From the NCBI GenBank assembly GCA_021323775.1, contig JAJPKK010000316.1:1-64000 (forward strand): DNA of 64,000 nt, in the 5' to 3' direction. A program made the translations under genes and the position numbers. Positions 1 through 64,000 of this stretch are shown one piece after another; the stretch's first letter is position 1, and the number at the start of each line of letters is the position of its first letter. Origin of the DNA: Hyphomicrobiales bacterium. GTDB lineage: Bacteria > Pseudomonadota > Alphaproteobacteria > Rhizobiales > Xanthobacteraceae. The notes under the pieces are model-generated. The model had not been told where the DNA came from, did not search any database, and saw only the letters and a list, made by a program, of their open reading frames with translations.

Positions 1-75
1 AAGCAAGGCTGGAACGTCATCCAGGCCCTCACGCAGGACGCGCAAATCCAAATGAGCGCGTTGCGGATCAGTTGA
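1..75 (+). CDS. C-terminal end of an unknown protein (partial)
   Basis: The first 75 bases are open in frame 1 and end in TGA. They encode 24 residues that finish in QMSALRIS. The gene begins outside the window, and too little is visible to name a family. The downstream 450 bases are repeat-rich and non-coding, so this is probably the true end of a gene. Confidence 0.55.
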   Translation, partial: KQGWNVIQALTQDAQIQMSALRIS

Positions 76-119
76 CGGCAAAGGCACAACCTGGGCAGTT
101 ACAAAATAAATATAACAGG

Positions 120-190
120 AGCAAAACCCGCGGCGTCATCGCCGGGCTTGTCCCGGCGATCTCGACCAGGATGACCCACCGCCAGAACAT
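120..190. repeat. Dispersed intergenic repeat of the GLVPAIS type
   Basis: The sequence carries the palindrome ATCGCCGGGCTTGTCCCGGC, which in one frame reads AGLVPAIS. I recall this short element as extremely common between genes in Bradyrhizobium-like genomes. A degenerate copy (AGLVPELVRAI in translation) lies at about 28672-28712, between the carboxypeptidase and the J-domain gene. It is not a gene. Confidence 0.5.
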
Positions 191-299
191 CGGGATAGCC
201 AGGACGGGCCCGGCCATGGCCGAGTGGGCTGCCGTAAGTTTCGCTCCTCTCACACTGAACGTCTCACACTGAACGTCGCTGAAAGGAACCGACCAGCAT

Positions 300-528
300 C
301 CAGACCAGCATCCAGTGAGAATTCAAAAAATTCGCTGTTATTTTCCCTGTTCTCAGGGAATTCGATCCTGGTTTGTTCTCGCAGTTCTGCGAGAAGCGCG
401 GAAACTGCGCGCCCGGTTGCGTCAGGTCTCCTGATCGGCTTGGATTGGATTCTCCCCTTCGCGCCGCGAAGAGGAGAATCATCCACGTTTCCACGCCTTC
501 GAAAGCCTCTGCAGAAAGCCTCCCCTCC
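300..528. repeat. Module of three consecutive hairpins upstream of the ThDP enzyme
   Basis: Three inverted repeats follow one another: 343-360 (TTCCCTG/CAGGGAA), 376-395 (TTCTCGCAG/CTGCGAGAA, perfect) and 448-480 (16-base arms with one mismatch). The minus-strand translation contains ENRENNSEFFEF, resembling the NREFF-rich repeat translations I know from Bradyrhizobium genomes. I read this as a dispersed palindromic repeat module and see no gene in it. It abuts, and may supply, the leader of the downstream gene. Confidence 0.55.
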
Positions 529-2349
529 ATGTCCACACGCGAAGCGCTTCCACCTGAGACCCGGATGGTCGATGTCAGCAAGCTCGACACCGCCGCCGTT
601 GAGCGCCCGATCCCGTCAGGCGTCAACGCGGCAGGCTTCGGCAGCGACGTGATCGCGGAGGCGCTGCGCGATCTCGACATTCCCTATATCGCGCTCAATC
701 CGGGCGCGAGCTATCGCGGCCTGCACGACAGCCTGGTAAACCACATCGGCAATGCGAACCCGCAGATGCTGCTGTGCCTGCATGAGGAGGCGGCGGTCGC
801 CATTGCGCACGGCTATGCGAAGGTCACCGGCAAGGCGATGGCGGCGGCGGTGCATTCCAATGTCGGCCTGTTTCACGCCACCATGGCGATCTTCAACGCC
901 TGGTGCGATCGCATGCCCGTCATCATTCTTGGCGCCACCGGGCCGGTGGATGCGGCCAAGCGGCGGCCGTGGATCGACTGGATTCACACCGCCGCCGACC
1001 AGGGCGCCATCGTCCGCAATTATACCAAGTGGGACGACCAGCCGGCATCGCCGGCGGCGGCGCGGGAGGCGCTGCTGCGGGCGGCCTGGCTCGCCAACGC
1101 ATCGCCCCAGGCTCCGGTCTACATCAATCTCGACGCCGACATGCAGGAAGCGCCGCTCGACAAGCCGCTGCCGCCGATCGAGGCCAAGCGCTATATGCCG
1201 CCGGTCGTCAGCGCGGCGCCCGCGGACCATATCAAACAGGCGGCCGAATGGCTAAAGGCCGCGAAGCATCCGGTTATCCTCGCCGGCCGCGTGTCGCGCG
1301 ACGTGACGGCGTGGAAGCAGCGCATTGCGCTCGCTGAGGCGATCGGCGCTTACGTCTGCACGACGCCGAAAGTCGGAGCGGCGTTCCCGACCGACCATCC
1401 GATGCATCTCGATGCGCCGCAGCCTTTCACCAAGGACGAGCTGACGCCGCACCTTCGAGAGGCTGACGTCATCCTGAGCCTCGACTGGGTCGATCTCAAC
1501 GGCACCCTGCGCTCGCTCGGCGGCCCGCCGGCCGGCAAGGTGATCCAGGTTTCTCTCGACCACCAATTGCACAATGGCTGGAGCATGGATTACCAGGGCT
1601 TGCCGCCGGTGGACCTGTTCATTGCGGCCCATCCGGATGCGGCGGCGGGGGCGCTCGTTGAGGCAATCGGCCCGGTCGCGCCCAGGCCCAAAGGGCCGCC
1701 GCGCGCACTCCATCAGCCGGCCGGCGGCAAGAGCGCGCTTGGCATCGAGGATTTGGCGCACGAGCTGCGCAGCGTCGTCGGTGGGCGGGACGTCACGCTG
1801 ACCCATCTGCCGCTGTCGTGGCAGGGCTCGTTCTGGCACTTCCGCCATCCGCTGGATTTCCTTGGCTCCGACGGCGGCGGCGGCGTCGGCGGCGGCCCCG
1901 GAATATCAGTCGGAGCAGCGCTCGCCCTCAAGGGATCGGGCAGGCTGCCCATCGGCGTCTGCGGCGACGGCGACTTCCTGATGTCCGTCACGTCGCTGTG
2001 GACTGCGGTGCACTACCGCATTCCCCTCCTTATCGTGGTGGCCAACAATCGCTCATTCTACAATGACGAGGTTCACCAGGAGCGCATGGCGCTGCTGCGC
2101 AACCGGCCTGTCGAGAACAAATGGATCGGTCAGAAAATGCTTGACCCGGAGATCGACATGGCGGGGCTTGCCCGCGCCCAGGGCGCACGTGGCTTCGGAC
2201 CGATCATGACGCACGAGGAGTTGCCGACGGCGCTGGCGGCAGCCGTCGCGGCGGTCGAGAACGGCGAAGTGGCGGTGGTCGACGTGCGCATCGAGCCGGG
2301 TTATGGCGCTCGCGATTCCGGCGCGGTGTCGCAGAGGAAGTCCGGCTAG
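529..2349 (+). CDS. Thiamine diphosphate-dependent enzyme (acetolactate synthase/decarboxylase-like)
   Basis: This 606-residue protein has the three-domain ThDP-enzyme layout. The N-terminal pyrimidine-binding domain carries the activating Glu in LCLHEEAAVAIAHGYAK, at about residue 85. A central domain follows, then a C-terminal domain with the ThDP/Mg signature GDGDFLMS...VANNRSFYN at about residues 480-510. The family includes acetolactate synthase, benzoylformate decarboxylase and sulfoacetaldehyde acetyltransferase; nothing visible picks one. The gene leads an ABC-importer operon, so it probably acts on the imported compound. I chose the ATG at 529 because the upstream in-frame stretch is repeat DNA. 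No strong ribosome-binding site is visible, and an ATG at 565 is possible. Confidence 0.85.
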   Translation: MSTREALPPETRMVDVSKLDTAAVERPIPSGVNAAGFGSDVIAEALRDLDIPYIALNPGASYRGLHDSLVNHIGNANPQMLLCLHEEAAVAIAHGYAKVTGKAMAAAVHSNVGLFHATMAIFNAWCDRMPVIILGATGPVDAAKRRPWIDWIHTAADQGAIVRNYTKWDDQPASPAAAREALLRAAWLANASPQAPVYINLDADMQEAPLDKPLPPIEAKRYMPPVVSAAPADHIKQAAEWLKAAKHPVILAGRVSRDVTAWKQRIALAEAIGAYVCTTPKVGAAFPTDHPMHLDAPQPFTKDELTPHLREADVILSLDWVDLNGTLRSLGGPPAGKVIQVSLDHQLHNGWSMDYQGLPPVDLFIAAHPDAAAGALVEAIGPVAPRPKGPPRALHQPAGGKSALGIEDLAHELRSVVGGRDVTLTHLPLSWQGSFWHFRHPLDFLGSDGGGGVGGGPGISVGAALALKGSGRLPIGVCGDGDFLMSVTSLWTAVHYRIPLLIVVANNRSFYNDEVHQERMALLRNRPVENKWIGQKMLDPEIDMAGLARAQGARGFGPIMTHEELPTALAAAVAAVENGEVAVVDVRIEPGYGARDSGAVSQRKSG

Positions 2350-2358
2350 ACTTCAGCT

Positions 2359-2382
2359 CCCTCCCCCGCAAGCGGGCGAGGG
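2359..2382. repeat. REP-like palindrome (CCGCAAGCGG core)
   Basis: CCCTCCCCCGCAAGCGGGCG lies in the 74-base gap between the ThDP gene and the ATPase gene. It belongs to the commonest short palindrome of this window, whose core is CCCCGCWTGCGGGG. Other copies are near 18035, 24743, 28034, 35593, 40016, 46670, 51117, 57089 and 63939. Confidence 0.75.
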
Positions 2383-2423
2383 AATAGAATGCGGCTGGAG
2401 AATAGAGCGGCGGAAGTCTTTCC

Positions 2424-3296
2424 ATGCCAAGCGTAGCGACATTGCCAAAATCAGGCGCCGCTGGCGCGCAGACGGCCGCCGACGCCGGCATTCTCGTGGT
2501 CGACGGCATCGTCAAACAATTCGATACGCCTGAAGGACCGCTCGTTGCGGTGGATCGCGTTTCGCTGAGCGTGCGTCCCGGCGAGTTCCTTGCTGTGATC
2601 GGCCCGTCCGGCTGCGGCAAATCCACGCTGTTCAACGTCATCGGCGGCCTCATCGACCGCTATCAGGGCGCCGTCACGGTCGGAGGAGAAACGGTGCGCG
2701 GCCCGCATCCGGCGATCGGCATGGTGTTCCAGGAGGAGTCGACCTTCCCGTGGCGCACCGTGATCGAGAACGTCGCCTTCCCGCTCGAAATCGCCGGGAT
2801 CGCCAGAAAGGAACGCCTCGAAAAGGCGAAGCGGTTTATCGCACTGGTCGGCCTCAATGGTTTTGAGAATCGCTATCCGGCCGAGCTTTCCGGCGGCATG
2901 CGCCAGCGGGTGGCGATCGCCCGCACGCTTGCCTCCGAGCCGAAAATCCTCTTGATGGATGAGCCTTTTGCTTCGCTCGACGAGCAGACCCGTTTGCTGC
3001 TCGGCGACAAGGTGCTGCAGATTCAGCAGGACCTTCAGCAGACCACGCTGCTGATCACCCACAACATCACGGAGGCGGTCCAGCTCGCAGACCGCATTCT
3101 GGTGATGACGTACCGGCCCGGCCGGGTGAAGCGCATGGTCGAGATCGACCTCCCGCGCCCGCGCTCTTCCGACGTGGTGTCGAGCGAAGCGTTCGGCCGC
3201 TACGTTGCGGAAATCTGGAGCGATCTTCGCGAAGAAGCGACGCGCGGGATGCAGGATGAGGAGTCCCGCACCCTCCACGCCGGAGCAGCCTCATGA
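2424..3296 (+). CDS. ABC transporter ATP-binding protein (nitrate/sulfonate/taurine type)
   Basis: This 290-residue ATPase has Walker A GPSGCGKST at about residue 58, a Q-loop in MVFQEESTFPW, the signature LSGGMRQRVAIAR, Walker B ILLMDEPFASLD and the switch His in LLITHNITEA. Length and motifs fit the SsuB/TauB group that serves NMT1-type binding proteins. The stop codon overlaps the start of the first permease (ATGA), so the genes are translationally coupled. It energises uptake at the inner membrane; the substrate is unknown. Confidence 0.92.
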   Translation: MPSVATLPKSGAAGAQTAADAGILVVDGIVKQFDTPEGPLVAVDRVSLSVRPGEFLAVIGPSGCGKSTLFNVIGGLIDRYQGAVTVGGETVRGPHPAIGMVFQEESTFPWRTVIENVAFPLEIAGIARKERLEKAKRFIALVGLNGFENRYPAELSGGMRQRVAIARTLASEPKILLMDEPFASLDEQTRLLLGDKVLQIQQDLQQTTLLITHNITEAVQLADRILVMTYRPGRVKRMVEIDLPRPRSSDVVSSEAFGRYVAEIWSDLREEATRGMQDEESRTLHAGAAS

Positions 3297-4063
3297 ACGC
3301 GGCAGCCCTCACGCGCTCGCGGATATTCCCGCTCGCACTGGGACTGGGCGCGCTCGCTGCCGCGATCCTTGCGGTCGAGGCGCTGATCCGGATCGGCGTG
3401 ATCAATCGCTTCATCGTTCCCCTGCCCTCACAGATTGCGTTGGCTTTCGAGCGCGTCATTGTTGAGGAGGATATAGCCGGGCGGTTCCGGCTGACGCTTT
3501 TCGAGGCGTTCACGGCGGGCGCGATGATCACGGTCGTCGGCGTTTCGGTGGGTCTTCTGCTGTTCCGCATCAATATTTTGCGCCAGGCGACCGAGACCTG
3601 GGTCGCGGCTCTCGCCTCCGCGCCGACGGTGCTGATGTATCCGCTGTTTCTGGTGATTTTCGGCCGCAGCGCGTGGACCATTATCATGATGGGGTTCGTG
3701 GCCGGCGTGCCGCCGGTGATCCTCAAGACCATCGAGGGCCTGACCGGCACGCGCCGCGTCCTCATCAATGTGGGCAAGAGCTTCAATCTCACCGGGCCGC
3801 AATTGTTCGCGAAGATCCTGTTCCCGGCGGCGTTGCCGACCATCTTCGTCGGCATTCGCCTCGGGCTGATCTTCACCCTGATCAACGTGGTGGGTGTCGA
3901 GTTCCTGATCAATTTCGGCGGCCTTGGCCAGCTCATCAATGATCTGGCGGAGCGCTACGACCTGCCCGGCACTTATGCGGCGATCTCATTCGTCATCCTG
4001 GTCAGCGTGTGCTTTTTCGTTCTCACCGAATGGATCGAGCGATGGCTGAGGCCAGTCGACTGA
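3293..4063 (+). CDS. ABC transporter permease (TauC/SsuC type)
   Basis: This 256-residue membrane protein has about six hydrophobic segments. The coupling-helix region lies around FNLTGPQLFAKILFPAALPT, which matches the EAA loop of binding-protein-dependent permeases. It overlaps the ATPase gene by four bases at the start and the second permease gene by 22 bases at the end. Two distinct permeases in tandem imply a heterodimeric channel. Confidence 0.9.
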   Translation: MNAAALTRSRIFPLALGLGALAAAILAVEALIRIGVINRFIVPLPSQIALAFERVIVEEDIAGRFRLTLFEAFTAGAMITVVGVSVGLLLFRINILRQATETWVAALASAPTVLMYPLFLVIFGRSAWTIIMMGFVAGVPPVILKTIEGLTGTRRVLINVGKSFNLTGPQLFAKILFPAALPTIFVGIRLGLIFTLINVVGVEFLINFGGLGQLINDLAERYDLPGTYAAISFVILVSVCFFVLTEWIERWLRPVD

Positions 4064-4860
4064 ATTTGCCTGCGGCGCCCAACACCGGCGCGAAGCCCCG
4101 CACAGTGGGCCGGGCCGAACCGGTGCTGGTGGTCCGCGCGGTCATCATCGTGTTCATTCTGCTGTTCTGGGAGGCCATCGCGCAGTCCGGTCTGCTGTAT
4201 CGCGACGTCGTGCCGTCGCTGCTCGCGATCGGCGCCGCGATCGTCAAACTGCTATCGGCGCCGGACTATTACTGGCACCTGTGGGTGACGGCGAGCGAGG
4301 TCGGCGCCGGCCTCATCGTCGGCGGCCTCTCGGGGCTCCTGATCGGGCTCGCGCTCGGCGGCAATCGCGTATTGTCGAAAGCCTTCGAGCCCTATCTCTA
4401 TTATTTGGGTCCGACGCCGAAGATCATCTTTTTCCCTGTCATGATCATGTGGTTCGGGGTGGGCCCTGGCTCGAAGATCGCCATGGGGGCGATCTCGTGC
4501 TTCTTTCCAATCGCGCTCTCGACCGCCGCCGGCATGCGTCAGATCGACAAGGTGCTGATCCGGGTCGGCCAGAGCTTCCGCGCCAGCGCCTGGCAGATGG
4601 CGACAAAAATCTACCTGCCCGCGATGCGCCATCCGATCATCAACGGCGTGCGGCTCGGGCTCGGCGTCGCCATCATCGGCACGCTGCTGGCTGAAACCAA
4701 GCTCTCGAACCAGGGCGTCGGATTTCTGATCATCCAGGCCTACAGCCTGTTCGACATGCCGCGCATGTATGCCATGTTGATCGTGCTGTTCGTGCTCGCA
4801 ATCGGCGCGAATGCACTGGTCGGCCGGCTGGGCGGGCTGAGCGCAATCAGGCAACTTTGA
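4042..4860 (+). CDS. ABC transporter permease, second subunit
   Basis: This 272-residue permease has a short N-terminal tail, then membrane segments beginning near VVRAVIIVFILLFWEAI, and an EAA-type loop around QMATKIYLPAMRHPII. It begins inside the 3' end of the preceding permease in another frame. I use the ATG at 4042, giving MAEASRL; an upstream in-frame start at 4009 would only extend the overlap. It probably pairs with the 3293-4063 product. Confidence 0.9.
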   Translation: MAEASRLNLPAAPNTGAKPRTVGRAEPVLVVRAVIIVFILLFWEAIAQSGLLYRDVVPSLLAIGAAIVKLLSAPDYYWHLWVTASEVGAGLIVGGLSGLLIGLALGGNRVLSKAFEPYLYYLGPTPKIIFFPVMIMWFGVGPGSKIAMGAISCFFPIALSTAAGMRQIDKVLIRVGQSFRASAWQMATKIYLPAMRHPIINGVRLGLGVAIIGTLLAETKLSNQGVGFLIIQAYSLFDMPRMYAMLIVLFVLAIGANALVGRLGGLSAIRQL

Positions 4861-4870
4861 TATGGCGGCG

Positions 4871-5030
4871 CGCAGTGCGGGCAAAGGCGCCTGTGAGAGC
4901 GCTCATCGGGATTGTCGGCGGATTTGCGCCTTCGCCCGTCGGAGCACGCGAGGGCCGCGCGGCGGCGGGCGAAGGCGGAAAGAAGGCCGTGCCGCACCGC
5001 CTCGGCTGTTTTTGTCCACCCTACGAGCTA
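4871..5030. repeat. Copy of a ~165-bp dispersed repeat (GGGCAAAGGCGC family)
   Basis: The gap between the second permease and the binding protein is mostly one repeat. It runs from GCGGGCAAAGGCGCCTGTGA to TTTGTCCACCCTACGAGC. The reverse complement of 53209-53375 matches it along nearly its whole length, including the central GGCGGGCGAAGGCGGAA block. It is non-coding and separates two genes of one transport operon. Confidence 0.75.
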
Positions 5031-5073
5031 CGCTGAATTCCGCCAGACAATATTGGATATCGGGAGAACGCCC

Positions 5074-6036
5074 ATGAAGACTCGGTTCGGCCTCGCCCTC
5101 GCGCTCGCCGCTGCAATTACCGCCCTCGCCTCCCCTCCCGGCGCAAACGCCGACGATCTCCTCAAGCTCACCATCGGCCAGCGCGGAAACTGGGACACGG
5201 CCATCACTCAGCTCGGCGCCAAGGCCGGCATCTTCAAGAGAAACGGCATCGAGCTCGACATGGTCTACACTTCGGGCAGCGGCGAGACGCTGCAGCCGAT
5301 CATCGGAGGCGCGGTCGACCTCGGCCTCGCCGTCGGCACGCTGGGCGCGATCGCGGCTTACGCCAAGGGCGCGCCGGTGCGCATTATCGGCGCGCAGGCC
5401 ACCGGCGCCGCCGATTACTGGTACGCCAAGACGTCTTCGCCGATAAAGAAGCTCACCGACCTCACCGACAAAAACACCATCGCGTTTTCCACCAACGGCT
5501 CGTCCACCAACAGCGTCGTGCGCGCCTTCATCGACGAATTCAAGCTGAAGGTAAGGCCGATGGCGACGGGCAATCCATCGTCGACGCTCACGGCCGTCAT
5601 GACCGGCCAGGTCGACGTCGGCTGGGCCTCGCCGCCGTTCGGCCTCAAGGAGATTGAGGAGGGCAAGACCCGCATTGTGGCGCGAGCGACCGACTCAGCC
5701 CTGGTGCGCGGCCAGACGATCCGGGTCATCGTCGCCAACGCCGACGCGCTTGCCAGGCGCAAGGACGCGATCGCCCGCTTCATGAAGGCCTATCGTGAGT
5801 CGATTGCGTACATGTACGGCGATAATCCGCAGGTGCTGAAGGACTATGGCGAGTTTGCCGGCGTCTCCGAAGCGGTCGCCAGGCGCGTGCGCGACGATTT
5901 CTTCCCAAAGTCGCTGGTCGATCCGGATGAAATTCACGGACTCGACGCGCTGATGGCGGAGGCGGTGACGCTGAAATTCATCGCCGCGCCGCTGACGAAG
6001 GAACAGGTCGCGGAGCTGGTGCAGATCGTGAAGTGA
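5074..6036 (+). CDS. NMT1-type ABC substrate-binding protein
   Basis: This 320-residue secreted protein has a clear signal peptide (MKTRFGLALALAAAITALAS, then GANA before DDLLKL). The mature part has the NMT1/THI5-like fold, with GGAVDLGLAVGTLGAIAAYA and STNSVVRAFIDEF typical of SsuA/TauA relatives. The ATG at 5074 is preceded by CGGGAGAACGCCC, a good ribosome-binding site, and begins the signal peptide. It is the periplasmic receptor for the importer encoded upstream. The ligand is unknown, although the ThDP enzyme in the operon suggests a 2-oxo acid or organosulfonate. Confidence 0.9.
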   Translation: MKTRFGLALALAAAITALASPPGANADDLLKLTIGQRGNWDTAITQLGAKAGIFKRNGIELDMVYTSGSGETLQPIIGGAVDLGLAVGTLGAIAAYAKGAPVRIIGAQATGAADYWYAKTSSPIKKLTDLTDKNTIAFSTNGSSTNSVVRAFIDEFKLKVRPMATGNPSSTLTAVMTGQVDVGWASPPFGLKEIEEGKTRIVARATDSALVRGQTIRVIVANADALARRKDAIARFMKAYRESIAYMYGDNPQVLKDYGEFAGVSEAVARRVRDDFFPKSLVDPDEIHGLDALMAEAVTLKFIAAPLTKEQVAELVQIVK

Positions 6037-6274
6037 TGAGACGGGTCCTATGGGACGGCGTTCATTTCGACCTTGACAATCGTCGGGAAGGAGCCGCCGC
6101 CTGGAGGCGTAAATTGCACGTAGACCTCGAATCGATCGCGCCCGACAAATCCAGGGGACGGCGCGGAGGCGACGTAGCGCCTGTTTCCTTTCTTGCCGGA
6201 GCTGCCAAGAATGCCCCGTGCGATGGCCTCATATCAAAGTACCCCGCACGCGCATTCTTGCGCCGATAATCCAC

Positions 6275-7162
6275 TCAACACAGGCTTTGATCGACGCAAT
6301 CCTCGTAGGCATGAATTCGGGAGACGAAGCCGCCGGACAAGAGGCTCGCTGCCAGCCGGGCGAACCCTTCGCGTGATACTTCGGGAGACCGCGCCCAAAC
6401 CCCGGCTTCGTGGTAGCGTCGGAGCGAGTTTCGCAAAACATCGCTCGCCACGTCTGGGTAGAACGGCGCAACGATTGCGGCGAGTTCCTCCCCGCCGTGC
6501 TCGCCGAGCCAGGCATGCATCCGACGAACGGCCCGCACCATCCCGGCAAACGCCGCGCGGTTGTGTTCGATCCCCTCGCGGGTCGCCAGGAAGGTCGTAT
6601 AGACCGTGGGCCCGCGCGCGCTCGCTGCGTAAAGAATATTGTCGCTGCCGGATTTGAGCGCCATCGAAACATAGGGCTCGAACATCTGCGCCACGTCGAT
6701 ATCCCCATGACCGAGGGCGACGAGATTCTCCGCCATGGTGCGGTTCGCCACTCGCTCGATCCAATCAGGATCGATGCCTTCCTGGCGCAGATCCTGCTGG
6801 AGGCACAGCCACGGCGTGGGCACCTCCGAAACGGTGGCGAGTTTCAGCCGCGCCAGATCGGCGAGCCGGAACTTCCCTGGATCCCCTCTGCCCACCAGAA
6901 AGAACGGATCGCGCGCCACGACTTCGCAAAAGCAGACGAGCGGCGCGCTCTTCTCGATGTCGCGTGCCTTCATCACTCGCATCGGCCCGCCCCAGGTGAG
7001 ATCGATCGCGCCGTCGAGGAGAGCCGATTGGGCCGCCGCAGGCGCGGGCGACTCAATGAGATCGACGGCCACGCCTTCGCTGGCATAGAGGCCAAGCGCG
7101 TGCATCGCGTAAAACGGCGCGTAGAAGACCGCGCGAAAATTCTCGGCGAGCTTGATGGCCAT
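6275..7162 (-). CDS. NMT1/THI5-like substrate-binding protein without signal peptide
   Basis: The 295-residue product reads MAIKLAENFRAVFYAPFYAM at its start, the typical first strand and helix of THI5/NMT1-like binding proteins. GAIDLTWGGPMRVMKA and HGDIDVAQMFEPYVSMALK follow. The ATG at 7162 has GGAGG upstream and begins the conserved domain directly, so no signal peptide is apparent. No permease or ATPase lies beside it. It may be a cytoplasmic paralogue, a lone receptor exported another way, or an enzyme-like THI5 relative. It diverges from the GlsB gene. Confidence 0.8.
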   Translation of the reverse strand: MAIKLAENFRAVFYAPFYAMHALGLYASEGVAVDLIESPAPAAAQSALLDGAIDLTWGGPMRVMKARDIEKSAPLVCFCEVVARDPFFLVGRGDPGKFRLADLARLKLATVSEVPTPWLCLQQDLRQEGIDPDWIERVANRTMAENLVALGHGDIDVAQMFEPYVSMALKSGSDNILYAASARGPTVYTTFLATREGIEHNRAAFAGMVRAVRRMHAWLGEHGGEELAAIVAPFYPDVASDVLRNSLRRYHEAGVWARSPEVSREGFARLAASLLSGGFVSRIHAYEDCVDQSLC

Positions 7163-7478
7163 AACGCAGGAGCCTCCAGACTTTGCTGACCGCTTAAGCA
7201 AAACGCCATGTGCGCGCAGCGCACGACTCTCAAGGGCGCGCTGTGGCACGATGATCCGCGATGATCTCTGGATCAAGCCGGGGGATGGGCAGGACAGCAG
7301 AGAGGTGATAGGTTCTTGATCGGCGCGCGTTCAGCCGCACCATCCGCAACCGCGCAATTGAAATCTCGACGGCTCCTTTGCACCCGCCATAATTCAGGCT
7401 GGCATGACCGGGGGCCTCCTTCGTGCGGTTGCCGGACCGGCCAATGACGGTCAGCGTCGCGTTATTCCGAGGAACGCC
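7163..7478. other. Divergent intergenic region
   Basis: These 316 bases separate the minus-strand NMT1-like gene from the plus-strand GlsB gene, so promoters for both should lie here. I see a short direct repeat, GATGATCCGC/GATGATCTC, at 7250-7268, but no clear -35/-10 pair, operator or small gene. Confidence 0.4.
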
Positions 7479-7772
7479 ATGCATCTATCGAATGAGAGCC
7501 TTCTGGTCGTCATTGTGGTCGGGATCGTCGCCGGCTGGCTGGCGGGCCGCATGATGCGAGGCTCGGGCTTCGGGCTGATCGGGGATCTGATCGTCGGTCT
7601 GTTGGGCGCCCTGATCGGCGATTGGCTGTTGCCCCGGCTGAACATTCATCTTGGTGTCGGGATTGTTGCGCTGGCTGTTAACGCGGTTATCGGCGCAATC
7701 ATATTGCTGTTCATCCTGCGCCTCATCGGAGGGCGCGGCTGGGGCTATAGGCGCTGGCGCGGACGCTGGTGA
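7479..7772 (+). CDS. GlsB/YeaQ/YmgE family stress-response membrane protein
   Basis: This 97-residue protein is nearly all membrane. Glycine-rich segments VVIVVGIVAGWLAGRMMRG, LIGDLIVGLLGALIGDWL and GVGIVALAVNAVIGAIILL are followed by a basic tail (GWGYRRWRGRW). That is the pattern of transglycosylase-associated/GlsB proteins. The ATG at 7479 starts the family domain. Its stop lies 11 bases before the enolase-superfamily gene, so they may be co-transcribed by proximity only. Confidence 0.88.
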   Translation: MHLSNESLLVVIVVGIVAGWLAGRMMRGSGFGLIGDLIVGLLGALIGDWLLPRLNIHLGVGIVALAVNAVIGAIILLFILRLIGGRGWGYRRWRGRW

Positions 7773-7783
7773 GCGGCAGCAAC

Positions 7784-8965
7784 ATGGCGGAGTCGCCCAT
7801 TGCGTCGGTCGAGTTGCATCGCATCTCGCTTCCGACCCGCCGCGAGCATAAGTGGTCGGGCCTGACTGAACCGCTCGGCGGCTATGTCCTCGTCAAGGTC
7901 GCGGATGAAAATGGCGTGGCCGGCTGGGGAGAAGCGCCTGTCCTCAAGGACTGGGGCGGGGAGTTCGGCCGTTATTTCGGGGAGACCCCCGGCACAACCA
8001 TCAGCGTGATATCGCAGTATCTTGCAGGAGCTGTTTGCGGCTGCCCGCCGGGCGAAATAGCCGAGATTCACGAACGGATGGACCGTATGATCAAGGGCTT
8101 TCCATACGCCAAGGCGGCGCTTGAAATTGCGGCCTATGATCTGGCCGGGAAGCAGTGCGGTCTTCCCGTACATCGGCTTCTTGGCGGGGCGCTGCGCCGA
8201 AAGATTCCGGTCACACACTCCATCGGCCTCATCGGCTTTGAGCAGGCCGAGCGCGAAGCCGCGCAGGCGGTGCAGGAAGGCGTTCTCACCATCAAGATCA
8301 AAGTCGGCGTCGACCCGGATCGCGATGTCAAAATGGTCCGCCGGTTGCGGGACACGCTTGGTCCTCACATTGCGCTCTGCGTCGACGCAAATTGCGGCTA
8401 CCGCACAGTCGCTGAGGCGGTGCGCACGTTCAGACGCATGGAGCAAAGCAATCTCATCTATTTCGAGCAGCCCGTGGAAGGCATCGAGCGATTGGCAGAA
8501 GTCGCGCGCGCGATCGATGCGCCGGTAATGGCCGATGAAAGCGCCTGGAACGCTCACGACGTCATTCAGATCGCCGAAAAGCGCGCGGCGCAGATCGTTT
8601 CGATTTATACGACCAAGCCCGGCGGGCTCTATCGCGCCATGGAGGTCGCGGCCGTTGCGCGGGCGGCCGGCATCATCTGCAACGTCAACGGATCGGTCGA
8701 AACCGGCATCGGCAATCTCGCCAATCTGCAGTTTGCCGCGGCGGCGGCGCCGGTCGTGCTATCCTGCGTGGTCCCGGTGTCGACTCCGGCGCAAGCGCAG
8801 TCCCCGGGCAAAGTCGCAGGCATCTATTACAAGGACGATCTGATTGCCGAACCGATGCGCTTTGTTGACGGCGCAATTGAGCTTCCGTCCGGCGTCGGCA
8901 TGGGCATTGCGGCCGATGAGGAAAAAATTCGTCATTACACGATTGAGACCGTGAAGATCGGATAA
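7784..8965 (+). CDS. Mandelate racemase/muconate lactonizing enzyme family protein
   Basis: This 393-residue enolase-superfamily enzyme has the muconate-cycloisomerase pattern. The catalytic lysines are in TIKIKVGVD (about residue 170). The three metal ligands are in CVDANCGY, YFEQPVEG and MADESAWN, at about 207, 230 and 250. The end of the barrel carries NGSVETGIGN. It abstracts a proton alpha to a carboxylate; the substrate cannot be named. It lies three bases before a creatinase-like gene and ahead of a Bug receptor, suggesting a small operon for import and turnover of an organic acid. Confidence 0.9.
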   Translation: MAESPIASVELHRISLPTRREHKWSGLTEPLGGYVLVKVADENGVAGWGEAPVLKDWGGEFGRYFGETPGTTISVISQYLAGAVCGCPPGEIAEIHERMDRMIKGFPYAKAALEIAAYDLAGKQCGLPVHRLLGGALRRKIPVTHSIGLIGFEQAEREAAQAVQEGVLTIKIKVGVDPDRDVKMVRRLRDTLGPHIALCVDANCGYRTVAEAVRTFRRMEQSNLIYFEQPVEGIERLAEVARAIDAPVMADESAWNAHDVIQIAEKRAAQIVSIYTTKPGGLYRAMEVAAVARAAGIICNVNGSVETGIGNLANLQFAAAAAPVVLSCVVPVSTPAQAQSPGKVAGIYYKDDLIAEPMRFVDGAIELPSGVGMGIAADEEKIRHYTIETVKIG

Positions 8966-8968
8966 CCG

Positions 8969-10087
8969 ATGCGCCAGGAGGTTATCGCCCGGATCGTTCA
9001 CGCCATGCTTGACGTCGGACTCGACGCAATCGTCGCCGTCTCCCCGGAAAATTTCGCCTACGTCACCGGCTTCCTGTCGCCGACCCAACCGCTCATGCGT
9101 TGGCGCCATGCCATGGCGCTCGTCACCGCGGACGCGCAGGCCTCGCTCGTCAGCGTGGATATGGAGCAAAGCACAATTCGCGCCAAGGCGCCGCCTGGCG
9201 CCGAAATCGCGGTGTGGCGCGAATTTCAATTCGACGCAATGACAGTGCTCGCCGATCTCATGAACAAGCATAAGCTTACCGCTTCCCGCGTCGGCATTGA
9301 GATGGATTATCTTCCGGCCGCAGATTTCGCGGCACTTCAGGAGTTGCTGCCTCTGGTGCGTTTCGTTCCGGCGCAGCGGCTCCTGTCGCGGCTGCGCGAG
9401 ATCAAAACGCCAGCAGAGATCGAGGTCCTGCGCCGTCTGTCGCGGATCGCAGACCGGTCCATTACCGAAGCCTGCCGTGCGGCCGGCGCCGGATCGAGCG
9501 AGATGGATATCGCTGCCGCGCTGACACGCGGCGTTTACGAGCAGGGCGCCGAATATTTCAAGCTCATGATCGTGGCGACCGGCGAACGCAGCGTGTTTCC
9601 CAATGTCGGTCCGTCGGAGCGCGTGCTAAAAAAAGGCGACATCTGCCGCGTCGAGATCTTCCCAATGATCGCCGGCTATCACGCGGGCGTCTGCCGCACC
9701 GCCGCAATCGGCGCCGCGCCGCCGCAGGCGGAACGCATCTGGGCCAAGCTGACCGAGTGCAAGCATCTCCTCCTGGACGCGATCAAGCCAGGGGCCTCCA
9801 CCAGGAAGATCTATGAGATCTATCGCGACAAACTCGCCGAGCTTGACTTGCCTCCGATCTCATTCGTGGGCCACGGCATCGGCTTGCACCTCCACGAAGA
9901 TCCCTACCTCGGCCCGACTGAAGACCAGCCGCTCGAGGCCGGAATGGTGCTCGGCATCGAACCGCTCGTTTATGAGACCGGATTCGGTTTCGGGATGCAG
10001 AACAAGGACATGCTGCTGGTGACGCAGGGCGGCTGCGAAATCCTGTCCGATTATCTTGACACCGACGCGTTGCTGATCGTGGCGTGA
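8969..10087 (+). CDS. M24-fold protein, creatinase-like (metal ligands altered)
   Basis: This 372-residue protein has a creatinase N-terminal domain (about 1-145) and a pita-bread M24 domain. The His motif GHGIGLHLHEDPYLG is present at about residue 299. Where M24 peptidases have two Asp ligands, it reads VEIFPMIAGYHAGVCRTA, so both are replaced (Glu and Gly). The last Glu ligand also appears lost (GFGMQNKDMLLVT). Creatinase is the known metal-free branch, so an amidinohydrolase or amidohydrolase activity is more likely than Xaa-Pro peptidase. The gene is embedded in the enolase-superfamily/Bug operon. Confidence 0.85.
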   Translation: MRQEVIARIVHAMLDVGLDAIVAVSPENFAYVTGFLSPTQPLMRWRHAMALVTADAQASLVSVDMEQSTIRAKAPPGAEIAVWREFQFDAMTVLADLMNKHKLTASRVGIEMDYLPAADFAALQELLPLVRFVPAQRLLSRLREIKTPAEIEVLRRLSRIADRSITEACRAAGAGSSEMDIAAALTRGVYEQGAEYFKLMIVATGERSVFPNVGPSERVLKKGDICRVEIFPMIAGYHAGVCRTAAIGAAPPQAERIWAKLTECKHLLLDAIKPGASTRKIYEIYRDKLAELDLPPISFVGHGIGLHLHEDPYLGPTEDQPLEAGMVLGIEPLVYETGFGFGMQNKDMLLVTQGGCEILSDYLDTDALLIVA

Positions 10088-10098
10088 GGGATGCATCG

Positions 10099-11088
10099 AT
10101 GCGCAGACGTGACATGCTGACCGGTGCGATAGCAGCTTTTGGCGCCGTCTCGATCCCCTCTTCGACGGTGGGCGGCGAAGCGGATTACCCCAGACAGCCA
10201 ATTCGTCTTGTCGTGCCGCGGTCAGCGGGCGGCGTTGTCGACATTGTGGCGCGGTTGTGGGCCGAGCAGGTCAAGCAGCGCCTCAGCAATATCATCGTTG
10301 AAAACCAGGGCGGCGGCGGTGGACTGATCGCTGCGTCGACTGTTGCGCATGCAAAGCCTGATGGCTACACGCTGCTTGCCGGAACGACGAGCGAACTTGT
10401 TATCACTCCGGCGATCACCCCAAATCCGCCCTACGATCCTTTGCAGGATCTCATTCCGATTACCTTGATGGCCGAATCGGTTTCGGCACTGATGGTTCAC
10501 TCGTCTCTGCCCGTGCACAGCCTGCAAGAGCTCGTCGCCTATGACAGGGCCCATCCCGGCACGCTTGTCTATGGCTCGGCCGGCGTCGGCACGGCCGCGC
10601 ATCTGTGCGCTGAACTATTCAAGCAGCTTGCCGGGCTTCGCGACATCGTTCATGTCCCCTACCGCGGCGCCAACGCGGGACTGATCGACTTCTTTGCCGG
10701 CCGATTGCCGATGTTCGCGGCGAGCATTTCGCCGCAGGTACTGGCCATGCACAGCAACGGCACGATTCGCGTCCTCGTTGCCGGTACTGATCACCGACTG
10801 AGGGCCGCGCCGGACATCCCGATCGGCTCTGACGTTGGCTTCCCCGAGTTGATTACCGTCCAGTTTATGGGGCTGTTTGCTCCGCGCGGAACCCCAGAGC
10901 CCATCGTTCAAGCAGTTGCTGCGGTGAGTCATGATATCCTGCTGAAACCGGATGTTCAGCAAAGGTTGATCGAGGACGGCTTTGAGCCCCTGACCGATTC
11001 GGGGCCTGAGAAAGCAGCCAATTTCATCCGCGAAGAATTGGTCCGCTGGACGCCGGTGCTGAAAGCCTCGGGCCTCAGCGGGGGTTAG
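10099..11088 (+). CDS. Bug-type tripartite tricarboxylate transporter receptor
   Basis: The 329-residue protein has the Bug signature pattern: YPRQPIRLVVPRSAGGVVD, then NQGGGGGLIAAS, KPDGYTLLAG, YGSAGVGTAAHL and HVPYRGANAG. The N-terminus MRRRDMLTGAIAAFG looks like a twin-arginine signal. I start at the ATG at 10099, because an upstream GTG overlaps the preceding stop. Bug proteins bind small carboxylates in the periplasm. No TctA/TctB membrane partner is in the window, as is common for these expanded families. Confidence 0.9.
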   Translation: MRRRDMLTGAIAAFGAVSIPSSTVGGEADYPRQPIRLVVPRSAGGVVDIVARLWAEQVKQRLSNIIVENQGGGGGLIAASTVAHAKPDGYTLLAGTTSELVITPAITPNPPYDPLQDLIPITLMAESVSALMVHSSLPVHSLQELVAYDRAHPGTLVYGSAGVGTAAHLCAELFKQLAGLRDIVHVPYRGANAGLIDFFAGRLPMFAASISPQVLAMHSNGTIRVLVAGTDHRLRAAPDIPIGSDVGFPELITVQFMGLFAPRGTPEPIVQAVAAVSHDILLKPDVQQRLIEDGFEPLTDSGPEKAANFIREELVRWTPVLKASGLSGG

Positions 11089-11117
11089 AGCGGATTCAGA
11101 GTGTGTTGCGCTCATAG

Positions 11118-11579
11118 AGGTCGCGCAGGGGGCAAAGGAACCAGATCGGCTGCGCGCTCTGCCATACGCCGCAGATGCAGACCGCGCCGGTCACGAACAG
11201 CGCCGTTCTCCAGAATCGGCCGGTCAACCTCTACTCGGACCTGATGTTGCATAAGATGGGCCCCGGACTCGCGGACAACATCCCGCAGGGGTTCGCCGGT
11301 CCCGACGAGTTCCGCACGACGCCGCTGTGGGGCGTCGGACAGCGCATGTTCTTCCTGCATGATGGACGCACCAGCGACCTCCTGCAGGCGATCGAGGCGC
11401 ATTTCTCGACGTCGGACTTGACCGAGGTGACGCTTTCGGCCCAGCTCCTTGTTGGACTGTCTTGCCTCGCGACCAACGGCGGATTTGCGGCGTCGGAAGC
11501 CAATGCGGTGATCCAGAATTTCAACGCCCTGTCCGTAAGCGACAAACAGGCCGTGCTCGACTTCCTGCGGTCGCTGTGA
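11118..11579 (+). pseudogene. 5'-truncated di-haem c-type oxidoreductase remnant
   Basis: Only the C-terminal part of a di-haem thiol oxidoreductase/peroxidase-like protein remains. The haem motif CALCH is at 11151-11165, upstream of the only in-frame ATG (11175). Then come NLYSDLMLHKMGPGLAD, FRTTPLWGVGQRMFFLHDGR and an LLDFLRSL-like end. An in-frame TAG at 11115 and the missing first haem domain and signal peptide mark it as a relic. Family members are normally several times longer. It might still be read as a 134-residue fragment, but that would lack the haem site. Confidence 0.75.
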
Positions 11580-11617
11580 TGCGGGACGGGGAGGGATGGG
11601 GTCGCTCGCCCAACCCA

Positions 11618-14395
11618 CTACGCCACCTCGTTCCCCTCCTCCTCGCTCAGCCGGTCCACCGCCACCACGCGTTCGCCTTCGGCGGTGTTGAATACAATCA
11701 CGCCCCTGGTCTTGCGGCCCTTGATGCTGATCTCGGCGACGTTGCAGCGAATGAGCTGGCCGCCGTCGGTGACCAGCATGAGCTGGTCGGATTCCTCGAC
11801 CGGGAATGATGCCACCAGGCGGCCGATCTTGGGCCGCAGCGCGCCGTCGCGCTCGCGGTTGTCCATGGCGACGATGCCTTTGCCGCCGCGGCCCGTGGTG
11901 CGGTACTCGTATGACGAGGTGCGCTTGCCGTAGCCGCGCTCCGACACCGTGAGCACGAACTGCTCGGCCGTGGAAAGATCCACGTAGCGCTGCTCGCCAA
12001 GTTCGATGGCGCCGGCTTCCTCCAGCTCAGGCTCGACGCCGGGCGCCTCCTCAAGACCAGGCTCGGCCTCGGCCGCTTCCTCCGCCGTTTCTTCGAGGCC
12101 GCGGCGCACAGCATTGGCGCGCTTCAGATAGGCCGCGCGCTCCTCGCTGGTAGCCTCCACATGGCGCAGGATCGACAGCGAGATCACCTTGTCGCCATTG
12201 TCGAGCGCGATGCCGCGCACCCCCATGGAGGTGCGGCCGGTGAACACCCGCACGTCGTCGACCGGGAAACGGATGCACTGGCCGATGGCGGTGGTGAGCA
12301 GCACGTCGTCCTTGTCGGTGCAGATTTGGACGTCGACGATCGCCTCGCCTTCGTCGAGCCTCATGGCAAGCATGCCGGAGCGGCGCACCTCGACGAAATC
12401 CGACAGCTTGTTGCGCCGGACCGTGCCGCGCGTGGTGGCGAACATGACGTCGAGATTAGCCCAGGTCGATTCATCCTCGGGCAGCGGCATGATAGTGGTG
12501 ATGCGCTCGTCCTGCGCGAGCGGCAGGATGTTAATCAGCGCCTTGCCGCGCGCCTGCGGAGCAGCCAGCGGCAATCGCCATACCTTCTCCTTGTAGACCT
12601 GGCCGCGCGAGGAGAAAAACAGCACCGGCGCATGGGTGTTGGCGACGAACAGCCGCGCGACGAAATCCTCTTCGCGGGTCTGCATGCCGGCGCGGCCCTT
12701 GCCGCCGCGGCGCTGCGCCCGATAGGTCGACAGCGGCACGCGCTTGACGTAGCCCGCATGGGAGACGGTAACGACCATGTCCTCGCGCTGGATCAGGTCC
12801 TCATCTTCCATCTCGCCTTCCTGATCAAGGATCTCGGTGCGGCGAGGCGTGGCGAACTCCTCCTTGACGGCGATCATCTCTGCCTTGACGATCGCCTGGA
12901 TGCGGGCGCGCGAGCGCAGGATGTCGAGATAGTCGGCGATCTCAGCGGCGAGCTTATCCAGCTCGTCCTTGATCTCGTCGCGGCCAAGCGCGGTGAGCCG
13001 CTGGAGGCGCAGATCGAGGATCGCGCGCGCCTGCTGGTCGGAAAGGCGCGCCGTGCCCGCCTCGGAAACCCGGTGGCGCGGATCGTCGATCAGGGCCATC
13101 AGCGTGGCGACCGCGGCGGCCGGCCATTCGCGCGACATCAGGGCTTCGCGTGCCGCATTCGCATCCGGCGAGGTCCGGATCATTTGGATGACCTCGTCGA
13201 TATTGGCCACCGCGATGGCAAGTCCGACGAGAATGTGGGCGCGGTCGCGCGCCTTGTTGAGCAGGAACTTGGTGCGCCTTGACACCACCTCTTCGCGGAA
13301 GGCCACGAAAGAGGCCAACAGGTCCTTGAGCGACATCACCTGCGGGCGGCCGCCGTCGAGCGCCACCACATTGGCCGGAAACGAAGACTGCAACGTAGTG
13401 AAGCGGTAGAGCTGGTTGAGCACGACATCCGGCTCAGCGTCGCGGCGCAGCTCGATCACCACCCGATACCCGTCGCGGTCGGACTCGTCGCGCATCTCGG
13501 CAATGCCGTCGATCTTCTTTTCGCGGACCAGCTCCCCGATCCGCTCCACCATGTTGGCCTTGTTCACCTGGTAGGGAATTTCGGTGATGATGATGGCTTC
13601 GCGCTCGCGGCGGAGCGTTTCCATATGATATTTGCCGCGCACGGTGATGGAGCCGCGCCCGAGATGATAGGCCGCGCGGATGCCGGCGCGGCCCAGAATG
13701 ACGCCGCCGGTCGGGAAGTCCGGGCCCGGAATGATCTTGATGAGATCGTCGACCGAGAGAGCGGGATCGTCGATCAGCGCGACGGCGCCGTCGATCACCT
13801 CGCCCAGATTGTGGGGCGGAATATTGGTCGCCATGCCGACCGCGATGCCGCCGGCGCCGTTGACGAGGAGGTTCGGGAATCGCGCCGGAAGCACCAGCGG
13901 CTCGCGTTCGGAATTATCGTAGTTGGCGACGAAATCGACGGTGTCCTTGTCGAGGTCTTCGACCAGCGCTTCGGCGACCTTTTCCAGCCGCACTTCGGTG
14001 TAGCGCTTGGCCGCCGGCGGGTCGCCGTCCACCGAGCCGAAATTACCTTGCCCGTCGATGAGCGGCAGGCGCATAGAGAACTCCTGCGCCATGCGCACGA
14101 GCGCGTCATAGACCGCTTGGTCGCCGTGGGGATGGTATTTACCGATGACGTCGCCGACCACGCGCGCCGACTTGCGATACGGCTTGTTCCAGTCGTAGCC
14201 GTTCTCGTGCATCGAATAGAGGATGCGGCGATGCACGGGCTTGAGGCCGTCGCGGGCATCCGGCAACGCCCGCGCCACGATCACGCTCATCGCGTAATCG
14301 AGGTAGGAGCGCTTCATTTCGTCTGTAATAGAAACCGGCCGGATATCAGACGGCCCTGAGCCGGGCGCGCCGGATTGATGATCTGAATCTGACAA
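11618..14395 (-). CDS. gyrA: DNA gyrase subunit A
   Basis: The 925-residue product starts with [20 protein letters not shown] and has the catalytic Tyr in [10 protein letters not shown] at about residue 135. The quinolone-resistance region reads [18 protein letters not shown], with Gln where E. coli has Ser83; I believe this is usual in Rhizobiales. The GyrA-box QRRGGKG is at about 555. The C-terminal beta-pinwheel follows and is interrupted by an acidic stretch rich in E and A (about 780-815). With GyrB it introduces negative supercoils. The gene is divergent from marC. Confidence 0.97.
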
Positions 14396-14564
14396 GGGTG
14401 GAGAACCGCAGGTGAATCTTTTGACTGTCTGTGATTTTTAGATAGCGTATCCGGGCTGCAAATGCCACCCTGCCCGGCTCTTCTTGGTGCAAATTTATGT
14501 TAACAATTTCAGTAGCTTGAACTCTCGACGCCATCTGAACGAAGCCGAAGCCTACCGGGGGGCC

Positions 14565-15191
14565 ATGCCGCTCGAATATCTCATCTCCGCGGCGGTCACC
14601 CTCTTCGTGGTGGTCGACCCGATCGGCTTGGCGCCGACCTTCCTGTCAGTGACGACCGGAATTCCCGATGGCGCACGCCGCGACGTGGCGTTGCGCGCTG
14701 CCGTTATCGCAGGCGCGATCCTCGCCGGCGCCGCCTTGATCGGCGACTGGCTGCTGCGCCAGCTTGGCATCACGCTGCCGGCGTTCCGCATCGCGGGCGG
14801 GCTTCTCCTGTTCTCGATCGCGTCCGAAATGGTCCTGGGGGTGCGCATCGAGCGGCAATCCCGTGACGCCGAGCAGGCGATCGAAGAGCATGTGCGCAAC
14901 ATCGCGGCGTTCCCGCTCGCGACTCCGCTGCTGGCGGGTCCCGGCGCTCTCACCGCCACGGTCCTGCTGGCCGGCCAAGCCGCGCTTCGGCCGATCTATC
15001 TTGCGACCCTGGTCGGCGTGATTGTCGCCATAGTGGCCCTCTGCCTCGTCGTGTTTCGGCTCGCCACCAAGATCGGAGCGGCGCTCGGCACGACCGGCAG
15101 CACCCTGCTGTCGCGGCTTCAGGGGGTGCTGTTGGCGTCGCTGGCGGTGCAATACGTCATTGACGGACTGCGGGCGGTGTTAGGGGGGTGA
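14565..15191 (+). CDS. MarC/NAAT family integral membrane protein
   Basis: This 208-residue protein has six hydrophobic segments. It contains the family motifs VVDPIGLAPTFLSVT near the N-terminus and FPLATPLLAGPGALTA in the middle, both typical of MarC (UPF0056). The ATG at 14565 follows a G-rich ribosome-binding site and begins the first membrane helix region. The function of the family is unsettled; an old link to antibiotic resistance was withdrawn. It is divergent from gyrA and convergent with ssb. Confidence 0.9.
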   Translation: MPLEYLISAAVTLFVVVDPIGLAPTFLSVTTGIPDGARRDVALRAAVIAGAILAGAALIGDWLLRQLGITLPAFRIAGGLLLFSIASEMVLGVRIERQSRDAEQAIEEHVRNIAAFPLATPLLAGPGALTATVLLAGQAALRPIYLATLVGVIVAIVALCLVVFRLATKIGAALGTTGSTLLSRLQGVLLASLAVQYVIDGLRAVLGG

Positions 15192-15199
15192 GGATGGGT

Positions 15200-15290
15200 T
15201 GAGCCGCCGGGTCTCCGCGAAACCCCTTGAGGCTGTTCCACATGGCTCTGCTGATGATGGGGTTCGCTGTGGCTCAACCTACGAGTCAAT
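15200..15290. repeat. Copy of the GGGTTGAGC...GCTCAACC inverted repeat
   Basis: Between the convergent marC and ssb genes lies GGGTTGAGCCGCCGGGTCTC, answered 70 bases later by GGGTTCGCTGTGGCTCAACC. This is a degenerate copy of the family best seen at 20875-20980 and 55924-56012. It may fold as a bidirectional transcription stop, but no T-run is present. Confidence 0.55.
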
Positions 15291-15292
15291 CC

Positions 15293-15793
15293 TCAGAACG
15301 GAACTTCATCGTTCATGTCATCGCGCATTCCGGCGCCCGCCAAGGCGGGCTGGCGCGCCGGGCTGCGGCCGCCGAACGATCCGAAATTCGAGCCGTTGTC
15401 GTCCGGGCCAAAATCTCCCCCGGCGCTGCCGCCGCCAGCGCCTGCGCGATCCAGCATGGTCAGCTGGCCGGCGAACCCCTGCAGCACCACCTCGGTGGTG
15501 TAACGGTCCTGACCCTGCTGATCCTGCCACTTTCTCGTCTGCAACTGGCCCTCGACGTAGACCTTTGCGCCCTTCTTCAAATATTGCTCGGCTATCTTGG
15601 CTAAATTCTCATTGAAGATCACCACGCGGTGCCACTCGGTCCGTTCGCGGCGCTCACCGGTCATCTTGTCGCGCCAGGTGTCAGTGGTCGCCAGCCGAAG
15701 ATTGGCGATGGGCCGGCCGTCCTGGGTCCGACGGATTTCGGGATCGGCGCCGAGATTGCCGATGAGGATGACCTTATTGACGCAGCCTCCCAT
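15293..15793 (-). CDS. ssb: Single-stranded DNA-binding protein
   Basis: The 166-residue protein has the OB-fold start [20 protein letters not shown] and the core [20 protein letters not shown] Gly/Ala-rich linker follows, then the acidic partner-binding tip DDMNDEVPF. It coats single-stranded DNA in replication, repair and recombination. In related bacteria ssb and uvrA are often divergent neighbours. Here an outer-membrane protein gene lies between them, and the LexA box is about 250 bases upstream of ssb. Confidence 0.97.
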
Positions 15794-16043
15794 GTCTTAT
15801 CTCCAGTTCTCCGTTCTCCATTGCGCGTGATGACGCCGTTCCCAGTCGATGTCTGCTCGTGCCAATATCTCGTCCCCAGATCAGCGCTCAATCGCACTCC
15901 TGCGACACCCTGCGACGAACGACACCCTGCGACAAAGCCTGCTCCGACGCGAGCGCCGCAATCGCCGCGGACGGCGTTACCCACAACTGCTTTGCCTGCG
16001 GACAGGCAGAGCCTGTCCCTCAACGGCCAGTTGCAGGAACAAT

Positions 16044-16058
16044 GTTCTTTATTTGTTC
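16044..16058. promoter_or_regulatory. LexA (SOS) box, GTTC-N7-GTTC
   Basis: GTTCTTTATTTGTTC is an exact match to the alphaproteobacterial direct-repeat LexA operator, known from Rhizobiales recA and uvrA. It lies between ssb (minus strand, start 15793) and the outer-membrane gene (plus strand, start 16290). The surrounding bases are unusually AT-rich, as expected for a promoter. It probably controls ssb, the divergent gene, or both. Confidence 0.75.
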
Positions 16059-16289
16059 TTATCATCAATGATTGCTTGACGCAAGTGCCTGCGTGGGCCG
16101 GAACGGATGCCGCAGTCGTGCCAAAGTCATTCGCTGAATTTTGGCACACGTGGTCGCGCCGCGGCCGAAATCTGGCAATTAAGAGGAGAGCCGCAAACTT
16201 AATCCTATCTTCTGTTGCACGTCGGTGACAGCATTTTTTGAGTCGCCAAACTAACATGCCGCCCCGACAAACAACGCGGAGGGGAAATC

Positions 16290-16976
16290 ATGGTGAGTGG
16301 AAAGCTGGCGCTCGCAAATTCTGTTGCCGCAGGCGCACTGGCGCTTTCGTTTTGCACCTGCGCAGGTGCTGCGGATCTGACGCGACGCCCGCCACCTCCT
16401 CCCTTGATGCCTGTCCCCATGTGGAAGGGATTATATGTGGGCGGCCACATCGGCGGCGTAACCACCAGCGAGACTGCGACGGACATTTTCGGCTTTTCGG
16501 CTTCGCCCGATCCGAGCGGCTTCCTCGGCGGCGCGCAAGTGGGATACAATTATCAGGTCGCGCCTAATTGGCTCATCGGCATCGAGGGTGAATTTTCCGG
16601 GACCTCGGCAAGCGGCACAAGCGTGGGCTTCCAAAGCGATCACCGTTGGTACTCCACGCTGGACGCCCGGTGGGGCTATGTGATGGGGAGCTGGCTGCTC
16701 TACGCAAAGGGCGGCGGCGCCTGGATGAACGCCGACTATTCCGTGCCGGGCGAGTCGGTCAACGTCACGCGCGGCGGCTGGAACATTGGGGCGGGCGCCG
16801 AGTTTATGCTTGCGCCGCAGTGGTCCGCCAAGGCCGAGTATACCTTCCTCGACTTCGGCAACGATACTGTCGGATTCCCGTTTACGGGACCGGTGGCCGT
16901 GGATACTCGGGTGCATGAGTTCAAGTTCGGCGTGAACTATCATTTTGCGCCGGGAGCCGTGTTCGGTCGTTGGTGA
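16290..16976 (+). CDS. Outer-membrane beta-barrel protein (Omp25/Omp31-like)
   Basis: This 228-residue protein has a signal peptide ending in CTCAGAADL and a short proline-rich segment. An eight-strand barrel of the Omp25/Omp31 type begins at WKGLYVGGHIGG. Further strands include GAQVGYNYQVAPNWLIGIEG, AKAEYTFLDFG and the final HEFKFGVNYHF. It sits between ssb and uvrA and ends in a strong terminator. A surface structural or adhesion role is typical of the family. Confidence 0.88.
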   Translation: MVSGKLALANSVAAGALALSFCTCAGAADLTRRPPPPPLMPVPMWKGLYVGGHIGGVTTSETATDIFGFSASPDPSGFLGGAQVGYNYQVAPNWLIGIEGEFSGTSASGTSVGFQSDHRWYSTLDARWGYVMGSWLLYAKGGGAWMNADYSVPGESVNVTRGGWNIGAGAEFMLAPQWSAKAEYTFLDFGNDTVGFPFTGPVAVDTRVHEFKFGVNYHFAPGAVFGRW

Positions 16977-16998
16977 GCTGGGGGCTCACGCTGAGGGG

Positions 16999-17036
16999 AA
17001 AGGGCCGGCAATCCAGCCGGCCCTTTCGGTTTTATA
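16999..17036 (+). terminator. Rho-independent terminator after the beta-barrel gene
   Basis: An 11-base-pair stem, AAAGGGCCGGC / GCCGGCCCTTT, with a six-base loop is followed by CGGTTTT. It starts 23 bases past the stop codon and isolates this gene from uvrA. Confidence 0.85.
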
Positions 17037-17260
17037 AGGATCGCGGCAAACACTTAGAGTGATCTCTCAAAAATTACTGACACGTCGAAAAGTCGGATAA
17101 GCGGCTCGCGCCACGAGTTGTCCACATCCCCGGCGCACAGGTTAGGTCCGCGGCGCTCCGCACTGGCGAAAGCGGCCGGCAGCCACTAGGTTGGGCGCAC
17201 GGGGGTCGCCGGCCGGGTCCCCGACCGCCAAACTTAAAGCTTCGAGCGGACGCCGGAAAC

Positions 17261-20371
<3,111 letters not shown>

Positions 20372-20475
20372 TGGGACTTCCGCCACACATACGATATTCT
20401 CTCACGCAGCGTCCGCCCGGCCGCCGAAACGGACCAATATCCGCTCGGTCCCGCGGCCTGAAAATCACCATGCCC

Positions 20476-20829
20476 TCAATAACTAATCACCCGCGCATCC
20501 GCCCCCTTCGCGGCGGCGTGGAAATCGTTCATGCCGCCAAGCTTGATGCGGCGATCCAGCGAGGCGGCGGCAAGGCCGCGAACCTCGACGCAGGGCTTGC
20601 AGGCCCAAAGCGTGACCTTGGGATGCGCGGCCACCTCTTCGTAGCGGTTCGGCGGCCCGACCGGCACCAGCTTCGCGCCCGCCCCTTCGACCGCCATGTG
20701 GACGGCGTCATGGAACAGCATCAGCGTCACCTGGTCGCCCGCCTGCACCGCGGAAGCGGCGAAGATGAACGGCAGCATGGCGCGGGTCGGGTCGGTCGGC
20801 CCCCATGTGGCGGAAATGACGAAGTGCAT
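20476..20829 (-). CDS. DsrE/DsrF-like family protein
   Basis: The 117-residue protein has the DsrE-like layout. A first strand (MHFVISATWG) is followed by a helix around DPTRAMLPFIFAASAVQAG, then a strand TLMLFHDAVHM. The CxxC-type segment ACKPCVEVRG is at about residues 75-85. Family members bind or relay sulfur or act as small peroxiredoxin-like proteins. No sulfur-oxidation gene is adjacent, so the role is open. It is convergent with uvrA. Confidence 0.75.
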   Translation of the reverse strand: MHFVISATWGPTDPTRAMLPFIFAASAVQAGDQVTLMLFHDAVHMAVEGAGAKLVPVGPPNRYEEVAAHPKVTLWACKPCVEVRGLAAASLDRRIKLGGMNDFHAAAKGADARVISY

Positions 20830-20874
20830 CGGTGCTCCTCTTGGTCTGGCCGGGCACGCGGCCTGTAGCCTGTA

Positions 20875-20980
20875 GTAGCCTGTAGCCCGGGTTGAGCGTC
20901 AGCGAAACCCGGGGGACTGCGTCGCCACACGAAAGGCTGTTCCCGGATTTCGCTGGCGCTCAATCCGGGCTGCGCTCGCT
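20875..20980. repeat. GCCCGGGTTGAGCG inverted-repeat element
   Basis: TAGCCCGGGTTGAGCGTCAG is answered about 60 bases later by CTGGCGCTCAATCCGGGCTG. The arms therefore form a long imperfect stem around a loop. This is the clearest copy of a family also seen near 15200, 25690, 30310, 32730, 41380, 42522 and 55924. It fills the gap between the DsrE-like and GST genes. Confidence 0.75.
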
Positions 20981-21004
20981 GCTCTCGCTTCCCGGCCCGC
21001 CCGC

Positions 21005-21622
21005 TCACACCTTGGCGAGTTCCTCATCCTTTGCCTGCGCCCGCTTGGCGGCGGGGCGGTCTACGAAGCGCGCAATGTAGTCGGTGAACTCCTTGCGCTC
21101 CGGGATCATCTTGAACATCGTGCCCCACCGCAAGGTCGATCCGATGACGACATCGGCGGCCGTAAACTTGTCGCCCATCAGAAACGGTCCCGGCGTTACG
21201 GCTTTCGCCACGACGTCCATCGTTGTATCGAAGTCGCCATAGCCGAGCGCCTCGCGCCGCGACTCGCCGGCGCGCGGCATGGCGCGGTCCATCACGGCCC
21301 ATTCGAGCGCGCCGGGCCCGAAAAACAGCCATTTGAGGTAGACGCCGCGCTGCGGATCATCGAGCGGGATATTGAGCCCGGCGTTCGGAAACGCGTCGGC
21401 CAAATAGGTGCAGATCGCCGCGACTTCCGTGATGACGACATCGCGGTGCCGCAGCGCCGGCGCCTTTCCCATTGGGTTGACCGCCAGATAGGCGGGTTCG
21501 CGATTCGTGCCCTTCTTCATGCTGAGCAGATGGATGTCATAGGGTTCGCCGATTTCCTCCAGCATCCAGAGCGCCACCGAGGAGCGCGACGGCGCAATAT
21601 GGTAGAGCGTCAGATCAGCCAT
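21005..21622 (-). CDS. Glutathione S-transferase family protein
   Basis: The 205-residue protein has a thioredoxin-like N-terminal domain (ADLTLYHIAPSRSSVALWML) with the cis-Pro region NPMGKAPAL and the glutathione-contact ITEVAAI. An all-helical C-terminal domain includes GDKFTAADVVIGSTL. The start at 21622 begins the first strand; the upstream in-frame extension lacks family features. The specific substrate is unknown. Confidence 0.88.
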   Translation of the reverse strand: MADLTLYHIAPSRSSVALWMLEEIGEPYDIHLLSMKKGTNREPAYLAVNPMGKAPALRHRDVVITEVAAICTYLADAFPNAGLNIPLDDPQRGVYLKWLFFGPGALEWAVMDRAMPRAGESRREALGYGDFDTTMDVVAKAVTPGPFLMGDKFTAADVVIGSTLRWGTMFKMIPERKEFTDYIARFVDRPAAKRAQAKDEELAKV

Positions 21623-22041
21623 GTGGTTATCCCTTGCGGTTTTGTTCGCGTCCATGGACTGCGGGAGCAATCTGCCCTTTATCGGAAAAGAGTGATAGCA
21701 GCAAATCCGGCCGGCGCGTGGCGGCACGGTGCGGCATCGGCGTCCTTCAACATTGCCGGCTGTAGCGGGGACCTTTGTGGTCGCCCTCCCGGGACCGGCA
21801 TCGAACGCCCCTCATTAATTTTGCGAATGCCAAACGGCGCTGTCGGCTGCCGCAGCTCGGCTTCATCGAGACGCTGACGTGGTCGGCGCCTTGTTCGGCG
21901 CAGGATTGATGTCGGGGCGACCCGCGTGGTCGGCCCACCCTCAAAAGCCCAAGCGCCCGACGAGCAAGCGCTGGCGGGCACCGCCTTCCTGAGCTTGTCG
22001 AAGGCGCCTTTGCCCACCCTGCGAGTCCAGAGGCGGCTGCG
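21623..22041. other. Repeat-derived intergenic region upstream of the GST gene
   Basis: I see no gene here. The distal part (about 21970-22030) carries GGCGGGCACCGCC and GGCGCCTTTGCCCACCCTGC, arms of the GGGCAAAGGCGC repeat family described at 4871-5030. The rest reads like another dispersed element. The GST promoter must lie near 21640-21700, but no convincing boxes are visible. Confidence 0.45.
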
Positions 22042-24525
22042 CTACACCCTGACCAGCGGGATCTTCGGCACCGAGCCCCGGGTCGGCGGCACGGCGCCGC
22101 CGTCGCCGCGCGGGCCGGGCGGCTTGAGGCGCTTCGGGGGCCCGCCGCCTCCACCGCCGCCGCGGCGCTTGCTCTTCGGACGGACCGGCGGGATCTTTTC
22201 CGGCTTTGGCGTTACGGGGCCGTCGAGAAACTCAAAGCCCAGTTTGCTCTGCGCATCCTTGTCGCGCGCGCCGTCTTCTCCGCTCTCTTCCTTGACCACC
22301 ACCACGCGCACATGGCCGCCGTTCTTGAGCTTGCCGAACAGCACCTCGTCGGCGAGCGGCTTCTTGATGTGCTCCTGGATGACCCGGGCCATCGGCCGCG
22401 CCCCCATCTGCTGGTCGTAGCCGCGCTCGATCAGCCACTTGGTCGCCTCCTCGGACAGCTCGATGGTGACGTCGCGGTCGGCGAGCTGAGCTTCGAGCTG
22501 GAGCACGAACTTCTCCACCACCTGGGTGATGACCTCGGGGGTGAGGTGGTTGAAGGTGATGATGGCGTCGAGCCGGTTGCGGAATTCCGGCGCGAACAGC
22601 CGGTTGATCGCCTCGACGTCGTCACCCTCGCGCTTGTGGCGGGTGAAGCCATACGCGGCCTTGGCGAGGTCGGAAGCGCCCGCATTCGTCGTCATGATCA
22701 GGATGACGTTGCGGAAATCGACCTGCTTGCCGTTGTGGTCGGTGAGCTTGCCGTGATCCATGATCTGCAGGAGCACGTTGAACAGGTCGGGGTGCGCCTT
22801 CTCGATTTCGTCGAGCAGGAGCACGCAGTGCGGATGCTGGTCGACTCCGTCGGTCAACAGGCCGCCCTGGTCGAAGCCGACATAGCCGGGCGGTGCGCCG
22901 ATGAGGCGCGAGACCGTGTGCCGCTCCATGTATTCCGACATGTCGAAACGGATGAGATGCACGCCGAGCGACGCGGCAAGCTGCTTTGCCACCTCGGTCT
23001 TGCCGACGCCGGTCGGGCCGGAGAACAGGTAGCAGCCAATCGGCTTTTCGGGTTCCCGCAGGCCGGCGCGCGCAAGCTTGATCGAGGCCGACAAGGCTTC
23101 GATGGGCTTGTCCTGGCCATAGACGACGCGCTGGAGCGTTTCCTTCAGATGCGCCAGCACCTCGGCGTCGTCCTTCGACACCGTCTTGGGCGGGATCCGC
23201 GCCATGGTGGCGATGGTGGTTTCGATCTCCTTAAGGCCGATCGTCTTCTTGCGTTTGCTTTCCGGCAGCAGCATCTGGGCAGCGCCGGACTCGTCGATCA
23301 CGTCGATCGCCTTGTCGGGCAGCTTGCGGTCGTGGATGTAGCGCGCCGAAAGCTCCACCGCCGCCTTGATGGCCTCGCTGGTGTATTTGAGCTTGTGATA
23401 ATCCTCAAAATACGGCTTGAGGCCCTTCATGATCTCGATCGCGTCCGGCACGCTCGGCTCGTTCACGTCGATCTTCTGGAAGCGCCGCACGAGGGCGCGG
23501 TCCTTCTCGAAATACTGGCGGTATTCTTTATACGTGGTCGAGCCGATGCAGCGCACCGTTCCGGCCGCCAGCGCGGGCTTGAGAAGATTGGAGGCGTCCA
23601 TCGCGCCGCCGGAGGTGGCGCCGGCGCCGATCACGGTGTGAATCTCGTCGATGAACATGATCGCGCCCGGATAGGCCTCGATCTCCTTGATGACCTGTTT
23701 GAGGCGCTCCTCGAAGTCGCCGCGATAGCGGGTGCCGGCGAGCAGCGTGCCCATGTCGAGGGCGAATACGGTGGAGTTCTTAAGGACGTCCGGCACTTCG
23801 CCGTGGACGATGCGGCGCGCCAGGCCTTCCGCGATCGCGGTCTTGCCGACGCCAGGGTCGCCGACAAACAGCGGATTGTTCTTCTGGCGCCGGCACAGCA
23901 CTTGAATGGTGCGGTTGATCTCCGCGTCGCGGCCGATCAGCGGATCGATCTTGCCCTCGCGCGCCTTCTTGTTGAGGTTGATGCAGTAGTTGTCGAGCGC
24001 GTCGCCCTTCTTTTTCGGCTCTTCGCCGCCTTTCTGCTCGGTCTCCTCGTCGACGCCGCGCGCCGGGCGCGATTCGGTCAGGCCAGGGCGCTTGGCGATG
24101 CCGTGGCTGATGTAGTTGACGGCGTCGTAGCGCGTCATCTCCTGCTCCTGCAGGAAGTACGCGGCATGGCTCTCGCGTTCGGCAAAGATCGCCACCAGGA
24201 CGTTTGCGCCCGTCACCTCCTCGCGGCCGGAGGACTGGACATGGATGACGGCGCGCTGGATCACGCGCTGGAAGCCGGCGGTGGGCTTTGAGTCCTCCGA
24301 GCCGTCAGTGACGAGATTCTCCAGCTCGGACTCCACGTAGCTCACGAGATTGCGGCGCAATTTCTCGATGTCAACGTTGCAGGCCCGCATCACGGCAGCG
24401 GCGTCCTGGTCGTCGACCAGCGCCAGCAACAGGTGCTCCAGCGTCGCATATTCGTGGTGCCGCTCATTGGCGAGCGCAAGGGCTCGGTGGAGCGATTGCT
24501 CTAGACTGCGCGAAAACGTTGGCAT
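22042..24525 (-). CDS. clpA: ATP-dependent Clp protease ATP-binding subunit ClpA
   Basis: The 827-residue protein has the double Clp_N repeat ([20 protein letters not shown] onward). The first AAA module has [15 protein letters not shown] and [12 protein letters not shown], and the second has [15 protein letters not shown] and [12 protein letters not shown]. The tail is rich in Pro, Gly and Lys. The start at 24525 begins Clp_N and has AAGAAGAGAG upstream; the in-frame sequence before it is repeat DNA. It unfolds substrates for ClpP. The adaptor gene clpS lies 265 bases upstream on the same strand. Confidence 0.96.
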
Positions 24526-24790
24526 CAGACTCTCTTCTTTGCTGGCGACTTCCGCGGTTGCACGTTCCCCCAGGTACCCAGGTTCGAAAGAACTCCCCCC
24601 TCCCTGCCCTCCCCGGAGGGTAAAACCGCCGCCCTTCCCCGCTTGCACAGGAGGATAGGAAGGGAGCCGGTTTCGTCACGCTCTGTCATCACACCTTCCG
24701 ATCGTTGCCTTGGATCCGATCGTTGCCCTGGATCGCTTGCCCCCTCCGCCGCAGGCGGAGGAAGCATCCGGAAGGTTTACCGGGTAGATG
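24526..24790. repeat. REP-like palindromes between clpS and clpA
   Basis: The clpS-clpA gap holds a degenerate cluster around 24590-24660 (CCTCCCTGCCCTCCCCGGAGG and CCCTTCCCCGCTTGC). A cleaner palindrome, CCTCCGCCGCAGGCGGAGG, is at 24743-24761. The direct repeat GGATCCGATCGTTGCC/GATCGTTGCCCTGGATCGCT is at 24700-24735. No gene is seen. Such stems could adjust the clpS to clpA transcript ratio. Confidence 0.6.
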
Positions 24791-25183
24791 TCATTTCTTC
24801 TCCATCACGCACTGCAAAGGATGCTGGTGTTTTCGTGCAAAGTCCATGACCTGCGTCACTTTTGTTTCGGCCACCTCGTATGTATAAATGCCGCATTCGC
24901 CGATGCCGTGGTGATGGACGTGCAACATGATCCGGGTCGCCGCCTCCCGGTCCTTGTTGAAGAACCGCTCCAACACGTGGACGACGAATTCCATCGGGGT
25001 GTAGTCGTCATTGAGCAGCAGGACCCGGTAAAAGCTCGGCTTCTTGACCTGCGGCTTGGTTTTCGTGATGACAGCAGTGCCGGGACCGCCCTGATCGTTA
25101 CGTCGCTTGCGGTCATCGTCGGCTGCGCGCGGTGCGCCGAGCTTCTCGGACGCCGACGAAATATGACGAACAGGCGTAGTCAT
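24791..25183 (-). CDS. clpS: ATP-dependent Clp protease adaptor ClpS
   Basis: The 130-residue protein has a basic flexible N-terminus and the ClpS core: [20 protein letters not shown], then [22 protein letters not shown] and a C-terminal helix. The DDYTPMEFV motif binds N-degron residues. It hands N-end-rule substrates to ClpA. The ATG at 25183 is preferred over upstream in-frame starts in non-conserved sequence. Confidence 0.95.
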
Positions 25184-26047
25184 GGATTTCGGACAGCTGT
25201 AAGGTTTCCGTTTCCCGGTAACAATGCCGCAAACCGAGGCGATCTTGTAGTTAAAAATAAGATTCCGGTTGGCATGTTCCAGGGCAAGCGCATGATACCT
25301 TCGCCGATGCCCGATCGCCAGCGACCGTCTGCAGGAGCCGCTGGCGACGGAAAGCGTGATCGGCAAATTACTCTAGCATTTCCGGCTACAGATTACAGCA
25401 AAAGTCGGTAACAGCGCTGTTCCGGCCGGGTCACGGCGGTCCTCGGACTTTGGTCCCGGGATTGTGCCGCCACGCCGATAATCTTGCCGAAGTCATCAGA
25501 GCGACTCTGCGGGTGCTGTCCGCAGATACGTCGACGTCTCACTCCCGAAGGTTCAATCAAAGCTTCAATGCGCAATGCAGAGACGGCCGGGCAACAAGCC
25601 CGCCATCCGGGACGGAGAAAGCGGTTCGATGTGACCGCGTCGGCTTAGCTGCCGTCCATTGCGGCATCATGTGCTCGCTTGATCAACTGCAATGTGGGCT
25701 GAGCGCAAGCGAAACCCGCCCTTCAGCCCGCCTTCGGGAAAGCGCCGAGGGGTTTCGCTATCGCTCAACCGCCCTGCGGCCCTTCAAGTCTGGCGTCGTG
25801 AGAAGATCCGCAGCCGCATGAGGTGCGCAAAAGCGCTCGCGCGCCATGCCCGGCCCCCCGGCGGGAGGATGGCAGCGGCCACATGCAACCGTCATCGGCC
25901 CGCCGAGGGTAAGACCCGGTCGCCTGCCAACGACGACTTATTTCGGCTCGAGCGCGGTCCCATGCCATCGAATCAGCCCGCCGCTCTTTACTTCGCTGCC
26001 GGCAGGACGCCCGCGCTCTCAACCGGTTCGGTGGGAAGGAGAATCCA
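25184..26047. other. Long non-coding gap with a GGCTGAGCG-type repeat
   Basis: I find no convincing gene in these 864 bases. About 25690-25790 is a degenerate copy of the TTGAGCG inverted repeat: GTGGGCTGAGCGCAAGCGAA is answered by GGGTTTCGCTATCGCTCAAC. The clpS promoter should lie near 25200-25260, where AT content rises (TAGTTAAAAATAAGATT). The remainder has no codon structure or RNA fold I recognise. Confidence 0.4.
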
Positions 26048-26386
26048 CTACTTCGCGACGGGCGATTTTCCAACCAAAGCCTCGAACGGCTTGTAGGTCT
26101 CCTTGGCAAGGTCCGCGTAGAGTTCGCCCATTTTGGTCGCCTGCGCGACAAAACCCTCGTAGGCCGTCTTCGCATAAGCGGCCTGGATTTCGATTGCCTT
26201 TTCGAGCGATTTGGCGCCGAGCAATTTCTCCAGCGCCGCAGACCCTTCCTCAAACGACCGCTTGGAATAGTCGGCCGTCTCGGCGGCAATGGCCTGGACC
26301 CCCTTCGACACCTGGCCCCACGCCTTCATCGTCGAGTCCATGTGGTCCTTGCCGTACTTTTGCATCTCATCGAAACTCTTCAGCAT
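26048..26386 (-). CDS. Phasin (polyhydroxyalkanoate granule-associated protein)
   Basis: The 112-residue helical protein has the phasin pattern: MLKSFDEMQKYGKDHMDSTM, then ETADYSKRSFEEGSAALEKL and ATKMGELYADLAKETYKPFE. It coats PHA granules and sets their size. Of two close ATGs, the one at 26386 lies six bases after GGGAG, while the one at 26392 abuts it, so I use 26386. A promoter with a TGC-rich palindrome lies about 80-105 bases upstream. Confidence 0.92.
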   Translation of the reverse strand: MLKSFDEMQKYGKDHMDSTMKAWGQVSKGVQAIAAETADYSKRSFEEGSAALEKLLGAKSLEKAIEIQAAYAKTAYEGFVAQATKMGELYADLAKETYKPFEALVGKSPVAK

Positions 26387-26463
26387 CGTCATCTCCCTGA
26401 AACGGCTACTGCCGCATTTCACCAAGACTGCTCACCAGACTGCACCCCGCAGCCGTCGGCACT

Positions 26464-26492
26464 TATTTGTACTGCACTGCACAATAAGTCAA
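26464..26492 (-). promoter_or_regulatory. Candidate phasin promoter with TGC-rich operator
   Basis: On the minus strand TTGACT (26487-26492) is followed after 17 bases by a weak -10, CAAATA (26464-26469). The spacer contains GTGCAGTGCAG, a TGC-repeat palindrome reminiscent of PhaR operators (CTGC-N3/4-GCAG). The -35 match is good; the operator call is inference. Confidence 0.45.
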
Positions 26493-26854
26493 GAGGTTAT
26501 TTTGCGTCGCAAAACACACGGGGGTTGAAGCGCGCTTGGCTTGAAGCATAAGCTCTTGGACTGTTTAATAAGTTGTCAACCTTCGAGACCTACCTTGAGG
26601 ATCATGCCATGGTAGCGCCCGTTTTCGTCGGCACGACACGATTCGGCCAGGCTTTCCTCCACGCCTGCCCATGCGAATGAGGGTGGGGAGGCGGAATTCC
26701 GGGCGCGAGAGGGTTGCGTTTAGGCTGATGTACAGGCGCGCCTTGTGGTCATCCTGTTGGGAACGCCGTGTACAAACCGGGCGACCGCGAGGGTCGCCCT
26801 CAGGGCGGGGAGATGGCAGGGCCGGTTGCCGGATCGGGAGACTGGAGATCTAAG

Positions 26855-28627
26855 TTGAAAGCAGATCATCCGCTTAGACGCAAACGCAGCGGTGTTTGCG
26901 CGTGTTTTGCCTGCGCTTTCGTCATTGCGATCCCGATCGATCCGGCGGCCGCGCGCCACGCGCCGCGTCACGCCTCCCACGAATCGCGGCACGCCAAACA
27001 GGAGCCTGCCTATACGCCGCCCTACGCAGCGATCGTGCTCGACGCCAATTCCGGCAATGTGCTGCATGCTGACAAAGCCGATGAATTGCGCCATCCCGCT
27101 TCGCTCACCAAGATCATGACCCTCTATCTGCTGTTCGAGAGGCTTGAGGCCGGCAAGATACGATTGGACACGCAGATTCCTGTCTCCGAGCACGCCTCCA
27201 TACAGGCGCCCACGAAGCTCGGCCTCAAACCGGGCGACACGATCGCCGTCGAGGACGCCATTGAGGCAATGGTGACAAAGTCCGCGAACGATGCCGCGGT
27301 TGCGGTCGCCGAAGCGCTCGGCGGCAGCGAACGCGAGTTCGCCGACATGATGACGGCCAAGGCCCATGCCCTCGGCATGAGCCGCACGGTCTATCACAAC
27401 GCGTCGGGCCTTCCCAATGACGAACAGGTGACGACGGCGCGCGACCAGGCGCTGCTCGGTCGCGCCATTGCGGAGCGTTTCCCGCGCTACTATCGCTATT
27501 TTGCGACGCCCTCGTTTACGTACCATGGCGAGACGATGCGCAATCACAATCATTTGCTCGGCCATGTCGACGGTATGGACGGCATCAAGACCGGCTATAC
27601 GGAGGCCTCCGGTTTCAATCTGGTTGCCTCAGTCCGCCGCAACAACCGTCATATTGTGTCGGTGGTGATGGGCGGCACTTCGGCCGGCGCGCGCGACGCC
27701 CGCATGCGCAACCTCATCGAGGAGTACATTGTCGCCGCCGCGCCGCCGAGGACCCAGGTCGCGGGCGTTGCCGGTTCGAAGACCGAGTCCGCACGCAAGG
27801 AGGAGCCGCGGGCGGCCAGGGCTTCGGCTGCCGCTCCCGCGACTTCGCCGGGGTCTCGCCTTGCCGGCGCCGCCCGCCCAGCGGATGGGTCAGGTCCGCC
27901 GGCAACCTATGCGGTCGCATCCGTCTACGATGACCGGGCCGCCGCTTCAGCGCCGCCAGCGTCAGCGTCAGGCAGCATGACTCGGGGCCTGCCGGCCGCC
28001 GACCCCGTAGCTTCCGGAATGATGGCTCCGGCGCCCCCTCCTTCGCCGCAAGCGGGGGAGGGTAGCAGGGAGGCGGCTGCGACGGATCCCATCAAGCCAA
28101 TCCAGGTTAAGACCATAAAGGTCAAAATGCCTCCCGCGCAGATCGCGGCGCTCGCACCGCCCGCCCCTGCCTACCCTCCCCCGCATGGGGCGCCTGCGCC
28201 AGTTGCGCCGCACGATGCCTCCCGGGATGGCGCACCGCCTGCTCCTGCGGCGACGCCGCAAGCTGCGGCGATACACGAGCCGAAGCGGGCGCCGGTACGA
28301 GACCTGATCGCCGAGACCATCCGGGCGACTACGCCGCCCGAGAGCGCCGCGAAGCACGCCGCGCCGGCCGCACCTCCGGTCCATTCCGGCTGGATCATTC
28401 AAGTCGGCGCCTTCGATGCGGAACGGGAAGCGCGAGAGAGACTCAACACGGTCCAAGCCAAGGTTGGTCAGAAGCTAAAGCATGCGAGCCCATTCACCGA
28501 GGCGGTGGTGACGGGAGACAAGACGTTCTACCGCGCGCGTTTTGCCGGCATTCAAAAAGACGAGGCGGAGGCCATTTGCCGGCAACTCAAACGTAACGAC
28601 ATCGCTTGTATGACCATAAAGAACTGA
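26855..28627 (+). CDS. D-alanyl-D-alanine carboxypeptidase with SPOR domain
   Basis: This penicillin-binding protein has the three active-site motifs SLTK, SAN (KSANDAA) and KTG (IKTGYTEAS) in its first 250 residues. A long Pro/Ala-rich linker follows, and a C-terminal SPOR domain begins at SGWIIQVGAFDAEREARERL. It trims peptidoglycan pentapeptides, and SPOR should target it to denuded septal glycan. I favour a TTG start at 26855: GGAG lies seven bases upstream, and the product begins with a basic signal peptide (KADHPLRRKRSGVCACFACA). Alternatives are ATG 26813 and GTG 26768. The linker contains a REP-like palindrome in frame at 28034-28062. Confidence 0.9.
   Translation: MKADHPLRRKRSGVCACFACAFVIAIPIDPAAARHAPRHASHESRHAKQEPAYTPPYAAIVLDANSGNVLHADKADELRHPASLTKIMTLYLLFERLEAGKIRLDTQIPVSEHASIQAPTKLGLKPGDTIAVEDAIEAMVTKSANDAAVAVAEALGGSEREFADMMTAKAHALGMSRTVYHNASGLPNDEQVTTARDQALLGRAIAERFPRYYRYFATPSFTYHGETMRNHNHLLGHVDGMDGIKTGYTEASGFNLVASVRRNNRHIVSVVMGGTSAGARDARMRNLIEEYIVAAAPPRTQVAGVAGSKTESARKEEPRAARASAAAPATSPGSRLAGAARPADGSGPPATYAVASVYDDRAAASAPPASASGSMTRGLPAADPVASGMMAPAPPPSPQAGEGSREAAATDPIKPIQVKTIKVKMPPAQIAALAPPAPAYPPPHGAPAPVAPHDASRDGAPPAPAATPQAAAIHEPKRAPVRDLIAETIRATTPPESAAKHAAPAAPPVHSGWIIQVGAFDAEREARERLNTVQAKVGQKLKHASPFTEAVVTGDKTFYRARFAGIQKDEAEAICRQLKRNDIACMTIKN
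28034..28062. repeat. REP-like palindrome within the carboxypeptidase linker
   Basis: CCCCCTCCTTCGCCGCAAGC followed by GGGGGAGGG matches the window's REP-like family. It is translated as PPSPQAGEG in the disordered linker, similar to the way the uvrA element is read ([10 protein letters not shown]). Confidence 0.7.
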
Positions 28628-28726
28628 CCGCGAAGATTGCGCTCCGGTCATGTCGAGCCATTTTTCGGAGTCATGGCTGGGCTTGTCCCAGAGCTTGTCC
28701 GGGCCATCCACGATGGTGTGCGGGAG

Positions 28727-29443
28727 TTACCGATGGCGTCGAAGCAGCACGTCCTTCGCTTCGTTGACGCGGGCCGCAAGATACGTCGATCCCCCCTGGT
28801 CGGGATGCAGTTTCTTCATGAGGGAGCGGTGGGCCCGGCTAATGTCGTCGGCGCTCGCCCCAGGCTGAAGGCCAAGGATCTGATAAGCCTCCTCCTCCGA
28901 CATTTTCCCGGCGCGCGTGGCGCCGCGGCTCCCCGCTGCCGCATCATTGTCAGCGTTTTCACGCCAGCGGGGATTCCGGCGGTCAAGATACGCTGCCAAC
29001 AGGTTGCGGCTCTCCTCGTCGAACTCGGCAAGGAGACCAACCAGCAGGGATAATTCGACGGCATCCAGCGATGTGCCCCTGAGGCGGCCGGCCACGATCG
29101 TGCCGGTCATCGCCCCTGAATCGTGATCAAGGGTCATCTCCAGGAAATTGGAGCGCACGCGCGACACCTGGCCACTGCTTTTCTGCCCGAACGGCCAGGC
29201 GTAAGGGCGGATCCACGCCGGCAGCCACCCCTGCAAGCCCAGCAGGCTGAGCCCCGTCATTCCAAGTGTAATCGCAACGGCGAACTGCTCACGCAAGGTG
29301 AGAAAGGCTGCGCCGGCCAGCATCACAATGCCCCCCGCCGTCCTCCCGACCCTGATCAGGTAGCGCGGGTCGCTGCGGGCGAACGATTTGAGCAGCCACA
29401 GCATCAGGGCAAGCGCGAGAAGGCCGATGAACAGCGTCGGCAT
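28727..29443 (-). CDS. Membrane-anchored J-domain (DnaJ-like) protein
   Basis: The 238-residue protein begins with a membrane segment (TLFIGLLALALMLWLLKSFA). One or two more hydrophobic stretches lie at about 35-75. The C-terminal J-domain (about 180-238) contains the HPD motif in SLMKKLHPDQGGSTYLA. It probably recruits DnaK at the inner membrane, as TIM14/DjlA-like proteins do. It starts two bases after the stop of the VWA-like gene, so the pair forms an operon. Confidence 0.85.
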   Translation of the reverse strand: MPTLFIGLLALALMLWLLKSFARSDPRYLIRVGRTAGGIVMLAGAAFLTLREQFAVAITLGMTGLSLLGLQGWLPAWIRPYAWPFGQKSSGQVSRVRSNFLEMTLDHDSGAMTGTIVAGRLRGTSLDAVELSLLVGLLAEFDEESRNLLAAYLDRRNPRWRENADNDAAAGSRGATRAGKMSEEEAYQILGLQPGASADDISRAHRSLMKKLHPDQGGSTYLAARVNEAKDVLLRRHR

Positions 29444-29445
29444 GA

Positions 29446-30183
29446 CTATTTCATCTGCTCCAGAAGCCTGATCGCGCCTTTGTTCTGGCGCGCCGACAGA
29501 TCGCCGAGCGCCTTGAGGCCGCCGGCCGCATAAGCCGCGACGGCGCGCAACAGTTCCCGCAGCTCATGGGCGGCGCCCGCATTGAAGCGGCAATAGGCGC
29601 CGCGCGTCAACCGCGCAACGTCACGGAACGTTCTCTCGACGGCCGGATCGCTCCCTTCCTGGAACACAAAGGCTGGAACGCCGCGCAGTCCGAGTTCGCC
29701 CGCCTTGGCGCAGATATCATCCACCGTCTCCTCCATGGCGTCGCCGACATACACCAGAGCCTGCACCTTGGCCTTCTCGGTTTCGCGGCACGCGTGGGTC
29801 AGAACCCGGCCGATTTGCGCGTGGCCGCCGCGGCAGTCGATCTGCTGCATCAGGCCCGCGAGCGCGGCCGGCTCCGAGACCCAGCGCGACGCCCGGCATT
29901 CGCCCAGGCCGCGGAAATAGACGAGCTGCACATCAAGGCCGCCGATCGCCTGCGCCTCCAGAAACATCTCGCCCTGAAGCTTGCACGCCGTATCCCAGGT
30001 GGGCTGCCGGCTCATGGTGGCGTCAAGGGCGAAGATCAAACGGCCGCGCGAGGTTGCCGGCTGAGCGCGATCGATCGTGCGCACGCGTTCCAGGAATGCA
30101 TCGATCTCGGCACGGGACGATGTCTCGGCAGGAGTGCTTTTTCCGGCCGGCACCGGCGCGCGATCGTCCGGAGACTTCGCCAT
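29446..30183 (-). CDS. VWA-like domain protein, partner of the J-domain gene
   Basis: The 245-residue product has a von Willebrand A-like strand GRLIFALDATMSRQPTWD, where DATMS replaces a classic DxSxS metal site. Later strands include KVQALVYVGDAMEETVDD and RGVPAFVFQEGSDPAV. It has no signal peptide. The gene directly precedes the J-domain membrane protein, so the two may form a membrane chaperone complex. The start at 30183 (MAKSPDDRAP) lacks a strong ribosome-binding site; 30243 is the alternative. Confidence 0.75.
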   Translation of the reverse strand: MAKSPDDRAPVPAGKSTPAETSSRAEIDAFLERVRTIDRAQPATSRGRLIFALDATMSRQPTWDTACKLQGEMFLEAQAIGGLDVQLVYFRGLGECRASRWVSEPAALAGLMQQIDCRGGHAQIGRVLTHACRETEKAKVQALVYVGDAMEETVDDICAKAGELGLRGVPAFVFQEGSDPAVERTFRDVARLTRGAYCRFNAGAAHELRELLRAVAAYAAGGLKALGDLSARQNKGAIRLLEQMK

Positions 30184-30309
30184 GCCCAGCGGACCCTTGT
30201 TGCGAAAAGCCTTCGGCCAGGACCGGACCAGGTCCTGGCACAAGCCACTATAAAGTGGCCGTCGCGACCGTCCGGCGCAATGGGGCGGGCGGCGACGATC
30301 ACCAGCGAC

Positions 30310-30450
30310 CGTAGCTTGGATTGAGCCACTGGGTCCGGCCTCTGGCCGGCCCGATCGTAAACCCCGATGGTAAACTCCGCGAAATCCGGGTCCCGTGCGG
30401 CGCCGCCGGCCCCGGGTTTCGCTGTCGGCTCAACCCGGCTACGCGACCAT
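30310..30450. repeat. TTGAGC/GCTCAA inverted-repeat element
   Basis: The gap between the VWA-like gene and the end of the PQQ dehydrogenase gene holds GTAGCTTGGATTGAGCCACT and, about 100 bases on, GGGTTTCGCTGTCGGCTCAA with CCGGCTACG. It is a long-loop copy of the 20875-20980 family. A separate hairpin, GCCACT/AGTGGC, lies at 30244-30259. Confidence 0.55.
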
Positions 30451-30459
30451 GGGAACGCG

Positions 30460-32613
30460 TCAGTTCGGCAGGCTGAACGCGAGGTACTCGCCCGAGTAGC
30501 TGCCGCCGCTGATCGCCACGACGATATACTGCTTGCCGTCCACCATGTAAGTCATCGGGTTGCCGCTCTGCGGCGCCGGCATGAAGACCGCGCCTACCTG
30601 TTGGCCGGTCGCCTTGTCATAGGCCCGCAGCATCGCGCCGCGCGGGTGCTCAGGCGTCGTGGTCGCCACCGGATCGCCCATGATCACCAGGGTCTTGGTG
30701 ATGACGAGGCCGACGCCCGAGGTTTGCGCCTGCCCGGTCTTTGGGATGTTGAGGCCCTTGAGCGCCGGGTGATTGCGCACCTGATCGGGGGTGTCGCCGT
30801 GCGCCACCTGCCACTTGAGCTGCCCCTTGTCGAGGTCGATGGCGGCAAGCAGACCGTAGGGCGGCCTCACGATCGGCAACCCCTCGACGTTCAACCCGCC
30901 AAAGCCGCCCGCAGGCGGAGGAGCATCCGCGGCCGCCGGATTGGTCCGCGCGAGACGCGCCCGCGCTTCGGTCTGCGGCGCGCCGGCCGCGCAGCAGTCG
31001 CCGGGCCCGAGCACCACCCGGAACTGCTGCCCGGCGACGCCTGCGACGTAGCGGATATCCGAGAATTCCCCGGGCGGCGTCGTCAGCGACCGCACCCCGG
31101 GGGTATTGCCGGCCGGCATGTAGGCGATGTGGGTCTCAGGATCGTACCCGAAGCCGGGCCAATTCGTGGCGGTGCCGGAAACGATGGCCCCAAGGGTGCC
31201 CTTGACATCGGCAACGACGCCCGGCGCGAACGGCGACTCCACCACTTTATATCGCTTGAGAACATCGAGCGCCTTCTGCCGCAGCTCGGGAGTGAAGTCG
31301 ATAAGGTCGTCGGGCACCTTGAGGAAGTTGCGCGCGTAGCGCAGGGAGTCCGGCGGGAACGGCTGCGTCGGCGATGTCTTCTCGCCCGGTACATCGGACT
31401 GCGGCACCGGCTTTTCCACGATCGGCCACACCGGCTCGCCGGTCACGCGATCGAAGACGTAGAGCCAGCCCTGCTTGGAGGCGACTGCGACCGCCTTGAC
31501 GGGGCGGCCGTTGACGTTGATGTCGCAAAGGATCGGCGCCGACGTCATGTCCCAGTTCCAGATCGGGTGATGGACAAACTGGAAGTGCCATTTGCGCACG
31601 CCCGTTTTCAGGTCGACCGCCACCAGGCTTTCGGCAAACAGATTGGCGCCCGGCCGATGGCCGCCGTAATAGTCCGATGTCGGCGTCTCGACCGGGATGT
31701 AGACGAGGCCGAGATCTTCATCGACCGTGATATGGGTCCAGACTCCGGTGTTGCCGTTGTCGCGCCAGGAATTGTTTTCCCATGTCTCGTTGCCGAATTC
31801 GCCCGGCCGCGGAATGGTGTTGAAGCGCCACAGCAGCTTGCCGGTCCGCACGTCGAAAGCGCGCACCACGCCTTTAGTGTTATTGTGCGTCGGCACCGTC
31901 GCGCCTTCGCGCATGGACGAGCCGACGATCACGACGTCGCCCGTCACGGTCGGCGCTGCATGGATGCCGATCTCGCCGCCCTCCAGATCGATCTGCTCGT
32001 TGTCGCCCTTCACGACGCCGACCTTGATGTCGAGGATGCCGTTGTCGCCGAAGGTCGGGATCAGGGCGCCGGTCTTGGCGTTCAACTCGACCAGGCGATA
32101 GCCGGTGGTTACGTAGATGACGCGCTCGTCGCCGCGGCCGTCGGTCCAGTAGGAAACGCCGCGGCCCGACAGTTGCCGCGCCGACACCTCGGCGCGGTGG
32201 CCTTCGCGCAGGCTGTGCGACCAGATCAATTCGCCGGTCTTGGCGTCAAGCGCGATCACCGAGCGCCGCGTGCCGGCCGTCGTGTAGAGCACGCCCTTGA
32301 CCATGATCGGCGTGCCCTCGAGCTTGTATTCCGGATAGGGGCCGAAGGCGTCGGTCTTGAACCGCCAGGCCACCTGCAGATTATTGAAGTTCGATGCGTT
32401 GATCTGGTCGAGCGGCGAATATCTGGTGAACTTCACGTCGGCGCCGTTGGTCGGCCATTCCCCGTTCTTGGTCGAGGGCTGGCCTTGCGCGGCGAATTGC
32501 GGCGGTACGGGTGTGCCAACAAATGTTTGGGCGGAGACCTGTGGCACGACGCACACGAGCCCGCCCGCGGCCAGCAGCAGCGCCGCCGCGGATTGCAGAA
32601 ATTTTCGCGACAT
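30460..32613 (-). CDS. PQQ-dependent membrane/periplasmic dehydrogenase
   Basis: The 717-residue quinoprotein has a signal peptide (MSRKFLQSAAALLLAAGGLV) and the eight-bladed propeller pattern. NGADVKFTRYSPLDQIN opens it, and tryptophan-docking blades such as DAKTGELIWSHSL, DVRTGKLLWRFNT and DLKTGVRKWHFQ follow. HHPIWNWDMTSAPIL carries the likely catalytic Asp. It most resembles glucose/sugar-type PQQ dehydrogenases that pass electrons to the respiratory chain. GGGGAG lies eight bases before the ATG at 32613. No pqq biosynthesis gene is in the window. Confidence 0.9.
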   Translation of the reverse strand: MSRKFLQSAAALLLAAGGLVCVVPQVSAQTFVGTPVPPQFAAQGQPSTKNGEWPTNGADVKFTRYSPLDQINASNFNNLQVAWRFKTDAFGPYPEYKLEGTPIMVKGVLYTTAGTRRSVIALDAKTGELIWSHSLREGHRAEVSARQLSGRGVSYWTDGRGDERVIYVTTGYRLVELNAKTGALIPTFGDNGILDIKVGVVKGDNEQIDLEGGEIGIHAAPTVTGDVVIVGSSMREGATVPTHNNTKGVVRAFDVRTGKLLWRFNTIPRPGEFGNETWENNSWRDNGNTGVWTHITVDEDLGLVYIPVETPTSDYYGGHRPGANLFAESLVAVDLKTGVRKWHFQFVHHPIWNWDMTSAPILCDINVNGRPVKAVAVASKQGWLYVFDRVTGEPVWPIVEKPVPQSDVPGEKTSPTQPFPPDSLRYARNFLKVPDDLIDFTPELRQKALDVLKRYKVVESPFAPGVVADVKGTLGAIVSGTATNWPGFGYDPETHIAYMPAGNTPGVRSLTTPPGEFSDIRYVAGVAGQQFRVVLGPGDCCAAGAPQTEARARLARTNPAAADAPPPAGGFGGLNVEGLPIVRPPYGLLAAIDLDKGQLKWQVAHGDTPDQVRNHPALKGLNIPKTGQAQTSGVGLVITKTLVIMGDPVATTTPEHPRGAMLRAYDKATGQQVGAVFMPAPQSGNPMTYMVDGKQYIVVAISGGSYSGEYLAFSLPN

Positions 32614-33202
32614 GGTTTCGCTCCCCTTATGTTTTGACTGACGCGCAGAAGTTCGGAATATGGCTGCGCAACTATAGGGCAAAACCTGTGTCGCTCCAAT
32701 GTACCTTTCAAAAAACCGCTCGCAGGTCCCAGCCGGGTTGAGCGCGGCGAAGCCAGAGGCGGGTGCCGTCAGGGCGGTCGTCTGTCCCGGATTCCGCGGA
32801 GTTGCCGTCGGACGGTGGGAGACCGATCCCCCGTGCTCAATCCGGCATACGATTCCATACGGCCGCAAGCAATTCAGCAGGCCGGCGAGTTTCTACGCAG
32901 CGGCCATCTCCCCGTGCGCTCGAACCGGGAAAGCCGGCACGACGCCTGACCTCGAAGCCGGGTAGTAATACTGTGGCGGAGCCAGCCGGCTTTCCCCGGG
33001 CCTGCGCGGAAGGACTATCTTTTGCGGCCCGCCTGGCGCTGTCGGGCGAAGCGTGTTGCGGATCGGCGAGTCTTGACGACCATGCTCGCTGCGCCCGCAC
33101 TCGGCGAGACCAACCACCAACGGATTGGGTGCTTCGAACATTGTTTCCCCCTTGCGACATTCGAGGCGCACGTCGGTGAAGACGGCATGCGCCCGTTCGA
33201 AA
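32614..33202. other. Non-coding gap with a degenerate inverted repeat
   Basis: These 589 bases hold no gene I can support. The stretch 32730-32850 is a decayed TTGAGCG/CTCAAT repeat (CCGGGTTGAGCGCGGCGAAG answered by GTGCTCAATCCGG). The first 60 bases are AT-richer and probably contain the PQQ dehydrogenase promoter. Confidence 0.4.
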
Positions 33203-33295
33203 TCACGTTACGACCAACGCCATGATGAAGAGCGAACTCAGCAGGAAACCGAGCATGCTCAGCCATCGTGACAGCTCAGGTCGCCTTGACCTCAT
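33203..33295 (-). CDS. Putative 30-residue single-span membrane peptide
   Basis: A short frame encodes MRSRRPELSRWLSMLGFLLS followed by a hydrophobic end, FIMALVVT. The basic N-terminus plus one hydrophobic helix is a typical small membrane peptide. GGGGGCGGAG lies just upstream of the ATG. It sits 46 bases downstream of the secreted protein gene at 33342. Support is limited to this composition and context. Confidence 0.35.
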   Translation of the reverse strand: MRSRRPELSRWLSMLGFLLSSLFIMALVVT

Positions 33296-33341
33296 CTCCG
33301 CCCCCGTACTCGATCGCCTCTGTGAAGCGGCCGGACGGCAG

Positions 33342-33671
33342 TCATTGCTTGCGCCAGAGGGTGCCGTTCGACCACTGGATCGAATGGTCCGGCAGAACAA
33401 TGCCGATCGAGTTCCACGGCGGGCCGCCGCTGATGGTGATGTTGCTGGTCAGCTTCGCCTCGGCGATCTCGGCGTCCTGGTGCTTGAGTTCGAGCGCCGA
33501 TCCGGACTGTGTGATCGACATCGTCTGGCCCGGCCACTGGCAGGGCGACGGCTCGGGCACGCACTGATAGGAGCCGATCACGTCTGCACTTTGCTGGGCC
33601 AGCGCCGCGCCCGGAATGGCGAAGGCGGCAAGCGCCGCGAGCGCGGAAATGCGGATGAGCTTGTACGACAC
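33342..33671 (-). CDS. Small secreted protein of unknown function, paralogue A
   Basis: The 109-residue product has a signal peptide (SYKLIRISALAALAAFAIPG...ALAQQ). A compact beta-rich domain with two cysteines (CVPEPSPCQWPG) ends in HSIQWSNGTLWRKQ. From the first Cys to the end it differs from paralogue B (35732-36061) at only three of 73 residues. The start is a GTG at 33671 preceded by GGAGG; the aligned position in paralogue B is ATG. The WSNGTxW end recalls small lipocalin/avidin-like beta domains, but I cannot assign a function. Confidence 0.85.
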   Translation of the reverse strand: MSYKLIRISALAALAAFAIPGAALAQQSADVIGSYQCVPEPSPCQWPGQTMSITQSGSALELKHQDAEIAEAKLTSNITISGGPPWNSIGIVLPDHSIQWSNGTLWRKQ

Positions 33672-33729
33672 CGATACCTCCTCCCTGTGGGTTAGCGCCG
33701 GTCTGCAACCGGCGGTTAAATCATGCATG

Positions 33730-34122
33730 TCAGTTAATTGGCGGATCATTGCGGCTCCGGCCGGCGGCGCGAGACTCCCGCCCGAACACGCCCGGAATGC
33801 GATTCGCGAGGACGCGCCTGTAGTGGCGGGGCGCTTCGAAGGAGTTGCGCACCAGACGATCAAGCTCACGCAGCGCGTCCATAATGTCATCGAATCGGAT
33901 GGGCTGTGTCGCACCGGGCGCCTGACGCAAATCCGGCGCGGCTTCGACGGCGCAGGCGTCCGAGGCCCACGACGCCAGAATGGCGCGCTTCTCGTTGACC
34001 GTCAGATCCGGGTCGTCAACGACCTGCTGCGGGTGCGCGAACGCCCCAGCAGGATGGAAGAGATTGCTTAAATCAAAGCCGCAAAGTGTGCTGCGCCGCG
34101 CGCTACGATCGGTTTCCTTCAT
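33730..34122 (-). CDS. Conserved hypothetical protein
   Basis: The 130-residue protein contains FDLSNLFHPAGAFAHPQQVV, then DLTVNEKRAILASWASDACA and FDDIMDALRELDRLVR. I recognise this as a small soluble family common in Bradyrhizobium relatives, but no function is known to me. No signal peptide or membrane segment is visible. It lies in the minus-strand island of small proteins upstream of secreted paralogue A. Confidence 0.8.
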   Translation of the reverse strand: MKETDRSARRSTLCGFDLSNLFHPAGAFAHPQQVVDDPDLTVNEKRAILASWASDACAVEAAPDLRQAPGATQPIRFDDIMDALRELDRLVRNSFEAPRHYRRVLANRIPGVFGRESRAAGRSRNDPPIN

Positions 34123-34208
34123 GGCCGTGTCCTCCGGCTAGGCCGCCGGTCGCTCCCGGTTTCTGCGCTTTAAGCTCACCAGCGTGAGCTAACCAAGATG
34201 TGTCTGTC

Positions 34209-34460
34209 TCAGTTCAAGTCCACGGGCGCCGGGCTGCCAAATCCCGCCAGACCGGATGCTAAGTCCGGATTTGACGCATGCTGTCCGGATGGCGTCTGTG
34301 CGGCCTCGACGACCACGCGCGCCTGATTGAGGTGGGCTGCGAGGCTGACGATGCTGATGCTGATGGCCGCAACCGTCGCCAGCGCGATCAGGGTTTCCCA
34401 CATCGCCTCGGCAATGCCCTCCCGCCACCTTTCTTTGCTTAGCTGGAACTGGCGCAACAT
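34209..34460 (-). CDS. Small single-span membrane protein
   Basis: The 83-residue product has an amphipathic N-terminus (MLRQFQLSKERWREGIAEAM) and one membrane helix (TLIALATVAAISISIVSLAA). A polar tail of about 35 residues follows. The ATG at 34460 is preceded by AGGAGGAAACGCC, a very good ribosome-binding site, which supports expression. The function is unknown. It sits between the conserved hypothetical gene and a small secreted-protein gene. Confidence 0.75.
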   Translation of the reverse strand: MLRQFQLSKERWREGIAEAMWETLIALATVAAISISIVSLAAHLNQARVVVEAAQTPSGQHASNPDLASGLAGFGSPAPVDLN

Positions 34461-34516
34461 GGCGTTTCCTCCTGCCTGGGTCGCCCGCGCTGTCGTCCTT
34501 CGCGACGGCGCATGAG

Positions 34517-34744
34517 TTAAAAGAAAGCATCCTCCTGCATGATGGACAGATCGGCCGCCGGATATGCGTACCGGATATCGACCATGCAGCGGGGAGAATG
34601 ATGCGGAGCGCACGCGCCAGGATCGTTCATCGCAAAGTCAGCGCCCGATGCAACGTCCTTGCTGCTGTCGCCGCCGGGACCGAGCCACGAGAACAGTGCG
34701 ACGCCCGCCGACACAAAAGCCAATACCTTCCGCTTTGCGATCAT
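34517..34744 (-). CDS. Small secreted or membrane-anchored protein
   Basis: The 75-residue protein starts MIAKRKVLAFVSAGVALFSW, a short signal peptide or anchor. The polar remainder contains two cysteines (ACAPHHSPRC) and ends in MQEDAFF. AAGGGAAA lies a suitable distance before the ATG at 34744. I recognise no family. Its small size and secretion match its neighbours in this island. Confidence 0.6.
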   Translation of the reverse strand: MIAKRKVLAFVSAGVALFSWLGPGGDSSKDVASGADFAMNDPGACAPHHSPRCMVDIRYAYPAADLSIMQEDAFF

Positions 34745-34810
34745 GACAATTTCCCTTCTCAGGGGACGTCCGGGTCGCAGTCCGAAATCGTTATGTCTAA
34801 CGGGTCTCGA

Positions 34811-35281
34811 TCAGGCCGCTTTGCTGGCTTCCAGGACCTTCGCAGCCTTGCCGCCGGCGTGCGCGCCGCCGATCTCGATGCGCCGCGGCTTCATCGCCTC
34901 CGGCAGCTTCCGCACGAGGTCGATCTGCAGGAGTCCGTTGTCGAAATTGGCTCCTGCCACCTCGACGTAGTCAGCCAGGCTGAAGTGGCGCTCGAAGGGC
35001 CGCGCCGCGATGCTGCGGTAGATGTAATCCTGCGCATCGGCCGACGCGTTGGTGTTGCCCGTAACCGTCAGCCGGTTTTCCTGAACCGTGACTGTGATGT
35101 TCTCGGGCGAAAAACCTGCGAGTGCGAGCGAAATCCGATAGCTCTCGTTACCGGTCCGGACGATGTCGTAGGCCGGATAGCTATCCTCGCCTTCATAGAG
35201 ATCGATGTTGTTGATGATGTCGAACAGACGGTCGAAGCCGATGGTTGACCGCCACAGAGGAGAAAAGTCGAAGTTTCTCAT
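34811..35281 (-). CDS. Small heat-shock protein, Hsp20/IbpA family
   Basis: The 156-residue chaperone begins MRNFDFSPLWRSTIGFDRLF, the class A rhizobial sHsp N-terminus. The alpha-crystallin domain includes YPAYDIVRTGNESYRISLAL and ARPFERHFSLADYVEV. The IxI-like C-terminal region is PRRIEIGG. It holds unfolding proteins for refolding. The leader shows a consensus-like RpoH promoter and a ROSE-type ribosome-binding-site hairpin, so both transcription and translation are probably heat-controlled. Confidence 0.95.
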   Translation of the reverse strand: MRNFDFSPLWRSTIGFDRLFDIINNIDLYEGEDSYPAYDIVRTGNESYRISLALAGFSPENITVTVQENRLTVTGNTNASADAQDYIYRSIAARPFERHFSLADYVEVAGANFDNGLLQIDLVRKLPEAMKPRRIEIGGAHAGGKAAKVLEASKAA

Positions 35282-35369
35282 AGCCACATCCTCCATTGAG
35301 CAACATGGTACGAGCGGTGCGCCAGACCTGCGCCGGCGCTGGCGCCGGGCCTCAAACGGCGCCCGGCGA
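35282..35369 (-). promoter_or_regulatory. Putative ROSE-type RNA thermometer in the hsp20 leader
   Basis: In the minus-strand leader, TTGCT (35299-35303) can pair with the Shine-Dalgarno AGGA (35289-35292). A bulged G in the TTGCT arm gives the hallmark of ROSE elements in Bradyrhizobium small heat-shock genes. Farther 5' a strong GC hairpin forms from GCCGGGCGCC and GGCCCGGC. The element would begin at the predicted start site near 35369. Melting on heating would free the ribosome-binding site. Confidence 0.65.
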
Positions 35370-35375
35370 GCGTCC

Positions 35376-35403
35376 ATCTAGGAAGGTGAAAACCGAATTC
35401 AAG
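35376..35403 (-). promoter_or_regulatory. RpoH-type heat-shock promoter for hsp20
   Basis: On the minus strand CTTGAA (35398-35403) is followed after 15 bases by CCTAGAT (35376-35382). This is close to the rhizobial RpoH pattern CTTGAA-N15/17-CCTATAT. The implied transcript start, about 35369, gives a leader of some 88 bases. Confidence 0.65.
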
Positions 35404-35731
35404 GGGGCAGATGGCTGGCGATAATTCGCCGCGCCCGAGCGGACTCGCCGCTGAGGCCAGGCATGGGGGTGTTTTGCGGGCGGGAGCCCCAACCTGGGCC
35501 GGCAGCGGAACGCTCCAGGCGAACCATCGCCGGCCCTACCCCGGATTTCTCGCACTGAGGATTCTATGAACAATAACTGCGCCACTTGCGGTCCCCTCCC
35601 CCGCTTGCGGGGGAGGCGGAAGTTCGCTTCGCCTCGGTGCAATGATTGAAGCGATTATTTCGCGGGAAAGCCTAATCTAAGTTGGGGGCGCCCCGCCTCT
35701 CCAACGCGACGCGCCTGAATTGCGGGACGGT
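35404..35731. other. Gap between the hsp20 promoter and secreted paralogue B
   Basis: I see no gene. A clean REP-like palindrome, CCCCTCCCCCGCTTGCGGGG, lies at 35593-35616. The rest shows no recognisable element. Confidence 0.5.
35593..35616. repeat. REP-like palindrome (CCCCGCTTGCGGGG core)
   Basis: This near-perfect palindrome has a GAGG 3' arm and lies downstream of secreted paralogue B, where it could stabilise or end that transcript. It belongs to the same family as the outer stems of the uvrA element. Confidence 0.8.
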
Positions 35732-36061
35732 TCATTGCTTGCGCCAAAGGGTCCCGTTCGACCACTGGATCGAATGATCCGGCAGGACGATGCCGTTCGA
35801 GTTCCACGGCGGGCCGCCGCTGATGGTGATGTTGCTCGTCAGCTTCGCCTCGGCAATCTCGGCATCCTGATGCTTGAGTTCGAGCGTCGATCCTGACTGT
35901 GTGATCGACATCGTTTCCCCCGGCCACTGGCACGGCGACGGCTCGGGCACGCACCGATAAGCGCCGCTCAAGTTTGCGCCTTGTTGCGCCGGCGCCGGCC
36001 CAGGAAGGGCCAGCGCCGCCAGCGCGGCGAACGTGGAGACGCAGATAAGCTTGCGTGACAT
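35732..36061 (-). CDS. Small secreted protein of unknown function, paralogue B
   Basis: The 109-residue protein has a signal peptide (MSRKLICVSTFAALAALALP...APAQQ) and the same mature domain as paralogue A: CVPEPSPCQWPGETMSITQS and the end HSIQWSNGTLWRKQ. The ATG at 36061 follows GGGAGGTATCC, mirroring the GTG start of paralogue A. The near identity of the mature parts beside divergent signal peptides suggests duplication with purifying selection or gene conversion. It is divergent from panC. Confidence 0.85.
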   Translation of the reverse strand: MSRKLICVSTFAALAALALPGPAPAQQGANLSGAYRCVPEPSPCQWPGETMSITQSGSTLELKHQDAEIAEAKLTSNITISGGPPWNSNGIVLPDHSIQWSNGTLWRKQ

Positions 36062-36204
36062 GGATACCTCCCTTCTGGTCAGGTTGAACTCCGTTATCGT
36101 CACCCTGATCGGGTCGGCGAAGCGTGTCATCGCTCCGACGCGACGCTTCCATGGCGACCGGAACGCGCTATAGGTTCCGCCGCGAGACCCAGCAAGAGGA
36201 AACA

Positions 36205-37134
36205 ATGCCGCGCGGCCCTGTAATTGTGCGAACCATAAAAACACTTGACCGGACGATCGGCGGCTATCGCGATGCCGGCGAGACGCTGGCGCTGGTGCCG
36301 ACGATGGGGGCTCTGCACGCAGGACATCTCGCTCTGGTCCGGCGCGCCCGCCGCCGCGCAGACCGGGTCGCGGTCTCAATTTTCGTCAATCCGACGCAGT
36401 TTGCACCGACCGAGGACTTCGCGAGCTATCCGCGGTCCTTCGACGCCGACATCGCCGCCCTGCGGCGCGAGGAGGTCGATCTCGTCTGGGCGCCGCCGCG
36501 CGACGTGATGTACCCGCAAGGCTTCGCCACCAGCGTCCACGTCAAGGGCCCGGCCATCGTCGATCTCGAAGATCGATTCCGGCCGCATTTCTTCGGCGGC
36601 GTCGCGACCGTGGTGGCGAAGCTGTTCGCACAATGCCGGCCGGATTTCGCGGTGTTCGGCGAGAAGGACTATCAGCAGCTCAAGACAATCACCCGCATGG
36701 CCGCCGATCTTGATCTCAAGGTCCGCATCATCGGCGTGCCGACCGTGCGCGAGAAGGACGGCCTCGCTTTGTCTTCGCGCAACGTCTATCTCTCCGAGAG
36801 CGAACGGGCCGCGGCGCCGGTACTCTACCGCACCCTCAAGGAGAGCGCCGCGCGGATCGCCGCGCGCGAGCCCATTGCTCGGGTCATGAGCGAGGGATGG
36901 CTCGCGATTGAAGCGGCGGGATTTGCGGTCGATTATTACGAAGCGCGCCACGCCGAAACGCTGCAACGGGTGGAGACCGTGGATGACGGCCCGCTCCGTC
37001 TGCTCGTCGCCGCACGCCTTGGCAAGACGAGGCTGATCGATAATATTGAAGGATCTGTCCGGACCACGGGCGCGGGTCCGGGACGTAGGCCGCGTGTCCT
37101 CCGGTTCGCGCGGAAAGTTTCTTCTGCAGAGTGA
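36205..37134 (+). CDS. panC: Pantothenate synthetase
   Basis: The 309-residue enzyme has the nucleotidyl-transferase motif [17 protein letters not shown], then [32 protein letters not shown] and the KMSKS-like LSSRNVYLS. It joins pantoate and beta-alanine in coenzyme A synthesis in the cytoplasm. The ATG at 36205 begins close to the first family strand. A basic tail of about 25 residues after LIDNIEG is longer than usual. panB is not adjacent. Confidence 0.95.
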
Positions 37135-37164
37135 GCCGGCAGGATCAAGGCCCCGGAGGCCGCC

Positions 37165-37533
37165 TTGGCGCTGGCAAAGCGGCATCTCTCGATGCGCGAT
37201 GCTCACACGGTCGTCACGCGCCTGTTCGACGACGGCGAAGCCGTGGTCGAATTGCCCACGGTCGAAAGCGTTCCAGCATTGACGCGCGATTTGGCGGCGT
37301 GCAACGTCGTCGCAAAGGCCTACGGGGCGCCGACCAGGGTCGACGTCAAAGCTATCCGCGAAATGCTGGAGATGCCGCAGGAGCAGTCCGCTCCGGAGTT
37401 CGGCCTTGAACTCGCGACGTTGCGCAATTGGGAACAGGGCAGATCAGAGCCGGATACGGCAGCTCGCAATCTCCTCGTGACCATCGCCCATGATCCCAAT
37501 GCTGTAAGGCACGCTTTGGTGAGCGAGGACTGA
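37165..37533 (+). CDS. Orphan HigA/MqsA-like helix-turn-helix protein
   Basis: The 122-residue protein ends in an HTH of the antitoxin type: VDVKAIREMLEMPQEQSAPEFG, then LATLRNWEQGRSEPDTAARN and a last helix. This matches rhizobial HigA/MqsA-type regulators. The HTH turn is somewhat diverged (EQSAPEFG where EEFARRFG is usual). A TTG start at 37165 has GGAGG five bases upstream; an ATG at 37192 is possible. No toxin gene is next to it: panC precedes it and a convergent receptor gene follows. Confidence 0.75.
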   Translation: MALAKRHLSMRDAHTVVTRLFDDGEAVVELPTVESVPALTRDLAACNVVAKAYGAPTRVDVKAIREMLEMPQEQSAPEFGLELATLRNWEQGRSEPDTAARNLLVTIAHDPNAVRHALVSED

Positions 37534-37545
37534 AAGGGCGGCCTC

Positions 37546-38727
37546 CTACTTCTTCGCCGCCCTCACCGGATCCTTCACGGCCTCAACCGTCGACAACTCT
37601 ACATTATAAAGCTGCCCGTTCACCTTCTCGACTCTGCGGATGTATTCGTTGTGCACCACATCGCGCGTCTCCGGGTCGATCGACATCGGCCCGCGCGGGC
37701 TTTCCCATTTCATGCCCTTCATCGCCGCCAGCATGGCGTCGCCGTCGGTCTTGCCGCCGGTCTTCTTCAGCGCCTCGTAGATGAGATGCATGCCGTCATA
37801 GCCGCCGAGCGACACAAAGTTCGGGCGCTTGCCATAGGCGGCCTCGAAATCCCTGACGTAGGTCTTGTTCAGCGGCGAATCGTGCAATGCCGAGTAATGC
37901 AGCGCCGTGACGAGGCCGAGCACAGCGTCGCTCATGCCGGGCAATTCGTCATCATCGGTCAGATCACCCGGCCCAATCAGGCGGATGCCCGATTTGTCCA
38001 TGCCGCGCTCAACGAACTGCTTGGCGAAGATGCCGGACTGGTTGCCCGGCATATAGGCAAATATGGTGTCCGGCGCGAGGTCGCGCGCGCGCTGCAGGAA
38101 CGGCGCAAAATCCGGATTGGCGAGCGGCACCCGCATCGACTCGACGATCTGTACGCCGCCGCTTTTCAAGATGCGGTCCTTGAACGTGGCCTCGGACTCC
38201 AGTCCGGGCGCCCAGTCGTTGACGATGGTGACGATTTTCTTGGCGCCGTTCCGGATGGCCCAGTCGGCAATGACCAGAGAAGACTGACCGAGCGTGAAGC
38301 TCGTCCGCACCATATAAGGCGAGCGATCGACCGTGATCGACGCGCCCGACACCATGACGACGGTCGGGATTTTCGCCTCGGTCACCAGCGGCGCGATGGT
38401 CAGCGCCGATGGCGTGATGCCGGCGCCGATGATCTCGACCTTATCATTGACGATGAGTTCCTGCGCCAGCCGCTTAGCGGCCTCGGGCGAGGTGGCGTCG
38501 TCCCTGACGATGAGCTGGATCTTGCGACCGGCGACAGTGTCGCCGTGCTGCTGGATGTAAAGGCGTGCGCCGTTCACCGCCGCCTTGCCGACAGTGTTGA
38601 ACGCGCCCGTCATCGACTGAATGAGCCCGATCTTGAGCGGCTGCTGCGCCGCGGCGGCGCCCACGGATAAAGCGAGCGCCAGCGCGGCGATGGCGATTGA
38701 CCTTGGCGATAATGATGTTTGCAACAT
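37546..38727 (-). CDS. Branched-chain amino acid-type ABC substrate-binding protein
   Basis: The 393-residue protein has a signal peptide (SIAIAALALALSVGAAAAQQ) and the periplasmic binding fold of LivJ/K relatives: LKIGLIQSMTGAFNTVGKAA, DDATSPEAAKRLAQELI and GYDGMHLIYEALKKTGGKTD. No Liv permease or ATPase is nearby. It is immediately upstream, on the same side, of ring-cleavage genes, so an aromatic acid is a plausible ligand, as known for many Rhodopseudomonas paralogues. It faces the HTH gene, with a gap of 12 bases. Confidence 0.9.
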   Translation of the reverse strand: MLQTSLSPRSIAIAALALALSVGAAAAQQPLKIGLIQSMTGAFNTVGKAAVNGARLYIQQHGDTVAGRKIQLIVRDDATSPEAAKRLAQELIVNDKVEIIGAGITPSALTIAPLVTEAKIPTVVMVSGASITVDRSPYMVRTSFTLGQSSLVIADWAIRNGAKKIVTIVNDWAPGLESEATFKDRILKSGGVQIVESMRVPLANPDFAPFLQRARDLAPDTIFAYMPGNQSGIFAKQFVERGMDKSGIRLIGPGDLTDDDELPGMSDAVLGLVTALHYSALHDSPLNKTYVRDFEAAYGKRPNFVSLGGYDGMHLIYEALKKTGGKTDGDAMLAAMKGMKWESPRGPMSIDPETRDVVHNEYIRRVEKVNGQLYNVELSTVEAVKDPVRAAKK

Positions 38728-38769
38728 GCGTTTACTCCCACACTCCGTGTTCGATCATTGCAGCTTCAG

Positions 38770-38935
38770 GGTGGGCAAAATCGCCGGCGGACGACCCGTC
38801 CATCGGGGGCAACGTTACGGGCGATTTTGCCCACGCTGTCCGGCGACGCCCGACTGCGCGGGCAAACGCGCATCGGGGCGACGCGCACGCCTGCGGACGG
38901 CATCGTCATCGATGCGCCTCTGCCCACCCTGCAAA
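38770..38935. repeat. GGGCAAA...GCCCACC repeat copy overlapping a dioxygenase gene end
   Basis: GGGTGGGCAAAATCGCCGGC, GGCGATTTTGCCCACGC, GCGGGCAAACGCGC and TCTGCCCACCCTGC form the same arm pattern as the 4871-5030 and 53209-53375 repeats. The part from 38815 onward is the translated C-terminus of the intradiol dioxygenase. Confidence 0.6.
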
Positions 38936-39894
38936 TCCTTCGCATCTCCTCCTTCACGCCGCTTCAATCGTTCGATCGCCGGGCGCTCGCCGCGCGCCTT
39001 GCCGGTGATGGGCGGGCGCGGCCATTTGGCGATGCCGGGCTCGATGCGGAACGTATAATCGAGCGAATACCATGGTCCGGTGACATCCGGCGCAGGCGCC
39101 GGTCCGTTGTCATGGCGGACGTAGTGCCCGATCAGGGCGCGGGTCACCCCGAACTGGGAATCCGTTTCCAGATCCGGATCATCGTCGGTATAGACCTGCG
39201 AGATGTGAGTCTTGAATCCCGGCTTGTAGATCAGGAAATGCAGATGCGCCGGGCGCATATTGGCGCGCCCTTGGGCGCGCAGGAGATCGCCCACCGGCCC
39301 GTCCACGGGAATCGGATAGCCGGCCGGCTTGATGCTGCGGAACGCGATGCGCCCGTCCGCATCGGAGGTGAACTTGCCGCGCAGGTTCATGTCGGCCTGC
39401 ACCGGGTCCTGGTTCTCGTAGTAGCCTTCGGTTGAGGAATGCCAGACATCGACCTCGGCGCCGGCGACCGGCCTGCCCTCGAGATCCTTGATCCAGGCAT
39501 TGACGAAAATCGGCTCGCCCGGCGTCGGCGAGCGCACGATCGAGCCGCCGTTCGGGGTGCGCGGCGAGTCGGCGCGCCAGAACGGGCCGAGCAGGTTGGC
39601 GGTGGTCTCGGTGGCGCCGGTATTGCCGTTGTTGAGGAGGCAGACAAGGGTCGACACGCCGAGCGCACCCGCCATCAGCACCGCCTCGTTGTGGGTCTCA
39701 TTGGATTTCTGGCCGATCGCCACGATGTAGTTTGCGGCCGCCTGGAACTCTGCCTCGGTCAGCTTCACCTCGCGGACAAAGGCGTGAAGGTGGCGCACCA
39801 GCGACGACATGATCTCGCGGAATCGTGGGTCGGGCGCACGGGCGATCTCGCTCAGCACAGCCTGTGTCACGTCCTCCTGCGTGCGGATGATCAT
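38815..39894 (-). CDS. Intradiol ring-cleavage dioxygenase (hydroxyquinol/catechol 1,2-type)
   Basis: The 359-residue enzyme has the helical N-terminal dimerisation domain and a beta-sandwich with all four iron ligands. These are Tyr in STEGYYENQD, Tyr in IKPAGYPIP, and two His in RPAHLHFLIY. It cleaves catechol, chlorocatechol or hydroxyquinol between the hydroxyls. The family normally ends soon after WPRPPITGKA. About 45-60 further residues (GGQRRIDDDAVRRRARRP onward) are translated from the repeat at 38770-38935 and look non-native. It is divergent from the gentisate-type gene. Confidence 0.9.
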   Translation of the reverse strand: MIIRTQEDVTQAVLSEIARAPDPRFREIMSSLVRHLHAFVREVKLTEAEFQAAANYIVAIGQKSNETHNEAVLMAGALGVSTLVCLLNNGNTGATETTANLLGPFWRADSPRTPNGGSIVRSPTPGEPIFVNAWIKDLEGRPVAGAEVDVWHSSTEGYYENQDPVQADMNLRGKFTSDADGRIAFRSIKPAGYPIPVDGPVGDLLRAQGRANMRPAHLHFLIYKPGFKTHISQVYTDDDPDLETDSQFGVTRALIGHYVRHDNGPAPAPDVTGPWYSLDYTFRIEPGIAKWPRPPITGKARGERPAIERLKRREGGDAKDLQGGQRRIDDDAVRRRARRPDARLPAQSGVAGQRGQNRP

Positions 39895-40199
39895 TGTGTG
39901 CTCCCTCTTACGGTGCGGGTGACCAGGGTCTGCGCCCTCGGACGGCGCAACTGCGCCATCACCATAGCACCTGTTGAATTTCCGCCAAATCGGGGCACAC
40001 TGCGGGCATGTCTTTTCCCTCCCCGCCTGCGGGGGAGGGTCAGGGAGAGGACCTCATCCACAGCACTGACTCGCGGCACGAGCCCCCTCCCCGACCCTTC
40101 CCCGCAAGCGGCGGAGGGGAAGAACGCTGGAGAAAGCCCTTGTCCACGCTCGCAAGTCCATCCCCTGCCCCGCCTGCGCGCCTGAGGGCACGCGAGGCC
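39895..40199. other. Divergent gap carrying a composite REP element
   Basis: The 305 bases between the two ring-cleavage genes must contain both promoters. About 40016-40120 is a composite palindrome (listed separately). The only AT-rich part is around 39960-39990 (GCACCTGTTGAATTTCCGCC); no box or operator is convincing. Confidence 0.4.
40016..40120. repeat. Composite REP-like element upstream of the gentisate dioxygenase-like gene
   Basis: An outer palindrome (CCTCCCCGCCTGCGGGGGAG) leads to GGTCAGGGAGAGG, the central GACTCGCGGCACG, CCCCTCCCCGACCC and a second palindrome (TTCCCCGCAAGCGGCGGAGG). Order and inner sequence parallel the uvrA element at 18035-18188. It is open in frame with the next gene, so an upstream ATG at 40008 could be mistaken for the start. 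Confidence 0.75.
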
Positions 40200-41354
40200 A
40201 TGGAGGAACTCAACGCCGAAGCCGGCAAGTTCAACATCTGGCTGCGGACCCAGGCCAATGCGCCGGCGCAGCGGCCGTGGTTCCGCGATACTGGCGTTGA
40301 AGCCAGCGGAACCCTGGCGGCAGGCCGGGTCGGCGCCAATCAGATCAAGGCGGCGCCGCACCGCTGGCGGTGGAGCGAGATCGGCCCCTATCTCGACCGT
40401 ATTGCGGAGATCGCCCGCAATTGCGACGTGCCGCCGATTGAATTTGCGGAGCGCCAGCAGTTCCTGCTTACCAATCCGGGATTGGGCGGCCGGCTGCAAG
40501 TCACCAATACGATCCGCTGCGCCGTCTCGATCTACAATCCGGGCGACGTGGCGCCGGTCCACGTCCACACACCCAATGCGAGCCGGACCATCCTGTCCGA
40601 GAACGGCGGCTACACGGTTGTGGAAGGAGAGCGCTGCGAGGCCGAGCGCGGCGATCTCATCCTCACGCCTCACGGCGCCTGGCATGACCACGGCAACGAT
40701 GGCGCAACTCCGGTGGTGTGGATTGACGTGCTGGATTTTCCGCTGATGGAATTCCTCGACTGCGTGTGGCTCGACGACGAGTTTCACGGCGAACGCGCCG
40801 GCAACGGCCGCGCGCAAGCGGCAAAGCACGCGGACGGCTACTCGCAGAAGCTTTACGGTGCCGGCGGCTTGCTCCCAGGCTTCGTATCGCACCGGCGCGG
40901 CATCTCGCGCCATGCGACGCCCATGATCCACTACCGCGGCGCCGCCATTCGCGAGGCGCTGGCCGGCCTTGCCGGCGAGGCGGGCGACCCCTACGAGGGC
41001 ATCACGCTTGCCTTCGTCAATCCGGTGAACGGCGGGCCGGCGTTTCCGACGCTTGCCTATACGGCGCAATTGCTGCGCCCCGGTGAGGAAACCCGCCTCA
41101 AGCGCGAGACGGCGAGCACCATGTACGTGGTGATGGAAGGCCAGGGCGCGACCGAAATCGCCGGCCGCCGCTTCGACTGGGAGCGCAACGACATTTTCGT
41201 CGTGCCCAATTTCCTGTGGCGGCGCCACATCAACACCGGACGCGACGACGCCGTGCTCTACTCGGTCTCCGACGCGCCGCTGATGGAGAAGGTCGGGCAA
41301 TACCGCGCGCAGGGGCGCGGCAGAGACGGAGCGGTGGAGAATTTGGTGGCGTGA
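40200..41354 (+). CDS. Gentisate 1,2-dioxygenase-like bicupin
   Basis: The 384-residue protein has two cupin domains. The first has the metal site HVHTPNASRTILSENGG...GDLILTPHGAWHDHGN (His residues near 120-170). The second, more degenerate, runs around EEIRLKRETAS-like YVVMEGQGATEIAGRR. This is the gentisate/1-hydroxy-2-naphthoate/salicylate dioxygenase family, which opens hydroxylated aromatic acids. I start at the ATG at 40200 (MEELNAEAGKF), where family similarity begins. Everything upstream in frame is repeat-derived. Confidence 0.85.
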   Translation: MEELNAEAGKFNIWLRTQANAPAQRPWFRDTGVEASGTLAAGRVGANQIKAAPHRWRWSEIGPYLDRIAEIARNCDVPPIEFAERQQFLLTNPGLGGRLQVTNTIRCAVSIYNPGDVAPVHVHTPNASRTILSENGGYTVVEGERCEAERGDLILTPHGAWHDHGNDGATPVVWIDVLDFPLMEFLDCVWLDDEFHGERAGNGRAQAAKHADGYSQKLYGAGGLLPGFVSHRRGISRHATPMIHYRGAAIREALAGLAGEAGDPYEGITLAFVNPVNGGPAFPTLAYTAQLLRPGEETRLKRETASTMYVVMEGQGATEIAGRRFDWERNDIFVVPNFLWRRHINTGRDDAVLYSVSDAPLMEKVGQYRAQGRGRDGAVENLVA

Positions 41355-41379
41355 CATGGCGGCGGAATAACAGCCTCGT

Positions 41380-41465
41380 GGCCCGGATTGAGCGCAGCGA
41401 AATCCGGGATCGGCCGACGACTGCGGCGACCGACTCGGTTTCGCTGGGGCTCAAGCAGGCTACGG
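41380..41465. repeat. GCCCGGATTGAGCGCAGCG repeat element
   Basis: GGCCCGGATTGAGCGCAGCG is followed by AAATCCGGGATC and, about 50 bases later, TCGCTGGGGCTCAAGCAGGC. It is a copy of the 20875-20980 family in the gap between the dioxygenase and hydrolase genes. Confidence 0.7.
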
Positions 41466-41498
41466 ACCACACATTCGCTGCACGCGGGAGCGAGCGCA

Positions 41499-42518
41499 AT
41501 GACAACGAAGTGCATCCCAGTTGCGGCAACCACCCTGTCTCTCTTGCTCCAAGCCGCGCACGCCCAATCCCCGCTGCACATCGCGCGCCAGGGCAGCCTG
41601 GAAGCCGGCGGCCGCGTCATCGACTGTCCCGCCAATGACGGCGGCGACCCGTTGAGCAAGCGCTTCCCGCCCGGACACGTGGTGGTCGACCAGGTCTACG
41701 CAACCTACCAGTATCCGGTCGAGCAACGCTCGCCCTACCCCATCCTGTTCAATCCCGGCGGCGGCCACACCGCGCGGGTCTACGACACGACGCCCGACGG
41801 ACGCGAGGGCTGGCTGACATTGTTTTTGCGCGAAGGTTTCGCAACCTACGGGGTCGACCGCGTCAACACCGGCCGCGCCGGGACGGACATCTGCAAGATC
41901 AATGCGGTGCGGCTCGGCCGCGCGCCGGCATCCGAGCTGCCGGCGATCAACCGCTATGCCTTCGAATCTGCGTGGGTCACGTTTCGCTGGGGGCCGCGCT
42001 TCGGTGAGCCCTATCCGGACACGCAGTTTCCTATTCAAGCGGCGGATAACTACTATCGGCAGACCGTGAGCACCTACCGCGATCCCGAGGAAACCGGAAA
42101 GATGGTCGCGGCGCTCGCGGCCTTGCTGGACAAGGTCGGCCCATCGGTGTTGCAGACATGGTCGTCTTCGGGATTGCTCGGCTATCTGGCTGCGGCGGAG
42201 CGCCCCGAGCTGGTCAAGGGCATCCTTGCGGTCGAGACCTCGGTTGATGCATTTGACAAGATTCCTCACGATAAGCTGGCCGCACTCGCGCGCGTGCCGA
42301 TCCTGATCGTGATCGGCGACCGCGCGGAGGACCGCGTGGCATCCTCGCGCGCGTTCGAGAAGACCTTCAAGGCCGCCGGCGGCGACATCACCCTCGATGT
42401 CCTCCCCGAGGCGGGCATCAAAGGCAATGGCCACACCCTCATGCTGGAGAAGAACAACAAGGAGATCATGCTGCGCATGATCGCGTGGATGGAAAAACAC
42501 GTGCTGAATCGAAGGTAG
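41499..42518 (+). CDS. Secreted alpha/beta-hydrolase
   Basis: The 339-residue protein has a signal peptide (VAATTLSLLLQAAHAQ) and an alpha/beta-hydrolase fold. The oxyanion region is PILFNPGGGHTARVYDTTP, the nucleophile elbow WSSSGLLGYLAAAE and the late His GIKGNGHTLMLEKN. The elbow lacks the usual first Gly of GxSxG. The acid is probably in IVIGDRAEDR. It may hydrolyse an ester that releases an aromatic acid for the neighbouring dioxygenases. The start at 41499 follows GGGAG and begins the signal peptide. Confidence 0.82.
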   Translation: MTTKCIPVAATTLSLLLQAAHAQSPLHIARQGSLEAGGRVIDCPANDGGDPLSKRFPPGHVVVDQVYATYQYPVEQRSPYPILFNPGGGHTARVYDTTPDGREGWLTLFLREGFATYGVDRVNTGRAGTDICKINAVRLGRAPASELPAINRYAFESAWVTFRWGPRFGEPYPDTQFPIQAADNYYRQTVSTYRDPEETGKMVAALAALLDKVGPSVLQTWSSSGLLGYLAAAERPELVKGILAVETSVDAFDKIPHDKLAALARVPILIVIGDRAEDRVASSRAFEKTFKAAGGDITLDVLPEAGIKGNGHTLMLEKNNKEIMLRMIAWMEKHVLNRR

Positions 42519-42521
42519 GGC

Positions 42522-42562
42522 TGCAGCCCGGGTTGAGCGCAAGCGAACCCGGGAACGGCATT
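42522..42562. repeat. Short GCCCGGGTTGAGCG palindrome
   Basis: CAGCCCGGGTTGAGCGCAAG is followed directly by CGAACCCGGGAAC, a half-copy of the 20875-20980 family. It lies between the convergent hydrolase and DUF1501 genes and may act as a transcription stop. Confidence 0.65.
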
Positions 42563-42601
42563 GCCAACGGATAGGGCCGCAAATCGTCCCGCGGAATTGG
42601 C

Positions 42602-43858
42602 CTAGCCGACCAATCCCTCCATCGCTATTGCGTCCTGACTGTCAGGGAACACGTCGGCCGCCAGCGCACGATCGTCGACACGCAGGTGATCGCGCAGCAG
42701 GCCCTTCAGCACCGCGCGCAGGTCGATGGTAGCCTTGAGGTCGCGCTTCTCGTGGAGGTCGGGCTCCTTGAGGCCGGGCCAGTCAGCGACGACCCGGCCG
42801 CCTTTGAGAGCGCCGCCGACGAGCAGCGCGACTGTGGCGGTGCCGTGATCGGTTCCCAGGTTGCCGTTAATGCGTGCGGTGCGGCCAAACTCGGTGATGA
42901 GGGTGACCACTGTCTGGCTCCAGGCGGCCCCCATGTTGGCCTCAACGGCGGCGAGGGCGGCATCGAGGGCGCCGAGCAATTGCGACAGCCGGCCGTTCAC
43001 CACACCCTCATTGACATGGGTGTCCCAGCCATCGAGGGCGAGCGCGCCGACGCGCGGGCCGTCGGGACTCGCCAAATACCTCGCCGCCGCTCCCGCCGCT
43101 TCCGCGAAATAGGCGCGCACCTGGCTGATGTTTCCGATCTGAACAACAGGCGCCATCTCCCCCGGCTTGCGGTCCGAGGGCGCGTCCGGCGCCAGCGCCG
43201 CAAGGCTGATGCGCTCTTCGAGCACGCGCGCCAGCGTCGGGTCGGTGTGGCGATAGAGATCGAGCAGCCGCGACGTGGTGTCGTCGCTCACCGGCGGCAG
43301 CCGCGGCGGCACCCAGGACAGCACCGGCGCCTGGCCGCGCACCACGAGCGGAGTGACCGGACCGACCGCGAAGGTGCGCTGGCCGTTCGCGCTGACGCGG
43401 ACCCCATCACCCGGCTCGAGCCTCGTCAGGGCGCGATTAAGCCAGCCGCTTTCGGCAGCCCGTCCGGGCCGCGGCAGGCCGCTCTCCAGGACGTCCTGCC
43501 CGTCGAAATGGGAGCGCTCGCGGTAAGGGGTCGCCACCGCATGAACCACGATGGCCTGGCCGGCGTGATAAAGCCGGTGCAGGTTGGGCATCGCCGGATT
43601 GAGGGCGAAGAAGCCGTCGAGCGGCAGCGCCGGCGTGGCGCCGTCGAGCTTGAGCGCGTTGTCCCCGCGCAGCCTGATCCAATCAGGATCGCCGACTGGC
43701 GCTACGGCGGCAAGTCCGTCGAGCGCGCCGCGCAGCACGATGGTGAGGAAGCGCGGGTCACGCCCCTCAGCACGCGCGAGCTTCGGCACGAAGGCCCACG
43801 CGAACAGCGCGCCGGACCCCGCGAGCAATTCGCGGCGGGTGGCTTGATGGATGGCCAT
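42602..43858 (-). CDS. DUF1501 family protein, Tat-exported
   Basis: The 418-residue protein starts with a twin-arginine signal (HQATRRELLAGSGALFAWAF). DUF1501 features follow: RGALDGLAAVAPVGDPDW, FALNPAMPNLHRLYHAGQA, the segment HFDGQDVLESG, and the late TEFGRTARINGNLGTDHG that resembles sulfatase/alkaline-phosphatase-like metal sites. The ATG at 43858 is five bases after GGAGG; a GTG at 43864 overlaps that site. It lies just downstream of the DUF1800 gene, the usual pairing, probably for a periplasmic or outer-surface function. Confidence 0.9.
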   Translation of the reverse strand: MAIHQATRRELLAGSGALFAWAFVPKLARAEGRDPRFLTIVLRGALDGLAAVAPVGDPDWIRLRGDNALKLDGATPALPLDGFFALNPAMPNLHRLYHAGQAIVVHAVATPYRERSHFDGQDVLESGLPRPGRAAESGWLNRALTRLEPGDGVRVSANGQRTFAVGPVTPLVVRGQAPVLSWVPPRLPPVSDDTTSRLLDLYRHTDPTLARVLEERISLAALAPDAPSDRKPGEMAPVVQIGNISQVRAYFAEAAGAAARYLASPDGPRVGALALDGWDTHVNEGVVNGRLSQLLGALDAALAAVEANMGAAWSQTVVTLITEFGRTARINGNLGTDHGTATVALLVGGALKGGRVVADWPGLKEPDLHEKRDLKATIDLRAVLKGLLRDHLRVDDRALAADVFPDSQDAIAMEGLVG

Positions 43859-43860
43859 TG

Positions 43861-45300
43861 TCACCTCCGTTGGAGTTCGGGCGCCATCAACAGCAGCGTC
43901 AAGGCCTGCTGCTTGCTCTCGGCGCGCGCCACCGCCGCCCGCGTTTCGACCGACGCCAGCGGCCCCAAAGCAATTTCAAGCAAATCGTTTGGGTCGACCC
44001 GTTCGGCATTGCTTTGCGCAAACGCATTTGCGGTATCGAGCCGGTGGGAGAGATTTTCGAGCCAGGCCCCGTTGTCGTCCGGAAATCCCTTCGGCGAGGG
44101 CGGCCGCCACAGCGGCTCGCCAAGGCGGTTCAAGGTCGGCACCAGATCGCGCGGATCGACCATGTTGAACCCCTCGGCCCGCAGACAGGACATGATCCAT
44201 TCGCTCGGATGCTTGATCTTCAACCGCTCCGGCGCCATGGCTTGCGGCGCAGTCACCAGCGCCTTCGATACTTTCCACAGGTCGCCATTGGTCTCGGTAA
44301 ATGTGGTCGTCAGCGTGTCGACCAGCGCCGACGGCGGATCATCGGCGATGAAATGGCGCGCGAGCTTGACGGCGATATGCTTCGCGGTCGCCGGATGGCG
44401 AGCGAGATCAGCGAGCACGGCGCGGCCCTGCTCAAGCCCGGTGTCGCGATAATCCTTGCCGATCACCCTTTGCGGGCCCGGCTCGTGCCGGCGCTGAAAA
44501 AACAGGAACTCGCCGCCATGCTCCGGGTCAAGGACCGCGCTGCGAACCGTCCAGCCGGTGAGGACCTTGGCGAAATTCGTCACGTCTTGCTGGTCGTAGA
44601 CCGTGCGCACGCCGAGCGTATGCAGTTCAAGAATCTCGCGAGCGAGATTTTCATTAAGGCCGCGCGAGTTGTTGATGCCGGCCACCGACATCGGCCCGAT
44701 CGAGACCTCGTTGTTGAGATAGATGAGCATGGCCGGGTGGCTTTCGACCGCCTGCAACAGGTCGGCGAACCGTCCGAGCACGTGCGGCCGGATGGCTTCG
44801 CGCACATAGGCTCCAGCCGCAACGGTCGTATCGGAATTGACGCAGAAATGATTCGCCCAGAACCAGGTGAGCCGCTCCACAAAGCCCGTTTCGGCGCGCA
44901 GCGCCGCCTCGAAATGCGCCTTGGCCTCAGCAAAGAAGTTTGCCGCCATTGGGGTCTCAGGCGGCGGTAATTTAGGATTTGGCGCCTTGGCGGCGGCTTG
45001 CATCGCCGCCTCATTGGCCATCTGGGCGCCCTGCTGGGCCGCCGCGGCCTTCGCCTCCTCTTGACGGCGCGTCTCCAGGCGCTGCTTGGCGAGACGCTCG
45101 GCATTGAACTCAGCCGCGACGCGTGCGATCGCGCCGCTCGTGAGCAGCCCGGCAGAGGAAATCTCGCCTGCATTGGGCCGATCGAGATCGGCAACCAGCG
45201 CGCCGACCGGATCGTCCGCGATGGCCGCAATCGATCCGGGGCGCGGCCCGAAGCCGAATCGATGGAGAGCGAGTGCCGCTCCCCGCGGATCGGGCGCCAT
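43861..45300 (-). CDS. DUF1800 family protein
   Basis: The 479-residue protein has DUF1800 landmarks: ALALHRFGFGPRPGSIAAIA, LTWFWANHFCVNSDT, GINNSRGLNENLAREILELHTLGV, DVTNFAKVLTGWTV and HIAVKLARHFIADDPP. An Ala/Gln/Glu-rich helix lies at about residues 65-105. The function is unknown; the family almost always pairs with DUF1501, whose gene follows with a two-base gap. No clear signal peptide is visible at the chosen start. Confidence 0.9.
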   Translation of the reverse strand: MAPDPRGAALALHRFGFGPRPGSIAAIADDPVGALVADLDRPNAGEISSAGLLTSGAIARVAAEFNAERLAKQRLETRRQEEAKAAAAQQGAQMANEAAMQAAAKAPNPKLPPPETPMAANFFAEAKAHFEAALRAETGFVERLTWFWANHFCVNSDTTVAAGAYVREAIRPHVLGRFADLLQAVESHPAMLIYLNNEVSIGPMSVAGINNSRGLNENLAREILELHTLGVRTVYDQQDVTNFAKVLTGWTVRSAVLDPEHGGEFLFFQRRHEPGPQRVIGKDYRDTGLEQGRAVLADLARHPATAKHIAVKLARHFIADDPPSALVDTLTTTFTETNGDLWKVSKALVTAPQAMAPERLKIKHPSEWIMSCLRAEGFNMVDPRDLVPTLNRLGEPLWRPPSPKGFPDDNGAWLENLSHRLDTANAFAQSNAERVDPNDLLEIALGPLASVETRAAVARAESKQQALTLLLMAPELQRR

Positions 45301-45625
45301 GACGCCAATTCCTTAGAGTTTTGAGTTTCAGCAGCGAGCGCCCCGCGCTCGGGGAAGGGCGCACGCTACGCCACTCGCCAACATTTTTGCATCTTATGCC
45401 GGCGCAGCGCCTGCGGCAACAACCGCAATGCGGCGGGTTGGCGTCGGGGTCGCTCGTTTCGAGCGAAATCCGCCGAAACGTGATGGCCGTCACAAGCTCG
45501 CGGATGTGCGGCCGGCTGCGAGCACCGGCAGCGGCCCACGAGCGGCGCACATTGTCAATTGTGCGATGCCCGGCGATGCGCAAGCTGCTATCTTCGGGCA
45601 GCCACGCCAATGAGGGCCTTCGATC
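45301..45625. other. Divergent gap between the DUF1800 and Bug-receptor genes
   Basis: These 325 bases contain no gene I can support. They should hold divergent promoters. I see no clear -35/-10 pair, operator or palindrome. Confidence 0.4.
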
Positions 45626-46603
45626 ATGGCCGCATCAATGCCGCGATGGATGTCCGCTGCGGTTGTCCTGGCGATCGCGAGCTTCGCTGCGATTTCGGCG
45701 GCGGCCGAGGACTATCCGGTCCGTCCGGTGCGGATCATCGTCGGCTTCGGGCCCGGCGCGTCGGGCGATATCGCGGCGCGCGTGTTGGCGCAAAAACTTG
45801 GGACGCTCCTCGGTCAGCAATTCGTGGTCGAGAACCGCACCGGCGCCGGAAGCAATATTGCGACCACCTTTGTCGCCCATGCTCCCAAGGACGGCTATAC
45901 CCTGCTGCAGGGCACGGTCGGCAACACCATCAACCCGGCGATCACGCCGAATCTTACCTACGACTTGGTCAAGGACTTTGCGCCGATTTCCTTGTTTACA
46001 ACGCTGCCGAACATTCTGGTGGTGCACCCCGCGGTCGAGGCAAGAAGCGTCGAAGAGCTCATCAGGCTGGCGCGGTCGCGGCCGGGAGAATTGTCGTTTG
46101 GATCGGCGGGCGTCGGCTCCGGGTCGCATTTCTCCGGCGAGCTCTTCAACGTAATGGCGGGCGTCAAGCTGCTGCACGTTCCCTACGCGGGCACCGCCCA
46201 GGCCGCGACCGATCTCCTGGGCGGACGCCTGCAGGTGATGTTCTCGCCGGCGTCGACGGTGCTGGGCTTCGTTGCCGAGGGCAAGCTGGCAGCGCTTGCC
46301 TCAACCGGATTGCGCCGCGCCAGCGCCGCCCCAAACTTGCCGACTGTCGCGGAAGCGGGACTTCCCGGATTCGATACTTCCGGCTGGTTCGGGCTGCTGG
46401 CGCCAGCGGGCACGCCGCGCGAAAGCGTCGAACGACTCGCGGCTGCCAGCAACGAAGCCGTGAAATCGCCGGATGTGATCGCGGCGCTCGCACCTCAAGG
46501 TTTCGATATGGAGGGCGGAACCCCGGAAGAGTTCGCCGCTTTCATCAGCAATGACCTTGCGAAATGGTCGCGCGTCGCCGCTGCGGCCGGGATCAAGCGG
46601 TAA
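45626..46603 (+). CDS. Bug-type tripartite tricarboxylate transporter receptor
   Basis: The 325-residue protein has a signal peptide (SAAVVLAIASFAAISAAAED) and the Bug motifs YPVRPVRIIVGFGPGASGD, VENRTGAGSNIAT, PKDGYTLLQGT, FGSAGVGSGSHFS and LHVPYAGTAQAATDLLGG. It binds a small carboxylate in the periplasm. No membrane subunits are adjacent. A REP-like element follows at 46670. Confidence 0.92.
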   Translation: MAASMPRWMSAAVVLAIASFAAISAAAEDYPVRPVRIIVGFGPGASGDIAARVLAQKLGTLLGQQFVVENRTGAGSNIATTFVAHAPKDGYTLLQGTVGNTINPAITPNLTYDLVKDFAPISLFTTLPNILVVHPAVEARSVEELIRLARSRPGELSFGSAGVGSGSHFSGELFNVMAGVKLLHVPYAGTAQAATDLLGGRLQVMFSPASTVLGFVAEGKLAALASTGLRRASAAPNLPTVAEAGLPGFDTSGWFGLLAPAGTPRESVERLAAASNEAVKSPDVIAALAPQGFDMEGGTPEEFAAFISNDLAKWSRVAAAAGIKR

Positions 46604-46669
46604 GCGCCGTTCGGCTTTTCCGCGAGAGAATCGCTTCAATTGGCTGTTGCGCAGACGTCGAGCGAATAT

Positions 46670-46704
46670 CCCCTCCCCCGCCTGCGACCGCTTGCGGGGA
46701 GGGG
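46670..46704. repeat. REP-like palindrome, expanded core
   Basis: CCCCTCCCCCGCCTGCGACC is followed by GCTTGCGGGGAGGGG, a member with a seven-base insertion in its core. It lies between the convergent Bug and DUF4168 genes and could serve as a bidirectional stop. Confidence 0.7.
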
Positions 46705-46737
46705 AGCGCAAGTGGCGCAGTTATTCCTCACCGAGTC

Positions 46738-47148
46738 TTAATTCCGATCATCCTGTGATGGCTGTGATGGGCGTATGCGCTGAAGGATCTTGCCGCGAAC
46801 CTCAGGATCGTTTTGCGCGACTTCGAGAATGGAGGAGTATTCCTCAACTGACAGACCCTGGTCCGTGACCGCTTTTTCAAGGGCATCGTTCGCCTCGGAG
46901 ACGATTTGCTCCTTCTGACCTTGCGGTGCCTGGGCGAGCCGTTGCTCATAGGTCTTCTTAAGGCTCGCCACGCGCTGAATGGCTGCTGCGGCCGCGTCGA
47001 GCTTCTGCTCGGTGATGTTGGGTGCCGGGGTCGAGAGGCCTGGCGGAGGAGTTTCGTTCTGGGGGCTCTGGGCATTCGCAATCGGAGCGGACAGGTACCC
47101 CCCCGACATCAGAACAGCCGCGGAAAGGGATCGCATCAGTATTCCCAT
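46738..47148 (-). CDS. DUF4168 family secreted protein
   Basis: The 136-residue protein has a signal peptide (MRSLSAAVLMSGGYLSAPIA...NAQ). A helical DUF4168 domain includes KLDAAAAAIQRVASLKKTYE, EANDALEKAVTDQGLSVEEY and the end NDPEVRGKILQRI. GGAGACAAAT lies before the ATG at 47148. The family is periplasmic and of unknown function, found in many alphaproteobacteria and cyanobacteria. Confidence 0.85.
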   Translation of the reverse strand: MGILMRSLSAAVLMSGGYLSAPIANAQSPQNETPPPGLSTPAPNITEQKLDAAAAAIQRVASLKKTYEQRLAQAPQGQKEQIVSEANDALEKAVTDQGLSVEEYSSILEVAQNDPEVRGKILQRIRPSQPSQDDRN

Positions 47149-47387
47149 ATTTGTCTCCTCTGAGTGGTGCACCCCTCGCCCGGGCGGCTCAAAACGGGAC
47201 AACAGCGCGTTCGCGTTCTTGTTCCGGACCATTTCGCGGCGCTGGCATGTGGCACAGTCATGTGCCGGGACGCCGCAGCCCCGACAAGCGCGGCAAATTC
47301 ATTTTGGCAAAATGATTATCCGCACGTTCTCAACGGCTTGTGCCGCAGCGTGGAACAATCACTGAGTGGCTTAATAATCACTCAGTG
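47149..47387. other. Gap upstream of DUF4168 with a short direct repeat
   Basis: A direct repeat, ATCACTGAGTGGCTTAA / ATCACTCAGTGGCTTAA, lies at 47358-47392, next to the ialB terminator. No gene is visible. The DUF4168 promoter should be within 47160-47300. Confidence 0.4.
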
Positions 47388-47421
47388 GCTTAAATAAGAA
47401 AGCGCGCCAGCGGCGCGCTTT
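47388..47421 (-). terminator. Rho-independent terminator of ialB
   Basis: On the minus strand AAAGCGCGCC-GCT-GGCGCGCTTT forms a ten-base-pair stem followed by CTTATTTAA. It begins 33 bases past the ialB stop codon. Confidence 0.8.
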
Positions 47422-47454
47422 GGAGGACCTAGCCCTGTGGCGGCGCTTTCAGCG

Positions 47455-48255
47455 CTATTTCGGCGGCGTTCCGCCCTGGCTCTCGAGTTTCTTGCGCAAC
47501 TCCTCGGCGCGCTTCTGGAGGTCTTCCTGCAGCTTTCTTTGCTGCTCCTCGAACACCTTGGGATCGGTGGGCGGGCCTTCATTGGCCTTCTGAAAGCTGT
47601 TGCCCGAGTTGTCGGAGAGCGGCAACGGAAAGGTGATTGCAGCGGCGGCCAGGTTGATCGCCTGGATCTGCAGCATCTGGCCTTTTTTCAGCTTACTGAC
47701 CAGTTCAGGCGTCGCCTCGAAGTCGGACATACAGCCGTTGGCGAAGCAGGTAAAGAACGCGCCGCTGATCGGCGGCTCCTTGTCGATCACGATGCGTGTG
47801 CCGTACTGGAGCTGGAGCGGACTCGGCAGGGTGACGCGGAACAGCTTCCTTTGCTCGCCTTCCGGCTCGATCAGCGCCGCCGCCACAACCGGCTGACCGG
47901 CCTCGGTGCGCGCGTCTTTGCCGGTGAAACACACCTCCTTGGCGCCGGGTTCGTTGCCTTTGCCGCAGAATTTCGCCCATGGCGAATAGATAAGCTGCGG
48001 CATTTCGGGCTGCGCCGGCGCCGCCGCCTGCGCCTGCGTCGCACCGGGCGACGCCGCGGGCGGCTTCTGTGCGGCTGGCGCGGCGGGCTTCTGAGCGGCT
48101 GGGCGCGCTGGAGCGGCGGGACGCGCTGTCGGCGGCTGCTGAGCGACCGCGGTGCCGACGCTAAAGCCCGTAGCCAACAGCAGCGTCGCCGCAATCGTCG
48201 AAACGGCCATCCTGCGCGCATTTGAACTCGGTGCGGACAGTTTGCGATCGGTCAT
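47455..48255 (-). CDS. Invasion-associated locus B (IalB) family protein
   Basis: The 266-residue protein has a signal peptide (VSTIAATLLLATGFSVGTAV) and a 50-residue Pro/Ala/Gln linker. The IalB domain includes YSPWAKFCGKGNEPGAKEVC, RVTLPSPLQLQYGTRIVIDK and GAFFTCFANGCMSDFEATPE, with four cysteines likely in disulfides. A Glu/Lys/Arg-rich coiled coil lies at the C-terminus. It is periplasmic or surface-exposed; the Bartonella homologue aids erythrocyte entry, but free-living relatives carry it too. GAGGA lies before the ATG at 48255. Confidence 0.88.
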   Translation of the reverse strand: MTDRKLSAPSSNARRMAVSTIAATLLLATGFSVGTAVAQQPPTARPAAPARPAAQKPAAPAAQKPPAASPGATQAQAAAPAQPEMPQLIYSPWAKFCGKGNEPGAKEVCFTGKDARTEAGQPVVAAALIEPEGEQRKLFRVTLPSPLQLQYGTRIVIDKEPPISGAFFTCFANGCMSDFEATPELVSKLKKGQMLQIQAINLAAAAITFPLPLSDNSGNSFQKANEGPPTDPKVFEEQQRKLQEDLQKRAEELRKKLESQGGTPPK

Positions 48256-48833
48256 CAGGAATCCTCTATGTCTCGCGAGTTGCGGCCTTAATGCGATCAC
48301 GTGGGGTGTGGTTTTTGCCCCCGCTGTGTCTGCGTCAAATGCGGCGGGAACGTGGCCTCCCCACAGGCCTCATTAGCCTAATCGCACGCCCCGCGGAAGC
48401 CTGGTTTTGCGCGCGTCGCCGCCGATAGTAGAGCGCAAAGCGAAGCTGTATTTCTTCGGTCAATAATACGTTGAATACGTTGCCGTTACGACGATGTACA
48501 TTATGCAGACGCCTGGATATTATGCTCGACGGCGCGTTGTTCGGTTGATATTGCCAGGCGACAAGTCGTATTTCGGGCGAAGCTTGCGGCGCTGCGTACG
48601 GGTCTTGACTTCCAGTCTCTGGTTGCTGCGTTGCGCTTTCGGTCGTTTTACACTCACGCAAGGCAGTCATTTACGGAAGACAGCCATTGCCCGGATTGCC
48701 GCCGATCGCAAACTGGCCGGATGCGACAGCGCGATGCCCGTTGCCTGTGTCTCAGCCGGTTTTCGTAAATGGGGAAAGAGCGCGCCCCGGCACGGTAACG
48801 CATCCGTGATAATGCAGGTTGGAGCGAATCGGA
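48256..48833. other. Divergent non-coding gap between ialB and the yejA-like gene
   Basis: These 578 bases are less GC-rich than the surroundings, especially 48450-48560, and I see no credible gene. The direct repeat AATACGTTGAATACGTTG lies at about 48466-48483. Promoters for both flanking genes are expected here, but none can be fixed by eye. Confidence 0.4.
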
Positions 48834-50702
48834 ATGAGTCTGCAACGTAAAGATGTCGGCTGCGGGCGAGACTGCACCCCACTCCCTTCCCCGCCCGCAG
48901 CGGCGGCTTTTTTTGCTGTCATCATGGCGGCCGTCATCCCTCTCGGCGCCCCCTGCACCGCGAACGCGAACTATGCAATCGCGATGCATGGGGATGCGGC
49001 GCTGCCGCCGGACTTCACGGCGTTCCGCTACGTCAACCCCGATGCGCCGAAGGGCGGCCAGTTCACCGAAGGCATTCTTGGCGCCTTCGACAGCCTTAAT
49101 CCGTTCAATGGCAAGGGCCTGCCGGTTCCGGAACAGGAGATCCGCGGACGGGTGGTCGAAAGCCTGATGACGCGCGGCTACGACGAGCCGTTCACGCTCT
49201 ACGGCCTTCTCGCCCGCTCGGTCGAAACCGATGCCGACCGCAGCTATGTCACCTTCGACCTCGATCCCAGGGCGACCTTTGCGGATGGCCAGCCGGTCAC
49301 CGCTGCCGACGTGATTTTCTCGTGGCACCTGCTGCGTGATCACGGCCATCCCATGAAGCACCGCACCTATTATGCCAAGGTGAAGGCTGCGACGGCGCTT
49401 GGCCCGCGCACCGTCCGGTTTGATCTTGCCGGCGACGGCGACCGCGAAATGCCGCTCATCCTAGGCCTCATGCCGATCCTGCCGCAGCACGCCGTCGATG
49501 CCGAGCGGTTTGAGGAGACCTCGCTCACGCCATTGCTGGGCAGCGGCCCCTATGTGGTGGCCGAGGTTGATGCCGGGCGCAGCGTGACGCTGCGCCGCAA
49601 TCCGGCCTATTGGGGCCGCGCTCTCCCGGTCAACCGCGGCTTGTGGAACTTCGACACGGTGCGGCTCGATTTCTATCGCGACGCCGGCAGCCATTTCGAG
49701 GCGTTCAAGAAGGGCCTTTATGACGTGCGGGAAGAGACGGACCCGGGCCGTTGGGAGACCGGTTACGACTTTCCGGCAGCACGCGACGGTCGCGTCGTGA
49801 AAGACGAGCTCCCCTACGGACTGCCGAAGAGCATGAAGGCGCTGGTGTTCAACACCCGCCGCGCCATTTTCGCCGACGCGCGGGTGCGCGAGGCGATCTC
49901 GATGCTGTTTGACTTCGAATGGATCAATCGCAACTTCTTCTTCGGCCGCTACCGGCGCACTGCGAGCTTTTTCGAAGACAGCGAGCTGTCGGCCCGTGCC
50001 CGGCCCGCGGATGCAGCCGAGCGCGCGCTGCTGGCGCCCTTCCCGGGGGCGGTGCGCGACGACGTGCTCGCAGGCACGTGGTCGCCGCCGGTTTCGGACG
50101 GCTCCGGACGCGACCGCGACACGCTGCGCCGCGCCCTCGCGCTGTTGCGTGAAGCCGGCTACGAGCTCAGCGGCGGGGTGCTCCGCCGGCGGGAGACCCA
50201 TGAGCGTTTCGCCTTCGAGATTCTGGTCGCCGACCGCGATCAGGAGCGGCTGGCGATCGCCTTCGCGCAAAATCTCAAGCGCGCCGGCATCGATCTGAGT
50301 GTCCGCCTCGTGGACGCGGTGCAGTACGAGCAGCGCCGCATCAATTTCGATTTCGACATGATCCAGGCGCGCTGGGATGAATCGCTGTCGCCCGGCAACG
50401 AGCAGGCGCTCTACTGGAGTTCCGCCGCGGCCGACACGCCGGGGTCGCGCAACTACATGGGCGTGCGCAGCGCGGCTGCGGATGCGATGATCGCCGCCCT
50501 GCTGAACGCGCGCAAGCGCGACGCTTTCGTCGCCGCCGTGCGGGCGCTCGACCGCGTGCTGATGTCCGGCATCTATGTCATTCCCCTCTACCACCTGCCG
50601 ACCCAATGGGTCGCGCGGTGGTCTGCCGTCCGCCATCCGGATGCGACCTCGCTGTCGGGCTATTTGCCCGAGACATGGTGGCGGGAGGCTGAAAAGCCTT
50701 GA
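48834..50702 (+). CDS. YejA-type oligopeptide ABC substrate-binding protein
   Basis: The 622-residue protein belongs to family 5 extracellular binding proteins: AIAMHGDAALPPDFTAFRYV, GILGAFDSLNPFNGKGLPVP and VTFDLDPRATFADGQPVTAADVIFSW in translation. The end TQWVARWSAVRHPDATSLSG is close to YejA. YejA receptors bind oligopeptides such as microcin C. The N-terminus before AAFFAVIMAAVIPLGAP contains a stretch (CTPLPSPPAA) that resembles a REP-derived insert. I use the ATG at 48834; a TTG at 48819 is possible. No yejBEF genes follow. Confidence 0.88.
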   Translation: MSLQRKDVGCGRDCTPLPSPPAAAAFFAVIMAAVIPLGAPCTANANYAIAMHGDAALPPDFTAFRYVNPDAPKGGQFTEGILGAFDSLNPFNGKGLPVPEQEIRGRVVESLMTRGYDEPFTLYGLLARSVETDADRSYVTFDLDPRATFADGQPVTAADVIFSWHLLRDHGHPMKHRTYYAKVKAATALGPRTVRFDLAGDGDREMPLILGLMPILPQHAVDAERFEETSLTPLLGSGPYVVAEVDAGRSVTLRRNPAYWGRALPVNRGLWNFDTVRLDFYRDAGSHFEAFKKGLYDVREETDPGRWETGYDFPAARDGRVVKDELPYGLPKSMKALVFNTRRAIFADARVREAISMLFDFEWINRNFFFGRYRRTASFFEDSELSARARPADAAERALLAPFPGAVRDDVLAGTWSPPVSDGSGRDRDTLRRALALLREAGYELSGGVLRRRETHERFAFEILVADRDQERLAIAFAQNLKRAGIDLSVRLVDAVQYEQRRINFDFDMIQARWDESLSPGNEQALYWSSAAADTPGSRNYMGVRSAAADAMIAALLNARKRDAFVAAVRALDRVLMSGIYVIPLYHLPTQWVARWSAVRHPDATSLSGYLPETWWREAEKP

Positions 50703-51185
50703 GTCGGATGGCGGGCGGACGCGCTTTACGGACGACAGTCATTGGCGCCAGGTTAAGCGGTGGCCGAGCCACCTGCGCCCCCTTCCCCCCTTGTGTGCCC
50801 TTGTGTGGGGAGGTGTGGGGAGAGTGGGTGGGGGGTCGTGCGCCACCTGGCCCGCCCCCAGCCCCGACCCGTCCCCACGATCGGAATCGGCTGTTGCCAA
50901 TTTCGATCGCTTTATTAAGCGGCCGAAACCTTCGTATACCCGGTTCGGGTGGGAGGGGAGGAGATTCGCGGCACGTCGAACCTTACCCAGCGCCTATGAG
51001 GGTCGCCCTATGTCATCCCCTGCGCGGCCCTTTTTGCCGCGCACCGCAAGGTTGCGATGGCCTCCCGGCCTGCCTATTATGCTCACCCTGTATTCGTCGG
51101 CCTTCGGCGAAACCACCTCTCCCCGCGAACGGGGGAGAGTTAGCCGGGGGGCCGTCCCATCCACTCCAATCTTTAAGACGCGCTC
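50703..51185. other. Repeat-rich gap upstream of ppiD
   Basis: Low-complexity G/T runs (GTGTGCCCTTGTGTGGGGAG and nearby) at 50793-50850 are followed by no recognisable gene. A REP-like palindrome, CCTCTCCCCGCGAACGGGGG, is at 51117-51139. The ppiD promoter must be close to 51150, but I cannot define it. Confidence 0.45.
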
Positions 51186-53102
51186 ATGCTTCGAGGTCTG
51201 CGAAAAGCCTCTTCCAATTGGCTCGGCAAGGTCATCATGGCGGCGGTGGTCGGGTTTCTGATCATCAGCTTCGGGATCTGGGGCATTGGCGATATTTTCC
51301 GCGGTTTCGGGGTCTCCACCGTCGCCAAGGTCGGCCGCAGCGAGATTTCGATCGACCAATTCCGCATCCGCTACAACGAGGAAATGCAGCAGCTCGGCCG
51401 ACAGATGGGCCGGCCGCTCACGCCCGACCAGGCGCAGGCGATCGGCCTTGAGCAGCAGGTGCTCGGCCAGATGGTCGCGGCGGCAGCCCTCGATGAACGC
51501 GCACGGCAGCTTCGGCTCGGCATTTCGAATGACGAGGTGGCAAAGCAGATCACCGCCGATCCGGCATTCCGCGGCTTCAACGGCCAGTTCGACATGGCCA
51601 CCTATCTCCAGCGCCTCCGCGACATCGGCTACACCCAGCAGCGCTTTGAGTTCGAACAGCGCCAGACCACGCTGCGCCGCCAGATCGCCGAGGCGGTCGG
51701 CAGCGGAGTGGTGGCGCCCAAAGCAGCGGCCGAGGCGCTGAGCCAGTTTCGCGATGAGGAACGCAGCATCGACTACATAGCGCTCGACGGCAGCAAGGCG
51801 GGCGACGTTCCGGCGCCGACGCCGGAGCAGCTTGCGGCTTACTTCGAAGAGCGCAAGTTCGCGTTCCGGGCCCCCGAATATCGCAAAATTGAGCTGATTA
51901 CGGTCTCCCAGCAGGAAATCGCGAACACCATCGAAGTCGGCGAGGAGGAGGCCAGGCGCGTCTACCAGGATCGGCTCAAGCTCTATGAGACGCCGGAGCG
52001 CCGCCATGTGGTGCAGATTTCATTTGCCAATGCGGACGACGCCAGGCGCGCGTCCGAGCGCATCAACGGCGGGCTCGCATTCGACGATCTTGCCAAAGAG
52101 CCCGAGATCGCCGACAGAGTGGTCGATCTCGGCACCGTGACAAAGGCGGACATGATTGACCCGACGGTCGCCAATGCGGCATTCGATCTTGCGGAGGGCG
52201 CTGTCAGCGGCCCTGTCACCGGGCGGTTCGGCACGGTGATCCTGCACGTGCTCAAGATCGAGCCGGCCTCGACAAAATCGTTTGCCGAGGTCGAGTCTGA
52301 CCTTAAGCGCGACATTGCGCTTGATCGCGCCAAGGACGAAGTCAACAAGATCAGGGATAAGATCGACGAGGAGCTCGGCGGCGGCACGCCGCTCGAAGAG
52401 ATCGGCAAGAAGCTCAATCTGAAGGTGCGCACCATCGAGGCGGTCGACCGCTCGGGGCGGACACCCGCGGGCGAGCCGGCGCCCGACCTGCCGGCGGGAG
52501 TCGATGTGGTCAACAGCGCCTTTAACACCGAGGTCGGCAACGAAAACGACGCGCTTTCGCTCCCGGGCGGCGGATTCGTCTGGTACGACGTGGTCAACAT
52601 CATGCCGTCGCGCGAGCGGACGCTCGACGAGGTCAAAGATCGCGTTGAAGCGCGCTTCCGGGAGGACGAGATCATCAAGCGCCTCAACGCGAAGACGGAA
52701 GATATCGTCGGCAAGCTCAAGTCCGGCGCGTCGCTCGCCGAGGTCGCGGCTGCCGAGGGGCTGACGGTTGAGAGCAAGTCCGGGCTGAAGCGCCAGGGCG
52801 GCGGAGAGCTGCCGCCCCGCGTCATCTCGGAGGTGTTTCGCACCGCGAAGGATGCGGTTGGCAGCGCCGAGGGCCAAAATCCCACCAACCGCGTTATCTT
52901 CCGGGTCACCGACGTCAAGGTGCCGGCGTTCGACGCAAATTCCGTGACGACGACGAGGCTGATGGATCAGCTCAAGAGTTCCTACAGCGATGACGTTCTG
53001 ACCCAGTATGTGACGCGTCTGGAAAGCGACATTGGGACCGATATCAACCGGAACGCCATCGCCCAGGCGGTCGGACGGGCGCCGAGCGAGAGCGGTTTCT
53101 GA
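51186..53102 (+). CDS. ppiD: PpiD/SurA-like periplasmic chaperone with parvulin domain
   Basis: The 638-residue protein starts with a cytoplasmic tail and one membrane anchor (VIMAAVVGFLIISFGIWGIG). A SurA_N helical domain (SEISIDQFRIRYNEEMQQLG) follows. The parvulin-like region is about 265-365 (RRHVVQISFANADDARRASE to TVILHVLKIEP). A second helical part completes the chaperone cradle. It helps newly exported proteins fold. The ppiD-trpE order is common in Rhizobiales. The gene symbol is by family. Confidence 0.9.
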   Translation: MLRGLRKASSNWLGKVIMAAVVGFLIISFGIWGIGDIFRGFGVSTVAKVGRSEISIDQFRIRYNEEMQQLGRQMGRPLTPDQAQAIGLEQQVLGQMVAAAALDERARQLRLGISNDEVAKQITADPAFRGFNGQFDMATYLQRLRDIGYTQQRFEFEQRQTTLRRQIAEAVGSGVVAPKAAAEALSQFRDEERSIDYIALDGSKAGDVPAPTPEQLAAYFEERKFAFRAPEYRKIELITVSQQEIANTIEVGEEEARRVYQDRLKLYETPERRHVVQISFANADDARRASERINGGLAFDDLAKEPEIADRVVDLGTVTKADMIDPTVANAAFDLAEGAVSGPVTGRFGTVILHVLKIEPASTKSFAEVESDLKRDIALDRAKDEVNKIRDKIDEELGGGTPLEEIGKKLNLKVRTIEAVDRSGRTPAGEPAPDLPAGVDVVNSAFNTEVGNENDALSLPGGGFVWYDVVNIMPSRERTLDEVKDRVEARFREDEIIKRLNAKTEDIVGKLKSGASLAEVAAAEGLTVESKSGLKRQGGGELPPRVISEVFRTAKDAVGSAEGQNPTNRVIFRVTDVKVPAFDANSVTTTRLMDQLKSSYSDDVLTQYVTRLESDIGTDINRNAIAQAVGRAPSESGF

Positions 53103-53406
53103 TGAAACTGCCGAGACCCGCTTTACGACCTGATATTTTCGCGGAGATACCCCGCCGCGTCATGCGGCGGGGCGGATGGCTGGGACAAGCCATGAGTCCC
53201 GAACGTCATAAAGGGTACAGGGCGGGCGAAGGCGGCCGATGGCGTTGCAATGTTGGCATGGGCTTCATTCCGCCTTTGCCCGCCGCGGCGCCGTCCGCGC
53301 GGGCCCTGGTGGGCAAAGGCGCGATCGGCCGGCAATCCCAATGAGAGCGCTCACGAGCGCCTTTGCCCACCCTACCCCCCAATCCGATTGAAATCAGCTC
53401 CTCGAC
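53103..53406. other. ppiD-trpE intergenic region, mostly repeat
   Basis: Apart from the dispersed repeat at 53209-53375 I find only a short GC-rich stretch, GGGGCGGATGGCTGGGACAA. No trp leader peptide with tandem Trp codons is evident. Confidence 0.5.
53209..53375. repeat. Copy of the ~165-bp dispersed repeat (inverted relative to 4871-5030)
   Basis: Read on the minus strand, it runs GTAGGGTGGGCAAAGGCGCT, CTCATTGGGATTGCCGGCCG and CGCGGCGGGCAAAGGCGGAA. All three blocks also occur in the same order at 4871-5030. It consists of at least two nested inverted repeats. It is non-coding. Confidence 0.8.
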
Positions 53407-54924
53407 ATGCAGATTGAACCTTCCGCCGGCGCGTTCGCCGCCGCCTATCGGCGCGGCGTCGCCCAAGTCGTGTGGACCACACTGGTGGCCGACCTTGAGA
53501 CGCCGGTCTCCGCTTTTCTCAAGACCGGGGCTGACAAGCCGCTGAGCTTCCTTTTCGAATCGGTCGAGGGCGGGGCGGTGCGCGGCCGCTATTCGATCAT
53601 CGGCCTCGATCCCGACGTGGTGTGGCGCGCCCGCGGCGACAGGGCGGAAATCAACCCCACCGCGCGGCAGCACCAGGACGCGTTCCGCCCCTGCGGCGAG
53701 CCCCCGCTTAGGTCGCTGCGCAGCTTCATCAACGAAAGCCGCTTTGTGCTGCCGGACAGCCTGCCGCCGATGGCCGCCGGCGTTTTCGGTTATCTGAGCT
53801 ATGACATGGTTCGCCTGATGGAGGATCTGCCGCCGCCCAATCCTGACCCGATCGGGATACCGGACGCGATCCTGGTGCGGCCGACCGTGGTGATGATCTT
53901 CGACTCGGTGCTCGACACGCTCACGCTGGTGACGCCGGTGCGCCCGGCCACGGGATTGCCTGCGGACGCAGCGCTGGCGCACGCCATCGACCGGCTGACC
54001 GCCGTGGTCGACGCGCTGGACAGGCCGCTCCCCAGGGAGCCGGCCAGCGCTGCGGCTGCGGCGCTGAAAAATACTCCGGTCTCCAATACGGAGCCGGCGG
54101 AGTTCCGCGCCATGGTCGCGCGGGCAAAGGACTACATTGCGGCCGGAGATATTTTCCAGGTCGTGCTGGCGCAGCGTTTCGAAGCGCCCTTCGCGCTGCC
54201 GCCCTTCGCGCTCTACCGGGCGCTGCGCCGGGTCAATCCGGCGCCGTTCCTGTTCTATCTCGACTACGCCGGATTCGCGGTGGCGGGCTCAAGCCCGGAG
54301 ATTCTCGTGCGCACGCGCGGCGACACGGTGACGATCCGGCCGATCGCCGGCACCAAGCCGCGGGGATCGACGCCCCATGAGGACAAGGCGCTCGAAGACG
54401 AGCTTCTGGCCGACCCGAAGGAGCGGGCCGAACACCTGATGCTGCTCGACCTCGGCCGCAACGATGTCGGCCGGGTTGCCGCCATCGGCACCGTCAAGGT
54501 CACCGACCAGTTCTTCATCGAGCGCTACAGCCAGGTGATGCACATCGTCTCGAACGTGGAGGGCAGGCTTGATCCGCGCCACGACGCCCTCGACGCGCTC
54601 GCCGCCGGGTTCCCGGCCGGAACCGTATCCGGTGCGCCGAAAGTGCGCGCTATGGAAATCATCGACGAGCTGGAGAAAGAAAAACGCGGCCTCTATGCCG
54701 GCTGTGTCGGGTATTTTTCCGCGGCCGGCGACATGGACAGCTGCATTGTGCTGCGCACCGCCCTTATCAAGGACGGCAAGATGTATGTCCAGGCCGGCGC
54801 CGGCATTGTGGCGGATTCCAACCCGGACAGCGAGCAGCAGGAATGCGTCAACAAGGCCAGGGCGTTGTTCCGGGCCGCCGAAGAGGCGCGCCGATTCGCC
54901 AGCGAAGCCGGGAAGGGGCAATAG
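53407..54924 (+). CDS. trpE: Anthranilate synthase component I
   Basis: The 505-residue enzyme has the N-terminal tryptophan feedback site (LFESVEGGAVRGRYSIIG). The chorismate-binding catalytic domain includes GDIFQVVLAQRFEAP, GSSPEILVRTRG, RPIAGTKPRG, EHLMLLDLGRNDVGRV, AGFPAGTVSGAPKVRAMEII and a late QAGAGIVADS. It makes anthranilate from chorismate with TrpG glutamine amidotransferase. trpG is not next to it; instead repeats and a small gene follow. The start at 53407 begins near the family start, with a weak ribosome-binding site. Confidence 0.96.
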   Translation: MQIEPSAGAFAAAYRRGVAQVVWTTLVADLETPVSAFLKTGADKPLSFLFESVEGGAVRGRYSIIGLDPDVVWRARGDRAEINPTARQHQDAFRPCGEPPLRSLRSFINESRFVLPDSLPPMAAGVFGYLSYDMVRLMEDLPPPNPDPIGIPDAILVRPTVVMIFDSVLDTLTLVTPVRPATGLPADAALAHAIDRLTAVVDALDRPLPREPASAAAAALKNTPVSNTEPAEFRAMVARAKDYIAAGDIFQVVLAQRFEAPFALPPFALYRALRRVNPAPFLFYLDYAGFAVAGSSPEILVRTRGDTVTIRPIAGTKPRGSTPHEDKALEDELLADPKERAEHLMLLDLGRNDVGRVAAIGTVKVTDQFFIERYSQVMHIVSNVEGRLDPRHDALDALAAGFPAGTVSGAPKVRAMEIIDELEKEKRGLYAGCVGYFSAAGDMDSCIVLRTALIKDGKMYVQAGAGIVADSNPDSEQQECVNKARALFRAAEEARRFASEAGKGQ

Positions 54925-55046
54925 ACGGGATACCGCAATCGCGTGATGATGCGTGATTGCGCTCACACAACGGCGCGGCATTGTTCCAGCATATGCTGGA
55001 TCGTCAGAGGCCACGCTGCGGCTGAAAAGCCTGCATGCTCCTGCGT

Positions 55047-55216
55047 GGACTCTCCGGTCAGGTAGCCCCGGCCCCCGCGGCAATCGGGGACGGAAGACCG
55101 GGGCCGGCGCTCTCTGAATGGAGAGCGGGGTGGACTCGCCCTGCTTGGTGGCCCCGGCCCCCGCGGCAATTGGGGACGGAAGACCGGGGCCGTTGCTCTC
55201 TGAATGGAGAGCTAGC
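55047..55216. repeat. Tandem pair of structured ~85-bp units downstream of trpE
   Basis: Two 62-base cores, 55065-55126 and 55151-55212, differ at only three positions, and the spacing of the copies is 86 bases. Each core folds into GCCCCGG...CCGGGGC with an inner CCCC/GGGG stem and an unpaired ACGGAAGA side. A second hairpin, GCTCTC-TGAATG-GAGAGC, follows. No T-run follows either copy, so they are not ordinary terminators. They may encode a duplicated small RNA or an mRNA processing element of trpE or of the opposing small gene. Confidence 0.7.
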
Positions 55217-55273
55217 GAAGCTTAACCGCATCAGGCGCGCCTTAATGTGAGCTGGATCACATTTGTGACGTTA

Positions 55274-55396
55274 TCAAAGCAGGAAAATGAGCAGAGCGAC
55301 CAGTGCAAAGCCGCCCGCGAGCATCAACCAGTCTCCCGAATTGAGGCCAAGAAGCCGCCCCTCGGCCATCACGCGCAAGTCCACATTCGGTGACAT
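55274..55396 (-). CDS. Small 40-residue membrane protein
   Basis: A short frame encodes MSPNVDLRVMAEGRLLGLNS, then GDWLMLAGG and a hydrophobic helix ending ALVALLIFLL. AAGGAAA lies six to seven bases before the ATG at 55396. Start, ribosome-binding site and a single C-terminal membrane helix make it credible. It resembles small inner-membrane peptides I have seen annotated in Bradyrhizobium, but I know no function. It is easily missed because of its size. Confidence 0.6.
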   Translation of the reverse strand: MSPNVDLRVMAEGRLLGLNSGDWLMLAGGFALVALLIFLL

Positions 55397-55624
55397 GTGC
55401 TTTCCTTAACCACGAACCAACGTTCGCTTGGTGCCGCGCTGGTCCGAAACGGTTCAAATCGGCCGCTTTGAATTCACCAGGTTGCCTTCAAATTACCTAA
55501 GCATGCTCTCCGGAAGCGGAGGCTGGTGGAGGCTGAAACGACACTTGACAGGCGAACCGCGACATAGGACCCTCTCGTAGAAATTGATCGGTCTGCTCCC
55601 TGTAATTTTCGACATAGGTACGGC
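55397..55624. other. Divergent gap between two small genes
   Basis: AT-richer than average (around 55440-55500 and 55570-55625), this gap probably carries divergent promoters. I see no defined motif. Confidence 0.35.
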
Positions 55625-55627
55625 GTG

Positions 55628-55903
55628 ATGTCTTGTCGCGAGATCGAGGAGGAGGCGCCCCTCGAGAGTAGCAATGTCTGTAATGTCGTGCAGTTGCAAC
55701 CTGCTGGCGGAAATGCCCCGCGGGGCGCCGCGGCGACGGCGGGAGGGGAGCCTGCGCTTGAGGCTCTGCCATTTCAGCCGGACGCGATCACGCGCGACGG
55801 CCTCGATCTTCTGAAGGCGTTCTTTGCGATTGAGGATGCTGCTGCACGCGCGGCGTTGGTCCTGCTGGCGCAACGAATCGCCGGGCGCTCCGCAAAGAGA
55901 TAG
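55628..55903 (+). CDS. Small protein resembling the C-terminal tail of HTH regulators
   Basis: The 91-residue product has an unstructured first half. Its second half, DGLDLLKAFFAIEDAAARAA followed by LVLLAQRIAG, resembles the C-terminal helix of rhizobial XRE-type regulators (LVRAFxxIxDPxxR). No HTH is present. It could be a truncated regulator, a partner of one, or a small stand-alone protein. Codon use is ordinary. A GTG at 55625 abuts the ATG. Confidence 0.5.
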   Translation: MSCREIEEEAPLESSNVCNVVQLQPAGGNAPRGAAATAGGEPALEALPFQPDAITRDGLDLLKAFFAIEDAAARAALVLLAQRIAGRSAKR

Positions 55904-55923
55904 GCGGCGACGGTAATCCCCGC

Positions 55924-56012
55924 TGTAGCCCGGATCGAGCGAAGCGATCCGGGCTACCTATCCACAGGCGATGCTGTCCTGTGGTTTCGCGCTTGGGCTC
56001 AACCCGGGCTGC
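55924..56012. repeat. TAGCCCGGATCGAGCG inverted-repeat element
   Basis: TAGCCCGGATCGAGCGAAGC is followed by GATCCGGGCTACC, a 17-base palindrome. A second arm is TGGTTTCGCGCTTGGGCTCA with ACCCGGGCTGC. It is a composite copy of the 20875-20980 family between convergent genes. Confidence 0.75.
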
Positions 56013-56031
56013 GAGGCGGTGAACGGCCCCC

Positions 56032-57066
56032 TCACGGAAAAATGCTCGCGGTCTCGCTGGATGCGCCGACAAGCGCCGGCGCGCCGAGGATGACCGGCCG
56101 ACCTTCTACCGCGATTAAGGCTTGCACCGACACCACGGCGCCGGCGACCGGCGTGCGCGGCTCTGCGACGCGCGAGCCCATCAGGGCTTCAAGGGGCTGC
56201 GCGGTTCGGCACCCCTCCACCAGAAAGGAACAGAACCGCGAGAGAGCGCGGTCGCCGGGCAAACGGGCGACGGCGTCGGCGAAAGCGGCCTGCGCGGCTT
56301 CCGGCCCTCCCCCATCGCGGTCCACCGTCACGGCGCGACGCACCCAGCAGCCCTTGTAGGCAACGCTCGCGCGCACCGCAAAGCGCCGGCCAAGCGCGGG
56401 CTCGCCCTCTATGCGCAGGAGACGCCGGTCGCGCACGAGGTCGGGCGCAATCGCCACATAGATCTCCTCGGCCCCGCTGCGGCGCGCCTCTTGTTCCACC
56501 GCCGCAACGATCTCGCCGGCCCCGTCGCGCGGCTCGATTCGTGCCAGGGCGGCGCCGGCAATCGAGGAGGCCCGCGCGGTCAGCATGATCTCCGCAGGAT
56601 CGGCCGGCGCGCGCACCATCGCGAACAGGTCGCTGGCGTCAGACAGCGCGAGCCGCGGCCCGGCTTCACCGAGATCGTCGGCGATGCCGGCCGGCAGGTG
56701 GTCGAAATCGACCACGCCGACAGCCGCGTCAGCCTTGCGGCTGGCGATCATGCGCGCGGCCTCGATTCCGATGCGCGGTGAGTGGATCACCTCGGCGACG
56801 CGGCTCGTGCGCTCGATCCACTGCTTGACGCGAAACGTCAGCGCGACGACGAGAATGGGCAGGCCCTCGCGCGGCGCGACGAGCAAGGCTTCCGACCAGT
56901 AGGGGATAAACCCGGCGAGCCATGACACCGCGGCCGGCCGGGTGTTGTTTGTGTAGATCAGGAGCGCATCGAGCTCGCCCATCGCGGCGCGCAGCCGCTC
57001 CAGCCGTGCGTCAAAGACGGCGTCCGGCAGCTCGGTTTTTGAGCGTGAAATCAGGCCGCGGCGCAT
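56032..57066 (-). CDS. Degenerate M24/creatinase-fold protein
   Basis: The 344-residue protein keeps a creatinase-type N-terminal domain (ELDALLIYTNNTRPAAVSWL). Its M24 half is degenerate: the Asp-ligand strand reads ASVAYKGCWVRRAVTV and no HGxG motif exists. It is therefore unlikely to be a metallopeptidase. It is the last gene of the nitroreductase/hyuAB operon, next to another altered M24 protein, so it may be a non-catalytic subunit of a heteromer. The ATG at 57066 follows GAGAGAATCGAC. Confidence 0.75.
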   Translation of the reverse strand: MRRGLISRSKTELPDAVFDARLERLRAAMGELDALLIYTNNTRPAAVSWLAGFIPYWSEALLVAPREGLPILVVALTFRVKQWIERTSRVAEVIHSPRIGIEAARMIASRKADAAVGVVDFDHLPAGIADDLGEAGPRLALSDASDLFAMVRAPADPAEIMLTARASSIAGAALARIEPRDGAGEIVAAVEQEARRSGAEEIYVAIAPDLVRDRRLLRIEGEPALGRRFAVRASVAYKGCWVRRAVTVDRDGGGPEAAQAAFADAVARLPGDRALSRFCSFLVEGCRTAQPLEALMGSRVAEPRTPVAGAVVSVQALIAVEGRPVILGAPALVGASSETASIFP

Positions 57067-57088
57067 GTCGATTCTCTCGCGGCGTCTC

Positions 57089-57114
57089 TTCCCTCCCCCG
57101 CAAGCGGAGGAAGG
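57089..57114. repeat. REP-like palindrome between two M24-fold genes
   Basis: CTTCCCTCCCCCGCAAGCGG, then AGGAAGG, lies in the 79-base gap between the two M24-like genes. It is the only sizeable non-coding DNA in this operon. Confidence 0.7.
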
Positions 57115-57145
57115 AGAAGAAAACTCGGCTGAATAATCTCGCGCC

Positions 57146-58258
57146 TCACGCCGGCACCTCAAAAAGCTCGCGTGGCGTGCCGCACAGGACCTCGACGCCC
57201 GTCTCGGTCACCACCACGGCATCGCCAAGCACCAGGTAGCCCACTTCCGGATGATAGGTGTTGGGATGGATGATCAGCGCCATGCCGGGCTCCAAGGGAG
57301 TGTCGACATCCTCCAGAATATGGGGCTTGGAATCGGCGAACAGTCCCATGCCGTGACCGCGCACGCGCGTGTATTTGCTGGTGACATAGTCGCCAAGGGC
57401 AAACTTGCGGAACACGTCGTTCTCGGCGCGCGCCACGTCAGCCGCGGTGGCGCCGGGCTTCGCCGCCGCGATGCCGGCCTCAAGGGCTTCGCGATAGATC
57501 GCAAATGCTCTTGCCTGGGCGGCGGTCGCCGTACCCACCACGAGCGTCCGGCAAATCTGGACGTAGTACCCCTCCACAGCCGGCGTCAGTTCGGTGGTGA
57601 CAAGATCGCCCGCCGCAATGCGCCGCTCCGACGGCGGGGCCATGCCAAACACGTCTTTTCCGCCGGAACCGATGATCATGAAATTGTCCGGGCAGCCGCG
57701 CCGCCGCAGATAGGCTTCGAGATCGGCGACAATCTCGTATTGCCGGCGGCCCGGCGCGACAGCCTTGAGGAACTCCCCATAGGCATCGTCTGCGATCTTC
57801 GCGGCGCGCCTGATCGCATCGATTTCGGCCGGCAGCTTGTGCATCAGGAGCCGGTCCAGCAGCGCCGTGCCGTCTTCGATGGTGAAGCCGCGCGCGGCGT
57901 CAGCGAGCCAGGCGGGAAGAAACCGGCGCGGCGCCGCCGCGAGCCGGCGATTGCCGCCGCGATCGAGCCGCGCGCCGACCGCCCGGGCGACGTCGCCGCA
58001 AAGCCGCACCGTGACGCCGGCCGCTTCCGCCTCGGCGCGTTCTGCCTCGGCCGCGCTGTCCAGGAAAAGCTCGGTCGCGCCATCCGCCGCGATCACCGCG
58101 ATGCCGTGGCCCTCGAGAATGCCGAAGTCCGACAGGTAGCGCAGGTAATCGCCCTGCCAGCCATTCCCGTATGCCACCATCTCGTCAATTCCGGCCGCCT
58201 GCATCGCGGCCAGGAGCCGATGACGGCGGGCGGCGGCGAGGGGAGTGTTATCGGCCAT
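57146..58258 (-). CDS. M24-fold protein, creatinase-like (metal ligands altered)
   Basis: The 370-residue protein has the two-domain creatinase/prolidase layout. The central His motif RGHGMGLFADSKPHIL is kept. The Asp pair is replaced (TTELTPAVEGYYVQICRT), the usual Glu of the IEPG segment is His (LIIHPNTY), and the last Glu ligand is absent. An amidinohydrolase- or amidohydrolase-like activity is likelier than dipeptidase activity. The ATG at 58258 overlaps the end of hyuB by 11 bases; an ATG at 58267 is possible. Neighbours suggest it cleaves the linear product of HyuAB. Confidence 0.85.
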   Translation of the reverse strand: MADNTPLAAARRHRLLAAMQAAGIDEMVAYGNGWQGDYLRYLSDFGILEGHGIAVIAADGATELFLDSAAEAERAEAEAAGVTVRLCGDVARAVGARLDRGGNRRLAAAPRRFLPAWLADAARGFTIEDGTALLDRLLMHKLPAEIDAIRRAAKIADDAYGEFLKAVAPGRRQYEIVADLEAYLRRRGCPDNFMIIGSGGKDVFGMAPPSERRIAAGDLVTTELTPAVEGYYVQICRTLVVGTATAAQARAFAIYREALEAGIAAAKPGATAADVARAENDVFRKFALGDYVTSKYTRVRGHGMGLFADSKPHILEDVDTPLEPGMALIIHPNTYHPEVGYLVLGDAVVVTETGVEVLCGTPRELFEVPA

Positions 58259-59918
58259 CGCACCCATACTCGCGCCGGGCAGCCTCTATCGACACATATC
58301 CCTTTGCGACGTCGTCCGCGATCTTGCGCGGGTCGCGCTGACGCGGATCGCCCCCGCCGCCGCCGCCCGCAGTGCGAAAGATCAGGCGGTCGCCCGGCGC
58401 CATCGGCACGCTAGTCGCCTTGAGGAGCTTTTGTTCGCTGCCGTCACGGCGCATTAAAACGGCTTCGTTGACGGCGCCCGGTTTGCCGCCATAGAGCCCC
58501 CAGGGCGGATCCTTGGTGCGCTCGCAGTTCACGTTGGCGAGAGCTCTTGCGAGCGCCCGATAGGTCAGTTCGACCCCGAGCCCGCCGCGATGGCGGCCGG
58601 CGCCGCCGGAGTCCTGCCGCAGCGCAAAGCGCTCGATCAGGAACGGATATTGCATTTCCTGCAGCTCGACCGGCGCGTTGCGCACGTCGCCCTGGCAGAT
58701 TGAAACCGAGGCGGATTCGCCGTCCTCGCGCGGCCGGCCGCCCCAGCCGCCGCCGAAGATGTTCATCAGCAGAAAGCGCCGGCCGTCGGGGCGGAAGCCC
58801 GAGAACGAGCAGCCGCCCATGTCGCCCTTGTGGGCGGCCGGAATGCGGTCCGGCAGCGCCGGCGCCAGCGCCTTGAGGATGGTGTCGATCACGGTCGGCA
58901 GCGGAATGCTCCACAGCCCGAGCGCAGCCGGCGGCCTGGCATTGAGAAGCTTGCCCTCTGGGAGGATGATTTCCAGCGGCCGGAAGCAGCCCTCGTTGAC
59001 GGGCGCATGCGGCAGGGTCAGGCACTTGAAGGCGACGCGGGCCGCGGCCAGGCCGCCGGAATATCCGGAATTGGTGGGCCCCGGCACCTGGTCATTCATG
59101 TCGGAGAAGTCCACCACCATACGGGAGCCATCGATGATGACGCGGACCTTGATGCGCAGCTTCACGTCGAGGGTGCGGCCGTCATTGTCGAGGAAGCTTT
59201 CAGCCTCGTAGACGCCGTCCGGCACCTTCGCAATGAAAGCCCGCGCCTCGCGCTCGGTGTTGTCCCAGATCGTCGCGATCGCGGCAGTGACCGCGCCGCT
59301 GCCGTATCGTTTCAGCAGCTCGCCATAGCGGCGATTGCCGAGCTGGCAGGCTGCGATCTGCGCCCGCAAGTCGCCCAGCGCCGCCTCGGCGAAACGCACA
59401 TTATCGCGGATGATCTGCCACAACGTCTCGTTGCGCTTGCCGGCCTCGTAGATCTTGAGCGAGCGGAACTGCAGGCCCTCCTGGTAGATCTCCGTCGTCT
59501 CCACCGAGCCGAAGCCGACCCGGCTGCCGCCGATGTCCACCCAATGGGCGCGGCTCGCCGCAAACGCCACGACCCTGCCCTCGTGAAAGCAGGGCGCGTA
59601 GATCACCACGTTGTTGAGATGCTGCCCGCAAACGAGCCCGTGGTTCATGATGATCACGTCGCCCAGCGCAAAGCCATCGAGGCCGTAACGCTCGATGCCG
59701 TCCTTCACCGCAATGCCGAGATCGGCAAGGAAGATCGGCAGCCCGCCCCGGTTCTGCGAGATCATGCGGCCCTGCGTGTCGATGAGCCCGCAGCAGAAGT
59801 CCCGCACCTCGTAGATCATCATGTTGTAGGCGGATTTGCACAGCGCATTCGCCATCTCGTCCGCATAGGCGTTGACGGCGTTGCGCACGACCTCGACCGT
59901 GATGGGGTTGATGGTCAC
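58248..59918 (-). CDS. hyuB: Hydantoinase B/oxoprolinase family protein
   Basis: The 556-residue protein starts NPITVEVVRNAVNAYADEMA and contains DFCCGLIDTQGRMISQNRGG, GDVIIMNHGLVCGQHLNNVV, then DMNDQVPGPTNSGYSGGLAA and GGAGRHRGGLGVELTYR. All are typical of HyuB and oxoprolinase B. With HyuA it hydrolyses a cyclic amide such as a hydantoin or 5-oxoproline in an ATP-linked reaction. Seven bases separate it from hyuA. Confidence 0.92.
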   Translation of the reverse strand: MTINPITVEVVRNAVNAYADEMANALCKSAYNMMIYEVRDFCCGLIDTQGRMISQNRGGLPIFLADLGIAVKDGIERYGLDGFALGDVIIMNHGLVCGQHLNNVVIYAPCFHEGRVVAFAASRAHWVDIGGSRVGFGSVETTEIYQEGLQFRSLKIYEAGKRNETLWQIIRDNVRFAEAALGDLRAQIAACQLGNRRYGELLKRYGSGAVTAAIATIWDNTEREARAFIAKVPDGVYEAESFLDNDGRTLDVKLRIKVRVIIDGSRMVVDFSDMNDQVPGPTNSGYSGGLAAARVAFKCLTLPHAPVNEGCFRPLEIILPEGKLLNARPPAALGLWSIPLPTVIDTILKALAPALPDRIPAAHKGDMGGCSFSGFRPDGRRFLLMNIFGGGWGGRPREDGESASVSICQGDVRNAPVELQEMQYPFLIERFALRQDSGGAGRHRGGLGVELTYRALARALANVNCERTKDPPWGLYGGKPGAVNEAVLMRRDGSEQKLLKATSVPMAPGDRLIFRTAGGGGGGDPRQRDPRKIADDVAKGYVSIEAARREYGCDGR

Positions 59919-59925
59919 CGCTGTC

Positions 59926-61980
59926 TTATTCCCTCTCGCTGAGAGCGATCACGATGTTGCCCCATGGGTCGATCACCGCACGATCCCCGGGCGGCACGAA
60001 GGTTGTCGAATTCGGTTCCTCGATCACCGCGGGACCCTTGGCCTCGACGCCTGCGGCAAGCCCCGGACGCCACAAGATGAGCGCCTCGACCGGTCGCGCC
60101 GGATCGGCGTACACGACGGCGCGGCGCTCCGCGGGTGCAGCCGGCTCCGCCTCCCAGGGCGTGCTGAGCCAGCGGGAAATCGCGTCATCGATGCGGGGCA
60201 GCGTCACCGTGAGGCGCAGATTGACGATCTCAATCGACTGATCGGGCGCCGCGTGGCCGTAGCGGCGATCATGCTGCGCATTGAAGCGCCGCCGCGTTTC
60301 GGCTGCTGCCGGAGCGCCGACCAGGTCATCGGGGCCCGCAACCGCGACCGCGATCGTATGCTCCTGGCCGCGATAACGCAGGTCAGCGGCGAAATTGAAT
60401 GTCCCGCCCGAGAGGCCGTCGCGCTTAAGCGCCGCGATGCCCGCGTCACGCAGATCCGCAAAGGCCTGCGCCACCCTGACAGGCTCAAGGCGGTCCAGCT
60501 CGCCGATCAGCGTGCGCACGAAGTCCTGCCGCCACTCTGCCATCAGCATCCCGAGCGCGGAGAAATTGCCCGGCAGCTTCGGAATGACAACCTTTGGAAT
60601 TGCGATTTCGCGCGCGATGGCGACGGCATGGAGCGGCCCTGCGCCGCCGAACGCGATCAACGCGGTGTCGCGCGGATCGACGCCCCGGTTGACCGACACC
60701 GCCCGCACCGCAAGCGACATCGCGCCGTCGGCGATCGTCGCTATGCCGAGCGCAGTGGTTAACGCATCAAGCCCCGCCCCGTCGCCGAGTTTCGCCAGCG
60801 CCGCTTGTGCGCCAGCGCCGTCAAGCGTCATGCCGCCGCCGAGAAAGCGATTGCCGTTGAGACGCCCAAGCAAAAGGTCGGCGTCGGTCACGGTCGGCTG
60901 TTCGCCGCCGCGGCCGTAGCACACTGGCCCCGGATCCGCGCCCGCCGATACCGGCCCCACGTGCAGGCCGCCGTTGTTGTCGATCCAGGCGATCGAGCCG
61001 CCGCCGGCGCCGACCTCGACGATGTCGACCACCGGAAGCTGCATCGGCTGGCCAGTAAAGGCATCGCCGATCACGTAGCCTTCCTCGATCGGCAGCACGC
61101 CGTCGTTGATGAGTGCGGTCTTGGCGGTCGTGCCGCCCATGTCAAAGCCGATGGCCTGCTTGATATCGAGGAGCCGCGCCAGATGTGCGGCGCCGATCAT
61201 GCCGGCCACTGGCCCCGACTCCATCATGGCGACCGGCTGACGCCGCGCCTCGGCGATGGACATGGTGCCGCCGTTCGAGCGCATGATGGCGATCTGGCCG
61301 GAGAATTTCGCCGCTCGCGCGAACTCCTCGAAGCGCGTGAGGTACCTGGCGACGCGCGGGCCGACATAGCCATTGAGCGCCGTCGTCGAAGTGCGCTCGT
61401 ATTCGCGAAACTCGCGCAGGATTTCGTGGCTCATGGTGACGAAGATATGCGGACAGAGGCGCCGCAACACGTCGCCCGCCACGATCTCATGCGCCGGGTT
61501 GGCATAGGAATGCAGAAAGCAGATTGCCGCTGCCTCAACGCCGAGCGCTTCGAGCTGCCGCCCTAGCTTCGCGACAGCGTCAGCGTCGATCGGACGAAGC
61601 ACTTCCCCTGCCGCATTCATCCGCTCGCTGATCTCGAAGGTGAGGTCGCGCGGGACCAGCGGACGCGGCCGGCGGAAATCGAGATTGAAGGCGTCCGGAC
61701 GATTGCCGCGACCGAGCGCGTAGACGTCGCGAAAACCTTCGGTCGTGATGAGCGCGGTGCGAGCCCCGCTGCGCTCCAGCACGGTATTGATCGCGATAGT
61801 CGAGCCGTGCAGCAGCTCGCGGATGCTTTGCGCATCGCATCCCGCGAGGCTGAGCGCGGTCGCGGCGCCGACGGTCGGGTCGGCCGGAACGGTCAGCGTC
61901 TTGGCGGTGACGACGACGCCGTTCTGATAGCCCACCAGATCCGTGAAAGTGCCGCCGATGTCGATGCCAACGATGCTCAA
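59926..61980 (-). CDS. hyuA: Hydantoinase A/oxoprolinase family protein
   Basis: The 684-residue protein begins with the actin-like ATP-binding motif VGIDIGGTFTDLVGYQNGVV. LLHGSTIAINTVLERSGA, GFDMGGTTAKTALINDG and GAGGGSIAWIDNNGGLHVGP then follow, with GGAGPLHAVAIAREI near the end. The start is a TTG at 61980 that overlaps the stop of the upstream receptor gene (TTGA), showing coupling. It activates the cyclic amide for hydrolysis with HyuB. Confidence 0.93.
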   Translation of the reverse strand: MSIVGIDIGGTFTDLVGYQNGVVVTAKTLTVPADPTVGAATALSLAGCDAQSIRELLHGSTIAINTVLERSGARTALITTEGFRDVYALGRGNRPDAFNLDFRRPRPLVPRDLTFEISERMNAAGEVLRPIDADAVAKLGRQLEALGVEAAAICFLHSYANPAHEIVAGDVLRRLCPHIFVTMSHEILREFREYERTSTTALNGYVGPRVARYLTRFEEFARAAKFSGQIAIMRSNGGTMSIAEARRQPVAMMESGPVAGMIGAAHLARLLDIKQAIGFDMGGTTAKTALINDGVLPIEEGYVIGDAFTGQPMQLPVVDIVEVGAGGGSIAWIDNNGGLHVGPVSAGADPGPVCYGRGGEQPTVTDADLLLGRLNGNRFLGGGMTLDGAGAQAALAKLGDGAGLDALTTALGIATIADGAMSLAVRAVSVNRGVDPRDTALIAFGGAGPLHAVAIAREIAIPKVVIPKLPGNFSALGMLMAEWRQDFVRTLIGELDRLEPVRVAQAFADLRDAGIAALKRDGLSGGTFNFAADLRYRGQEHTIAVAVAGPDDLVGAPAAAETRRRFNAQHDRRYGHAAPDQSIEIVNLRLTVTLPRIDDAISRWLSTPWEAEPAAPAERRAVVYADPARPVEALILWRPGLAAGVEAKGPAVIEEPNSTTFVPPGDRAVIDPWGNIVIALSERE

Positions 61981-63116
61981 AACCGCACCGGCACGAACTT
62001 GTCGGTATAGAGCCCCTTCGCCTCGGGGATCGTCGGAAGGATGCCCAGCTCCTTGAGCGAGGAGCGGATCACGTCGATCGCCGCCGGGTCCCAGGCGCCG
62101 TCGAGGGAGAAGCCCTCCATCTGGGCATTATAGATCTTCTCCACCACGCTTTGCCGCACATCGATCGTGCGCGCTTCAGACTTCACCGTGAAGTCGCGGT
62201 TTGCCTTCATGAAGGCGATCGTCTTGAACCAGCCTCGCAAAAAGCGCCGCAGCAGTTCCGGCCGCTTCTCCACCATCTCGTCAGTGGCGAAGATCACGTG
62301 CGTGTAGAAGTGTTTGACGATGTCGCCGAACAGAATCAGATTGCGGGTGCGGCCAGCTTCCTCAAGGTCGTAGCCGTTGGCGGCTTCAAGCACAACACCG
62401 TCCAGCTCGCCGCGGTCCATCGCGGCGAGCCGCGCCTGCATCTGGCCGAGCGGGACCGCTGTGATGCCGTCCGAGCCCCACCCCTGCTGGCGAGACAGTT
62501 CGCGCACCAGCCACTCGGTCAACGACCCGGCGGTGGTGACGCCGATGCGCTTGCCCTTAAGGTCCGCAACGCTCCTGAGCGGCGACTTTGCGGACACCAG
62601 GAGGGCCAGATTTCGCGGCGCGCCATACATGGCCGCGACGCCGATCATCGGCGCGCCCTTGACGCGGAAGCCGAGCCCGGGTCCGGAGCCGAGCCCGACA
62701 TCGACGCTGCCGGCGGCGAGCGCCTGCTGCAGCTGTGCATCGCCACGGAAGCTCGACACGGCGATGTCGAGGCCTTCGCCGGCGAAAATCTTGGCGTCGA
62801 TCCCGACCTCGGCGGCACCGAAGGCGAAGGAATTGGGCACCGCCTTGCCAAGACGAACAGTGTCGAGCGCGAACGATGGGGTGACGAGGCCGAGGAGGAG
62901 CAGGGCGACGATCGCGGTTCCTGATCGGCTGGCATCACTTGCAGGCTGGGCAAAGCTTGCTGACGGGCCGGCCGAAGGCCGGACCCGGTGGGCGCGAAGC
63001 GCCGTGCCCGCCAGCGCTCGGCCTTTCGAGGGCGCATGGGCACGCTTGGCTTTGCCCGTCCTACGACGTCTCCATATGACCCGAATCCGCTGTAGCGCTG
63101 TGCAATTGAACATCAT
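61977..63116 (-). CDS. NMT1-type ABC substrate-binding protein with repeat-derived N-terminus
   Basis: The mature part begins LDTVRLGKAVPNSFAFGAAE and has the NMT1/SsuA pattern (GSVDVGLGSGPGLGFRVKGA, DLKGKRIGVTTAGSLTEWLV). A signal-like hydrophobic core, AIVALLLLGLVTPSFA, lies at about residues 70-85. There is no ATG, GTG or TTG between it and the ATG at 63116, which overlaps the nitroreductase stop (ATGA). The 65 residues in between are basic and largely encoded by the repeat at 62944-63066. Export may therefore be impaired or use an internal signal. It should feed the hyuAB pathway. Confidence 0.82.
   Translation of the reverse strand: MMFNCTALQRIRVIWRRRRTGKAKRAHAPSKGRALAGTALRAHRVRPSAGPSASFAQPASDASRSGTAIVALLLLGLVTPSFALDTVRLGKAVPNSFAFGAAEVGIDAKIFAGEGLDIAVSSFRGDAQLQQALAAGSVDVGLGSGPGLGFRVKGAPMIGVAAMYGAPRNLALLVSAKSPLRSVADLKGKRIGVTTAGSLTEWLVRELSRQQGWGSDGITAVPLGQMQARLAAMDRGELDGVVLEAANGYDLEEAGRTRNLILFGDIVKHFYTHVIFATDEMVEKRPELLRRFLRGWFKTIAFMKANRDFTVKSEARTIDVRQSVVEKIYNAQMEGFSLDGAWDPAAIDVIRSSLKELGILPTIPEAKGLYTDKFVPVRF
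62944..63066. repeat. GGGCAAAG...GCCCAC repeat copy inside the receptor gene
   Basis: CTGGGCAAAGCTTGCTGACG, GGTGGGCGCGAAGCGCCGTG and GGCTTTGCCCGTCCTACGAC form the same arm pattern as the 4871-5030 repeat family. It lies between the start codon and the signal-peptide region of the NMT1 receptor and remains in frame. Confidence 0.6.
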
Positions 63117-63907
63117 CCTTTCCCCCCATTGGGCGCCGGCGGGCGGCCTGTGTAGGAGTGGCTGTAGACCGGCACGGTCTTTTCGCGCAGCGCGTACAGG
63201 TATTGCAGGACCTGCTCGTTGGTCATGTATTTCGACATGTCGAACTTGTCGTAGTGCACCATATCGGCGAGCGGCCGGCGGACGCCCTCCTTCGGGGGCA
63301 CCGCCGGATAGCCGATCGGCATGATCAGCGAGAATGTGAGGAGGTCCGGCACGCCCAGCACGCGCTTGAACGGCTCCTGGATGTGGATGGTGACGTGCTG
63401 GCTGCCGAGGCCGAGCGCGCCGGCAGCCAGGTGCATCATCATCGCAGTGTTCGCGAGCCCGTCGGTGAGGTGCGACTGATCGCGCCCGAAGGTGTGGGCG
63501 CCCTGAACGGTCGCCCATTGGCGACGCCCGTCGCCTAAGACGACGATCAGCACCGGGGCAATCGACCAGCCGACGCTGGTGCGCTGCTTTTGCAAGGCCT
63601 CATCGTGGGTCATCTGGAACGAAGGATGACGCAGCTTAAAGTCGCGCTGCTGCTCCATCCAGTAGATGAAATCGTTGTTCTCTTCGGCATAGACGCGAAA
63701 CAACTCCTTCTTGATCGCTGGATCCTTGACGACGACGAAATCCCACGGCTGGCCATTGGCGCCCGACATCGCCCACCGCCCGATCTCAAGAATTTTGGCG
63801 ACGTAATCGTCCGGGATCGGATCGGGCTTGAGGTTGCGCACGCTCACGCGGGTTTTGACGATTTCAAGCAGGGTGTCGTAGTCGCCCGTGAAGTTGCGCT
63901 GGTCCAT
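63113..63907 (-). CDS. Nitroreductase family FMN-dependent oxidoreductase
   Basis: The 264-residue protein has the nitroreductase start EIVKTRVSVRNLKPDPIPDD (FMN phosphate contact). Then come GRWAMSGANGQPWDFVVVKD and a late LAAGALGLGSQHVTIHIQEP. It probably reduces an activated bond or nitro group using NAD(P)H. It is the first gene of the operon that continues with the receptor, hyuA, hyuB and two M24-fold proteins. The ATG at 63907 starts near the family domain; the preceding in-frame sequence is a REP element. Confidence 0.9.
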   Translation of the reverse strand: MDQRNFTGDYDTLLEIVKTRVSVRNLKPDPIPDDYVAKILEIGRWAMSGANGQPWDFVVVKDPAIKKELFRVYAEENNDFIYWMEQQRDFKLRHPSFQMTHDEALQKQRTSVGWSIAPVLIVVLGDGRRQWATVQGAHTFGRDQSHLTDGLANTAMMMHLAAGALGLGSQHVTIHIQEPFKRVLGVPDLLTFSLIMPIGYPAVPPKEGVRRPLADMVHYDKFDMSKYMTNEQVLQYLYALREKTVPVYSHSYTGRPPAPNGGKG

Positions 63908-63938
63908 TGCGGCTTTCCATGTTCGTGGGTTGCCTTTG

Positions 63939-63962
63939 CCCTTCCCCGCTTGCGGGGGAGGG
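63939..63962. repeat. REP-like palindrome upstream of the nitroreductase operon
   Basis: CCCTTCCCCGCTTGCGGGGG followed by AGGG is a nearly perfect family member, 32 bases upstream of the nitroreductase start. It is therefore close to or inside the leader. Confidence 0.8.
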
Positions 63963-64000
63963 CTGGGGAGGCGGCAATTCCACGGTACCAAAGTGCCGCA

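Follow-up and report, generated by a model that had tools for sequence, protein, structure and literature searches.

Tandem copies of a two-hairpin element between trpE and a small convergent open reading frame in a Hyphomicrobiales bacterium: a candidate multicopy small RNA family on the minus strand

Introduction

The LhrC small RNAs (sRNAs) of Listeria are described, in the portions of the source used here, as multicopy RNAs in which UCCC motifs in the loops base-pair with a G-rich stretch that precedes a start codon (PMC4132741). In the alphaproteobacterium Caulobacter, GsrN is presented, in the relevant parts of its report, as belonging to the EcfG general stress response and as pairing with katG through an exposed loop rich in cytosine, and its blastn matches are confined to the Caulobacteraceae (PMC5869019). 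The sections consulted on the alpha-r14 or cuckoo RNAs depict hairpins in series and an anti-Shine-Dalgarno C-rich loop with the loop motif CCUCCUCCC (PMC10746234, PMC3927594, PMC4504443), while those on AbcR1 and AbcR2 depict tandem sRNAs in one intergenic region, with CU-rich anti-Shine-Dalgarno motifs in unpaired regions (PMC7143759). Finally, Br-REP1 and Br-REP2 of Bradyrhizobium appear in the cited sections as intergenic hairpin elements, one of them lying between convergent genes (PMC5082802).

Here we describe a tandem element found in a 64,000-nucleotide stretch of a Hyphomicrobiales genome, the whole of which is referred to as the window. The explanation that we favor, with moderate confidence, is that the element is a tandem pair belonging to a multicopy family of minus-strand sRNAs, that it is transcribed on its own and that its C-rich loops probably target G-rich mRNA sites in trans. 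In the extracts of the open-licence PMC literature that were covered, no such element is described.

Results

Organization of the tandem element and its surroundings

The two copies, of 66 nt each, are 94% identical and are repeated with a period of 86 bp, which is the length of the full repeat unit (55045-55130 and 55131-55216). The differences between the units are clustered after TGGACTC and at the unit end, with the 66-nt core nearly unchanged; the sequence flanking the core is far more diverged between the copies than the core itself. A preliminary description of this DNA, made from the sequence alone, had reported two 62-nt cores that differ at three positions and keep the stems GCCCCGG/CCGGGGC and GCTCTC/GAGAGC, and our analysis agrees on both points. 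It had also located the pair between trpE and a 40-residue protein, which is correct, with trpE assigned by Pfam and the 40-codon open reading frame (ORF) convergent to it. The features of the locus are listed below, with the scores of model R3, which is introduced in the next section.

53407..54924, plus strand: trpE (anthranilate synthase I, by Pfam), convergent with the putative RNA
55061..55126, minus strand: putative RNA copy A, promoter-distal, R3 52.9 bits, E 2.6e-6 (the copy is an R3 training sequence); hairpin 2 at 55109-55126, linker GCC at 55106-55108, hairpin 1 at 55064-55105, ACC at 55061-55063
55127..55146, minus strand: spacer of 20 nt separating the two copies, preceding copy A in the direction of the RNA, without a TANNNT box at promoter distance
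55147..55212, minus strand: putative RNA copy B, promoter-proximal, R3 58.7 bits, E 2.1e-7 in its own genome (the copy is an R3 training sequence); hairpin 2 at 55195-55212, linker AAC at 55192-55194, hairpin 1 at 55150-55191, ACC at 55147-55149
55162..55179, minus strand: apical part of hairpin 1 in copy B, CCGUCCCCAAUUGCCGCG, with a C-rich apex, candidate pairing site
55219..55224, minus strand: -10-like hexamer TAAGCT, from -12 to -7 relative to base 1 of copy B, of the TANNNT pattern
55246..55261, minus strand: CRP/FNR-type palindrome TGTGATCCAGCTCACA, centered at -41.5 from base 1 (55212) of copy B
55274..55396, minus strand: 40-codon ORF, likely a membrane protein, upstream of the putative RNA on the same strand

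The 40-codon ORF has no Pfam or PHROG match. Among 198 genomes, it found matches at an E value of ≤0.01 in four, comprising a paralogue in its own genome (38 codons, 39% identity, L077 1498-1614, minus strand) and hits in three other family genomes. A ten-pair hairpin without a T-run is predicted just past the trpE stop codon, at 54935-54960. In the readable loci among 30 trpE regions (L043-L072, own genome and 29 relatives), drawn from 94 genomes with a trpE match, no such element was seen at trpE in the relatives, and the 3' flank differs.

At gathering score, Rfam 15 gave no match to the element in the window; below threshold, the element region matched mir-4435 (22.8 of 58 bits) and two weaker entries, and the same scan of six homologous loci (L214 and L380-L384 were left out) returned mir-583 only (26 of 80 bits). 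The sole window match at the Rfam gathering score is a ROSE thermoregulator (RF00435) at 35275-35366 on the minus strand, with 60.5 bits against a gathering score of 45.

Distribution of related copies

Plain DNA searches of 61 relatives and of 391 family genomes revealed no convincing relative beyond the own genome, since they returned short weak matches only, in 16/61 genomes at E ≤ 0.1 and in 15/391 at E ≤ 0.01 (own genome included in both counts). Collections of plasmid and phage records gave partial weak matches in 17 and 4 records, respectively, at E ≤ 10, none covering more than 80% of the query. The blastn matches in one genome (L010 and L025 in G002) look, by reading, like coding sequence reading IGDGRPGP and were taken as coincidence.

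Covariance models extended the set. R1, built from the two window copies and run over the 391 family genomes, produced matches at E ≤ 1 in 18 of them, own included. One of these, G339:C85, has the same two-hairpin layout, and its element sequence is identical to that of JANWKN010000084.1, a Pseudolabrys sp. MAG (L186 = L083); the other R1 alignments examined looked like chance. Both hairpins are also carried by a viral contig, L214, where a scan of five proteins against PHROGs identified one terminase large subunit and one repressor-like regulator, the other three having no match. The window pair, G339:C85 and L214 were combined into a four-copy model, R2, which disclosed five new places scoring between 31.8 and 63.8 bits: G339 has a second copy (63.8 bits), the own genome has one more (G000:C176, 44.3 bits), and G004, G029 and G091 have one each. 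At E ≤ 0.5, R2 matched 5/391 family genomes, own included, and among 397 genomes drawn from the order it matched the own genome only. The minus-strand model R3, made of nine sequences, was run on 18 genomes with 150 candidates scored in each; the five known carriers among them had been chosen because they were matched by R2. R3 added G004:C611 (42.6 bits), G004:C399 (36.8), G029:C263 (33.2) and G004:C580 (32.7), and at E ≤ 1 it matched 6/18 genomes, the sixth (G093) at background level.

In total, 13 copies were collected, namely, 12 that R3 matched with 32.7-66.4 bits, including the window pair, and L214 with 71.5 bits; one of them is borderline, and nine of the 13 form the R3 training set. 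The weakest copy counted, L383, reaches 32.7 bits and folds with a z score of -2.33. The carriers are one phage contig, four other family genomes and the own genome, where scoring of 150 candidates yielded six R3 matches at E ≤ 1, of which three exceed 50 bits. The large searches were limited to 12 to 13 first-look candidates per genome; a failure to find the element elsewhere therefore says little, and the known distribution is a lower bound.

The copies lie at unlinked, intergenic sites and are patchily distributed. A multicopy, intergenic and patchy occurrence of this kind, with R2 matches in five family genomes (own included) and four R3 places in G004, could also be that of a REP-like dispersed palindromic DNA repeat devoid of RNA function. 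Such repeats, however, would be expected in dozens to hundreds of copies, against the few found per genome here, and the strand-specific G-U pairing and the -10 boxes at promoter spacing reported below also speak against them. Moreover, the published Br-REP1 has, according to the cited part of its description, a different consensus and about 200 sites (PMC5082802). We therefore consider a REP-like repeat improbable and retain the sRNA family as the preferred reading.

The background of R3 was set by 98 control loci, many chosen for a GGCCCCG hairpin, which reach at most 27.6 bits. Because a viral locus with hairpin 1 only (L218, dropped) scores 28.8 bits, above these controls, matches below about 30 bits are doubtful. 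L256, with both hairpins recognizable by eye but only 27.3 bits, was dropped too, and G093 (24.1 bits), the minus-strand copy L386 of G000:C237 (24.3 bits) and G000:C343 (26.7 bits, hairpin 2 missing) were left out as being at or near background. The plus copy of G000:C237, L384, is likewise at or near background with 28.1 bits; despite this score, it enters the -10, motif and pairing-cell counts and the later folds. L384 (3525-3592, plus strand) and L386 (3244-3326, minus strand) are weak, divergent candidates about 200 bp apart; L384, whose hairpin-2 stem is entirely different, has a favorable fold (z -6.17).

Hairpin 1 alone is common and was therefore not used as evidence. In particular, the pattern GGTGGCCCCGRCC...YCGGGGCCRY occurs in at least 118 stretches of genome contigs, many of them actinobacterial, a shorter version occurs in 18 viral stretches, and the perfect GGCCCCGAC hairpin occurs in at least 120 viral stretches. 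Pattern-derived loci were kept only if both hairpins were present, namely, L083 (= L186) and L214. Among the remaining viral patterns, one had a sole match, inside an ORF (L093); one gave 11 stretches, with hairpin 1 in L214 only; another gave five, all without hairpin 1; one further pattern gave no stretches; and the last gave five, none with an R3 match.

Gene context of the copies

In gene calls made around eight loci other than the window, the neighbors vary, including a cytochrome P450 with an amino-acid-kinase-type gene, an ABC substrate-binding protein, an enoyl-CoA hydratase, an EamA transporter and an inositol-monophosphatase gene. In four loci (the window, G000:C176, G004:C466 and L214), the next downstream gene or ORF is convergent, so that the RNA is not a leader of the next gene there, an arrangement that speaks for a stand-alone unit; the convergent ORF beside the L214 copy has no family match. 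A leader role is possible at G339:C85, because an ATG lies 25 nt downstream of the element, near the contig end. Related small ORFs of the NRDPRRFNSLEEAEQF type are found upstream of both G339 copies (L367 1741-1929, plus strand, and L368 around 9238-9342), which suggests a duplicated cassette of ORF plus RNA, or of a larger piece, in that genome. Related small proteins of the LLEMAE.W type occur near the G029 copy (L370 521-685 and 1516-2079, both on the minus strand).

The adjacency of the same four copies to convergent gene or ORF ends is compatible with a bidirectional terminator or 3'-end stabilizer between trpE and the 40-codon ORF, whose hairpins would stop RNA polymerase or 3' exonucleases. 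Two members (L381 and L383) have U-rich stretches after hairpin 1, and the abundance of perfect GGCCCCGAC hairpins across viral contigs points in the same direction. In the window, instead, no GC stem with the U-tract of an intrinsic terminator was called in the element, in agreement with the lack of a T-run already pointed out in the preliminary description; the closest terminator-like site (55294-55316, minus strand) falls within the 40-codon ORF. Furthermore, termination or stabilization needs no hairpin 2, no C-rich apex and no -10 box at a fixed upstream distance. We thus regard this explanation as unlikely in comparison with a trans-acting sRNA.

Structure, covariation and strand

On the minus strand, the RNA reads 5'-hairpin 2, a linker of mostly 2 to 3 nt, hairpin 1, and then ACC or a similar sequence. 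Hairpin 2 is short, and hairpin 1 is long with a C-rich apex; all 14 members that were folded form both of them on the minus strand. Across nine minus-strand sequences and 18 pairs, 160/162 cells are paired, a count that leans towards structure because 7/9 of the aligned sequences came from structure models or hairpin patterns. The covariation score is 0.486 versus 0.281 in shuffles, with 0/500 shuffles reaching 0.486, and it is at most 0.174 when the alignment is slid. Two-sided changes affect 6/18 pairs (24/500 shuffles reach six); in further pair types, the alignment does not exceed the shuffles (473/500 reach the observed number). The compensatory changes include those from GGCCCCG/CGGGGCC to GGUCCCG/CGGGACC in one stem and from GCUCUC/GAGAGC to GCCUUU/AAAGGC in the other; the earlier models knew the earlier stem sequences only, and the second version of each stem was added by later members. 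Compensatory changes in homologues, which the preliminary description had named as its own test, are thus found in both stems.

Standard pairs fill 246/252 cells on the minus strand (21 of them G-U) versus 229/252 on the plus strand in the 14 members, L384 included. G-U pairing places the RNA on the minus strand, and the conserved structure is that of the minus strand. The folding z scores are -2.63 (copy A) and -4.48 (copy B) on the minus strand and -1.32 and -1.93 on the plus strand; in seven homologues, they range from -4.7 to -7.5 on the minus strand and from -1.7 to -5.05 on the plus strand, and this strand difference is due partly to base composition, the absolute energies being close. 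Five later members have minus-strand z scores of -2.33 to -7.77. L362 folds slightly better on the plus strand (-41.9 versus -40.6), and the entire intergenic region folds better than its shuffles on the plus strand (z -4.44). A joint transcript is predicted to be able to fold across both window copies.

The preliminary description had read the element on the plus strand and had considered, besides a tandem sRNA, a sponge for an RNA-binding protein, with a CsrA homologue as the partner to look for. The four ANGGA sites on which this proposal was based do exist on the plus strand of the window locus, two per copy, but the covarying RNA is on the minus strand, ANGGA is missing on the plus strand in 9/12 non-window members, and no CsrA hit in the genome reaches the Pfam cut-off of 27 bits, the best one scoring 14.3. 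A plus-strand CsrA-type sponge is hence extremely improbable. What endures of the earlier interpretation is a structured tandem sRNA fitting no known family, given that the stems covary and that Rfam has no match at gathering score; the ANGGA sites and the CsrA-type protein partner do not.

The hairpin-1 stem is the best-kept part of the element, and the loops vary in length and sequence among members. The C fraction of the apical part of hairpin 1 is 0.50-0.67 in 12/14 members (0.39 in L383 and 0.32 in L384), a run of at least four C's is present there in 13/14 members, and 9/14 contain GUCCCC at some position of the element. The hairpin-2 loop of the window copies has no C-run. With repeated C-runs in the loops and doubled copies, the minus-strand RNA might also be imagined to sequester a protein, e.g., Rho or another RNA-binding protein. 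No analysis indicated a protein partner, however, and the length and sequence of the loops differ between members, which makes a minus-strand sponge a reading of low probability beside pairing with mRNAs.

Promoter and activator motifs

With +1 set at the first base of hairpin 2, a TANNNT box starts between -13 and -11 in 8/13 loci, compared with a mean of 0.31 loci and a maximum of 2 in other three-base upstream windows. The proportion is 7/12 without L365, which is similar to L083 in its upstream region, and the -10 box is missing in 5/13 loci. At copy A, a -10 box at promoter distance is absent, and this copy probably shares the transcript of copy B.

TGTGA-N6-TCACA has a single match in the 64-kb window (0.02 expected), and four TTAA-N7-TTAA sites lie ≤150 bases upstream of L083, L362 and L381 (0.02 expected over 13 regions, by mononucleotide shuffles), both motifs having been sought after the sequence had been read. 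The -41.5 center of the window palindrome fits the spacing of class II CRP-dependent promoters, and TTAA-N7-TTAA upstream of these three loci presumably represents a CtrA-type box.

Discussion

The two-hairpin structure, its covariation, the strand preference, the recurrence at unlinked sites and the -10 signal at a fixed distance are computationally supported. It is possible to outline how such an element would operate. Transcription would start at base 1 of hairpin 2 in copy B (55212), from a promoter that combines a weak -10 box with an activator site of the CRP/FNR type centered at -41.5, and read-through of both copies would probably generate a transcript of about 150-170 nt; we infer both RNA production itself and its activation by a CRP-family protein. 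The C-rich loops would then bind other mRNAs by pairing at G-rich sites that resemble Shine-Dalgarno sequences, changing the translation or stability of these mRNAs, and the tandem doubling would offer more pairing loops per transcript. Trans pairing seems the likeliest mode of action, because the layout, with its own promoter signals, several copies and C-rich loops, resembles that of LhrC and GsrN.

A broader scenario can be put forward as a tentative speculation: one sRNA body may have been copied to unlinked sites and to a phage that is apparently temperate, with a separate promoter and master regulator for every copy (CRP-type at the tandem locus and CtrA-type at three others), so that one C-rich module would report carbon and cell-cycle state to shared mRNAs. 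The combination of CRP-type with CtrA-type sites ahead of the same RNA body, together with the copy on a phage contig, raises the question of how sRNA paralogues are rewired. More generally, the bacterial family to which Pseudolabrys belongs gains a structured RNA family that is supported by covariation and unmatched in Rfam 15, and for which a testable model of structure, start site and activator sites is now available.

Comparison with known systems

Br-REP1 and Br-REP2, in the sections available, have another consensus, and their sites number about 200 and at least 50 per genome, respectively, versus the handful found here. The tandem arrangement of sRNAs in one intergenic region is shared with AbcR1 and AbcR2; different from the element, which has no Rfam match, these measure 114 and 120 nt and are given three stem-loops each in the part of the source cited. 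The alpha-r14 or cuckoo RNAs, as portrayed in the cited excerpts, share with the element the series of hairpins (two to four in those RNAs, two here), the C-rich loop and the occurrence in alphaproteobacteria. Their motif CCUCCUCCC is, however, absent from the element, and even CCUCC occurs in only 2/14 members; moreover, in the excerpts their stems vary and their loop is fixed, whereas in the element the hairpin-1 stem is the best conserved.

LhrC shares with the element the several copies per genome and the C-rich loop motifs, but it belongs to another phylum, and the element, a computational prediction, has GC-rich stems; no sequence relation is claimed. GsrN, like the element, is alphaproteobacterial and has a C-rich loop, the pairing with a G-rich mRNA being that of GsrN; different from GsrN, the element is a two-hairpin unit of another kind, with CRP- or CtrA-type sites at its loci. 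While kinship to LhrC and GsrN is not claimed, the analogy suggests that the element may work as they do.
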